Assembly (NCBI RefSeq): GCF_041260155.1
Contig: NC_091932.1
Span: forward strand, 12,767,441 to 12,831,440
Source: Ptychodera flava
Lineage: Eukaryota > Hemichordata > Enteropneusta > Ptychoderidae
DNA: 64,000 nucleotides
Direction: 5' to 3'
Both the position numbers and the translations under genes were made by a program. Positions 1 through 64,000 of this stretch are shown here, one piece after another. Numbering within the stretch: the stretch's first letter is position 1; each line of letters opens with the position of its first letter. The notes beneath the pieces are model-generated. The model did no database searches and was not told the origin of the DNA. It saw only the letters and a program-made list of their open reading frames with translations.

Positions 1-4516
<4,516 letters not shown>

Positions 4517-5220
4517 GTGAATTGCAAAGGTGCACTTTCAAGCACAGATATGCGTACATATATCTTCACGTGACACAATTAGCCAGCTGATGTCGCGTTA
4601 TTAATATCAACAATATTTCTCATATATCATGGTGTATATGTCAGCGTAGGCGTCGAATAATATTTAATGTAAATTAGCAGCTTCTCATTGTTCAGGGTTA
4701 AATATGTGTACTGTCAACCTGTTTACCGACCCGTCGCACTAAATATTACGTTTAGTCCATAATCTGGCAATGCGCACTAGGAATTTTGTGTCTGATTGGT
4801 AGATTGTCATATTGACAGCAACTTTGGGACTCAAACTAAGATCATTAATGACTTGATTTGCTGTCTAGAAACAATTAATTAAAAAAACAAGTTCAAACCA
4901 ACGAATTACCCGAAAGATACCGAGACGCTGCGCATTAACCGTCAAGTATTCTTAAAGTCCCAATAGCTGCAAATGTTTAATAAATTGATCTCAAAATATC
5001 CTTAGTTTTCCAAGAGTTTTCTTTGAATAAGACCCATTAGAGACTGAAAAAGTGTATAACGTTGCCATGAGTGTCAAGAGTGGCATGTGAATTCAAAAGT
5101 TTTAACGCCATTCTAGATTTCCCGCCATTTTCAAAAACTAATCATATGACAGAGAAAATAAAGATTACAACAACAAAATGTTAGCCATCGTGTGTTGTGC
5201 ATTCAAGTAAATGGCATCAT

Positions 5221-5284
5221 GCTTGTTTCTGTTATGATCACGATGTATATATGCTTGTTTCTGTTATGATCACGATGTATATGT
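5221..5284. repeat. Tandem duplication, 2 x 32 bp
   Basis: A 32 bp unit beginning GCTTGTTTCTGTTATGATCA occurs twice in direct tandem, at 5221 and 5253. Confidence 0.9.
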
Positions 5285-5761
5285 GCAGGAAATACTGTTT
5301 TTTTCTATTTTCCCATGGGGGCGCCATTTTATGGGTGCGGCACCCGTTTATTATTAAACCTGTTAAAACGTGTAGGCATGGTCCAAATCAGCGAGCAGTG
5401 ATACTTCAATACACATCCTTCAGTAAGTACATTTAAACGAACCAACTCTCGTTTGAAAATAAAATCATGAAAATAATGCATAAAATTAGCAGCTATTGGG
5501 GCTTTAAAACGCACATCGATAAATTCTTTATAATTAGTAGCGCCCTCAAAGGCGTGTTCAATATGCGAAGCAACACAAGAGCGGATCAATTGCGAAAAAA
5601 TACCGTCATGGTTGATAAATAATTAAGGTAATTTTGTATTTATGGGAATGGTTTATGTTCACTACAAATATTACTTTTAAGAAACTCGCAGCCCTGAACT
5701 TGCAGCACTTTATCGCAAAGCTATCATGTCTTCTCAATGTTACTGTGTCTTTTCTCAACAG

Positions 5762-5792
5762 GGCAAGACTTTTTCAGAAAAACAAATATCAA
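5762..5792 (+). CDS. Calmodulin-like gene, 31 bp exon
   Basis: The acceptor AG is at 5760-5761 and the donor GTAAGT starts at 5793. The exon encodes GKTFSEKQIS plus one base. It aligns position for position with residues 2-11 of calmodulin, whose vertebrate genes use a 31 bp exon here preceded by an ATG-only exon. Confidence 0.8.
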
Positions 5793-8700
5793 GTAAGTAT
5801 TAGCTTGATTCAGAGCTTTTGAAGACAAATGAAGGACCGATATTATGTTTTAAAATACCTGTTCTCTCTTGCATGCTTGCAAAATGGTCAAATAAATGGG
5901 TTGGGGGAAGGGAGTTATTGTGACCGATTTTGATAGCCTTATTCTCATTTGTGTTTGTGGTTATATAATTTACTTCAAATTCTTCTTGATTATTCTCCTA
6001 TAAAAGTAAACGAATAGATTCTGTCCAACGACGGAAAAGAATACAGTCAACTAGCATTTGTGTTGTTTTGTTTTGTTTTCACTCAAGAGTTGAAGGAGGT
6101 ATTCTCTTTGTTCGACAAGGACGATGATGGCGCTATCACCGTCAGGGAACTGGAAACTCTGCTCAGAATTATGGGGCCTTTGATCACGGAACATGAGATT
6201 CGAGAAATAGTTCGAAATAGAAAAGATGGTAAGTATGTACTGTTTTAAAGGAGAAATTTCACACCCAGGGCACTTACTTTGCTTAACAAGGACATTCCAG
6301 TAAATTATAATACTATTGAGGTTTCAGTTTAATAGAAAAATCAAAATCATCGAAATCAAATGATTTACTCGAGTTTCACGCATACACGTGATCGTCAGAT
6401 AGGGAGATTTATCATAATTTGCTTCAGGTGCAAATTTAACTCCAAAATCTGTCTATCTAAAGATCGCTTTTATGCGTGAAATTCGAATAATAGGAACCAA
6501 ATATACTTGATGTGTTCTCATCTTTATTGTAATATTGCTCTTTATTTTTGCGGAGCCGTACAACTTCGAGCCGAAGGCGAGAAGTTGTGCGGCTCCGCGA
6601 AAAACACGAGTATACGATGACGTCAAACAGAGAAAAATACCATGGGATTATATATTTATCACATGAACAGTCTCCTTATTTTTCTTTTGACGTGAATGGA
6701 TCAAAATTATCGTAACAAATTGCACGAATTTCGTCGCGATTTGTGTTTTACTTATGCGGATTACTTTCATTTAAAGAGTAAAGCGGCCCGTCACCCAGGA
6801 GATACTTTCATTCATAAATCCCATCAAGCTGAAATTTGCTACATTAAATGGTATCTCCACCAACCAGACATACGGATTCTGTCACGTGAACCTGTCAATC
6901 ATTGTCTCGCGCTGTACCGATGCCAAGGCAAGTCGGCCATCGGTACGGTGGACATAACTTTCATCGTGCTAGCGACGGATAGCCATAGTATTCAGAGTTA
7001 TTCAGAATATTTACAAATAGATTTATGAAGTAAATGCAACGACACGATCGAAACAGTAATCTCATTCTCAGAGATTCCGTGGCTTTTCAAAATATCACAC
7101 AAGTTTACGACCGTAGCGAGCGCGAAACTTTGATTCCGTTCGATGACACGTGTACCTCATTGCATGTTTATGCCCCGGGTTTATGCCCACAACGCTGCCG
7201 TCACCGCGCCGGTCTCTGCCATGCCGGTGCCAACTCGTTAATCCCGATCGTCAATGTTTGACTTTGATGTTTGCAGTGACATATATCTCACCCGTAGATA
7301 CATCCTAATTTTACTTTACGGAAACTCTGTTTTGAGTGTTGTCTGAGTCAACCTTCGAAGTACATCGGATTCCACAGCGCTGCAATGCATATAGGCCTAC
7401 AGCTCAACACTTGATGTCTTCGCTAGCGCTACAGCCATACGCCGCGCTACAGGTTTGATTCCGAGCAAGAATTTACGGAATTGTTTGTATGATGAAGGAA
7501 ATTTATCGTTGTTAGTCGAATGACTTTATGCTTGTGCCTGTATGTCGCTTTCCCGAAGATTATACTGTACTCATTTATTCAGTTGAACTTCCGTTGAGGT
7601 GAAGATTTCAGGTTTATCGCCAACCGGGATCGCCAGGTAAGCTTACGACGTCCACATTGAGCCTTACGAGGCGACTCGACTGGATCGGCGGTATCCCCAT
7701 TCGATTCTCGGGAACAGCTATAGTTTTAGCGACTCGAAATTTCGCTGGACATGCCTTCTATATTTCCATGTGTGGATTTATCGGGTCACCTTTTTTGAAA
7801 AAGTGTCATGAGAGCACGGCATCGATCACGACAAATCGGTCTATGTTCATGTCGCGACCCGCATGTATGAACGGTACCATGCAAGAAAAAAGTTCCGGTT
7901 GATGACGTACAACAGGGGTAATTCGGATTTCTTATCCGTCCTGTTCTACGTCACACAGGTGGGAATTCGGGCCAGTTCATGTGATAAATATATATATACA
8001 CAAAATGTATACAATGTGCCCTCCCGGTTATCACCATAATGGCTTTATGGCAACCTCTGAACTTTGGCACAGAATGATATATATTGATTAATAATCAATA
8101 TACTATATTTATTGCCCGGTAGATTTCTTTTAACACGTCCTGTCTTATCCATTTCAGCTGTTTTCGTTGAAACTGACAACGTAGATTTCCCAGAGTTCCT
8201 GACGATAATGGCGACAAGGATGATAGATGGCGAAGACGATAGCAAGGAGACGATACGGGCATTTCGCATATTTGAAAAAGACTCCGAGGGATTTGTCAAA
8301 ACTTCCGAAATGAGACAGCTGCTGACTCAAGTTGGTGAGCAACTTACAGATGAAGAAATGGATGAGATAATAAGTGATCTCGACACGGATAACGATGGGC
8401 TAATTAAATATGACGGTACGTTCGACTTGTTGTTCAATCGCAATACTATTTCTCAAGTCCTTGGCAACACACAGATTCTGTCACGATGTTGGTGTATACT
8501 TTGACATATTTGTCTAGGGATCATCGGTACTTAAATGCTGCACGGGAAAATTTCTGTAGACATAGATCAATCTATTTTTCTCTCTTTTTTATAACAAATT
8601 TCAGTGATTCGGGGCTACAAAGTCCCTTTGTTAATAACTTTGTGGTCTGATTGAAATTGAATGTAGATGTATTACCGACCTCGCAGTGTTTGTGCCACAG

Positions 8701-9092
8701 TGTTTGAGATATCCCATGGCTCATTCTGATTCGTACCAGGAAGATTCCCCTGGCAATGTGCAGCGTCTTGAAAGCTTGTAGCTCATTGGTTGGCCGAATC
8801 ACATGGAAATCACAGACAATACACAAGAGCCTTATTTTCAGACTCCCTTAGTCGCTCTTAATAATTATAATATGCAAATCGGCTATAACCTACCGAGCCA
8901 CTGTACACGTCTCAACGACCCTACATGTGGACTAATTACTTGTTCAGTCACAGGGAAGCCAGGGAAAAACCAAAAAAAACAAGCATACAAACAAACAAAT
9001 AAATGAACCCCAAAACAGAAATAAACAAACAAACATACATACAAGCATACAAATATATAAATAAACAGAAACAAACAGATGAATATATATAT

Positions 9093-9136
<44 letters not shown>

Positions 9137-9836
9137 GTGTGTGTGTGTGTGTATGTGTGTGCGTGTGTGTATGCATTTGTTTGTTTGTTTCTGTTTGTTA
9201 TTTATTCAACGTTCTATGATATTGTTTGTTTGTTTATTCATCTATTTGTTCTGCTTGTCTGTATATTTGTTTGTTATTTATTTATCTATTTGTATGCTTG
9301 TTTGTATATTTGTTTTGGTTTTTTGTCATTTATTTATTTGTATTTTTTTTGCATGCTTGTTTGTTTGTTTTTCCCTGGCTTCCCTGTGGTTCAGTTTTAC
9401 AAATCATAGAAACGTACTTTTATACATACTTTTTTTCCAAATTTCCATTTTATTTGGAAAAGCGTTTTTGACTGAGACAGGACAAAGAATATTTGTAAAA
9501 TTGCAACTGTATCGCGCATTCTCCTGTTCTTCTTGCAAAATTATGTTCGTTGATAAGGTACACGCCTTGCCAATACAACTCTCTGTGCTCAACATGCGAT
9601 GTTATTGTCGACAAAGGACTTCACCTGTCAAGAATAACATTGGCCGAGTGTACTTAGACGGGCTAGGTTGATGAATTTGTCACAGGCTTTTTGACATGAC
9701 CTTTGAAGTTCAGTAGAAACTACATGCATTTAACAAACAGAACAATGATAGTACCAAGAGCGTGAAAAGCTACAGCTGACTATTCTTTGTCTTTTATTTC
9801 TTTACAGAACTTGTCCGCTCTCTTATGGCTCCATGA
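5762..9836 (+). CDS. Calmodulin-like EF-hand protein (split gene)
   Basis: Four coding exons join in frame: 5762-5792, 6088-6228, 8158-8415 and 9808-9836 (stop TGA 9834-9836). All internal joins are phase 1 with GT donors and AG acceptors. The product is about 153 residues if a separate ATG-only exon lies upstream, close to calmodulin's usual 149. EF-loop 1 (DKDDDGAITVRE) and loop 4 (DTDNDGLIKYDE) are canonical. Loop 2 has lost its acidic pattern before VDFPEF. Loop 3 starts with Glu (EKDSEGFVKTSE). The linker TDEEMDEII is typical of the family. By family knowledge it would be a cytosolic calcium sensor that binds target peptides. Only two of four sites look competent, so it is a calmodulin-like paralogue rather than calmodulin itself. 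The intron between 6228 and 8158 carries a DNA transposon. Confidence 0.87.
6088..6228 (+). CDS. Calmodulin-like gene, EF-hand 1 exon
   Basis: The acceptor AAG is at 6085-6087 and the donor GTAAGT starts at 6229. It encodes KLKEVFSLFDKDDDGAITVR and continues to the RKDG-like end of helix 3. Calmodulin has an intron at the matching point. Confidence 0.87.
6550..6598. repeat. Hairpin next to transposon copy A
   Basis: Arms of 18 bp, GCGGAGCCGTACAACTTC and GAAGTTGTGCGGCTCCGC, differ at one position and enclose a 13 bp loop. The same GCGGAGCCGCACAACT module sits beside copy B near 21280. Confidence 0.85.
6651..7992. mobile_element. Non-autonomous DNA transposon, copy A
   Basis: An 18 bp perfect terminal inverted repeat, TATATTTATCACATGAAC, lies at 6651-6668 and its complement at 7975-7992, so the core is 1342 bp. 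The element lies in an intron of the calmodulin-like gene and has a shorter relative at 20510-21227 in the opposite orientation. Open frames inside (6696-7028, 7034-7261) are not kept in the other copy, so I do not call them genes. Both copies carry a further module with a hairpin and GATGACGTCAAACAGAG on the same side. Confidence 0.85.
8158..8415 (+). CDS. Calmodulin-like gene, EF-hands 2-4 exon
   Basis: The acceptor TTTCAG ends at 8157 and the donor GTACGT starts at 8416. It carries the degenerate EF-hand 2 (VDFPEFLTIMA), EF-hand 3 with Glu at loop position 1, and the canonical loop of EF-hand 4. Confidence 0.88.
8949..9389. repeat. Foldback element around TA/TG microsatellite
   Basis: CACAGGGAAGCCAGGGAAAAA at the left end is repeated inverted at 9368-9389. 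Between them AAAC/AAAT-rich DNA on the left mirrors TTTG/ATTT-rich DNA on the right, with a (TA)n(TG)n core at about 9082-9175. It resembles a foldback element or a MITE whose centre turned into a microsatellite. Confidence 0.75.
9808..9836 (+). CDS. Calmodulin-like gene, terminal exon
   Basis: The acceptor TTTACAG ends at 9807. Joined to the G at 8415 it completes the twelfth (Glu) position of EF-loop 4 and encodes ELVRSLMAP followed by TGA. The tail is slightly different from the calmodulin ending but the same length class. Confidence 0.8.
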
Positions 9837-9849
9837 TGACGTCACTCAC

Positions 9850-11230
9850 TGCCCATCGGCTCACCAAGGTGAGCTCGTCACATTCGCATTGCGATAGTAA
9901 TTCCAAAGCACCGTACTGACTTATGACCATCGCTTCAGATTCATTTTCAGTTTCAAATGATTCACTTATGAAATAGCTAAAGCTGAACTGGTAAGATCAA
10001 GGTCATTTGAGGATGTTTTCTGCAAATCGTTGATGATGTCACGTTAACATCGTTAGACTGATGCTGTCATGTTGCTGGGAACATTTATGGACCCTCGATT
10101 CACATCAAGGCCGGATGAATAATACGGTTAAAAATAGCAATATACGGCTATGATCACGCGATATATTTTCATGTGGTAATATTCAGTAACGTTTATTCTT
10201 CACACATTTACATATTATTCAGTCCGCATACAACATGGAATATCCAATAATCAACAGGTCGAAACACGAATATGGTAAGTGATAGACTTAGAGTCGCCAT
10301 GTAAGTTAGCGGTTTGTAAAATGGTCGTTTGAACTTGAGCAGACCATCTCAGATAACAAAGCACGTTCTTTCATTATTCTCTGTCACAAATACCATTCAA
10401 TGAAGTTCCATAGATTGTAAAATTTACGAATGTGATTAAATGGGTTTCTTTCAGAGTTGGCGCATTTCTGTTTTCTGCGCAACTCGCTGAAATATACACT
10501 CTTTAGTAAAACTAAATATAATATGGAAATAAAAAAAACCCGTTAAATTTGATAAATGATTCATTCTTTATATAATGAATAATTATAATGATAGTCTGTA
10601 ACTGCTTTATTATGTGTATCTATATTGCATAATCTTGACAAAAATATGTCATATCTGGACGATTCTGTGCAGACGATACTCTCTTTCTGTATTCAAAGCA
10701 TGGTATAACCTGTTGCTAAGTATTTATGAAGGGATCTTTGAAAAGACTTTGGAAAAATTTGTAAAAAACGTGACACTATGGTAACCATGACAATGAAATT
10801 CTTTACAATATACTGGTATGCAATCGCCGAGCGTTGATAGTGTTTATAAAGATCTGTAAAAGTATGACCATCTGATATTGCCTAATAAATGCACCAAATA
10901 AGGATAACATACCAAGTGTCATAATCTTTTGTAAACTGTGATGAAACTCACGAGAATTGAAAATGTCGGATATATAGCATGAATACTGGGTAATACATTT
11001 GATATATCATGTAGTTCTCAGCAATTATTATCGTCCCGCCCTGGATGTACTTGGTATCGAGGTAGTAGAACTGATGACGACAGCACATAGATGATGTAAA
11101 CGTCATCAATTTCACTGTGTATGAGGTCCCCGAATAGTGAGATTGTCGACGTCGAAAATAACTCTCAAGCGTTATCGCTCACTCGCCTATCAGGAGATGT
11201 ATTTTTAGACCACGATCAGAAGGCTGTTCT
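9850..11230. other. 3' flank of calmodulin-like gene; no second gene seen
   Basis: AT-rich DNA with no recognisable coding exon on either strand. It probably includes the 3' untranslated region of the calmodulin-like gene. Confidence 0.4.
10528..10533 (+). promoter_or_regulatory. Possible polyadenylation signal (AATAAA)
   Basis: This is the first AATAAA I see downstream of the calmodulin-like stop codon, about 690 nt away. No transcript evidence is available. Confidence 0.3.
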
Positions 11231-11253
11231 TTGATTAGGCCGAACAAAAAAAA

Positions 11254-11541
11254 ATTGTGCTGTTCCGATAACCCGACCTATCTTACTTTGTACCTGCCGA
11301 CCCTAAACTTTTTAGAGCTACGTAAACACGGAAGTAAAAAAAGACAGAAAAAACCGTAAAATCACGCCTTCGTTACTTAGCATTTGATTTTTGCTTGAAC
11401 GAGGATGTCTTTTATGTTTTTTTTCCTTTTATATGTATGATACATTTTTCTAGAAATGTTGTGGCCAGTGTTTGACCGCCCTGAACCCCTGCCGACCTAT
11501 CTACTCTATTTTTGAAAACCATGTTATCGGAACAGCACAAT
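11254..11541. mobile_element. MITE family 1, copy 1
   Basis: The termini TTGTGCTGTTCCGATAAC (11255-11272) and its complement (11523-11540) are perfect inverted repeats. Related copies lie at 13466-13800 and 57477-57813. The body shares the phrases TTTTAGAGCTACGTAAAC and GAAATGTTGTGGCCA. It carries no coding capacity. Confidence 0.85.
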
Positions 11542-11768
11542 TTATATTTTTGTCTTACTGTGATTATGGCTGGTCTCATTAAAAGCGCCAGAAATCGTAA
11601 ATGATTTTTCCGTTCAGCAAAAAAAAAGTTAGAGACTGAAGATGTCCACGTACTGATAATAAACATTTTCATTTTAAAAGGCAACCAGGGTTATATTGCA
11701 AGTAATACCAGCATGAAATTAGGCGAAATCATTGTATTAGAAAGCGATGGCCTCTCTCTCTCCGTCCC

Positions 11769-11799
<31 letters not shown>

Positions 11800-12363
11800 G
11801 TGCATCTCCCTGCAATTAAACCTAATAAATCCACTATAAGATTGCTGTTTGTCTTGAAATATGTAGTTGCCCATTATAGTTTGTGTGATTCGCCAAGTAT
11901 GAATCAATATAATTTGTAAATATCAATGTTAACTTGCTTTATCGCCCAGTGTGGTTGACAACTTAACAAACGCTGGCATTCCTTGTTTGACCATTGCTAG
12001 GACCTGGTTTACGACCCGGTTCCATTTTTGCTTCGTCTTTGACACCGTCGCGAGACTTTGATAAATGATTCGAGCTTTCATAAGCGACTTCAGATTTAGT
12101 ATCGATTTCATGCGAATACTGCGTTGATGTTACCTCTTTGCGCATGCGCGATTTCTTTTTCCTTCCTCGTTTAATGAGATTCACTTTGGTATCCGAGTCT
12201 GTGTCTGAGGACGTTGAAGGACGCGCTCTCTGTCTCTCTGCTTTCCTTCCATTCTTTGACTTTGCGTTCTCTGTGGTCACTCTTCGGTTGGTGTCATGTG
12301 TATGTGGCTGATTCGCTTTCATGTTTGATGAAAGACCATTCTGTACTTCACAGAATCCAGGCA

Positions 12364-12586
12364 CTATCCCTGACTGATCATTTGGATGCTTTGATTGTGA
12401 CCCCGGCTCTCCGCATTGCTTCCAGGGTCAGGCTCAGCTGCTGGTCCCGCGTTGTGTTTTGAAAATTCTTCTGTCGTCGCCACCTCGAAACCTTGATCTT
12501 TGCTTCTTTCGTTTATATTTCCTTCGTACTGTTTGATGCTGCGTCGTAGACTGTTCATACGAATTTCCTCATCAAGTTCTTTAAAC
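12364..12586 (-). CDS. Cytoplasmic tail exon (module 2)
   Basis: Acceptor CCGAAG; phase 2 join gives RKRFKELDEEIRMNSLRRSI, a charged tail, and stops at TAG 12366-12364. The alternative frame, open from about 12435 to 11963, continues a Ser/Lys-rich tail with KRGRKKKSRMRK and AYESS, suggesting an indel. Confidence 0.65.
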
Positions 12587-12649
12587 CTTCGGAATAGAGA
12601 AGTTAAAATTCAGTAAATTCTATCAGTGAAAATTAAACTCGCCCTTTAA

Positions 12650-12833
12650 AGGTATACTGTCACCTGTTCCAATTTTGCTACAGTTACCATTGAAAGAGAA
12701 AATCTAACCAATCACAGATTTTAAGCGAGTGGCCTCTTTTTAAAAACAGCGCCCTCACATGTACATTTTGAATACCAAGGAACGCCCCTTAACGATATAT
12801 GGGCATATTTAGATTAAAGGTGACTGTATACCT
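12650..12833. mobile_element. piggyBac-type MITE
   Basis: It is 184 bp, flanked on both sides by TTAA. The ends AGGTATACTGTCACCT and AGGTGACTGTATACCT are inverted repeats with one mismatch. A TTAA target duplication is the hallmark of the piggyBac superfamily. It lies between the module 2 TM and tail exons. Confidence 0.8.
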
Positions 12834-13326
12834 TTAATATCACCATACAAAGATTTAAGAGAGACATCTTCTTCTCTCACTTTTACTTATGTTATATCTC
12901 TATTTTTTCTCATCGCAACTGGTAGTCACAGTCTCCTAGTGTGTTTGGAGATAATTGTATACTGACCTTTGGACTCATAAAATACCGATCACAAGTGTAA
13001 TATGTCTTGCGCGTTTAATGACTGGTTTGTAGTATATAGCATAGACAAAATAAGCATTATCGAATTCAGTTTCATTTCACAACCCTGAAGAAATAAAGTA
13101 AAAATCATATCTGCGAAAGCCCCCCCCCCTTACGATCTGCAATAGGTACAATAAGATTTTGCACCTAATCTAACTCTGACGAGTAGGACTTTTTCTCTTA
13201 TAAGTGTGAAATCTATAAGTGTGAAATCTACCAGACTTCATTATATGTAAAACATTTTTTCAGTCAGCGTACTGGTTTTGTCAAATGTGTGTGGTAATCT
13301 TTTTGAAGGGCAAGAAAGCAACTCAC

Positions 13327-13420
13327 CTTTTTCTGGCCCGAACAAACAGTAATATCAACGCAATTATGACAAGGATTATCAAGAACGCCGCCACTCCTAT
13401 GCCAACCCATATGAGAACCA
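13327..13420 (-). CDS. Transmembrane exon (module 2)
   Basis: 94 bp, acceptor CCAACAG, donor GTGAGT. It encodes a hydrophobic segment of about 25 residues ending in VRARK. This matches the exon organisation of the TM exons at 21847-21922 and 58624-58705. Confidence 0.8.
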
Positions 13421-13465
13421 CTGTTGGAAAATTTAAAGTAAAAGTGTATTAAGTCAAGAAAAAAA

Positions 13466-13800
13466 ATGTGCTGTTCCGATAACCCGACCTACCCCATTTT
13501 TACCTGCCGACCCTAAACTTTTTAGAGCTCCGTAAACGCGGAAGTAAAGAAAAGAAAGAAAAACCTGTAAAATCACGTATTCGTTACCAGGGGTTTGAAT
13601 TTTGCTTGGACGAGGATGTGTTTTATGTTTTATTCCTTTTATATGTATGGTACGTTTTTCTGGAAATGTTGTGGCCATTGTTTGATCGCCCTGAACCCCT
13701 AAAAATGCATATTTAAAAATATGTTGCAAACAAAATCCTTACCTACCTACCTACCTACCCTATTTTTTTTTGGAAACCATGTTATAGGAACAGTATAATT
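13466..13800. mobile_element. MITE family 1, copy 2
   Basis: The left end TGTGCTGTTCCGATAACC matches copy 1. The right end GTTATAGGAACAGTATAATT is a diverged inverted copy. A short CTAC repeat (about 13741-13758) sits near the right end. It lies just upstream of the module 2 TM exon. Confidence 0.8.
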
Positions 13801-14684
13801 TATTTTTTTGCCTAATCGTTCTTCCCTTAAAACAATGTGAGGTAGCCACTGATCTGTATTAATTTTACGACAACATAACAGAAGGTGGAGAAAAACAACA
13901 CCATGTGTTCCACTAATACTAAATGTACTTTCGCCCATCGCAATGCATATCTGCGTCTTGGAATAGAATTGCGGTGCTTTTCCAGCCAAACTGAAAAAAT
14001 CAATCGTTGATGTGTTTTTGGTCTAATTTTGTTTGATTTCTTCACGCGATCAGATAAACGCCACGTCACACAAATTTATTCTGATACATCATATTTTGCC
14101 CTTGGATTAATAGTGATAATTACAGGAACGTTCATTGGCAATGCTGGGCCTCAATCCATCGCAAAGATTTTTACAGAAATACCAAAGGAAGATTGTCTGT
14201 TACGACAACAGATGAATAAACAATTAACTTACAATAATCTGTCCCGCTCAAAGAAAGGAAACTAAATACTAAAGCAGTGAGTATGAGACTAAATCACGGC
14301 TAAGCATGGCACGTTTTCTTGTTTTTTGAATGCTTTTAACAAATACAATGACAACTGAGATATTGGATATTCACTTTTTGAGGGAAGCAGATTGACAAAC
14401 TTACTTTCATCCTGTTCAATCAGTGAAATAAGCATTTTTCTGGTGTTCTTCTTACTGACTTCATAAAATGGATAAATAAATAAAACTTGAACTTATTTTG
14501 CAACAATTGCTATATTTCTTTGAATATTTATAGTACATATATATTCTTTCATGGACGGGAAGTTTCACAATGGCGACCTACTTCGATATTGAGTTTATGT
14601 GTAGAATAGCGAAAGTCAGCTAACATTTTTCGCCTGAAATAACCGATACAGTTGAAATATTTCTCTGCTCAAGGAGGAATTTAC

Positions 14685-14750
14685 CTTTGGTATCTTTGGA
14701 CTGATTGGCTTGGTCCATCTTCACTTCTTCCTTGTTCCTGTTCTGTGGAG
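14685..14750 (-). CDS. Juxtamembrane linker exon (module 2)
   Basis: The donor GTAAAT follows 14685 on the minus strand. The acceptor CCCAG just upstream of 14750 is the only one I see that keeps an open phase-1 frame into the TM exon. It encodes PQNRNKEEVKMDQANQSKDT and one more Lys, hydrophilic and cysteine-free. Confidence 0.5.
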
Positions 14751-14759
14751 CTGGGTTCT

Positions 14760-17700
14760 GATTGTCGGGTCAGCTGTGAATTGTAAACATCAAATGATCA
14801 TAACCAACAATCAGTTCATGTACACAGTTCTCATCACAAACCATTATGTTTATGTGAACAAGGACCACAGGCACTCACAGTATGTTAATGCATATGCTTT
14901 TACGGGGATAGTCCATCCAAATATCAACCTGCTTTAAAAGTTGAAGGTTATTTTTGTAACATCTATGACAGCTCGAAACAGCATTTTATATCTTACGTAT
15001 GCACCAATGATCAAGCCAAATGGGGCGCCTTGTTATAGACTGGACTGTTGTACAACGGCACAAGCACATAACATAATGTGCTTCACTAACGCGAGTTCAT
15101 CAGTGATAATTAGTTAACAGTGTCTTTTTGCCAGTACTGACATTAAACTTTTACTGTCGGACTGTCGCCGAGAGAAACGAAAGTGTCCATTCACAGACAC
15201 TGCACACACTACATATACCGAAACACGGTAGCCACATATTCAGATTATATCTGATCTAAATTACGTTAAATTCAAGACCCAAAAACATTTATAATAGTAA
15301 CGTTGTAAGTGTTAAGTTCGAAAGGCATTGGTAATTTATCTGCTGCTGATGTATCTGTAAAATATCTTTATTTTTGTTTACTTCTGTGAAGTTTGGCTGT
15401 GACAATCGACATCCAACCTGGATGATCAGATGTTTACAGTATAGACGTCATTATGCATCTGTATACTTTAGAATACTTATCCATAGCTGTGACTCGCTCA
15501 TAAGAGGACATAAACGTAATACAAAAGAACGTGGGCATAGCGTGTACCTTAAGAGACACAGGGAGCACCCTTGACCTCGTTCTTAGGGCTTGCTTGAATA
15601 TCCAACCCCTCTTCTAACACGAGAATTAAAACTTAAGTGGTACACACCCGAGCGGACTTATGAGGGCATTAATTTTATTAAAATAGTAAACCTTTAGAAA
15701 TGTCGGTTGGGCATTTGAAATCATTTCCTACTAGGCAAAACACCAGTTTCTCAGCCGAATTGTTTGTGGGACATCTTCAATCTTATCAAAGGGGCGATAT
15801 TTACTTATTTGACTGACAATATGGTGAAACTGGTCAATCAGCAATCCTCTACACGAGTGTGAAAAGTCATTCCGTTTAGGCCTACACAGACCTATCCAAT
15901 GTTTAGAGAGAAGTAAAATGTTGAACCATTGGTCGATTTTACTTCTACCTACTTATCTAATGTTATCGACAGTATAATACCTGCCCTTGTGTACTACCTT
16001 TTGACAGAATTGCGGATATTATAAAAGGTACCATCTTGTTTAGGGTCATCTTGTGGTTCGTTTCCACGCGTGACAAGAAGCAAATGCCACTATTTCTCCT
16101 GGTAGGTATGACATTACTTCGCTCGAAAGCATGACAGAGTGGCGTTCATATTGACGCATATTACATAGGCATACCAGGAGATAGAAAATTAATTCATAAT
16201 CAGTGGAGAATGTGGATATATCAGATTGTTCACTACACAGTGTATTTTCCGTCGACAGGAACCCTTTAAGGTTGCACGTCATCCGTATGATTGATACTTA
16301 CGTCTCCCTGTCTACCACTCACTGAGCTCTGAAGTATGGCCCTTCAAATGAGTAAGATACACGCTTGGTTGGTTTTGTGTTGGTGTTAGTATATACTTGT
16401 CGATACAGGGTTTGTCAAAAGCCGACATTGCGTTTCTCACCATCGGCAACACTATGTACATCACACAGCTTCGCGTCGGATTTAACTCAGACCCTCAACA
16501 CTTTTATGCGGTAGGATTCATAAATATGACTGTGGACAAATCGGCAAGGACACTGAAAACTAACACTCGACAAAAGTAATGCTCCATTTTAACTCACTCT
16601 CTGTCATACCGCTGGCGGAAATAGGTAATCGTTTCATCGTATATAGCCTGGCATTTCGGATATGAGAACACCAAGTCCTACCTGTTGCACGATCAAAAGG
16701 ACACGGCTAGACGCTGTGGAGGTTACATCGACCCAGAACTGGTTTAGCCTGGAAACAGTGGGGGATTGTGAATGAGACGGTCGTGGTGAACTCGGTCACG
16801 ATTCAAAATGGCCGAAAACAGATTGGGTGTTGCCAGTTTGTTGAATAAAGTGAAAGAACCAGTGTCGAACCAAGGTCTTCTTGAACTATGAATAATTCAT
16901 AAGCCCTGAGGACCTATCCCATCAGGGTCACTCGGGTCACGCAAGTGAAACTCTTTTATATGTAAATGAGTCTGCATGACTGAGCCGCCGTCAGGTGTGA
17001 CGAGCTCTTTCAGGACGTCACCTTATCCACAGAATGGAAGCACAGATCTCCCTTTACACTGTAAATATTTTTCAGGACAGCAATATCCCATCTCCAAAAT
17101 TTTCCAAGCAGCATGATGGTTGCAACAAATTGCTGGTAAGCCGAATACGACACACAGACTCTGAAGGGTATTGCTATAGCCTAGATACAGCCAAAACGTT
17201 TCTTCACATATTAGCTCCGGGATGCATGGAGAACCTACTCGCTTGTCGATTATCCTTCCTTATTACAACAAAGATTGGTGGAAAAGAAGGGAGAAATCTT
17301 CTCCTTCGTATTGGTGATGCTTAAAGATACTGGGGATCTTCTTCATAGAAATATGGCTTCCGGGAAAGACGTCACGCTACGGTATTTATTTGTAGGTAGA
17401 AAAACTTGTACGTTCCATCGCCTATTATACATCTTCTTCCATGACTAGATGTGTTCTGGTATGGAGCGAAATCGCCGTCCGTCATCGTCTTGTCTCGTAT
17501 TGTTTTAGCACGGGGTTTTGAACGATACCTCAAAGGGCGTGACTTCGACTACACAATAGACATGTACATAATTCATCCAATCATAAAAAATCAGCTCTTG
17601 ACGTGATCATACGAGCTACAACATGTCACAGTTAGTTATTCCATGGTACCTCCATGGTTATTCATAACCTGCACGTTACACAACCATCGCGTGAAATTCC

Positions 17701-18630
17701 CATGCTCGTTCATAAGGTGTAGACTACCTTCATGTTTTTTCAAGTAAATGTTGTTTTTGTCAACGTTTACCGTAAGCCAAGCTTGTACATCCTTGTAAAA
17801 CACGAGCAGTGTCTCTATGGATGCCCCCGTCTGCTCCGTATGCAAATCAACTCATTATTGATAGCCTGGCGTTTTAATCAATAATGATGCATTTGCTGTT
17901 GTGTGAATGACCGCTAGGTGCATTAACCTTTGTTTAAGATATTTTGAAAAGTCTCGGGGGAATTGCACGAGGCAGAGTGGCTTTATCGCCGATTTTTCAA
18001 TTCATTGTTTCAGAGGTAGACGACCGCTATAATTGAATCATTCCCGTCCCTTTGACCTCGTGTGGCTCTCCTTACGAGTCGCAGTAATAATAAATGGACC
18101 CGGTTATACTTTTCTTTTTGGTCACTCTCTGAAGAAACGTGGAATGTCAGATCATTACAAAACAATTTCGTGAGCTAAGATATGCAAATAAGAATAAGCG
18201 ATTTTAATTACACCAATCATAATATGCAGTCGTTTTCTTACAAACGACGCTCAAATCAGCAATGTCTCAACAATCATGTCACGTCGATGCTCCAACAAAT
18301 GCATCCAAAAATAACTCAGGTGAAATCGTTTCTACAACATGAAGTTTTCCCAGTCCCCTTTACTCATCATCGTGGCGACATAGAATTTTCTTAAAACTTT
18401 TTTAAAATTTAAAATCTCTTAAAAACTTGGCTACTGAATAAAAGATAAAAAAATACACATCACATTATTTTGTAAATCAAGAAATGTTTACACGCTGTCA
18501 GACAATGAATCAATGCAATATAGAAATACGAATCCAACCCAAAATGATACAAAAACTATAAATAAAAATATAAAGTTGCAAAAACGATGAGAGTTAGTAG
18601 CAGTTTATATCAATTGAATCCAAATTAAGG
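14760..18630. other. Mostly non-coding stretch
   Basis: Apart from the fragments near 16418-16746 I see no exon with a recognisable domain here. In particular no SRCR, WSC, CUB or EGF cysteine pattern on the minus strand that could serve as an ectodomain for the TM/tail module at 12364-14750. Confidence 0.4.
16418..16746 (+). other. Coding-like fragments, unassigned
   Basis: Two plus-strand stretches look protein-like and follow possible acceptors: 16418-16579 (GLSKADIAFLTIGNTMYITQ and on to TAA) and about 16650-16746 (WHFGYENTKSYLLHDQKDTA ending in TAG). I recognise no family, and they could be chance frames or terminal exons of an unknown gene. Confidence 0.18.
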
Positions 18631-18637
18631 AGGTAAG

Positions 18638-18975
18638 GTTATGCGCCTCGAAAGTGAAAAACATAAACTTGTACTCATACTTTCCTTAAGGAAATTTCCA
18701 ATAAGAATACTCTTACTGAATCAAGATTTGAAGTCAGGAACCACAATGCAAATGCTTGAACTAGAGAAACAAATTACGTACTGTTTGAGTTGAAAATGGC
18801 CGCCATCCCTCATGTCAGCTCTACGGGGATGTATATAATTTTTTATTTCAAAAAACTCTAAGACGGTGAAAATTTTCTTAATTCAAAGAGCTTTAAAATG
18901 ACTCCCAACAAGATCAGAAAAAAATAATAGAAAAATTGAGAGTCTGAATGTCTGTCCCGGGCGCACTGTAATACA
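18638..18975 (+). repeat. Dispersed repeat family 2, copy 1
   Basis: It shares CGCCTCGAAAGTGAAA, AAATGGCCGCCATCCCT, AGAGCTTTAAAATGA and GAATGTCTGTCCC in the same order with 63052-63410. The outer ends resemble a short inverted repeat (GCACCTCG in the other copy). No coding capacity. Confidence 0.8.
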
Positions 18976-19288
18976 AATTGAACATCATCAAACCTTATCT
19001 ATCCAGAAACATCCGGTGATAAATAATATACACATATAGAAGTAAAAATGCTCTTACGTACAAAATACAATTAATGGACATGAGCGGCGTGTGTAAGAAG
19101 TACTATAAACATCAAGATTCAATGTCAAAGTCGTTCACTAGATGTTGAAATTGTGATCTACATACCGCGATATTGTTTTTGAAGAAGAAGGTCATCATAG
19201 ACGCTCACATTGCACTTGTTGTGTTCTGCAATCTACAATATCATGAATAACATCATGTACGTTGGTTTGACCTGCAAACCGATGAGAG

Positions 19289-19294
19289 TTTATT
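19289..19294 (-). promoter_or_regulatory. Possible polyadenylation signal (AATAAA)
   Basis: AATAAA on the minus strand about 257 nt beyond the stop codon of the SRCR-WSC-CUB receptor. It is the first such hexamer I see downstream. Confidence 0.4.
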
Positions 19295-19550
19295 GGACGG
19301 CTAACGCGGGTCTAGCCAATCGAGACGTATAAAAACGAAAACAACAAAAAGTACTCATTATCTACAGCTGCGCAAAGACTACCAACAAAGAGGTTACCGT
19401 TCCGTAACTGGAATTTTCCGGAAGATTGCAATGAAACGATGACTTGTACGACAAACACGGTCTGTGTGACACATCGTATTATTTCGAGAAGCTGTTTAAG
19501 TCTGCTTTTCATTTTTAGCTGATCTCCTCAATTGCTAATCGCTCACATTA

Positions 19551-19986
19551 TTAAACATACGACTCATTTCCTGCATACAAAATATTCTCAACTATAGCTT
19601 GTTCTGAAGCGCTTGACTCTGACGAAGGCGCGTCATCACTCAACGAATCTGCATGAGGGCGCTCTAACGAAGCCTCACTCGATCCACGAATTCTCTCAGA
19701 CTCGTGTTGCTCATATTTGTTTTCCATAAATGGAGTATTTTCAATGGCACTGTTCCCTTCTACCACCTCGCCGTCATGCTGTCCAACATCATCATTGACG
19801 TCATCATCGTATGCAATTCTATCCCTTGAGTTTTCGCGACCCCACATCTGATAGGAAGGAATTCTGGGCAGTGTCTCGTTGTCAAGGTGACTAGGCAGAA
19901 CAACGTCGTAAGGGACTGTCATCATTGGGTCGCTTCTTGTTTCTTTATCCCCATTGGATTTCTTGTCTGTACCTTTATCCCGTGTC
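19551..19986 (-). CDS. Receptor exon 8: cytoplasmic tail and stop
   Basis: Acceptor CATTAG. It encodes a polar acidic tail of about 145 residues (KTRDKGTDKKSNGDKETRSD at the start). Tyrosine sites include PYDVVL, AYDDDV, MENKYEQ and VENILYAG, and the tail ends ESYV, stop 19553-19551. VENILY matches the VENIAY and VDNIAY motifs in the tail at 56080-56665. Confidence 0.88.
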
Positions 19987-20294
19987 CTAATGATGGAACG
20001 TAAGGTTTATCCATATCATTTGTTGTAATCCAACTTAATTGTTTACACAATAATAGCGAGATGAAAATAAAATTTTAGAAAAGAAAGTATAATTGGGTTA
20101 ATTGAAGACATCAACTGGTCAATCTCTACAGTTGGTCGCACAATCATACTTTATAACCAACACGCATACCAAATGGCAAACCAGCAAGAAAGAACTAATA
20201 AATATAAGTTTATATCTAATAGTATTGATACTAAGTGTACATATAAATTATATGCTAAAACATGTGAACTAATACATGTAAAGTAACTTATAAA

Positions 20295-20350
<56 letters not shown>

Positions 20351-20436
20351 CTATTGCTTGCACTTGCACGACGTTACTTTACATCATTGCTGTATTTATT
20401 TCCATCCGAGTGAATTTAAACTGTTAAACTACTTTT

Positions 20437-20518
<82 letters not shown>

Positions 20519-21337
20519 CACATGAACTGGCCCGTATCTCCACCTGTGTGACGTACACCAGCACAGATAAGAAATCCATATTACCCCTGTTGTACGTCAT
20601 CAACCGGAACTTTTTCCTGCAATGGTACCGTTCGTACGTGCACGTCGCGACACAGACCAATTTGTCGTGATTGATGCCGTGCTCTCATAGCATTTTGACA
20701 AAAAGGTGACCCGATAAATCCAGATATGGAAACATAGAAGGCATGCCCACGAAATTTCGAGTCGCTAAAGCTTTAGCTATTCCCAAGAATCGAATGAGGA
20801 TACCGTCGATCGTTTTAATGGCTCAGTAACGTCACGGCTTCAGTCGTAAGGCTCAATGTGGACGTCGTCGTACCTGGCGATCGATCGCCGCCAAGCAGGA
20901 CGTACCTGGCAATCCACGTTGGCGATAAACCTGAAAGATACACCTCAACGAAAGTTCAACTTAATGAGTACCGTATAATCTTCGGGAAAGCGACATAGAA
21001 GGCACAAGCATAAAGTCATTCGACGAACAACGATAAATTTCCTTCATCACACAAATTATTCCGTTGTTTCTCGATCGGAATCAAACCTGCAGCGTATGGC
21101 GTTTTAAATAAAACTAATCCGCGTAAATAAAACACAAAATCGCGATAAAAATCATGCACTTTGTTACATTAATTTTGATCCATCCACATCAAAGAAAAAT
21201 AAGAAGACTGTTCATGTGATAAATATATAATCCCATGGAATTTTTCTCTGTTTGACGTCATCGTATACTCGTGTTTTTCGCGGAGCCGCACAACTACTCG
21301 CCTACGATGACGTCAAACAGAGAAAATTCCATGGGAT

Positions 21338-21385
<48 letters not shown>

Positions 21386-24300
21386 GTATATAAATGATGG
21401 GCTAACTGACATAAATCAGTCGTAAAACAGATAGATTGATAGATAGATAGATAGATAGATAGATACATAGATACATACATAGATACATACATACATACAT
21501 ACATACATACATACATACATACATACATACATACATACATACATACATACATACACACACACATACATACATACATACATACATACATACATACATACAT
21601 ACATACATACATACAGACACACATACATACATACATACATACATACATACATACATACATACATACATACATACATACATACATACATACATACATACAT
21701 ACATACATACATACATACATACATACATACATACATACATACATACATACATACATACATACATACATACATACATACATACATACATACACACATATAT
21801 ACATTTATCCTTCAAGTGTTGATATTCATCTAATATCAATACTTACTTAATGAGTAAAACGATGAAAACTGCAAACATGACCAGGAGAATGAGAATGGCG
21901 ACAATGATACCCTGTAAGGCACCTGAAGATTGTAAAGCAGAAATGTTTCATTTATTTTTGTATTTTAATGGATACAGATGTATGTTCAAGCCAAGAATGA
22001 TACTGGCCTTCGAAGTACATTTCACCCACCATTTACGACGGCAACGTTTCTGGTACAATAAATGGAACATTATTCCACCAATTCCGAGACGACAGCATCA
22101 CGTTCCTCGTATGATATATTATCAATGCAAGAAAATATCTAAGCAAAAATTCCACCTTGATAATCAGCAAAGGCCATTTCTTACCAGCTGAAATTCCTTG
22201 TTCCGTTTCTTGAGTTCCAATAGCTAGCAGTATAAAAAATGTATATTCAAACTGTTAATTTTCATTTTATGTCAATTGAAAATAGCTTCACCATTTGATA
22301 GCTTTCTCATTTATATATGTCCAGTAAACAAATACATTTCTTTCGTCTTCTTAGTTAAAACACGATTGGAACTAATTTTGGATAATTGGATGGTGAAGTA
22401 ATGTCGATTTTATCTGCAAATGTAATCTCATCTGCTTTTCTTTTTAGGTTACACACTTGTTTTCATGAGTAATATGAAATTTTGGAAGATTCAGCTATAG
22501 GGTACCTAACACTTTTGAGAAATTTGAAAAATATGAATATCCAATTATCCCAAATTAGTTCCAATCGTGTTTTAAATATGCTTAAATATATACAAAATAT
22601 GGCTTGGCGAGTGCACAACACTTTTTACAATAGGAAGTGTTATTATTGTTTACGATTGACTTCTAGTTTGGACGAAAATTCAGTCGTCAACATACTGTTA
22701 ACGAGCACTCCAACATAATTTAGGAGTAGAGTGAGAAGCGTATTATACAGACAGCAAAACGAAACAAAATTAATATGGACGTAACTACTTTAGGAGACAT
22801 TGATAAGTAGACTAACAACCAAGCAATTTTCAGCGGAATTGCTAAAGTGATCAAAATACTCCTACGTGATCACGAAATTCCTTTACGGTCCTTGAACAGT
22901 GTCTGGTAGGTAATGTCCGTGGTAGGGTGAGGGACGGGGGTTAACCGTCTAAGAACCTCCTTTACTTGTCGAAGTCAATGAACGATGTCTCTCTCAGCAT
23001 GTAGAATGGGTATTCTAAAGTACTTTATTTATTGGACCACGTGAAAAGTCAAAATTTGATATTTGTTATTAATTTAACAATAACACTTATTACATTGCCT
23101 GACCCGAACTCGACTGACCTTGACATTGATTCTGAAACATTAACACGAGCACCCTGATGACACTTGTACTTGTATCACAGTTTCCGTTGATAGGAATCGT
23201 CTGGGAACTGAAAAATAATAACACCAGTAATTATTCATCTCACAAAACCATACCTTTGAAATTGATAACGAATCCCCTGTCCTCCATGGCACCATTCGAT
23301 TTAAAGATAACGAGGACTTTGTTAGATGTAGAGTTGACAGACTCTGGTACTATGCCATGGCCGTACTTGTCTCCAGTGATGTGTAGCAGAACAGGTGAAC
23401 TGATTGTAGGGCCATCTCTCAGCTCTATCCAGTCATTTTCATCTTGTTTCATTGAGAACATCACAAAGTCAATTCGGATGATTTTCTTACCGCTGACCTG
23501 TATGAGCCATTGGCAGTCGGAGTTGGCTTGGTAAGACCCGGGAAATCCGGGAGATACGATCGTTCCGTTGTCAGCCTGGATCGTTTCCCCGGTAGGAGGC
23601 GTGACGGCGCCCGATATCTCACCGCAACTACCGTATCGTGCTGTTGAGGCGAATGGTATAACGTGTTGTAATGGAATTTAGATGCCTAGAACACGATTGG
23701 AACTATTTTGGGAGAATTGGATCTTGATATTTTTCAAACTTCTCAAAAGTGTTGGGTTCTCTATAGCTGAATGTTTCAATATTAGAAATTACTCATAAAA
23801 ACAAGTGCATCGTTCAAAGAGAAAAACCGACTAGCTTACATTTGCAGATTAAATCGACATTAGTTCACTATCCAATTATCTCAAACTAGTTCCAATTGTG
23901 TTCTAGGTGTAATTAAATAGATGACTATGTATGTATGTATGTATGTATGTATGTATGTATGTATGTATGTATGTATGTATGTATGTATGTATGTATGTAT
24001 GTATGTATGTATGTATGTATGTATGTATGTATGTATGTATGTATGTATGTATGTATGTATGTATGTATGTATGTATGTATGTATGTATGTATGTATGTAT
24101 GTATGTATGTATGTATGTATGTATGTATGTATGTATGTATGTATGTATGTATGTATGTATGTATGTATGTATGTATGTATCTATATGTGATTTATTGTTC
24201 TTAAAGGCCTCCGGCCCATATTACATATTGCAATTGGAAAATACAATGGAAAGTAAGAAAGCGAGAGTACAGTCAATATCTACAGGCATTCCTTTCTCAG

Positions 24301-27300
24301 CTTTGTTGCCTTGCACACAAATAATGCCATTTTAAAAATTACCATACCGTTTGAAGATGACTATGTATGTATGTATGTATGTATGTATGTATGTATGTAT
24401 GTATGTATGTATGTATGTATGTATGTATGTATGTATGTATGTATGTACGTATTTAATGCAGAATATACGATTCTACTAAACCTGACGTTTCAGTGACTAT
24501 TTGTACCAGTGTATCATTATGCATGACTTCATTTCCCTATCAGGGTAAACAGATTTAATTGACCGTTAATTTTCTCACCGTCATAAACGCTAAGATACTC
24601 ATATCCTCCGCAAGCCTGGTAGTCATTGGCAACGCAGGTAGTGTTGCAAAACCTGTTTGCTTGGCGACCGGTGTATAAACCCGTCACGTTGTTGCTGCAA
24701 TAACACTGTCTTCTTCGATGCAGGGCGGCGAGAATGTTGCCGTTTTCACGACAGTAGCCGATGCATCTCTCCAGCGTCATGTCGTTCACCGTCAATCGCA
24801 AACCATCAGCAGGGAATGAAGAGTGGTTGGCTTGGTAACATCCTTTGTAACCTGGCACTGCGGGATAGATATCGGAGGAAAAATCTATGATTTATATTTT
24901 GTATTACTGAATATCAACTGACTGTCGATGACTGCTCATGGTGCTTTATGTTTTCACAAATTATACGCTATCTCGATAAAAGCTATATTTGCCCTACGTG
25001 GTAAAATTTGGGCAATGATAAAAACTGTTTCAAATAGCAAGCTTTCCGGAAATAAGGTGAATGGGTCTGATTTTATGTATCGGCAGATATTTTCAAAGGC
25101 ATGTCAGTACCGGAGGAAACTGTTTTAATATAAAAATTCGCAAAGTTTGGGGGCACATCTGCACACAAAGTATAGTATGTGTCCCCATCATTGCAAACAT
25201 ATTATGACAACTAGTGTGGGTCGGGAAAGACGAGTGGAGTCAAAACGAGGTGTATACCTATTGAAGGGAGCGTTAGTGGAAAAGGGAAACTGTTGAGCGC
25301 AGCTGACTATACGACTATTTACTTAAGACTGAAGGATTATGTTGTATATGGGTGTTCCGCTATCTCCGACCCCGACCTGACGTTGAGGGAGTATTCATAC
25401 ACAACCGAATCTTTCAGTCCAGTTACTCACTACACGTTAGGAAGAACTACCTGAACAGAGAAATTGTTTTATTTAGTAGACAGATTCACACAGGTATGTG
25501 TTGTTTGTAAGTACGTGTACACAGATACGTGCGTGCGTACAGTACACGTTCACAACACGTTCAAATAATGCCTAAATGAATTAGGAAAGGTTGCCTAGGC
25601 TACTGACCGTTACACGTGACACTCGCTTCGTCCGTATACTTTTTACACCCTCCACTTGGAATTCCAGTTCTGTCACAGGCGGAAATGCCATCTTCGTCAC
25701 CATGGCAATCAACATTCTTCACGAGATAACCGAACGTTTCGTCCTCTGTCATCCATCGTCTCTCCGCCTTCGCCAGCATGGCACCCATCTCATGCCCTGC
25801 AAAATATTGCAGACCTTTAATGTACATCGTGGTACAAAACATACTGGATAATTTTGAGCGACCTTATCATCGCTGTAAATTCTTTTCTATTATAGGTATA
25901 ATATAATTTGTCATTTTAAGAATTTTAAATCGTTTGTGAGTTGTTCATATCGATTCGGATCCAATTACTGCCAACCCACATGGTCCCACCACCGGTCTAG
26001 AAACGTCACAATGTATTACCCATACCATAGTGAAAAGGAGTGATACAGATTGGTTTCGGAATCTGTCATCTGTTTTTCACGTCATCAACAAGTGAACAAC
26101 TTGCTAAGCTTGGATAAATTGATGATTCATACTTTCAAAAATGTAATGAAGTATTCTGCAATTTGCTGAGTCAAACGTCACCTTCAAAACAGTGAAACAT
26201 TTGAACATTCTTATTTTCAGTTTGGTTTTACATCTTTTGTTGGGTAATTACAATCACGAAGGCAAAAAATTGCAGCACTTTTGTCATCCCTTGTACTATG
26301 TACTTGCAGTATACAGAAAATTTGAAAAAAGTCAATGTTTTAAACTTGATAAAGGTAATAAGACCTCCTGTGTTGAGATGTTTTTGTCAACATCATGGAA
26401 ATTGCATTGTCATTCAACCAGCAAAAATCACATGTAAATAATATGCACAACATCAGCTAAGGCCAGAAAGGATACTTAACTTGTTCGTCTGAATTGCCAC
26501 TTCTTCTTCAGCCAAGTTGGAAGTTATTAAGTCGCGCTAAATACATACCTCGGCACCGCAATTGTATCAGTACTTTTAAGGCATTTTTTTATATATTCTT
26601 ACAGTATTTTTCCTTCTTAGAGCATGTCAAAATTCTCAGAAGTTGTTCTGTCAACACTGCATGTACATTTTATGCCCCTGTTATTGTGGACAGTTCGTAA
26701 AATCTAGACTCCAAGTCATAAGTAACAATGTAACCAGTGGGAGATTTAGCCAGTTCGTAAAAATATTCGTCCGGCGACAAAATCACTGTCTAAAGAGCCT
26801 TATTAATTTCTTACCGAGCTGTCGACAGACCACGTCGGCGTCTCGCATATCCCATCCTTCATTGCAAACAAGTCCCCATCGATCGACGGAGGCTATGTCC
26901 ACTCTCCCTTCGAAAGGTAGTCCTTCACCTGTCAAACGAACTGCACCTGTAGGGGGATGGGGTGGGGAAATCGTTTTTTTCCAAATGTAGGTATGACTAT
27001 ATCAAAATAACTCATCCACGGGTAATTTTGACGACCCGTATATAACTTTATATTATGCCCTATACTTTTCAGGGTATGAAATAAGCAACTATTCACAATG
27101 TGCTGCGAAACAAGGTTCAAGTTTTTGCTTGAAAAAGAGTTAATTGTGATTATTCAGCAACAAAAAATAAATTTAATATTGTTCACTATTAGAGACAGTT
27201 TGATCAATTGTTGACAAATCTTCAAATAAATCGTAAAACATAGAAAAAATGCAGGAAGTTTTGTCAAAGAAATGTTAGTACAAAGTCTTTACATACTATT

Positions 27301-28895
27301 GTCGGCAGCTTGCATACTCTGTGATAGCGTCATTAAATATTTTCACAAAGAACGAGTGTAAACATTGAGACCCCCAAAACACCCTAATACGTTTAGACAA
27401 CAAGCTTTATTTGGACGATACACTTGTGTCGATGTCAACTTTAGTCAAGCCGTGGCTAATGTTCCTTGTTCACTGACTTTTACGTTCACAATAAACGCTT
27501 CGACTCATTTCAAGACCGTAATGGGAGTCTTTTGTCACACCTTCTCTTGTGTTTTATTATGTTTGCCTTGGAGGGAATAGTTGTCCCGTCCGGCTGTGCG
27601 GATAGGACCCATACAACGGATCTGTTGCCATTTACAGAATATCCGAATATCCCTCGGGCATATCCAACATTTTAATATGGTGACTGTACCAACTTGAAAG
27701 TGCGTGACCGTGACCTAAGCAGCGTGAATGAAACTATTAAAAGAACTCAACCAAAGTGTATATGGCAAAGTCTTGCAGTGATTGGAAAGGGTCTAAAATT
27801 GTTTTATTATGAATAGGCATCAAATGCTGACTTTGCTTCCCATTTGTATGATATTCATCGCCAATTTCTGGGAAGAGGCAATGTTTATTAACCAGAAAGT
27901 TGCGCAGCCGCAGACGGGACGACCCCTTCATTTCAACACACATCTCCAACTCCGGCGTGTAACTGTAGAGATGCACCAATCAAAATTACACTGTTTCGCA
28001 TTAAATAAAAGAGAGATCTATAGAGTCACGGTCGATTGTCATACACGATTTTCAGGTTTCAAAATACATCGATCTGGACTAAATCTATTTACTGTTATCA
28101 GATAAAATCAACTTCATTTCCCTAGCAACCAAAATATTTATCACACAGCATACTTCATGTCTATTTTGCACGTTCCACTTCTACAGCAATTCATTTAATG
28201 TCGAATGTTATACGCGCAGGTCCAAAGTCCAACGAGGACAAGCTTTCTAATGCTTTATCAACCCTACATCACGACTGGGTCAAATCCGTCTGTCGTTTCA
28301 GACATTTTTTATGTTTGTGGACAGCATTCGCCACGGTTATATGCATTTGAACAAAAATCAACACGAAATAAATGCAAACTTGATTATGCTCATCACGACG
28401 CTTGGCTTCTTTTGAGAATTTTCGTAAAAAATGGCTTCTTCAATTTCGTCCTATTAGTATGTCGTAGCCGACGAGATCCACTGGTCCATTTATATTCGGA
28501 CCGCGGCGGAGCCAAAATTATAGAACTTTGTGTGTGATACTGACATCACGGTGATAACCTATAGAAGCCTAACACATTCAGATTCACATGTTCAGAAATA
28601 GCACAGAAAGCAGTTTCATAGAAGGGACAATCGTGCCGAGCGGTCGAGGTGGAGTGTACCCCTGAGTCACCGTCTCCCGGCATCATAGTCCGTGTACGTT
28701 CAATACTACACCCAACTCATTCAAACCACTGAAAACGCCGGCCCCTCGATATGTTTTCGAAGTTCAAGGCTACAATGAGTCGAATTAGCTACTGCGTTGT
28801 AGATACGCACCTGTTCTGTCCCGTGTTTCCTGGTTCGTCCTCGACATAAGTAAGGAGACGACGAACAAGCGCACTCCTGCTGCAACCCACGCCAT
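19551..28895 (-). CDS. SRCR-WSC-CUB type I membrane receptor (Kremen-like layout)
   Basis: Eight minus-strand exons join without a phase conflict: 28895-28811, 26946-26815, 25796-25608, 24857-24579, 23640-23254, 22223-22185, 21922-21847 and 19986-19551. They give 540 codons plus stop. Rough residues: signal peptide 1-22, SRCR 30-135 (six cysteines, split over two exons as in group A SRCR domains), WSC 138-220 (eight cysteines), CUB 235-357 (only the first cysteine pair), TM 371-395, acidic tail 396-540. The tail has several tyrosines and a C-terminal SYV that fits a class I PDZ ligand. Kremen proteins, co-receptors for Dickkopf in Wnt signalling, are kringle-WSC-CUB-TM; here SRCR replaces the kringle. 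Cell-surface location follows from the sequence. Ligand and pathway are unknown, and a Wnt role would be speculation. All extracellular exon borders are phase 1, as in shuffled domains. Confidence 0.88.
20299..20346. repeat. (TA)n microsatellite
   Basis: Pure TA run within the last intron of the receptor gene. Confidence 0.97.
20441..20515. repeat. (TA)n microsatellite adjoining transposon copy B
   Basis: TA run that abuts the terminal inverted repeat of copy B, consistent with insertion into TA-rich DNA. Confidence 0.97.
20510..21227. mobile_element. Non-autonomous DNA transposon, copy B (internally deleted)
   Basis: It has the same 18 bp terminal inverted repeats as copy A (20510-20527 and 21210-21227) and is 718 bp, in inverted orientation relative to copy A. 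It aligns along both flanks but lacks about 620 bp matching 6800-7440. It lies in the last intron of the receptor gene. Confidence 0.85.
21221..21350. repeat. Foldback module beside copy B
   Basis: Inverted arms of about 45 bp, containing TCCCATGG and TCTCTGTTTGACGTCATCGTA on the left and their complements on the right, enclose a short core with GCGGAGCCGCACAACT. Copy A has only one arm. Confidence 0.8.
21433..21795. repeat. (ATAG)n then (ATAC)n microsatellite
   Basis: About 360 bp of tetranucleotide repeat ending some 50 bp from the 5' splice site of the receptor TM exon. Long frames reading YVCM on the minus strand are artefacts of the repeat. Confidence 0.97.
21847..21922 (-). CDS. Receptor exon 7: transmembrane segment
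   Basis: Acceptor CTTCAG, donor GTAAGT, 76 bp. It encodes GALQGIIVAILILLVMFAVF followed by IVLLI; the join with exon 8 makes Lys, so a basic stop-transfer run follows. Confidence 0.9.
22185..22223 (-). CDS. Receptor exon 6: short linker
   Basis: A 39 bp exon with acceptor CTGCTAG and donor GTAAG, phase 1 in and out. It encodes IGTQETEQGISA between the CUB domain and the membrane segment. Confidence 0.78.
22358..22572. mobile_element. MITE family 3, copy 1 (215 bp)
   Basis: Inverted termini AAACACGATTGGAACTAATT and complement are flanked by TA on both sides. The same length and termini occur at 23689-23903 in opposite orientation. A TA target duplication suggests a Tc1/mariner-mobilised MITE. 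Confidence 0.85.
23254..23640 (-). CDS. Receptor exon 5: CUB domain
   Basis: Acceptor CAACAG, donor GTATGG, 387 bp. It encodes SCGEISG, GTIVSPGFPGSYQANSDCQW, IELRDGP and GFVINFK, the beta-sandwich landmarks of CUB. The second cysteine pair found in most CUB domains is absent: DENDWIELRDG stands where a cysteine is usual, and LHITGD replaces the usual Cys-Gly. Confidence 0.92.
23689..23903. mobile_element. MITE family 3, copy 2 (215 bp)
   Basis: Termini GAACACGATTGGAACTA and the complement, flanked by TA (within CTAG on both sides). It lies about 50 bp upstream of the CUB exon acceptor. Confidence 0.85.
23921..24185. repeat. (GTAT)n microsatellite
   Basis: About 260 bp of perfect tetranucleotide repeat in the WSC-CUB intron. 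Confidence 0.98.
24360..24447. repeat. (GTAT)n microsatellite, second block
   Basis: About 85 bp of the same motif, preceded by the same ATGACTATGTATG lead-in as the block at 23921, which suggests a local duplication. Confidence 0.97.
24579..24857 (-). CDS. Receptor exon 4: WSC domain
   Basis: Acceptor CCCGCAG, donor GTGAG, phase 1 on both sides. It encodes GYKGCYQANHSSFPADGLRL, then RCIGYCRENGN, QCYCSN, FCNTTCVAND and ACGGYEYLSVYD. The eight-cysteine WSC pattern is complete. WSC domains are putative carbohydrate-binding modules. Confidence 0.93.
25608..25796 (-). CDS. Receptor exon 3: SRCR domain, second half
   Basis: Acceptor TTGCAG, donor GTCAGT. It carries the remaining four SRCR cysteines in VDCHGDEDGISACDR, GGCKK and SVTCNG. 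The expected acidic DE after the third cysteine is present. Confidence 0.92.
26815..26946 (-). CDS. Receptor exon 2: SRCR domain, first half
   Basis: Acceptor CTACAG, donor GTAAG. It encodes VRLTGEGLPFEGRVDIASVD then [20 protein letters not shown], the classic SRCR start with two cysteines. Confidence 0.92.
28811..28895 (-). CDS. Receptor exon 1: start codon and signal peptide
   Basis: ATG at 28895-28893. It encodes MAWVAAGVRLFVVSLLMSRT followed by a polar stretch, then donor GTGCGT, phase 1. The hydrophobic core and small residues fit a cleavable signal peptide, and the phase matches the SRCR exon. Confidence 0.85.
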
Positions 28896-28899
28896 TGTG

Positions 28900-31080
28900 A
28901 ATTTAATGTACTGGCAACTCTGGGGATATCGTCAGTACGTGCCTGCCCTGTCGCCGTCGCTACTCTTCTTGTCCACACTGCACAGCGCTCCCACTGTTAT
29001 CACTAGCTTCGTCTACTTTCCATTCTTCCAGACTAAATAACCTCCATAATTCGATAAATTGGTTGACGAATACGAATACACACAAGTGTAGCTATCATAA
29101 ACATGAATATGGTCGGTTCCGTTGTTTACATAAAAAGGTTGGTCTCTTATTACCTGACAAATGGCATACTTATTATTCATTGTTTGAACGTTTCCTCATT
29201 TCGTAGTAGCCGCGCCTTTACCATTTCACCGATTGGTTAGCAAACATTTATCATTGTTTACGCACATCTAAGTATTCGTTTCCGTGAAAAGTTATTTTCA
29301 GTGTTTACTCGCAAGCATAGGAAAGCAAAAGAACTCTTTTGGAGTTCTCATTCCATTGTTTGCTGTTATCAATATGACACCCATATGCAAATTGACACTC
29401 CATTGTCAACAAATATCAACTTAGTCAGAAATTCAACATTCAGGTCAAAAGATGTAATACTCAAAAACATTGCTGTCTTCCGCGAGTTTCCATAAAAGTG
29501 TTTCGAATTTATTCAAAACATTCAATCAGGATATTCCATTTCAGTAGAGAACCATGCACGGATTCCTCTAAATTCTTGAAATCCATGGTACTTCTCCACT
29601 TAAGGTACTTGCACACTGAGGTTCAATCATAGACACTATAAAATGTCGGGTATCAACTCTGAACATTTGTGGACTAATTTATGAGAATTTTTCAAATTTA
29701 GCATATGCGTTTTGAATTTCACAAGCCCATGCACTGTACGCACTGAGATAGTTCTTTTGTGTTTTATCAGTGTGTTTATTCAATAATTTTTATAGTTTTG
29801 TACTTTTCAACGGTCATCTAATTATCTGATTTATCTTATGTAGATTTTACAATGTAATTATTCGTCTCCCTAGTTAAGTAATCTATTCCCTCTGATGTAT
29901 CAAATCACTGAATGAAATGATTTACAAATCGAACAGTCTACTAGTATTCATTCGATTTGTAATAAAAAGAAAATATTTATTTGAAAGGCGCTACAAACGG
30001 AAACAGCCTACTTGAGATTTGAGATTTACACTGCTGAGAGACACAGGACGCTAGCTTTCCCACAATCCCATTCGATTGTACCAACGCATATACGAATTTT
30101 GGTCGCTAGAGGGCGCTGTGAAGAATCTGGGAAATCTCAGACTGCCGCGTTTACAACAGCTGTAAGGGCATGACCCAGACCATCCTCGATCAAGGAACAA
30201 TTTTCATAAAGTGCAATTTCTGCCGATTTTCATGGTTTTTTCCGATTTCTTTTCAGTGAAGCCATTGTTTAGCAATTAATCAGAACATTTTTGACCAAAA
30301 AGCTGTAAATTTTGCTGTTTTAAGCCTACTTCTTTGACATTTTCACTCCTACCCCGACGAAAGGAGTACAAGGCCATTTCTTGGAAGTCGACGGTAAAAG
30401 GTACGTTGAGATTATCGTGATTTTGTCCATTTTTTCTGTCAAAAATATGAATTTTAGAAAAAAGCAACGATTTCCTTAATTTTTGGCGCCTTTTTTCTTA
30501 TCAACTGTGATGGTCATGAATTTGGAGAACGTACTTTTGTTAAGCAACTCGAGAGCTTTGCAATGGTATGCCGATCGCCCATATTCACCCAATGAATGCA
30601 GGAGGAGTAGGAATTTGACTATGAGCATGTAAAAACTACTTTAATTTTCTAAGTTTTACGTCAGTAATTAGCCTGTACAAAGGCAGGCTAGGCAGGTAGG
30701 CTACTGACATAGTAGGTTTTGACAACGGAATATTCCTGCAGTATCTACCTCCGGCAGTGCAGTGTACTATACTGCAGCTGTGACTGACCATGGCATGGCC
30801 ACTGTACTTTTCTGTGTCTGTCAGTTGTCAGCATTTTACTTTCATGTTAAAAGGTTTAGGAAAACACCAAGAACGAGACATATGTTTTTAAAAGATGCAG
30901 TGCAGTGTATCAGAATGCAAGATGCATACTGCGTCTGGCCATCTAAATATATGCCGTTATGCTTTGCAGTATAACCTTTCTGAACAAATGTAAATAAACA
31001 TGTTTTTATTGTTGTTTGTTTGTTTGTTTGTTTGTTTGTTTGTTTGTTTGTTTATCTATTAATCATTCTATTGTTTATTT
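28900..31080. other. Upstream of the receptor gene; nothing coding seen
   Basis: It should contain the receptor promoter but I see no clear TATA box or initiator. No kelch or PHD coding region (RAG2-like) appears on either strand. Confidence 0.4.
31012..31053. repeat. (GTTT)n microsatellite
   Basis: Ten or so GTTT units in T-rich DNA downstream of the transposase frame. Confidence 0.95.
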
Positions 31081-31220
31081 ATGACTTTACACAATGCCAT
31101 CAATAGAAAATTTCACATAGTATTGTTTATTGATTTTTATTTTTATTTATTTTTTTTGTTTATTTATTTTTTTAATGTACAAGAATGTTCATATTCTATG
31201 CATATGCAGTCATTATAAGT

Positions 31221-32801
31221 TCAAAATTTCACAGGAGAAGCAGCCAAAATTTCAGGATCAGTTCTGTACAACCATCTGATTAAAATAGTCTTTGCCCAGT
31301 GCCCCCCACCCAGGTGACGCCTGATATCCATTTTCATTCGTTGATGGGACATTTCTATTCCTGAGCTGCTGTGTATATTAATTCCCTTATCTCTTTTCAG
31401 GAGTTGGTGTCCATGTGCAGCTACAGTATGCATATAATAGGTGAGTGATATGTGAGGTAACTCACAAATTATCCTTTTGACCCAGTTGACAGCATTGGAA
31501 TGAAATGTTGAAATTAAAGAATCAAAATCTATGATATTTGTATTGTATTGATTGTTGATTAGTTTGAAAGTGCTTGCATCAAATTGTGTAATTGCCATTA
31601 TGCTATTTAAAAGTCTATATTCCCTTATCAAAGATATGATTGTGCTTGCATATTTTGAATCGGTTAGAATTTTATTGCATCCACTGAGGACATCATTGTC
31701 CATCATGCGTGTGCATGCACCACCTTCGTAACCGCCCCCATATTTTTTGACAATGCCTTTTATTCTTAAGAATGCTTTCAGTTGACAAACTCTACTGGTG
31801 GGATTTTCAGAGATATACATTGCATTCTCAATGGTAGAGAGGCTGTCTTGAATGGCTTTGTTTTGTTTGTTCTTTGATAGTCTGTTTTGTTCACTCTCCT
31901 TACTTCCACAGACCTTTCCTTCACTGTCTTTTTTAGGAGGGGAATATTTTAAAAGTGTATTCATGTGGTTTATCAAAACTGTGTATTTTTCTGTTGTATG
32001 GTTTTCAATCATTTTTGCCATTGTGTGTCTGTGATATGCAATTAAGTCACCTGCTTCACCTACTTTATTAATTTCTTCATCTATACTTTCATATTTTTTT
32101 GAAATCATCATCAGTCTGTCTCTATTTTTGACTTTGACACTCAGATTTTCTGGTTCTTTGCCATTGAGGATGCTCTCAATAGATTTCACAATACTGAGCT
32201 TTTCCTGTTCTAATTTTGCTTCACTGTTCCTCTGTTTTTGTTCCAGGTCTTTTTTATGGAGTTTCCCATGGACATTTTGCAGATGCCTGTTGATACTTGG
32301 CCTCGTCGCATATTGCATACTGCACATTGAACATTTGTGTGTTGTTTTATTATTTACAATTAAAGATTCAATATTTGACTCAATACTGTCTGAAATATTA
32401 ATGTCCATGTCTGTAGTCTCATTTATTTTGAAATCAAAACTGTCAACGGCTGCTTCAAGTTTCCTGTTGACTTTTGTCATGTCATCCATTTGTGTTGCTG
32501 TAAGCAGTTTTGTTTCATGATTTACACCATGGACTTCCACCTTCAGGTCAAATTGTTCAGACAGTTTACTTTCATATTGTTTTATCTCACTCTGTACAGA
32601 TCCTGGTAGCTTGGCAAATTTTTGTACAAACTCTAGCTGCTTATCAATTTTTTCTGCCTCAACAAAGAGCTCATCTATAAGTTTTCCAATATTTCGCAAT
32701 TTGGCATGAAGGTGGTCCATGGTGTAATCATTGATTGGATTATATGCAATTAGAGGATGACTGGTCTGACCAAAACTGTTAGTCTCTGCCCACTCAGTCA
32801 T
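31221..32801 (-). pseudogene. Transposase frame 3: insertion, C2H2 finger and C-terminal catalytic Glu
   Basis: 526 codons from ATG 32801. MDHLHAKLRNIGKLIDELF resembles the RAG1 segment after the Cys pair. A C2H2-type finger (C157, C160, H173, H178: CSMCSMQYATRPSINRHLQN) lies in the long insertion, with coiled-coil-like Lys/Glu-rich sequence after it. Near the end are LTYYMHTVAAHGHQLLKRD with H458 and H463, then Glu483 in SGIEMSHQRMK and RWLYRTDPEIL, all placed as in the RAG1 C-terminal core. Continuous and intact over its length, so selection may have acted recently. Confidence 0.85.
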
Positions 32802-33475
32802 CTTTCAAGCGTTACTGTCATTTCCCATTCATGATGTGGATTATGACATTGCTCCACAGATGTCAAACACAAATTACAAAAAAATTTAGTACTTTTTCGT
32901 TGCAAAACCAAATTCTTGTACTTTTCGTCACCCTCTAATTTTCGTCGATATACCACCCCTCTAATTGTATTTTTGGCCCAGCCCTCAGTCAGATTCAAAA
33001 TAGGAAGTATGTCCTGTTGTATCAGTGTGTCACTTTCAGGTGCGTTGATGATGGCAAAGGGGATACGGCTGGCATCAGACTGGGGATTTGGGTCTCGCCA
33101 CACCTCTGCACCATTATACTTAATTACCCGAATTGCCCCACTTATTGCAAAAACTTTAAAATTTTGAGAAATCCCTTTGAAATCCTGAAAAGTATCGCCT
33201 CCCTCCCCAACAATCACTTCAAGTTTTTTACGTTCACACTCGTCTTCAATGTTAAAATCTAATTTATTTTCTCTTAATATACAAATTAAATGTTGCCAAA
33301 TTAACCCCTCAAGATCCTTTATGTACCAACCCTTTTTATTCTTGCTCTCAGTTTCTTCAACCATCTCATGAAAACGTCTTAAATTGCTCCGCAAGGCACC
33401 AAGTCTTGGAATTCTGGAGACATTATTAGGTGTCCTGATAGACTTTTCAAGCCCATCATAGTCGGCTTCTGACAA
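32798..33475 (-). pseudogene. Transposase frame 2: catalytic D/D region and zinc Cys pair
   Basis: This frame is open upstream to about 33600, overlapping frame 1 in the -1 register, so the first listed codon is not a true start. Counting from 33475, Asp94 sits in VIVGEGGDTF, Asp183 in KLEGDEKYKNL, and Cys200/Cys203 in FFCNLC. Around them are PFAIINAPESDTLIQQDILP and FKVFAISGAIRVI, which resemble the RNase H-like strands of the RAG1 core. The frame ends with TGA overlapping the ATG of frame 3 (ATGA). Confidence 0.8.
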
Positions 33476-33570
33476 CCCCCCACCTAAATGAATAAAGATG
33501 TGTTCAGCCTCCTTGTCATTCCATAATGCTATATTGTCAATATCTTCATTACCGTGCTGCTCATCATTAT

Positions 33571-34395
33571 CTAGTGGTAGCAGGGTATAAAAGCAGTTTG
33601 AATATGTTGAGGGAGAATATCCAGAGAAAGGGCTTTCTTAAAAAAATCAAGTGTTAAAATAGATTTTGCAAAGTTTAACGTTTTGTCCCTTTTCATTCGT
33701 AATTGCCACAGAGTGGACTCATCATTTCCCGATATTTTTTCCCCAATAATCTGATGTTGCCGCAAAATTTTATTCATATAGGCCCTCCCACCCATGGATT
33801 TTTTAGAAATGGCTGATCGATCTGAACTAAATAGAACCGAGACAGCGGCATCAACATACTCCGTGTCTGCACCTGACTGACGTTTCACGTTTTCCACAAG
33901 TTTTCTTATGACCTGGCGAACCTTACCAAACCCCTTTTCAACTACAAACGCAGAACATCGATTAAGTTCGTTTGCAAGTGCGGATCGGGCTTTCATTAAT
34001 TTGAACTTGTGGAACACTCGACTCTTGTTGAAAATTGTCCGGCTCATTGCCGCTGCCCAACCGTGATCTCGAACCATTCCCCTAACAAACAAGTCACTTG
34101 TCCCGATAGCGTAAAATCGGCTGCAAACCATACGTAAGTTACAGAAGTTTTTCACTTTCATAAACTGAACATGATCATCATCACCTTTATTAAAAAAACA
34201 ACAATACTGAAAAATTTCGGTTAAAACCTCCGATGGTAAGTCAACAATTGAACAAGGTCGCACAGGCTGTGCCACAGTGCCGATTTGCAGCGGCCGCGGC
34301 CGCGGACCAACCTCGTGTTCGCCTGATGATTGCTCTCGGGCCTTTTCAACACTCGATCTCCGCGCCTTTTGCGCCTGTTTCGCCGCTTTGATGGC
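33571..34395 (-). pseudogene. Transposase frame 1: F-box-like N-terminal region
   Basis: The frame is open from 34395, just after an in-frame TAG (34398-34396), to a stop at 33573-33571. The same frame is open above the TAG to an ATG at 34614-34612. IVDLPSEVLTEIFQYC followed by NLRMVCSRFYAIGTSDLF fits the F-box consensus (LP-x-E-hydrophobic-x-x-I, then LR-x-V-C-x-x-F). F-boxes bind Skp1 in SCF ubiquitin ligases. The remaining 170 or so residues are basic and helical-looking, without a family I recognise. There is no ATG between the TAG and the F-box, so the true start may lie above the TAG or in another exon (TATGCCTAG could be an acceptor). The end overlaps the next frame, which is open from about 33600. 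Confidence 0.65.
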
Positions 34396-34639
34396 CTAGG
34401 CATATTTGACTAATTTATCTTTAGAAAATATCACAGAATGAGCGTTAAAAAACACGACGATGTCTGAAAGTACGTTTTCACAGAGCCGATCGGTCAAGCC
34501 ACTCCGTACACATAGAGTGTCTAAGCGTAACTGAGCGTTGGAGATCAACCTGCGCAGTTGGTGAGAAAAGAATTGAGTTCTGCGCATTTCGATCTGCGTT
34601 GGTACAAATCGCATTGGATTGTGGGAAATTTTTCGTACC

Positions 34640-34640
<1 letters not shown>

Positions 34641-34736
<96 letters not shown>
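34641..34736. repeat. (GA)n microsatellite
   Basis: About 95 bp of GA repeat immediately upstream of the transposase frame, next to TTGTGGGAAA. Confidence 0.97.
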
Positions 34737-34738
<2 letters not shown>

Positions 34739-34799
34739 CAAAGAGGGAGGGCGCACTATATGAATGACATGCCGATAAGGTTTGACCAGTCTACCGTTT

Positions 34800-36411
34800 T
34801 ATCATTTACATGACTTCAGTTTATGACAAGGTCATCTCTTATCAGTCTGAGTGTGCATACAATTCAGTGTGCATACAATTCAATGTGCATATAATTTAAT
34901 ATGTACCTCGCTAGTATAATCACGTGACTTTCTTGTTTTATAGTTAAATGAAAATGTTTGATATCTTTTTCATGATGCTGAACTCCTAAATTATCGATCT
35001 TAAATATCCAGCTCTAGTTCTACTCCCAAAAAATATGCCCGAACGCCAACATTTAACTTGTGAATACTGCCCATACTTGTTATAATATCAAGTGTTATTA
35101 CAATTAGCGCTCCTTGGCCGCTGACCGCCACGGTTCAACCGGGTATGCGACATCACCCTTCTACTCAAATGCTTTTTTCGTGTGATTACTTGTGTTTTGC
35201 AAAAATCTTGTTTATTAGCGGACGTCCAGTTAGTTTGTTCTGAACGTACAGCGCGTACTTTAGAGCACTAATATATTTACATCTCCGTTGTCTAAGTCTG
35301 TAAGGTCACCAGTCGAAGCATAAAGTCAGCGGTTAAAGAGCGCTAATTGGTCGGTCGCTCTATGATGTCAGCTTACACGATTTATGTTCATAAACCAACG
35401 GCAGCAGAAAAATACTTTTCCTGACATTCAAGATGTTCCTATGAACAATTAACATGCACGTAAGACACTTAATTCAAGAATTCTCACAACATTTCAAGAA
35501 TGATAGTTTTACAGGGCGAGACATTCAAATAGGGCCAAACAAGGTAGATTTAACGGTCATATATATCAACCATAAGTCCTACGGTGGAGACACGGTTTGT
35601 AAGTTCATGGTACGGAGTAAAAGAGAAGGTTTTCACAGACATGTAGAGATCTAGAAGACTGGCTGTGAAGCTTGCCGCCTTCCCTTTTATATGTAGACTG
35701 CCACGTCAGGTATAAATCATACACGTATAGAGATTTTATCATTTATTACAGAGTATATAAAGGAAGCTACATTTCAATGGAATACCAAACCGGTTTTACT
35801 GATAATATTTATAGCTCGATATTAATTGCATATTTCTGAGACTCCTTATTCATAGTTCGCCTACGTCAAAATCCAAGCAGATCACAAAGTAATATGACTT
35901 GTTCTCTCACCAGTCGACAGCGTTATGTCGCTGGAGGAATATTTCTCTCAACGCTGGCATGGCCGCCCAAGGGTAAATTAATAACAGAGCTTGAGCATGT
36001 ATTTGATCTACTTTCACCCTGTTTTAGTTGATGTTCACTGCATGCTCTGATTTTAGCGTTGCACTTCATGTTTTTTCATACGATGTTTCATTTCATGAAC
36101 ATTATGAGGGGCCTAATCACCTGACCAATACGGCAAATAATCTTGACTGTTTCAAGACAGATGTAGTTATTTCGCTTTAATAAAATGCTGAGGATACATG
36201 ACCAAATTTCACAAATTCCATGGCCATGAAAATGAGTAAAACACTCGTCCTCCTATCGTTAGTATCTTTATTATGAGAGAGAAAGAGTTTACCGACAATT
36301 TTAGTATCGACGATAAACTCTTCTCTGAGTCACTGATTTCTATATACAGTTGGATAAACACTCAAAATCTGAATATTGTTTCTAAATACACAAAGTACTG
36401 TATAAATTCTC

Positions 36412-36486
<75 letters not shown>

Positions 36487-37550
36487 TGGTAATATACTTC
36501 CGGATGAAAATCGTCTGTATGTCTCTAAATATTGTGAAATTGGGTACACAGATGAAAGATGTAATGGTAGTCTTATGACAATGAAAGCGATATTTATTCT
36601 CATCTTCTTCTCCTTTTTATCTCTCAGTATCGAGTCAATAAAGTTGAGAAAATTGTTCGAGACTGGATATTTAAGAATTTTATCTGCAGAGTTAAACGTA
36701 TCACTGAATATTGAAAAGTTTACTCGAAGGTTGGTTCGTATGTCAGTCTTTCTAATCTCGTTGATCCCCAACTATAGTATTAAATGTAAGGCGGATTCGA
36801 TTTCTACAAAATGCAGTTGACATCATTATACACTCATTAACCCGGCAAATACCGAAATAAACTTGATATTGAATATATCACAATACTTATAAGTTTTCAA
36901 GAGTACAAAAATTCTTTGCGCATGCATTTGCTTAAACGTTGGTGCATTATACAAATTGTACGCACCATGTTTTGTATGTCAAATTCTGGGTAGCGTGTCT
37001 GATATCGATATATGTGGATGTCTGGGTAAATGTTGCAGTTTTGAATACATGTCACTTTTTAAATCCAAAGATTCTTCTTCGATTATTTAAATTTACCAAC
37101 GAGAAACGTAATAGAGGTAGGGATAAGCCGTCTCCTTGCCGATTTCTCCGACTTATCTCTAATACAATTCTGTTTACACGGGACATAGACTATATACAGT
37201 GAGTGAGAAGAGTAACGCTGGGGGCGCCAGTGTGTCCTTCATCCAAAACACCACACTTATGGAGTTCGCGCGCACCCGGAGACTGTCATGTGGGAAAATT
37301 CTGACAGGTCACGTGTATGTGCACTTCCGCATGCTACGCCCTCTGTATGCTCTCTGTATTTACGTATCGTTTATAATCAAATCGGCGAGTAGGGTTCTGG
37401 TTTTTGCGAAGTCTCGCGATCTTGGCGATCGAATACGTAGAAAGAGTGTCGATGAGAGTTCAATTTTTCAAGAGAGGGCCGTAGTAGCACTAGTCTAGTC
37501 GACCCTATTCGTCTGTGCTTCCGACCCAGCTGGACGAATCGGGTATACCC
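34800..37550. other. No gene recognised
   Basis: AT-rich intergenic DNA with a (TA)n run at about 36416-36480. Short frames such as 36273-36578 and 36939-37202 have no recognisable domain. Confidence 0.4.
36416..36480. repeat. (TA)n microsatellite
   Basis: Pure TA run of about 65 bp. Confidence 0.97.
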
Positions 37551-37561
37551 TATGGTAGCGC

Positions 37562-37666
37562 CACAGTTTATCGTAACGTTGCTTGATAGTCGTTCGAGGC
37601 GGGCGGCCGAAGGTCGCCGTTCTCTTTTTTGGAACGACTATCTAAGCAACGTTACGATAACCTGTG
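37562..37666. mobile_element. hAT-like MITE with 8 bp target duplication
   Basis: The ends CACAGTTTATCGTAACGTTG and its near-complement (CACAGGTTATCG when read inward from the right) are inverted repeats. The direct repeat GGTAGCGC flanks both sides (37554-37561 and 37667-37674). An 8 bp target duplication and CA-starting ends fit hAT-type transposition. The centre is GC-rich. Confidence 0.8.
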
Positions 37667-37949
37667 GGTAGCGCCGGTTTGCCAGATCATTATTGACAAA
37701 ACAGTGATGCAAAAATATTTTATGAAGTGTTGTCCGAGCCCTCTTTTACCGCAAAGTGTTACCGTAGAAATGCCTGTGTTACATATTATTCCGATCTGAT
37801 TAAACTTTAATACTTAACTTTATTGCTCAACAACACACTCAAGGACTGGATGAAGCTGCTGCAGGGGAGAAACTAACGTACAAGAAATAAATTTGGCAAG
37901 AGGTAGTTTGTTTTCGTGAGTAAAGATATACATGAACTTTTCTCTATCA

Positions 37950-40897
37950 TTAAAATCAGAAAGCCTGGACTATACAACTAGTGGATGAAAATAGACCATC
38001 TCGATACGTTCTGTATTTTGGACATTCTATAACAAAGTGAAATTCATCCTCAACTAAAGACTTACAAAACTTGCAGAATCTGTCATTTGCAGGAACTTTT
38101 GGAATTGACCTTCTACCCAGTTCTATTTGTAGGTTGTGATCCGAAATTCTTAGTTTTGTCAGCCACCTCCTATAGGTACAAGATCTTATATCTAGCAAGT
38201 AACTTTCAAATTCAATTTTTGTCTTAAATAGCCTGTAAGTTCGGAGCTTATTCCTCTGCATTCCACACTTCCTCGTATCATTATGAATGTTTCTCAGCCA
38301 TGTTTGTTCATACATTTCACAAAACTATCATATACATTATTAACTGTGGAATTGATATTGCAAACACAAGACCATATATCACTCCCACTGTAAGAGTTCA
38401 AAATGCTTTGTATATAATTAGACCAATCTGAATTCAACCTGGACGTATAAGCAGATCTCAGTAAGATGTCATCTGATAAAACTAATCTATGCCAGTATTT
38501 GAGCATGTGCTTTATCACCACAAAGTGAATTGGATATCTACCCAGCTCTCCAACAACACCATCAGATGGTGCATGTTTAGATACTCCTAGGATAAATCTA
38601 TAATAAGATATACTAACATCATTGAGAAAGTTACATTTGTCATTAATTTCATATCCGCATATTTCACAGCCATATGTCATAATAGGAACAAGTAAACTAT
38701 CAAAGAGTGATAATGCAACTTTTACAGAAAGTGAACCATTCTGAAGGCCCTTACGAAGGCTGAAAAGAGCTTTCATTGCCTTCAATTTAAGATTATGAAA
38801 ATTACCTTTGAATCTACCATTGGGGTAATGACAAAACCAAGGTAACAGTACGTTTTCACTAAGTCAAGAGTCACTCCATTGTAAGTGAGTTTAACTCCTT
38901 TAAAAGATGATTACTTTTGTTAAACACAATAACTTTCGTTTTCTTTATGTTAATAGATAATTTCCATTCACGACAAAAACTATGAAGTTTATCTAAGCAG
39001 CTTTGTAAGCCTGTTTCAGATTCTGAAATCAATAAAAGATCATCAGCATACATTAGACAATTGATAAGGAGTTAACTAAGTTTGATAGGACAGTCCTGAC
39101 TGGAACCAAATGTACTGGGAAGATCATTTATAAAAATATTAAACAAAGTTGGACTTAAGTTACACCCTTGCTTAACTCCTAAACTGGAGTAAAATTCTTC
39201 AGTAAAGCAATTGTTACTTTTCACACAATACTTAATGTTGTGGTACATGGACTTAATTAAGCTATAAAAATTACCATTAATGCCATATTTCTGTAATTTC
39301 CAAAGTAAACTTGTACGCCAAACCCTGTCAATGCTTTCTGAAAATCTACAAAACAACAATAAAGGTACCTACGACTGGGACTACAGCTTGACTGATAAAA
39401 TTTCGCATAGATATGTTGATCGATATTAGAACGCAAAACAACAAGATTATCTGCAGTTCTCCTCTTTGCTCTGAAACCAGACTGAAATGGCGAAAGAATA
39501 CCATTGCTATTAAGAAAGTTTAGAAGCCTATTATTCAACACAGAGGTAAACAATTTTGCAAGGCAACTATTTATAGAAATACCTCTGTAATTTGACGGAT
39601 CACATGTATCACCTGATCTGAACACAGGACCAAATATGCTTTTTTCCAAGCATTTGGAAATGTTCCTGATCTGAGGATGACATTGAATAATGAACACAAT
39701 GGAGTAAGTATGGAAGAACCACCATATTTTAGCATTTCATTCAAAATACCATCGACGCCTGGGGATTTCCCTGATTTTAATTTATGCAAAGCCTAAATAT
39801 TTCTAATTCTCTAAATGTGGAATTAAGAATAACGTTCACATCATATCCATTGGCATCTTCCATTTTTGTTAATTCAGATATGATACGTTTAGAAACATTA
39901 TCAGTTTCTTCACAAGAAAATCACCTAACTGCTTAAAATGATAAAACCATTCAGCAGGAGAGATAGACGAGTCGATTTTCTTACAGACATATGACTCCCT
40001 GAAATATCCTTCCACAATTTCCAGTAATCATTATGGTCTTCGGAATAAACCCTTTCTAATTTCCTTAATTGACTCTTTCTGAAAGTTGACCGTTTACATT
40101 TTAACAATTTTTTGTATTCTCTTTTTAGAGTGAAACATCTCCCTCTAATATGTGGATCATTTGGGTAACGATTCAACAATTTACAGCAATCTTTAAGATC
40201 TTTACGAAGTGAAAAACAAGACTTGTCAAACCAAGGCTGGAAACCACGTTTTGATTTGTTCTTTTTCAATTTCGGCGTAACCTTACGTAAACAGCGATCT
40301 GAGACTTTGTGAATAATACCTTCAAATACCTTTACAATATTATCACAAGAATTGGAACTATGACACTCAATATTATAATTTCTAAAGTCTTCTTGAATAG
40401 ATGAACTTTGCAGAGTATTTAAGAAATATTGTTTGAACATGGTTTACACTCTACATCAACTGACTGCTTCACAATATTATTTATATTTATAGAAAAACCT
40501 ATTGGACAATGATCAGAGAAATGTGTAAAAGCATATACTTTGAAATAATCTATAAGGTTCGCCAAATTCTTTGTAACAATACCATAATCTACTGTACTAA
40601 ATCCATTTCCCTTGTAACAAGTTGGTTTTCCATAAAGACCCCCTGCAGTTCTACCATTTAAATCTGTAAGCCGTTTTGAATGCAAAGATCAATCAGTTGT
40701 CTCCCAAAGGAATTACTAAAACTACCATTATCCATTGAAATTCTATTGTGTATAAAGTCAGGAATATAAGAGGCGACAGGAAGAGAATACCGCGTACGCA
40801 TAAGAAGTCGTTGCGGTACTCTATATCTGATTTTAATCAGATTGATATTGTTTATGATGTAATGAAAACATTGTATCTGTTTGAAATCTCGATACAA
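37950..40897 (-). mobile_element. Decayed non-LTR retrotransposon (LINE)
   Basis: Minus-strand frames run in order through an APE-type endonuclease and a reverse transcriptase. About 40419-40685 has FSTVDYGIVT and FSDHCPI (endonuclease SDH motif). 39571-39789 has KLKSGKSPGVDG. 39257-39697 has NYRGISINSCLAKLF and CFVDFQKA. 39072-39359 has GVKQGCNLSPTLFNIFIND. 38871-39053 starts MYADD (catalytic YADD). 37956-38315 ends with a C-x2-C...H-x4-C knuckle (CKFCKSLVEDEFHFVIEC). The frame changes repeatedly, so the copy is dead. The layout fits CR1/L2/Jockey-like LINEs, but I cannot assign a clade. Confidence 0.9.
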
Positions 40898-41450
40898 ATG
40901 TAGGATTATTATCCACCCCTAAGGGGTGGACCATTTGATATCCTGGGGGGGATTAGAAGATTTTTGTGGGGCATTATTTTTTTCCCCACATGTTGACTTT
41001 TTTTTAATGCAGCGATGTTGCCAAATCAATCTGTTTATCATAAATCAACGGACTTCTACATACTTGATTTAGTGTTTCAATGAAACTGTTGTCATGTCAC
41101 TAATAAGAACTTAAACGTGTCAATTGTAAAGTTTTAATACAGTATTTTGAATGAACTGTGAATGTACGCCATTCTTTTTATGCACAACAACATGTCCAGA
41201 ACTGTTGTAAGAAAAATGTGATTGTGATATATTAGTGCATGTTGCTTTCTAATACTGAATTCTCATGGAAGAAACATACATTGTCAGGAACTTGCCATGC
41301 TTTTCATATGAACTGTAGATTTCATAATGATTAGTACACTTGGCAAAACAGACATTCAATTTACAGACATCAAGATATTTCTGACATATATCTCTGATAT
41401 ATTGATGTATACTGCGCCAGGGGGCGCCAAAATATTAAACATCCAGATAT

Positions 41451-41455
<5 letters not shown>

Positions 41456-41541
<86 letters not shown>
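41456..41541. repeat. (TA)n microsatellite
   Basis: TA run with a small TATTATATAAT irregularity, left of the long palindrome. Confidence 0.97.
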
Positions 41542-41543
<2 letters not shown>

Positions 41544-41599
41544 TTGTTTAGTTCAAGATCAGCTGGAGTAGAGTGCTCAATACTAGAGTAGAGCTAAAT

Positions 41600-41909
<310 letters not shown>

Positions 41910-43049
41910 GATGTATGAAAGTCATGCAGCTGAAGGGCATGCTGAAAAATTTTGTTTGATATTTTAAAGAAATGCGCCTGAAGGGCGTGCCGAAAAATTT
42001 TAACATACATATATCTCAGATATGTGTATGTCTGATATATTAACGTTTTGCACTAGGACGGGGCTGTGAAAATATATCTCATTATCGTTAAAGTTACGCG
42101 CCGAATATGAAATTGAATGATGAAATTCATGGCTAGCATGATGCATTTGATGCATTTTAGGCAAGTATGAGCCCGCGTCGAACTTTAAAAACACACTGAC
42201 CCCCCTAATTGGACATTTCAAAATAGGTGACACCATAACCAAAGTAAAAACACAGGGTCACCCCATGAATCAAATGGCCTCCCTGGCCAAGAACTGACCA
42301 GTCCCTCATTCCCGCTAATTTTTAAAAGTATCTTTTCCGAATTATCATAACCAAGCCCTCCCCCAGTACTGGTATATATTTGGTCACACTGAGAAATGTT
42401 ACACCTTAATTCCAATTCAATACAGTTATTTTTACCATAGTAATGAAAAGATACTGGGCCATGCCCCAAATGAAATTGGAAAATTGGACATTTGGTATAT
42501 TGTAAATTGAAAAAAACAGAAATGTGCATTGTTGTTAATAGAGTTTGTCAGAGGGAAATTTGAATGCCCGCAAAGCGCCATCCTCAGTATACACACCTAT
42601 ACATATACATACCTGTTTCCTACGTTCCAATGTCAGCCCAAGATTTTAAATTTAGAAATAGGCCTAAAAGCTAATAATCAAGATGATAAAACCATTTGAA
42701 AATTGAAATTAGTTCCATTTTGATTTTATTTTTTGAAAATGTAAATTGGTTTATTGGTTGGCCAAATATGCCAAGGATTATAATACTTGACGATGACAGT
42801 TTTGTTTTAACATCTTCTGAAATTCTGTCATTTGACTTGTCAGTGCAATCTGTCCATGTCGGAATCATAACAGAGAACAAACTTATTTATTAGTCAACAC
42901 ACAAGAGATGATATGCATGTATCTACAGAGTGTGTTCACTTATCTAAAATCATCTAAGGCAGAATTATTTCCCCTTGTATCTGCTGGAAAAAAACTTTTT
43001 CTAAAATCTTCCAGACCCCTCCCCCCGGATATCAAATGGTCCACCCCTA

Positions 43050-46860
<3,811 letters not shown>

Positions 46861-46865
46861 TCAGC

Positions 46866-47150
46866 TAACTATTTCTTCATGTGGGGGAAGAGATGAAAGT
46901 CTGAGGGTGCTAGGTCAGGAGAGTATGGTGGCACGTAGAATGAGTTTGAAGCCGCAGTCATGCACTGTTGCCATGTCAATGACTGACTTGTGAGGTGGAG
47001 CATTGTCCAGATGGAACAAGACACCTTTTCTCAACTTTCCCTCGTCGTATTTTTGTCAGCCTCCCGAAACTCCCTCAACAGGTTAGAATAGTTCTCTCCA
47101 TTGATATTTTGTCCCTTTTCTAGGTTGTCATCTGAAGAGTTGAAATATAT
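46866..47150 (-). mobile_element. Mariner-type transposase remnant
   Basis: On the minus strand, KGVLFHLDNAPPHKSVIDMA is followed, after a one-base frame change, by PPYSPDLAPSDFHLFPHMK. These are the mariner DD34D region and its downstream signature. Upstream traces (LEKGQNINGENYSNLLREF) also fit. No ends or intact frame are visible. Confidence 0.85.
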
Positions 47151-47744
47151 TCAAACCAAGCTTCATTGATCTGGCATTGCTCCTTCATAGTTAGGCTCAA
47201 AACTTTTCACCCAACCCTAATATGTGCAAAATCTCTATTACTATACAAAGCTAATGTCTGCATCTTCAGGCTTATGCCTTTCCTTCTTGACACAAGACAA
47301 CTGCTTCTTTGCAAAGTACCTCGTCTACATAGTCAACTGCAAATCTGAGTACAAAAAGAAAAACATAGCAAGACAACTTAATATACCTGTGTAGTGTTTT
47401 GCAACAATGAAAATCTGATGTTTTGACGGGGGATGGTAAGAGGTGTTAAAGTGTATGATAAAATGCATTATGACTTTCTCAAATCAATGTCTCTTCAAAA
47501 TACTCTTACAACACATCAGCTGTTCAGGAAATATGTTTAGTGAGTGCATAATAGACTAAGTTACATCATCATTATTTCTTATTGCTCACAGAATTTAAAA
47601 TGGAACTGAATGTTAAAATTCCCATTATTTTGATATCTAAATGATTGCTGTGAGTATTGTTACAAGAGATTCATGCACTGTTTGTGAAAGTTTTGGTATA
47701 AGTGGCAAGGATGATGGTCATTATGAGGTTTTATGTGGTATGAG

Positions 47745-50700
47745 AGAGACTCCATTCCCACGTGACAGGTGTATGACTCCGACCCAGGGCCAAATAGCAA
47801 TACAGATAAAATTCCAATGTCATTGCTCAAACTGGTTTTGAATAGCTCATAAAAACATAAAATGAAGGAGAAAATTGATGAGTTACAACATTATAGTGTT
47901 TGGAGAAGTGTTGAGAGTCTCCATTCCCATGTGACAGGTGTGTGACTCCCAAAGGTCTAAATTACAAGTGATACCAGAAAATGAAAATGTTATAATTAAA
48001 ATGGGTTCAGAATAGGTGAGGAAAACTTAAAAGATAGGAGAAGATGTGTCAGACACAAAAGATTGTGGTTGGAGCTGTGTTGAGAAACTCTCCATTCCCA
48101 CGTGACAGGTGTGTGACTCCCAAAGGTCTAAATTACAAGTGATAGAACAAAATTCAAGTGTAATATAAAAAAGGGTTTCAAATACGTCAGGAAAACTTAA
48201 AAGATAGGAGAAGATGTGTCAGACACAAAAGATTGTGGTTGGAGCTGTGTTGAGAAACTCTCCATTCCCACCTGACAGGTGTGTGACTCCCAAAGGTCTA
48301 AATTACAAGTGATAGAACAAAATTCAAGTGCAATAATAAAAAGGGTTTAGAATAGGTCAGGAAAACTTAAAAGGTAGGAGAAGATGTGTCAGACACACAT
48401 ACTGTGGTTGGGTCTGTGTTGAGAAACTCTCCATTCCCACCTGACAGGTGTGTGACTCCCAAAGGTCTAAATTACAAGTGATACCAGAAAATGAAAATGT
48501 TATAATTAAAATGCGTTCACAATAGGTGAGGAAAACTTAAAAGATAGGAAAGATGTGTCTGCAGACACAAAATATTGTGGTTGGAGCTGTGTTGAGAAAC
48601 TCTCCATTCCCACCTGACAGGTGTGTGACTCCCAAAGGTCTAAATTACAGTGATAGAACAAAATTCAAATGCAATAATAAAAAAGGGTTTAGAATAGGTC
48701 AGGAAACTTAAAAGGATAGGAAAGATGTGTCAGACACAACAATACTGTGGTTGGAGCTGTGTTGAGAAACTCTCCATTCCCACCTGACAGGTGTGTGACT
48801 CCCAAAGGTCTAAATTACAAGTGATACCAGAAAATAAATTGTAATAATTAAAAAGGATTCAGATAGGTGAGGAAAACTTAAAAGATAGGAGAAGATGTGT
48901 CAGACACACAATATTGTGGTTGGGTCTGTGTTGAGAAACTTTCCATTCCCACCTGACAGGTGTGTGACTCCCAAAGGTCTAAATTACAAGTGATACCAGA
49001 AAATAAAATTGTAATAATTAAAAAGGATTCAGAATAGGTGAAGAAAAACTTAAAAGATAGGAGAAGATGTGTCAGACACAAAATATTGTGGTTGGGCTGT
49101 GTTGAGAAACTCTCCATTCCCACCTGACAGGTATGTGACTCCCAAAGGTCTAAATTACAAGTGATAGAACAAAATTCAAATGTAATAATAAAAAGGGTTT
49201 CAAATAGTCAGGAAAACTTAAAGATAGGAAAGATGTGTCAGACACAAAATATTGTGGTTGGAGCTGTGTTGAGAAACTCTCCATTCCCACCTGACAGGTG
49301 TGTGACTCCCAAAGGTCTAAATTACAAGTGATAGAACAAAATTCAAGTGCAATAATAAAAAAGGGTTTAGAATAGGTCAGGAAAACTTAAAAGATAGGAG
49401 AAGATGTGTCAGACACACAATATTGTGTTGGGTCTGTGTTGAGAAACTCTCCATTCCCACCTGACAGGTGTGTGACTCCCAAAGGTCTAAATTACAAGTG
49501 ATACCAGAAAATAAAATTGTAATAATTAAAAAGGGTTCAGAATAGGTGAGGAAAACTTAAAAGATAGGAGAAGATGTGTCAGACACACAATATTGTGGTT
49601 GGAGCTGTGTTGAGAAACTCTCCATTCCCACCTGACAGGTGTGTGACTCCCAAAGGTCTAAATTACAAGTGATACCAGAAAATAAAATTGTAATAATTAA
49701 AAAGGGTTCAGAATAGGTGAGGAAAACTTAAAAGATAGGAGAAGATGTGTCAGACACACAATATTGTGGTTGGAGCTGTGTTGAAAAACTCTCCATTCCC
49801 ACCTGACAGGTGTGTGACTCCCAAAGGTCTAAATTACAAGTAAACCAGAAAATAAAATTGTAATAATTAAAAGGGTTCAGAATAGGTGAGGAAATTTAAA
49901 AGATAGGAGAAGATGTGTCAGACACACAATATTGTGGTTGGGTCTGGTTGAGAAACTCTCCATTCCCACCTGACAGGTGTGTGACTCCCAAAGGTCTAAA
50001 TTACAAGTGATAGAACAAATTCAAGTGCAATATAAAAAAGGGTTTCAAATAGGTCAGGAAAACTTAAAAGATAGGAGAAGATGTGTCAGACACAAAATAT
50101 TGTGGTTGAGCTGTGTTGAGAAACTCTCCATTCCCACCTGACAGGTGTGTGACTCCCAAAGGTCTAAATTACAAGTGATACCAGAAAATAAAATTGTTAT
50201 AATTAAAAAGGGTTCAGAATAGGTGAGGAAAACTTAAAAGATAGGAGAAGATGTGTCAGACACAAAATATTGTGGTTGGAGCTGTGTTGAGAAACTCTCC
50301 ATTCCCACGTGACAGGTGTGTGACTCCCAAAGGTCTAAATTACAAGTGATACCAGAAAATAAAATTGTAATAATTAAAAAGGATTCAGAATAGGTGAGGA
50401 AAACTTAAAAGATAGGAGAAGATGTGTCAGACACAAAAAATTGTGGTTGGAGCTGTGTTGAGAAACTCTCCATTCCCACATGACAGGTGTGTGACTCCCA
50501 AAGGTCTAAATTACAAGTGATAGAACAAAATTCAAGTGCAATAATAAAAAAGGGTTTCAAATAGTCAGGAAACTCAAAAGAATTAAAGATGTGTCAGACA
50601 CAAAATATTGTGGTTGGAGCTGTGTTGAAAACTCTCCATTCCCACATGACAGGTGTGTGACTCCCAAAGGTCTAAATTACAAGTGATAGAACAAAATTCA

Positions 50701-53700
50701 AGTGCAATAAATTAAAGGGGTTGAGAATAGGTCAGGAAAACTTAAAAGTAGGAGAAGATGTGTCAGACACAAATATTGTGGTTGGAGCTGTGTTGAGAAA
50801 CTCTCCATTCCACCTGACAGGTGTGTGACTCCCAAAGGTCTAAATTACAAGTGATACCACAAAATAAAATTGTAATAATTAAAAAGGGTTCAGAATAGGT
50901 GAGGAAAACTTAAAAGATAGGAGAAGATGTGTCAGACACACAATATTGTGGTTGGACTGTCTTGTTGAGAACTCTCCATTCCCACATGACAGGTGTGTGA
51001 CTCCCAAAGGTCTAAATTACAAGTGATACCACAAAATGAAAATGTTATAATTAAAATGGGTTCAGAATAGGTGAGAAAAGTTAAAAGAAAGGAGAAGATG
51101 TGTCAGACACACAATATTGTGGTTGGGTCTGTGTTGAGAAACTCTCCATTCCCACGTGACAGGTGTGTGACTCCCAAAGGTCTAAATTACAAGTTAAAGA
51201 ACAAATTCACATGCAATAATTAAAAAGGGTTGAGAATAGGTCAGGAAACATTAAAGATATGAGAAGATGTGTCAGACACAACATATGGGGGTTGGAGCTG
51301 TGTTGAAAAACTCTCCATTCCCACGTGACAGGTGTGCTGACTCCCAAAGGTCTAAATTACAAGTAAACAACGAAATTCACATGCAATAATTAAAAAGGGT
51401 TGAGAATAGGTCAGGAAACATAAAAGATATGAGAAGATGTGTCAGACACAAAATATTGTGGTTGGAGCTGTGTTGAGAAACTCTCCATTCCCACGTGACA
51501 GGTGTGTGACTCCCAAAGGTCTAAATTACAAGTTAAACAACAAAATTGAAATGTGATAATTTAAAGGGGTTGAGAATAGGTCAGGAAAACTTAAAGATAG
51601 GAAAGATGTGTCAGACACAAAATATTGTGGTTGGAGCTGTGTTGAGAAACTCTCCATTCCCACGTGACAGGTGTGGGACTCCCAAAAGGTCTAACTTACA
51701 AGTTAAACAACAAAATTCACATGCAATAATTAAAAAGGGTTGAGAATAGGTCAGGAAACCTTAAAGATTTAGAGAAGATGGTTAGACACAAAATATGGTG
51801 GTTGGAGCTGTGTTGAGAAACTCTCCATTCCCAGTGACAGGTGAGTGACTCCCAAAGGTGTAAATTACAAGTGATAGAACAAAATTCAAAGTAATAGTTG
51901 AAAGGGGTTCAGAATAGGTGAGGAAAAATTAAAAGATAGGAGAAGATGTGTCAGCAGATAAGATTGTGGTTGGAGCTGAGTTAAGAAACTCTCCATTCCC
52001 ACGTGACAGGTGAGTGACTCCCAAAGGTGTAAATTACAAGTGATAGAACAAAATTCAAATGTAATAATTGAAAGGGGTTCAGAATAGGTGAGGAAAAATT
52101 AAAAGATAGGAGAAGATGTGTCAGACACAAAAGATTGTGGTTGGAGCTGAGTTAAGAAAGTCTCCATTCCCACGTGACAGGTGAGTGACTCCCAAAGGTG
52201 TAAATTACAAGTGATAGAACAAAATTCAAATGTAATAATTGAAAGGGGTTCAGAATAGGTGAGGAAAAATTAAAAGATAGAACAAGATGTGTCAGCACAT
52301 AAGATTGTGGTTGGAGCTGAGTTAAGAAACTCTCCATTCCCACGTGACAGGTGTGTGACTCCCAAAGGTCTAAATACAAGTGATAGAACAAAATTCAAAG
52401 ATACAAAAATGAAAATGTAAAAATAAAAGGGTTCAGAATAGGTGAGGAAAACTTAAAAGATAGGAGAAGATGTGTCAGACACAAAAGATTGTGGTTGGAG
52501 CTGAGTTAAGAAAGTCTCCATTCCCACGTGACAGGTGTGTGACTCCCAAAGGTGTAAATTACAAGTGATAGAACAAAATTCAAATGTAATAATTGAAAGG
52601 GGTTCAGAATAGGTGAGGAAAAATTAAAAGATAGAACAAGATGTGTCAGCAGATAAGATTGTGGTTGGAGCTGAGTTAAGAAACTCTCCATTCCCACGTG
52701 ACAGGTGTGTGACTCCCAAAGATGTAAATTACAAGTTATAGAACAAAATTCCAATGTAATAATTGAAAGCGGTTCAGAATAGGTTAGGACAAAATAAAAG
52801 ATAGGAGATGTGTCAGACACAAAAGATTGTGGTTGGAGCTCAGTTAAGAAAGTCTCCATTCCCACGTGACAGGTGTGTGACTCCCAAAGGTGTAAATTAC
52901 AAGTGATAGAACAAAATTCAAATGAAATAATTGAAAGGGGTTCAGAATAGGTGAGGAAAAATTAAAAGATAGGAGAAGATGTGTCAGACACAAAAGATTA
53001 TGGTTGGAGCTGAGTTAAGAAACTCTCCATTCCCACATGACAGGTGAGTGACTCCCAAAGGTGTAAATTATAAGTGATAGAACAAAATTCAAATGTAATA
53101 AATTGAAAGGGATTCTGAATAGGTGAGGAAAAATTAAAAGATAGGAGAAGATGTGTTCAGACACAAAAGATTGTGGTTGGAGCTGAGTTAAGAAACTCCA
53201 TTCCCACGTGACAGGTGTGTGACTCCCAAAGGTCGAAATTACAAGTGATAGAACAAAATTCAAATGTAATAATTGAAAGGGGTTGAGAATAGGTCAGGAA
53301 AAATTAAAAGATAGAACAAGATGTGTCAGCAGATAAGATTGTGGTTGGAGCTGAGTTAAGAAACTCTCTATTCCCACGTGACAGGTGTGTGACTCCCAAA
53401 GATGTAAATTACAAGTGATAGAACAAAATTCAATGTAATAATTGAAAGCGGTTCAGAATAGGTTAGGACAAAATAAAGATAGGAGATGTGTCAGACACAA
53501 AAGATTGTGGTTGGAGCTGAGTTAAGAAAGTCTCCATTCCCACGTGACAGGTGTGTGACTCCCAAAGGTGTAAATTACAAGTGATAGAACAAAATTCAAA
53601 TGTAATAATTGAAAGGGGTTCAGAATAGGTGAGGAGAGTTTAAAAGATAGGAGAAGATGTGTCAGACACAAAAGATTGTGGTTGGAGCTGAGTTAAGAAA

Positions 53701-54400
53701 CTCTCCATTCCCACGTGACAGGTGAGTGACTCCCAAAGGTGTAAATTACAAGTGATAGAACAAAATTCAAATGTAATAATTGAAAGGGGTTCAGAATAGG
53801 TGAGGAAAAATTAAAAGATAGGAGAAGATGTGTCAGACACAAAAGATTGTGGTTGGAGCTGAGTTAAGAAAGTCTCCATTCCCACGTGACAGGTGTGTGA
53901 CTCCCAAAGGTCTAAACTACAAGTGATAGAACAAAATTCAAATATAATAATTAAAAGGGGCTCAGAATAGGTGAAGAAAATTAAAAGATAGGAGAACAAG
54001 TGTCAGACACAAAAGATTGTGGTTGGAGCTGAGTTAAGAAACTCTCCATTCCCACGTGACAGGTGTGTGACTCCCAAAGGTCTAAGTTCCAAGTGATAGA
54101 ACAAAATTCAAATGTAATAATTAAAATGGGTTCAGAATAGATGATTATTTAAAAGATAGAGAAAGATGTGTCAGACACTCAATATAGTGGTTTGGTCTGT
54201 GTTGAGAAACTCTCCATTCCACGTGACAGGTGTTTGACTCCCAAAAAGGTCTAAATTACAATGGCAACAACAAAATGCAAGTGTAATAATTAAAAAGGGT
54301 TTTGAATAGGTAAGGAAAGGTTAAAATATACGAGAAGATATGTAAAACAAACAATACAGGGGTTGGAGCTGTGTTGAGAAACTCTCTATTCCCATATGAG
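47745..54400. repeat. Satellite array, about 170 bp monomer, about 39 copies
   Basis: Each unit contains CTCCATTCCCAC, a TGACAGGTGTGTGACTCCCA box, TAAATTACAAGTGATA and GAAGATGTGTCAGACAC. I located the CTCCCAAAGG landmark at about 170 bp steps from 47951 to 54238. Units at both ends are diverged. Two half-unit types alternate irregularly (GATACCAGAAAATAAAATTG versus GATAGAACAAAATTCAA). Short frames inside are by-products. Confidence 0.96.
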
Positions 54401-54419
54401 AGACAGCCGCATGAAAATT

Positions 54420-56070
54420 GTGACTATACTATTGATCTCTATATCAATTGAGAGATTAAAGTCCCATGTCATTTATGTAACTTGCCTGGTATGGTTTAAC
54501 TTTGACTGAAGTATCATGACAAGTTAGACATTGAGGAATTACAGCCTTATATTGGTAGTAGATGTGAGGAAAATCTATAAGAACTAGAGGTAGTTTTGTG
54601 ACTCCAAATGCTGTTAATTTGAATTGATGAATGAAATTATTAGAGGAAACTGGTTTTTAAAAATAATGATGGTTGAAAACTTTAGACACCCCTTCCAATA
54701 CTTAATTAGTATTTTTACTACTAAGATATGACGAGGGGAATATAAGCATAATATGATATTAACTTTCTAAAACAGCAATTGATTTACATTGTAAAGGAGC
54801 ATCCTTTACTGTGTAAGAAGAGTTTGGGACATGGAAGTTTGTGGACTGAAAATGACAAAACTTTGCTTGAATCGGCAATTTACCAATTCTTTTTGACTGC
54901 TAGTAAAATAACAAACATTTACACAACATATTTTGTAAAAGACTTTCCACAGCAAAGAACATTGACAATAAAGAGAAACACATGTACATTTAGCTGCCTA
55001 CCTCCACATGGTATAGATGATTTTATATGTGCTGATATATGTTTCTTTATCCTCCATGGATTGGCTGTGGGTTTGAACATCCTTTGAGGGCAAATGGTGC
55101 ATACCATTTCGCCCTGTCCACAGCTCATATATGCTCAGCATTATTGCGTCTTGTTATTGAAGTATGCATCCTAAAGTGAGACAAAATATTTGAATTAATG
55201 ATGCCTTTCTTTACCTTGATTAGCCAACATTCATGAAAGAATTAAGCAGCAGTCAATGGAGAATTTACTTGTGGGGATTTTCCATATTGTCTTGCCCAGG
55301 GTTGGGATATTTGACAAATTTCATAACACTATTTCCAAAGCCCCACTATGCCCAAAGATGGGGAGGGTGGAGGTTGACGTTGACTGCCACATTATCCTTT
55401 GCTTTATTATTAACTTCAAGATGTCTTTGAGACACAGGCTCCAAAATGTAGAAGGTATATGCATGAACCTCTATCCATAAATTACGCCAAACACAGCTCT
55501 GTAGCATGCTCGTACCTGTAAATTGCACGCGTCCGTCCATGGTTCACTGACGGTAGTCGTACATGGCTGTGACCATATAACTCCTTTTTCCCTATCTCCA
55601 GTCAGCGATCAAGTAGTAAATCAGTAAGTACATACACATACACGTGGACCTCGCACGATTTGCTCTGAGTCGGTTTAGAGTGCTGCAACAGTTATTGCGT
55701 CTCATTCCCTTCTGTTACAAGTCTATCACAAATGACTGATAAAAAATGATACTCACTTTGTGCTCATGCACTTTCTCTACTATACGGTGGTTTCAATCGG
55801 GTTTGATCTCACAGCGTACGGTACCCAGTCACCTAGCGGAGAAGACTGTACAGTTGTATGCAGCATTAGTACGATCGTACGAACAGCAATAGTTATTTGA
55901 GGGAAGCGCTCGTAAAAGCGTGGCCTATGACCTTTGATCTCATATTCCGTGACTAAACGTGAGCATTCCCACATGACACATTCCATTTCCCAGGTGACAG
56001 GCTCCCTGTCGCGCGCACTACCCCTATCAAACACCAGTTCCTTTCCAACGCCAAAATTATAGCGGATTTC
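54420..56070. other. No gene recognised
   Basis: Between the satellite and the receptor tail exon. The frame 54779-55087 has no recognisable domain. Confidence 0.4.
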
Positions 56071-56079
56071 GGTGAGTAA

Positions 56080-59000
56080 TCAATCAACACTTTCATAATC
56101 AGCGTTTTCTGTAATTCTGTCATCTTCGATGTTGGTTCCACCATTGCTTCGAGGTGGCTCCCCTCCTTCGTATGCAATATTTTCGACGAAACCTTCTCCT
56201 TCTTTCGCATTACCCTCACCGGAAATTCCATCTCGTGGCGAGCTATTGTCATCAGCTTAATCAGAGCTTTCGTAAGCAATATTTTCTTTAAAGCCGTGAT
56301 CCTCGGCCTGGATAATATTTTTGTTCTGACATGGTTCCCTACTTTCGTAAGCAATATTGTCGACGAATCCGCTCATAGACTGGTGTTGAAGAGCGCCCTC
56401 ACTCTGTTCTCTGTCTCCCGATTGGTTTTGGATTGTCTTCGACGTGGTGGTCGTTAAGAGTTGGTATTCACTCTCAGGTACCTTTTCAAGTTCAGTGTAG
56501 GCGGATTCTCCAATGTCTGGCTCTGAGGTATAATAGAACGCTTTTCCCGAAGCACTTCCGTCGTAGCTGGGCGACATATTTGCTGGCTCCTCGACAGAAG
56601 GCAAAGTTGTGTCGTATGCCGCACTCTGTAGTGTCACTCCAGAGTTCATTGCCGAACTTTTCAATCTACGAATAAAATAACAGTGATGTTGTCACATGAA
56701 ACATTTGCGCACATAGGACTTCAAGCGTGAATCGTGACATTGCATTTACGCATTTGCTTATTAATCAGTTTTGAATGACAGTGCTGTTTGAAGAGCACCT
56801 CATGGTCAGTCTAAAACGATGATGCTAGGGAACATAAATAAGAAAAAATATTTAAGAGAAGTAGCTCGCGCAGGCGGCCGCAAACTGCTCACCTATACCA
56901 GGCACTAGTATACTTATCGGGTGTACTACTGCCTGCTGATACACATATGTCACTGTAATACAATAAGAATTTTTTCCTATTATCATGTGGCCGATGCTGT
57001 TGCGACCCGACAAAGCTCATGAGTGCGTCATCAAACGTCACAGCTCAGGATTCAATACTATTTACTTCGATCAAGATTTGCAAGCGACGCGAACTTTAAT
57101 ATTTAAAAACAAATTGAAAGGTAGCAGTATATTTGTTTGGATGAAAAATGTAACATCTTTCGATAGCTATAGAGCCGTCATGATTTGTGTCAAAGGTCAC
57201 CGTTCTAGCGCAAAGTATGCGGGTAGACTGGCCCTGTGCGAGCTCAATGCCGCAGCCCGTATGCCCAGACGGCGGCCATCAACGTTATTCCAAAGATGAA
57301 TTAAGTATCTTGAAAATGTGTTGCTTTTAATTGTTGAAAGCAAAACATTCACAGTGAACAGTGAACTCTCAACTTCAATAAAATCACAGTGCAAATCTCA
57401 TTCTGCACGAGCTTACGAGCTCATCCCTATCATGTACGATAAGGCCAAAATATAAATAAATAAATAAATAAATAAATTGTGCTGTTCCGATAACATGGTT
57501 TTCAAAAATAGGGTAGGCAGGTCGGCAGGAATTTTTTCCAAAATATTTTTATTTATAAATATACATTTTTCAGTGGTTCAGGGAGGTCAAATAATGGCCA
57601 CAACATTTCCAGAAAAATGTAACATACACATACAAGGAAAACAAAGACAACGTCAAGTCACCCTCGTTCAAGCAGAAATCAAATGCCAAGTAACGAACGC
57701 ATGATTTTACGGGTTTTTTTCTCTCTTTTTACTTCCGTGTTTACGTAGCTCTAAAAAATTTAGGGTCGGCAGGTAAAAAAAGGGTAGGTCGGATTATTGG
57801 AAAGGAACACATTTTTTTGTTCGGCCTAAACAGCTGCAAGTTGGCGAAAGTAACACTATTTCACGTAATCATACAAATTACAGCAGCTGTTTCTTGATAA
57901 TTCGTTTTAGGAACTCTTCAAGCGTAAAGAAAATAATAAGTATCACATTTTCTGCGTTACTGATAATTTCTCCCATTTCTATGTGGTTTGATGTCGTTGA
58001 ACAAGACTTATACATACTCGTAACTGATGATAATACAGAAGTTGATCAAACATAGCCTTTCTTTATTATTCCACGTCAGTATATCATATTCTTTTGTCTG
58101 CTTGCTGGTGGGCAAAACTAGTGTGATTGAGAGTTCAGCGGACAGATTTTGCAAGAACATGCTCGACAGTAGCCACAACAGTATCAACCATATTCACAAA
58201 AAAGATGGTGCGATAAACACACATAAGCACATAAAGAAACAGACATACAAAGAAATAGACAAAGAGAACACCTGCAGTACGATTCTAAATGTTACTAATC
58301 ATGGCCTTGAAAATCTACAAAAATAGCAAGATATTATTGAAGGGTTATCGCTATTTTTGATGAAGAATACAATTTCCATGCATTCGTGCCCAAATCGCAC
58401 TTGGCATTAAACTTGCAGTAGTTATAATTTGCCGACAGGTTTTCTTTACCTTCCGCCTGACTCGGTGCTCTGTTCGCGCGTGTACCTATTGAGAACGGAT
58501 GTAAATATTCATTATGCGCTGCATCAACATATGCCCGATAAAAAGTCACTCTAAGTTAGGGACCGCACGTGGATTTACGTAAGATAACCTAGAGTTTGTA
58601 ATTTCTTGATTCGTGATACTTACCGTCTTTTCCTGATTAAAAAATATCCAATGACGAGCAGGGCAAACACAACAAGTACGGCGATGACGGCTCCAATTAT
58701 AGCTCCTGAATGTGAACGAATAATAGGGAAGAACTTTTCAATTGAATTTCACAGGCATAAATTATGTCTTAACTCTTTGACATCAGCCATCAGTTACTTC
58801 TATTCAGAGTAATAAAGCGATTACCAGGCCTCTATTTCACTGAGTCTACCAAATCATCTCGTAAGGTCGCCTTTCCTCCCCAATTCATCAATGCTATTGC
58901 CCACTCAACCATAGACTGGCCTTTTAGCCTACGCCTAGACTTGGTTCGTGTCTGTGATTTGTGAATGTTTGAGTGGGGTAAATGCGATGATTTGTGTTCT

Positions 59001-61288
59001 GTTTTAATGTGAAACGCGTGAGAGGGGTGAACGCGATGAGTGGGGCCCGGTGAAAGCTATACAGGGGAGTTTCTCCCGGAATCACACGGCGGAAACTAAC
59101 TCACGACTGCGCAGACTCAAAGGTAACACGTTCAATCGTTAGGAAAACCTGGCCTGGGCTGCCAAATTCCAAATAGGTTTGTATAAAAAAAGGAGAGACA
59201 CATGAGAAACTACTGCAAATGGTTTTATTTTAGAAATTCACTGACTTGAACCAAGTCTTGCCTACGCCCTGCCCTCATACCTTTGAGTAATGTTTTTGTT
59301 TATTTGTCTATTGTCTAGCATTTTGTCTTTGTCTGTCTTTACGTCTGTTCAAAGTTATCTTGCAACGGTATAATTTCATAGATCCGATGGGTTCGGGGAA
59401 AGAATAGCTGAGAGGGTATGAATATTGATATAACTTTAGAAAGCCTTTTCAAGCGCAACATTACAAATCGGAAGCTTGTGTGTCCTGTTCTAAATCAGCA
59501 TATTCTGTAAGTCTATATCACCATTTAAAGGAAATAAAGTCAGTGCATCAACACAAACTCCCAACTTTGAAAACCTCGTAGTTTTTATTCAAGTGATGAC
59601 TCTGTCACGGCCCCTCGATGGCCACTCTGGCCGTGACAGAGTCAAGTTTAAAAATGATGAGCCTAAATGCCAGACCACTATCGTAGTATACGCCCTCTAT
59701 AGACCATATATGGAGCGGCACATGCTGAGGCTATATATCTTGACCTCCGGCGATCGATCGAGATCTGTCGAAATTGAAACGGTATTTATATCACATATAT
59801 TTCACATTTCATGGCAGTTCATAACTGGCATAGATTGAACATAACTAATCGATACTAAATCTCAGAGCTGAGGTCTAAATCTGAGTCTGAGATCTGAGAT
59901 TTAAAAAATCTGAGTCTGAGAATCTGAAAAGTCGACTCTATCAGGCCACAGGCCAGAATTAACCCTTTGCTGTGCCCGGTGCTATCTCCTACAAAGACAT
60001 TTATTCATAACATAGACCAAGTGTCCTACCTGTCTTGGTTGAGGATTTGTTAGCACCTGAATATCCGGGCCCGCCAGTGGAGAATTTATTATCGGGATCA
60101 GATGAACTCGATGCATTAGAGGTTTGCTCTGTATTAGGCCTGAGTAAATGTGATGTTGTAGTGGCCACAGTGTTGAGGGACGGTGCAGTGGCCAAGCTGG
60201 AGCGGAAACCCTCAGTGGTACTCATCAATGTGCTTGTGTCGCTAAATGTATCTCTCTCAGATGAGGCATCACTCTGGCGTCCATCATTGTCCACAGTTGA
60301 AGTTCTACGATGGTCAGATTGATTGAGTGTCGTAGTAGACGCAACGGTTGCTGCACGAAAAGATGATCAAATCATTATATTATGTATTTACGTGCGTAAA
60401 TTCGATGTTCTAAGAATTTGATAGAGGTACTGTGGAGTTAGACAGCCTCACACTATTTTTAAAATAACTTTTTCACATTTCTTACGCCACTGGCAGAAGA
60501 TCTATGGACATTCCGGCGTGTGCCCTCTTTTGACAAACCGGACAATTAAAGGAAACCAATAATTTGCACCAGGCCTTCATTATATCATTATGCCATCAAT
60601 GCCGACTCAATAACTTTCGCACTTTAACGATTGAAAGCTTAAGAATACATTCATTTATTGTCCATGTCATGGTTGTGATAGGAATGCCTTTCTACTTTGC
60701 TCTTTTATCACACTGAAATTTCGAGTAAATTGCATATTGGTGAAGTGACGCCTTCGGGCGAAACCGAAGGATAAATTTGATGAAAAAGGTCTTATCTTTT
60801 GTATGTGCCCCTCTTAAGCCAATACACGCATAACGTTTCAGATTAATATTGAAAATAATACGTCATATGTGCATTCATCTTTGTCACATGTTTGACTCTG
60901 ATAATACGTTGAAATGTTAACGTTTTGTGATTACATTTGATTTAATTCTTTAAAATGTCGGTTAATGCGAACAAAGCAAGCCAAATGACGTTGATTCAAA
61001 TCTGTAACATAGTACGCTGCGGTTTTGAAAAGTCACCTTTCATTAATTGAACTAAACGTGGGGTGTATCTTAGTTTTTTTCTCTTTCTCTCTCTTTACTC
61101 TTACATTGAAAGTACGAAAATCATAAAAAAACAATACTCACTGGTATGTTCGCAATTATCCCCGTCGTTATCACCCGCACAATCACAACGGAAATTTCCA
61201 TCACCACTAGATGTACACGTTCCTCCGTTTCCACATTCTTCAAAATAACAGATTATTTTTTCCTCGCAAAATGTCCTTTGCAAAACTA
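56080..61288 (-). CDS. EGF / Ser-Thr stalk / TM receptor with tyrosine-rich tail (possibly broken)
   Basis: Minus-strand exons join in phase: EGF 61288-61142, stalk 60350-60030, TM 58705-58624, tail 56665-56257 (TAA). The stalk (about 107 residues, ATVASTTTLNQSD... style) is Ser/Thr-rich and mucin-like. The TM is GAIIGAVIAVLVVFALLVIG with RKRR after it. The tail has many tyrosines (SAAYDT, AFYYTSEP, SAYTEL, EYQLL, VDNIAYES, KENIAYES). The same frame stays open after TAA to TGA 56082-56080 and repeats the motif (VENIAYEG, NADYESVD). Upstream EGF-like sequence carries stops and a frameshift, and no signal peptide was found, so the 5' half may be pseudogenised or misassembled. It would be a cell-surface signalling protein; ligand unknown. 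Confidence 0.7.
56257..56665 (-). CDS. Tyrosine-rich tail exon (to TAA)
   Basis: Acceptor TTCGTAG, phase 2. It encodes RLKSSAMNSGVTLQSAAYDT and onward to ENIAYESSD followed by TAA at 56259-56257. The conceptual frame continues beyond the TAA for 58 further codons with the same composition to TGA at 56082-56080. Confidence 0.85.
57452..57477. repeat. (AAAT)n
   Basis: Short AAAT run directly before MITE family 1 copy 3. Confidence 0.9.
57477..57813. mobile_element. MITE family 1, copy 3
   Basis: The left end TTGTGCTGTTCCGATAAC is identical to the other copies; the right end is diverged (ATTGGAAAGGAACACATTTT). It is in opposite orientation to copies 1 and 2, and lies in the TM-tail intron of the EGF-stalk gene. 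Confidence 0.85.
58624..58705 (-). CDS. Transmembrane exon
   Basis: Acceptor ATTCAG, donor GTAAG, 82 bp, phase 1 in and 2 out, like the TM exon at 13327-13420. Confidence 0.85.
59597..59644. repeat. Perfect hairpin, 16 bp stem
   Basis: TGACTCTGTCACGGCC and GGCCGTGACAGAGTCA flank a 16 bp loop. It lies in the stalk-TM intron of the EGF-stalk gene. Confidence 0.9.
60030..60350 (-). CDS. Ser/Thr-rich stalk exon
   Basis: Acceptor GTGCAG, donor GTAGGA, 321 bp, phase 1 both sides. A long run of Ser, Thr and Asn suggests an O-glycosylated stalk between EGF and membrane. Confidence 0.78.
61142..61288 (-). CDS. EGF exon
   Basis: Donor GTGAGT; phase 1 out. It encodes ICYFEECGNGGTCTSSGDGN then FRCDCAGDNDGDNCEHT, a six-cysteine EGF domain. 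The upstream border at 61288 is the least certain; the open frame runs further and contains the end of a preceding EGF (FRCACAVVLQRTFCEE). Confidence 0.7.
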
Positions 61289-61299
61289 CTGCACATGCG

Positions 61300-61470
61300 C
61301 AACGGAAAGCATCTGTAGCAGTTCATCTGTACAGCTACCGTCATTTGCTCATGGATTGCTACAAATTTGTTCATTGGAGTCAGGAGCACAGACTCATTTC
61401 ACGTCATCTGCCTCCTGGCAGGTACCTCCTTTTTCACGGGCTTCATATCATTCACAGCTATGGAAATAGC
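61300..61470 (-). pseudogene. Decayed EGF exon(s), proximal
   Basis: Read on the minus strand, the frame gives GGTCQEADDVK, stop, VCAPDSNEQICSNP, stop, ANDGSCTDE, then a one-base shift to ATDAFRCACAVVLQRTFCEE. The stops (both TGA) stand where EGF cysteines are expected. Either decayed exons or sequence errors. Confidence 0.7.
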
Positions 61471-61729
61471 TGTGATACTAAATAGCGATGTACTGCTAGA
61501 GATGGTTTTCCATTAGGCATGTGCAGCAGATTGGCAATTACCAAATAATCTGTCATCTTGACTAGGGAAAAGCTATTTTTGGACTCCAAAATTGTCATTT
61601 CAGTGTCGTGCTGCAAACTTCAGATAGTTATAAGTATAGTTATATAGTTATATGTATATTTTTGTGCTGCAATTACAATAAACATGAAATAGTCATCATT
61701 GTAGTCATGGAAACTATTATTTATTTCTT

Positions 61730-61956
61730 CGTCGGAGGAACTATCCTGGCAATTTTGACCACTTCATCCAGCTGTACATTAACACTGGTACGACTTTGGA
61801 TCGTTGGTTGTGCAAGTTCTATCATTTTGACACGGGTTACTTTCACAGACGGAAGCCACATCGCAATACATACCTGTCCAATCTTGTGAGCATGTGGCTC
61901 CTTTCGTGCAGGGGTAGCTGTTGCAGTTACCCTTGCTCATTTGTGCCGTTGTTAGT

Positions 61957-61960
<4 letters not shown>
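61730..61960 (-). pseudogene. Decayed EGF exon(s), distal
   Basis: The minus-strand frame gives NCNSYPCTKGATCSQDWTGM, YCDVASVCESNPCQNDRTC, then YQC, stop (TAA), CTAG, stop (TGA), SGQNCQDSS. EGF cysteine spacing is clear. The TGA after CTAG replaces the Trp or other residue common there. Confidence 0.7.

Positions 61961-62038
<78 letters not shown>
61961..62038. repeat. (GA)n microsatellite
   Basis: About 78 bp of GA repeat adjoining the decayed EGF exon. Confidence 0.97.
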
Positions 62039-62039
<1 letters not shown>

Positions 62040-62089
62040 TTGGATTTTATTGTTTTTAAATCAACATGTAAATGTCAAGTACCCCTGAC

Positions 62090-63050
62090 GCACCAGTACA
62101 CTGTGATCAAGGTGAGGGCATTTAGTAAGTTCTCATGTTCGAATTTGCCACTCACACTATGATCTGATCTGCAAACACCATTCCGTGCATTGATGAGTGG
62201 AACAGCACTACCTGATCTTACTTTGCCGTATGTTTGATTTAGAGACAGGGGGGTGTAGGGCCAGTGTTTTTTAGGAGTTTGTCGCCGTTTTTCGCTCAAG
62301 CATTTTTGAAGGGTCATGAAATTTCACGCATGCCTTTGAGGAAGGTCATCATTTCTTTTTGCAACTATCGCAACTATAAGAAGGAAATGGGTGGTCGATA
62401 TAGTGCTTCATCCAAAAATATCAAATCACAATACATTTGAGTCTATTAGCTATTAAATATTTCCCCCTACAAAACAAGCTATATCCGTATGTTTGATAAT
62501 TTCTATGTACCACCGTTTTACAAGTGGTATAGACACAAACTGATGACGTCAAAGATGTGTGTGTGTACTAATGGATATGAATTTAATATCTACCCTTGCA
62601 TTACTTTCTTTCTATATTTTAATTTTGCTCCTTTTTTTCATTACCGTTTCTGTTATGCAGGTTTATCATTTAATTTATTTATTTTATTTCTGTTCATTAT
62701 TTTGTTTGCATTTCCCTGTTTGTTCTACAGTTTTATTATTGGTTTAATATGCATGTACTTTCATATCATCTGTCGCATTTGCACAGATATTTACAAGTGT
62801 GTTTTTTGAGGATGCTATGTATGTTGAATACTTCGTGTTTGATATTTGATGTTTACTTTTTGTCGTTTGCCGCTTTTTTTACAATACCAAAGTTATGTGT
62901 TCACTTGTCATAATCCAGGTTATATGAAAGTTGTCCATCACTGAATTCTTATGAAATGCAATATTACATTGCCACTGTAAATGAAAATGTTAACAACAAT
63001 AGTGGAAGATGTCACAAAAATTACATTATGAAAATTCCATCAATTTATGC
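62090..63050. other. No gene recognised
   Basis: The minus-strand frame 62075-62317 (AVPLINARNGVCRSDHSVSG) faintly recalls an EGF half but lacks enough cysteines to call. The rest is AT-rich. Confidence 0.3.
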
Positions 63051-63051
63051 A

Positions 63052-63410
63052 TTGCACCTCGAAAGTGAAAGACTTAAACTTTCGCTCTAACTTTCCTCAA
63101 GGAATCTTTCAATCATTCTCTTTCAAAATCAAGAATAAAAATAGGGGGTCACCGTGCAAATTTTGGTACTAGAGAAAGAAATTACCCAAGATTTACCGAT
63201 ATTTGAAATTCAAAATGGCCGCCATCCCTGTGTTAACTCTATGGAGAAAAATAAAAATTTTCGAATTTCGAAAAACTAAGCCAGTGAAAAGTTTTCTTTC
63301 ACCAAGAGCTTTAAAATGAACCCCCACATGTGGTATATCAGAAGAGAATTGTAAAAGTTTGAGAGTCCGAATGTCTGTCCCCGAGGTGCGTTCTACCTTA
63401 AGTATAGAAG
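63052..63410 (+). repeat. Dispersed repeat family 2, copy 2
   Basis: Colinear with 18638-18975. Its ends GCACCTCG and CGAGGTGC are inverted, so this may be a short-TIR MITE. The minus-strand frame at 63193-63417 lies within it and is not a gene. Confidence 0.8.
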
Positions 63411-64000
63411 CGCACAAAATCGGCGGCCAATGTATTACATGTAGGTCACTGGCACGGAATCATTTCTTCGCCTGGTTTGTACATTCTAAATCACATCAGC
63501 GGCGGCCTCCTGAGCAGAAAACTTTGGCATGTCATTAGTTGTCAGACCGTACCAAAAATTTGGCAAGGTATGCTATTATGCTGGCGTTGGGGTGATGAAA
63601 GGGGCTGTTCACTCGAAATATAGAGAGCTGAAACAATGATGAACACGTGACATCGACGCCTCGACTTTATCGCCAAAATGCTTCCGCCGCGTGAAGTAAT
63701 AAAGATATATGAAGTGTTAAAGATATAATAAATCTGAAGATTCATCGAACATGCTTCCAAATACCTTCTATATGGTGTTGGTGTGGGCGAAGTTTTTAGG
63801 ATCAACAAATAAAGAGAATGATTGACGGTCAAATGGGAGAACTAATGAGATTTTGACAACCAAGAATAAGCAGCCCATTTATTAGAAATAATAGTGGAAT
63901 CTGGATGAAATAAATCGATTATTCAAAAGAATTAAAGCATTGGCATCACGCTGGTCAACAGATATTAAAAAGCGAGCATAAATATCGCGACCGGTGACTC

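Follow-up and report, generated by a model that had tools for sequence, protein, structure and literature searches.

A probable CMCT-clade transposon of Ptychodera flava with distant RAG1 similarity and an F-box

Introduction

RAG1 is the enzyme that rearranges antibody genes. Among DNA transposons, the CMCT clade comprises EnSpm/CACTA, Mirage, Chapaev, Transib, Plavaka, ESTA and Lanisha; the residues marked for this clade (Figure 4 legend of the source) are three acids, two Cys and three His, the zinc motifs C(2)C and H(3-4)H are common to the whole of it, and its elements have 5'-CA..TG-3' ends and a target duplication of 2-5 bp (PMC12730594). RAG1 itself is counted in this clade. Since the zinc motifs are shared throughout, zinc ligands of this kind indicate the clade and not RAG1 or Transib in particular. 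The RAG1 protein bears a ubiquitin-ligase RING domain in its N-terminal part (excerpts of PMC4411706 and PMC7204232), and its H795 is an active-site residue (excerpts of PMC7204232). As set out in excerpts of PMC4411706, the canonical Transib has no identifiable domain apart from the core, all Transibs known at that time encode just one protein, and two Chapaev subgroups possess an N-terminal RING. Excerpts of two further articles give a CCGHC tail as a feature of invertebrate RAG1-like proteins (RAG1L; PMC7204232) and compare heptamer-like Transib termini, CACAGTG/CACTATG (PMC8289069).

F-boxes and transposons have also been considered together. Excerpts of a 2025 survey (PMC12062965) report F-boxes found together with Mariner and Zisupton parts, state that platyfish Zisupton includes an F-box in one isoform, and treat F-box capture by transposons as possible, although the survey itself came upon no evidence of it.

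Here, we describe a locus in a 64,000-nucleotide stretch of the genome of the hemichordate Ptychodera flava (the window, within which all positions are numbered), where an earlier note had proposed a RAG1/Transib-like transposase. We judge it probable that the locus is a damaged 4.6-kb cut-and-paste transposon of the CMCT clade, with one gene for a DDE transposase of ~1060 aa that carries residues laid out on the RAG1 plan, an N-terminal F-box, and a C2H2 finger together with a long stretch in its zinc site.

Results and Discussion

Reading frames of the predicted transposase

Three overlapping ORFs occupy the minus strand. ORF1 (274 aa; 33571-34395) represents the N-terminal part of the predicted transposase and bears the F-box, ORF2 (279 aa; 32798-33637) holds the first two putative catalytic acids and a C-x2-C motif, and ORF3 (527 aa; 31221-32804) comprises an insertion region and the C-terminal catalytic part. 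The overlap is 67 bases between ORF1 and ORF2, and 7 bases between ORF2 and ORF3. The longest ORF obtained in 300 Markov resamples of the stretch measured 221 aa, below the length of all three. Joining the frames as amino acids yields a read-through of 1058 residues (34395-31221), to which the residue numbers below refer. Elsewhere in the window, microsatellites and a satellite array are present, and other ORFs match CUB, EF-hand and reverse transcriptase.

The first Met of ORF1 falls inside the F-box, and the start codon must therefore lie outside the frame of ORF1. The first Met of ORF2, in turn, is just 56 residues ahead of the first catalytic acid, so that a normal N-terminal half requires ORF1. 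The three frames would thus belong to a single protein spanning both frame breaks; the copy may carry two or more damaging changes of frame, or it may contain assembly errors or a short 5' exon. Inspection by eye revealed no clear signal of programmed frameshifting between the ORFs.

An F-box ahead of the catalytic region

Pfam analysis identified an F-box domain (PF00646) in ORF1, at 34087-34242 on the minus strand, matched as two stretches with an E-value of 4.3e-6 and a score of 26.9 bits, above the cut-off of 20.5; in the read-through, the same domain gave an E-value of 3.3e-5 and 24.1 bits. The F-box, which is the most unusual feature of the locus, and the His of a DHLH motif (32706-32708) were both absent from the earlier note.

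A separate host gene, or a piece of one, that happens to adjoin a shorter transposase would account for an F-box in a frame other than that of the catalytic part, and for a region ahead of the first acid (residues 101-395) that, compared with the NBD/DDBD of RAG1, exhibits no similarity, its score being reached by 170 of 500 shuffles. Such a neighbour is nevertheless unlikely in our estimation: the F-box lies within the inverted repeats described below and on the same strand as the transposase, the ORF that bears it overlaps ORF2 by those 67 bases, and ORF2 and ORF3 alone would be deprived of most of the pre-catalytic part. We consequently retain the F-box as the N-terminal domain of the predicted transposase.

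Across the six frames of the element (30042-34642), F-box and C2H2 models were the only ones that Pfam matched, and no kelch, PHD, RING or RAG2-like domain was found at an E-value of 0.1. The lack of a RAG2-like partner, which the earlier note had stressed, is thus borne out by Pfam over these frames. It is no special trait, since all Transibs known at the time of PMC4411706, as excerpted, encode one protein.

Conserved residues and an enlarged zinc site

Eight RAG1-type residues occur in the read-through in the order D-D-C-C-H-H-H-E. Their counterparts in P0001, a mouse-like RAG1 numbered so that its first acid is D600, are D600, D708, C727, C730, H795, H937, H942 and E962. All of the following lie on the minus strand. 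The D of GEGGD (D401; 33194-33196) is, by order and spacing, the positional equivalent of D600 and the putative first catalytic acid. It is followed by a PESD motif, read directly at 33035-33037, and by the D of EGDEK (D490; 32927-32929), the putative second acid, which falls upon D708 in an alignment with medaka RAG1. The C-x2-C motif CNLC (C507 and C510; 32867-32878) aligns to C727/C730, while the His of DHLH (H564; 32706-32708) stands in place of H795, again in the medaka alignment; this His would be the third of the CMCT set. Finally, the H-x4-H motif HTVAAH (H990 and H995; 31413-31430) aligns to H937/H942, and the E of SGIEMSH (E1015; 31353-31355), the putative third acid, to E962. Direct reading therefore confirmed the positions of the acids and zinc ligands that had been reported in RAG1 order on this strand. 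The catalytic role of the D, D and E residues is a prediction from sequence.

The spacings along D-ESD-D-C-C-H-H-H-E are 52, 37, 17, 3, 54, 426, 5 and 20 in the read-through, as compared with 62, 46, 19, 3, 65, 142, 5 and 20 in P0001. The local spacings are close to those of RAG1, including the 25 residues from the first His of H-x4-H to the E in both proteins, and only the H564-H990 interval is much longer (426 vs 142, or 284 additional residues). A C2H2 zinc finger sits in this enlarged insertion, between the halves of the zinc site: the pattern C-x2-C-x12-H-x4-H can be read directly at residues 689-710 (32268-32333, minus strand), and the Pfam model zf-C2H2_11 matched it with an E-value of 7.7e-4 and 19.5 bits, under its cut-off of 27. 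The 43 residues that follow the last acid contain no Cys, and hence no CCGHC tail. The spaced residue pattern was present in 66 of 10,000 shuffles of the read-through, so that the spaced residues by themselves are no proof of relationship.

Comparison with RAG1

Local alignment to the P0001 core was performed with two blocks of the read-through. The C block (residues 931-1058) scored 56, as against 31 ± 4.2 for its shuffles, of which none of 2000 reached the observed score; the alignment covers H-x4-H and the E962 region, with E upon E. The D-D block (residues 386-590) scored 50, a value reached by 11 of 1000 shuffles, and its alignment covers the part of P0001 that contains ESD and C727/C730. 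Against seven vertebrate RAG1s, taken from 120 that were fetched, single scores ranged from 56 to 61 for the C block and from 43 to 59 for the D-D block, and the mean over the seven was reached by 0 of 1500 and 1 of 1500 shuffles, respectively. Reversal of either sequence lowered the scores (from 56 to 24 for the C block and from 50 to 35 for the D-D block).

In the medaka alignment, GDEK, CNLC and DHLH stand opposite YDEK, CTLC and DALH. The register of the second acid was a few residues off in the hhalign run and in the P0001 local alignment, and the D-D block matched whale shark RAG1 best in an unrelated N-terminal part of that protein. No automatic alignment placed the first acid on D600; a forced hhalign set EVIVGEG on TVVVKES, just ahead of D600, and then opened a gap. 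Among the 130 ORFs of at least 80 aa in the window, ORF3 and ORF2 had the two top raw scores against the RAG1 core and are also the longest. When the 12 best ORFs were compared with their own shuffles, the z-scores were 3.1 for ORF3 and 2.8 for ORF2, and a 97-aa ORF at 5332-5622 was higher, at 3.5.

Comparison by hhalign to a RAG1 profile, which was shallow (Neff 1.1-1.4), gave the C block an E-value of 0.0013 and a probability of 18.6%, with 0 of 300 shuffles doing as well. The corresponding values were 0.043, 1.2% and 10 of 300 for the D-D block, and 0.035, 1.5% and 5 of 200 for the whole protein, where the match again fell on the C block. The Pfam RAG1 model (PF12940) matched neither the ORFs nor the read-through, whereas a RAG1 core sequence, used as a control, scored 1248 bits against it. 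Profile comparison of the joined frames with RAG1 hence favours the relationship that had been claimed as far as the C block and its shuffles are concerned, but not in its probabilities of 1.2-18.6%, nor in the Pfam result.

A phmmer search of 177,635 PDB sequences with the last 112 aa of ORF3 returned the amphioxus RAG1L (BbRAG1L, 6b40) as the top match, at an E-value of 0.094; the next, at 0.26, was an unrelated phosphatase. No RAG1 was returned from the PDB by the D-D block, whole ORF2 or whole ORF3, and ORF2 had no match in either the PDB or Pfam. When the read-through and the C-terminal region were searched against 5.8 billion proteins, using a word-based first step that limits reach for distant relatives, none of 7989 scored candidates was found at an E-value of 1e-3 and none of 36 at an E-value of 1. 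The same database returned 249 proteins for the RAG1 core, which indicates that animals are covered; no invertebrate RAG1L was among the best 120 of these 249. Viral contigs searched with ORF3 and ORF2, and prokaryote genomes searched with ORF3, yielded no relative. Single-sequence AlphaFold models of ORF2 and ORF3, generated separately, had a mean pLDDT of 37, too low to inform on the fold, and a Foldseek search with the low-confidence ORF2 model gave unrelated proteins (best E-value 0.16), a result that is uninformative either way.

Might the resemblance have arisen by chance, with the ORFs belonging to another, unrelated DDE family or encoding no transposase at all? We regard this as very improbable. 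The weak hhalign statistics, the failure of the D-D block and of whole ORF2 and ORF3 to return RAG1 from the PDB, the greater z-score of the ORF at 5332-5622 and the occurrence of the pattern in shuffles would all be expected of a coincidence, but both blocks score far above shuffles across seven RAG1s, they align, in the expected order, to the corresponding parts of P0001 and medaka RAG1, and the ORFs are enclosed by inverted repeats. Taken as sequence comparisons, these results support a similarity to RAG1 that reflects real but distant homology.

Candidate element termini and probable place in the CMCT clade

A 4.6-kb element, at 30042-34642, is delimited by inverted repeats of ~55 bp whose ends read CAC..GTG. 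The span originally given for the transposase, 31221-34614, covers the ORFs but falls short of both of these ends. The left repeat (30042-30096, plus strand) begins CACAGGACG and contains the blocks TTTCCCACAATCC (30056-30068) and GTACCAACGCA (30078-30088); the right repeat (34588-34642, minus strand) ends CGTACCGTG. Both inner blocks lie within 30056-30096 and 34588-34628, and of 2988 pairs of stretches drawn at random from the window, 2 aligned just as well as these ends do. Inside the element but downstream of its gene, the stretch 30097-31220 includes (TTTG)n and yielded no Pfam domain.

A candidate target-site duplication, AGAGA, is present at 30037-30041 on the left, where it is weak and of low complexity and where AGA fits too, and at 34643-34647 on the right, where a (GA)n microsatellite (34642-34736) begins. 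Scanning offsets of -4 to +29 from 30042 for lengths of 2-8 revealed duplications of at least 3 bases solely at offsets -3 to 0, inside the same GA run, and none of 8 bp in the registers scanned. Alternative starts at TTTCCC, CCC and the inner CACAATCC were without a duplication and were rejected, and the 2-bp duplications seen at two further offsets were put down to chance. Duplications of 5 bp (AGAGA) and 3 bp (AGA) fit equally well, beside (GA)n and in one copy. The outer 14 bases of the two repeats agree at 8 of 14 positions; given this and the (GA)n right flank, the precise ends depend on other copies, and 30042 and 34642 are candidate termini. Such candidate CAC..GTG ends, with a possible duplication of 5 or 3 bp, would be in keeping with the CMCT clade.

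Within the clade, an EnSpm/CACTA-type or other CMC element with a 3-bp duplication is possible, if not what we would expect: AGA fits as well as AGAGA, and CAC..GTG termini with 3-bp duplications are consistent with EnSpm (PMC12730594), but AGA and AGAGA do not match the TWA duplication of Chapaev3 (excerpts of PMC4079192) and no RING model was matched. Placement in the Transib/RAG1 branch specifically, as a Transib-like element without RAG2, appears to us somewhat doubtful. RAG1 and RAG1L, the sole comparators, do match; AGAGA as a 5-bp duplication and the CAC start suit Transib and RAGL; and GDEK resembles the YDEK of RAG1, ESD its DESD, with the same His-to-E distance. The C and H motifs and similar termini occur throughout the CMCT clade, however, and the terminal sequences of the element, CACAGGA and CACGGTA, agree with CACAGTG/CACTATG for the first three to five bases and then diverge. 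The missing CCGHC tail, the 284 residues by which the His-His interval exceeds that of RAG1, the Pfam RAG1 result and the presence of an F-box also count against this branch.

We therefore keep to the broader assignment, a CMCT-clade transposon. A transposase with a RAG1-like core, by distant homology in the local alignments and in the C block of the hhalign and PDB searches, is what survives of the original identification; the RAG1/Transib family placement is more doubtful, the zinc motifs being CMCT-wide and Pfam RAG1 unmatched. The direct relevance to how V(D)J recombination arose that had been claimed is weak, because the absence of RAG2 is unremarkable and the placement is not specific to RAG1.

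Comparison with described elements

The element shares with the CMCT clade its D, D and E residues with two Cys and three His, its candidate CAC..GTG ends, possibly a short duplication, and a core similarity above shuffles that was measured against RAG1 and RAG1L only; it differs in its N-terminal F-box. As compared with RAG1, its zinc site is enlarged by a very long insertion, in which a C2H2 finger lies. It resembles ProtoRAG/RAGL (BbRAG1L, 6b40) in its C-terminal block, with H-x4-H and the last acid, and in its CAC start; unlike these, it has no RAG2L inside the repeats and no CCGHC tail, its heptamer is not kept, and an F-box is found where RAG1L has N-terminal zinc fingers. With Transib it has in common a single transposase gene, CAC ends and possibly a 5-bp duplication, yet it carries the F-box, and its ends resemble the RSS-like heptamer in the opening bases and not further in. 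Chapaev elements with a RING (excerpts of PMC4411706) also combine a RAG1-related core with an N-terminal domain of ubiquitin-ligase type, this being an F-box here and not a RING. Zisupton is likewise a DNA transposon with an F-box, but it belongs to another transposase family and makes 8-bp duplications (PMC12730594). No F-box in a CMCT element appeared among the literature matches listed.

By analogy with RAG1 and Transib, the transposase would dimerise and bind the inner repeat blocks, a nick beside the terminal CAC would free the element, and its 3' ends would be joined to the target with a stagger of 5 or 3 bases. The F-box could link the transposase, or a host protein bound to it, to a Skp1-Cullin ubiquitin ligase, and its simplest purpose would perhaps be to hold transposase levels low.

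Conclusions

The element is of an ordinary kind, a cut-and-paste transposon of the CMCT clade, with an unusual build in its F-box fusion. In relation to elements already known it is probably a cousin, not a direct ancestor of antibody-gene recombination, and by itself it is uninformative as to how RAG1 and RAG2 came together. Tentatively, we propose that a RAG1-type transposon lineage, undescribed in the literature searched, itself captured an F-box, which became joined to its transposase, thereby gaining a link to an SCF ubiquitin ligase that parallels the RING of RAG1 and of some Chapaevs. The fusion, if found in one frame in other copies, is the part worth following. If the proposal is true, this would be a second RAG1-type transposase with another ubiquitin-ligase adaptor at the same end, and a direct case of an F-box moving into a transposon; the tie to protein turnover would then suggest a benefit to the transposon itself, rather than an invention of the immune system.

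A candidate N-terminus for the transposase

Immediately upstream of ORF1, the minus-strand frame that probably encodes the N-terminal, F-box-containing part of the RAG1-type transposase, a second frame is open on the same strand (window positions 34221-34409). This frame contains an ATG and, after it, a highly basic segment, MPRPSKRRNRRKRR. The ATG is a possible start of the transposase, and the basic segment may represent its nuclear signal.

Other features of the window

Decayed retroelement ORFs occupy positions 38294-40443 of the minus strand, and one of these (39257-39736, minus) matches the Pfam reverse transcriptase family RVT_1 (E 4.8e-7) at 30.1 bits, against a cut-off of 29.6 bits. 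Judged by eye, the retroelement is probably of the non-LTR type. A 6.6 kb satellite array (47750-54394) consists of approximately 39 copies of a 170-bp unit, or 19.5 of a 341-bp unit, with 89% matches, and long ATAC/TATG tetranucleotide arrays of 23 to 92 copies (96-99% matches) are located at 21439-21804, 23926-24184 and 24362-24452. Finally, a CUB-domain ORF (23240-23677, minus strand; E 4.1e-19) and an EF-hand ORF (8088-8504, plus strand; E 3.8e-10) are each probably a host-gene exon.
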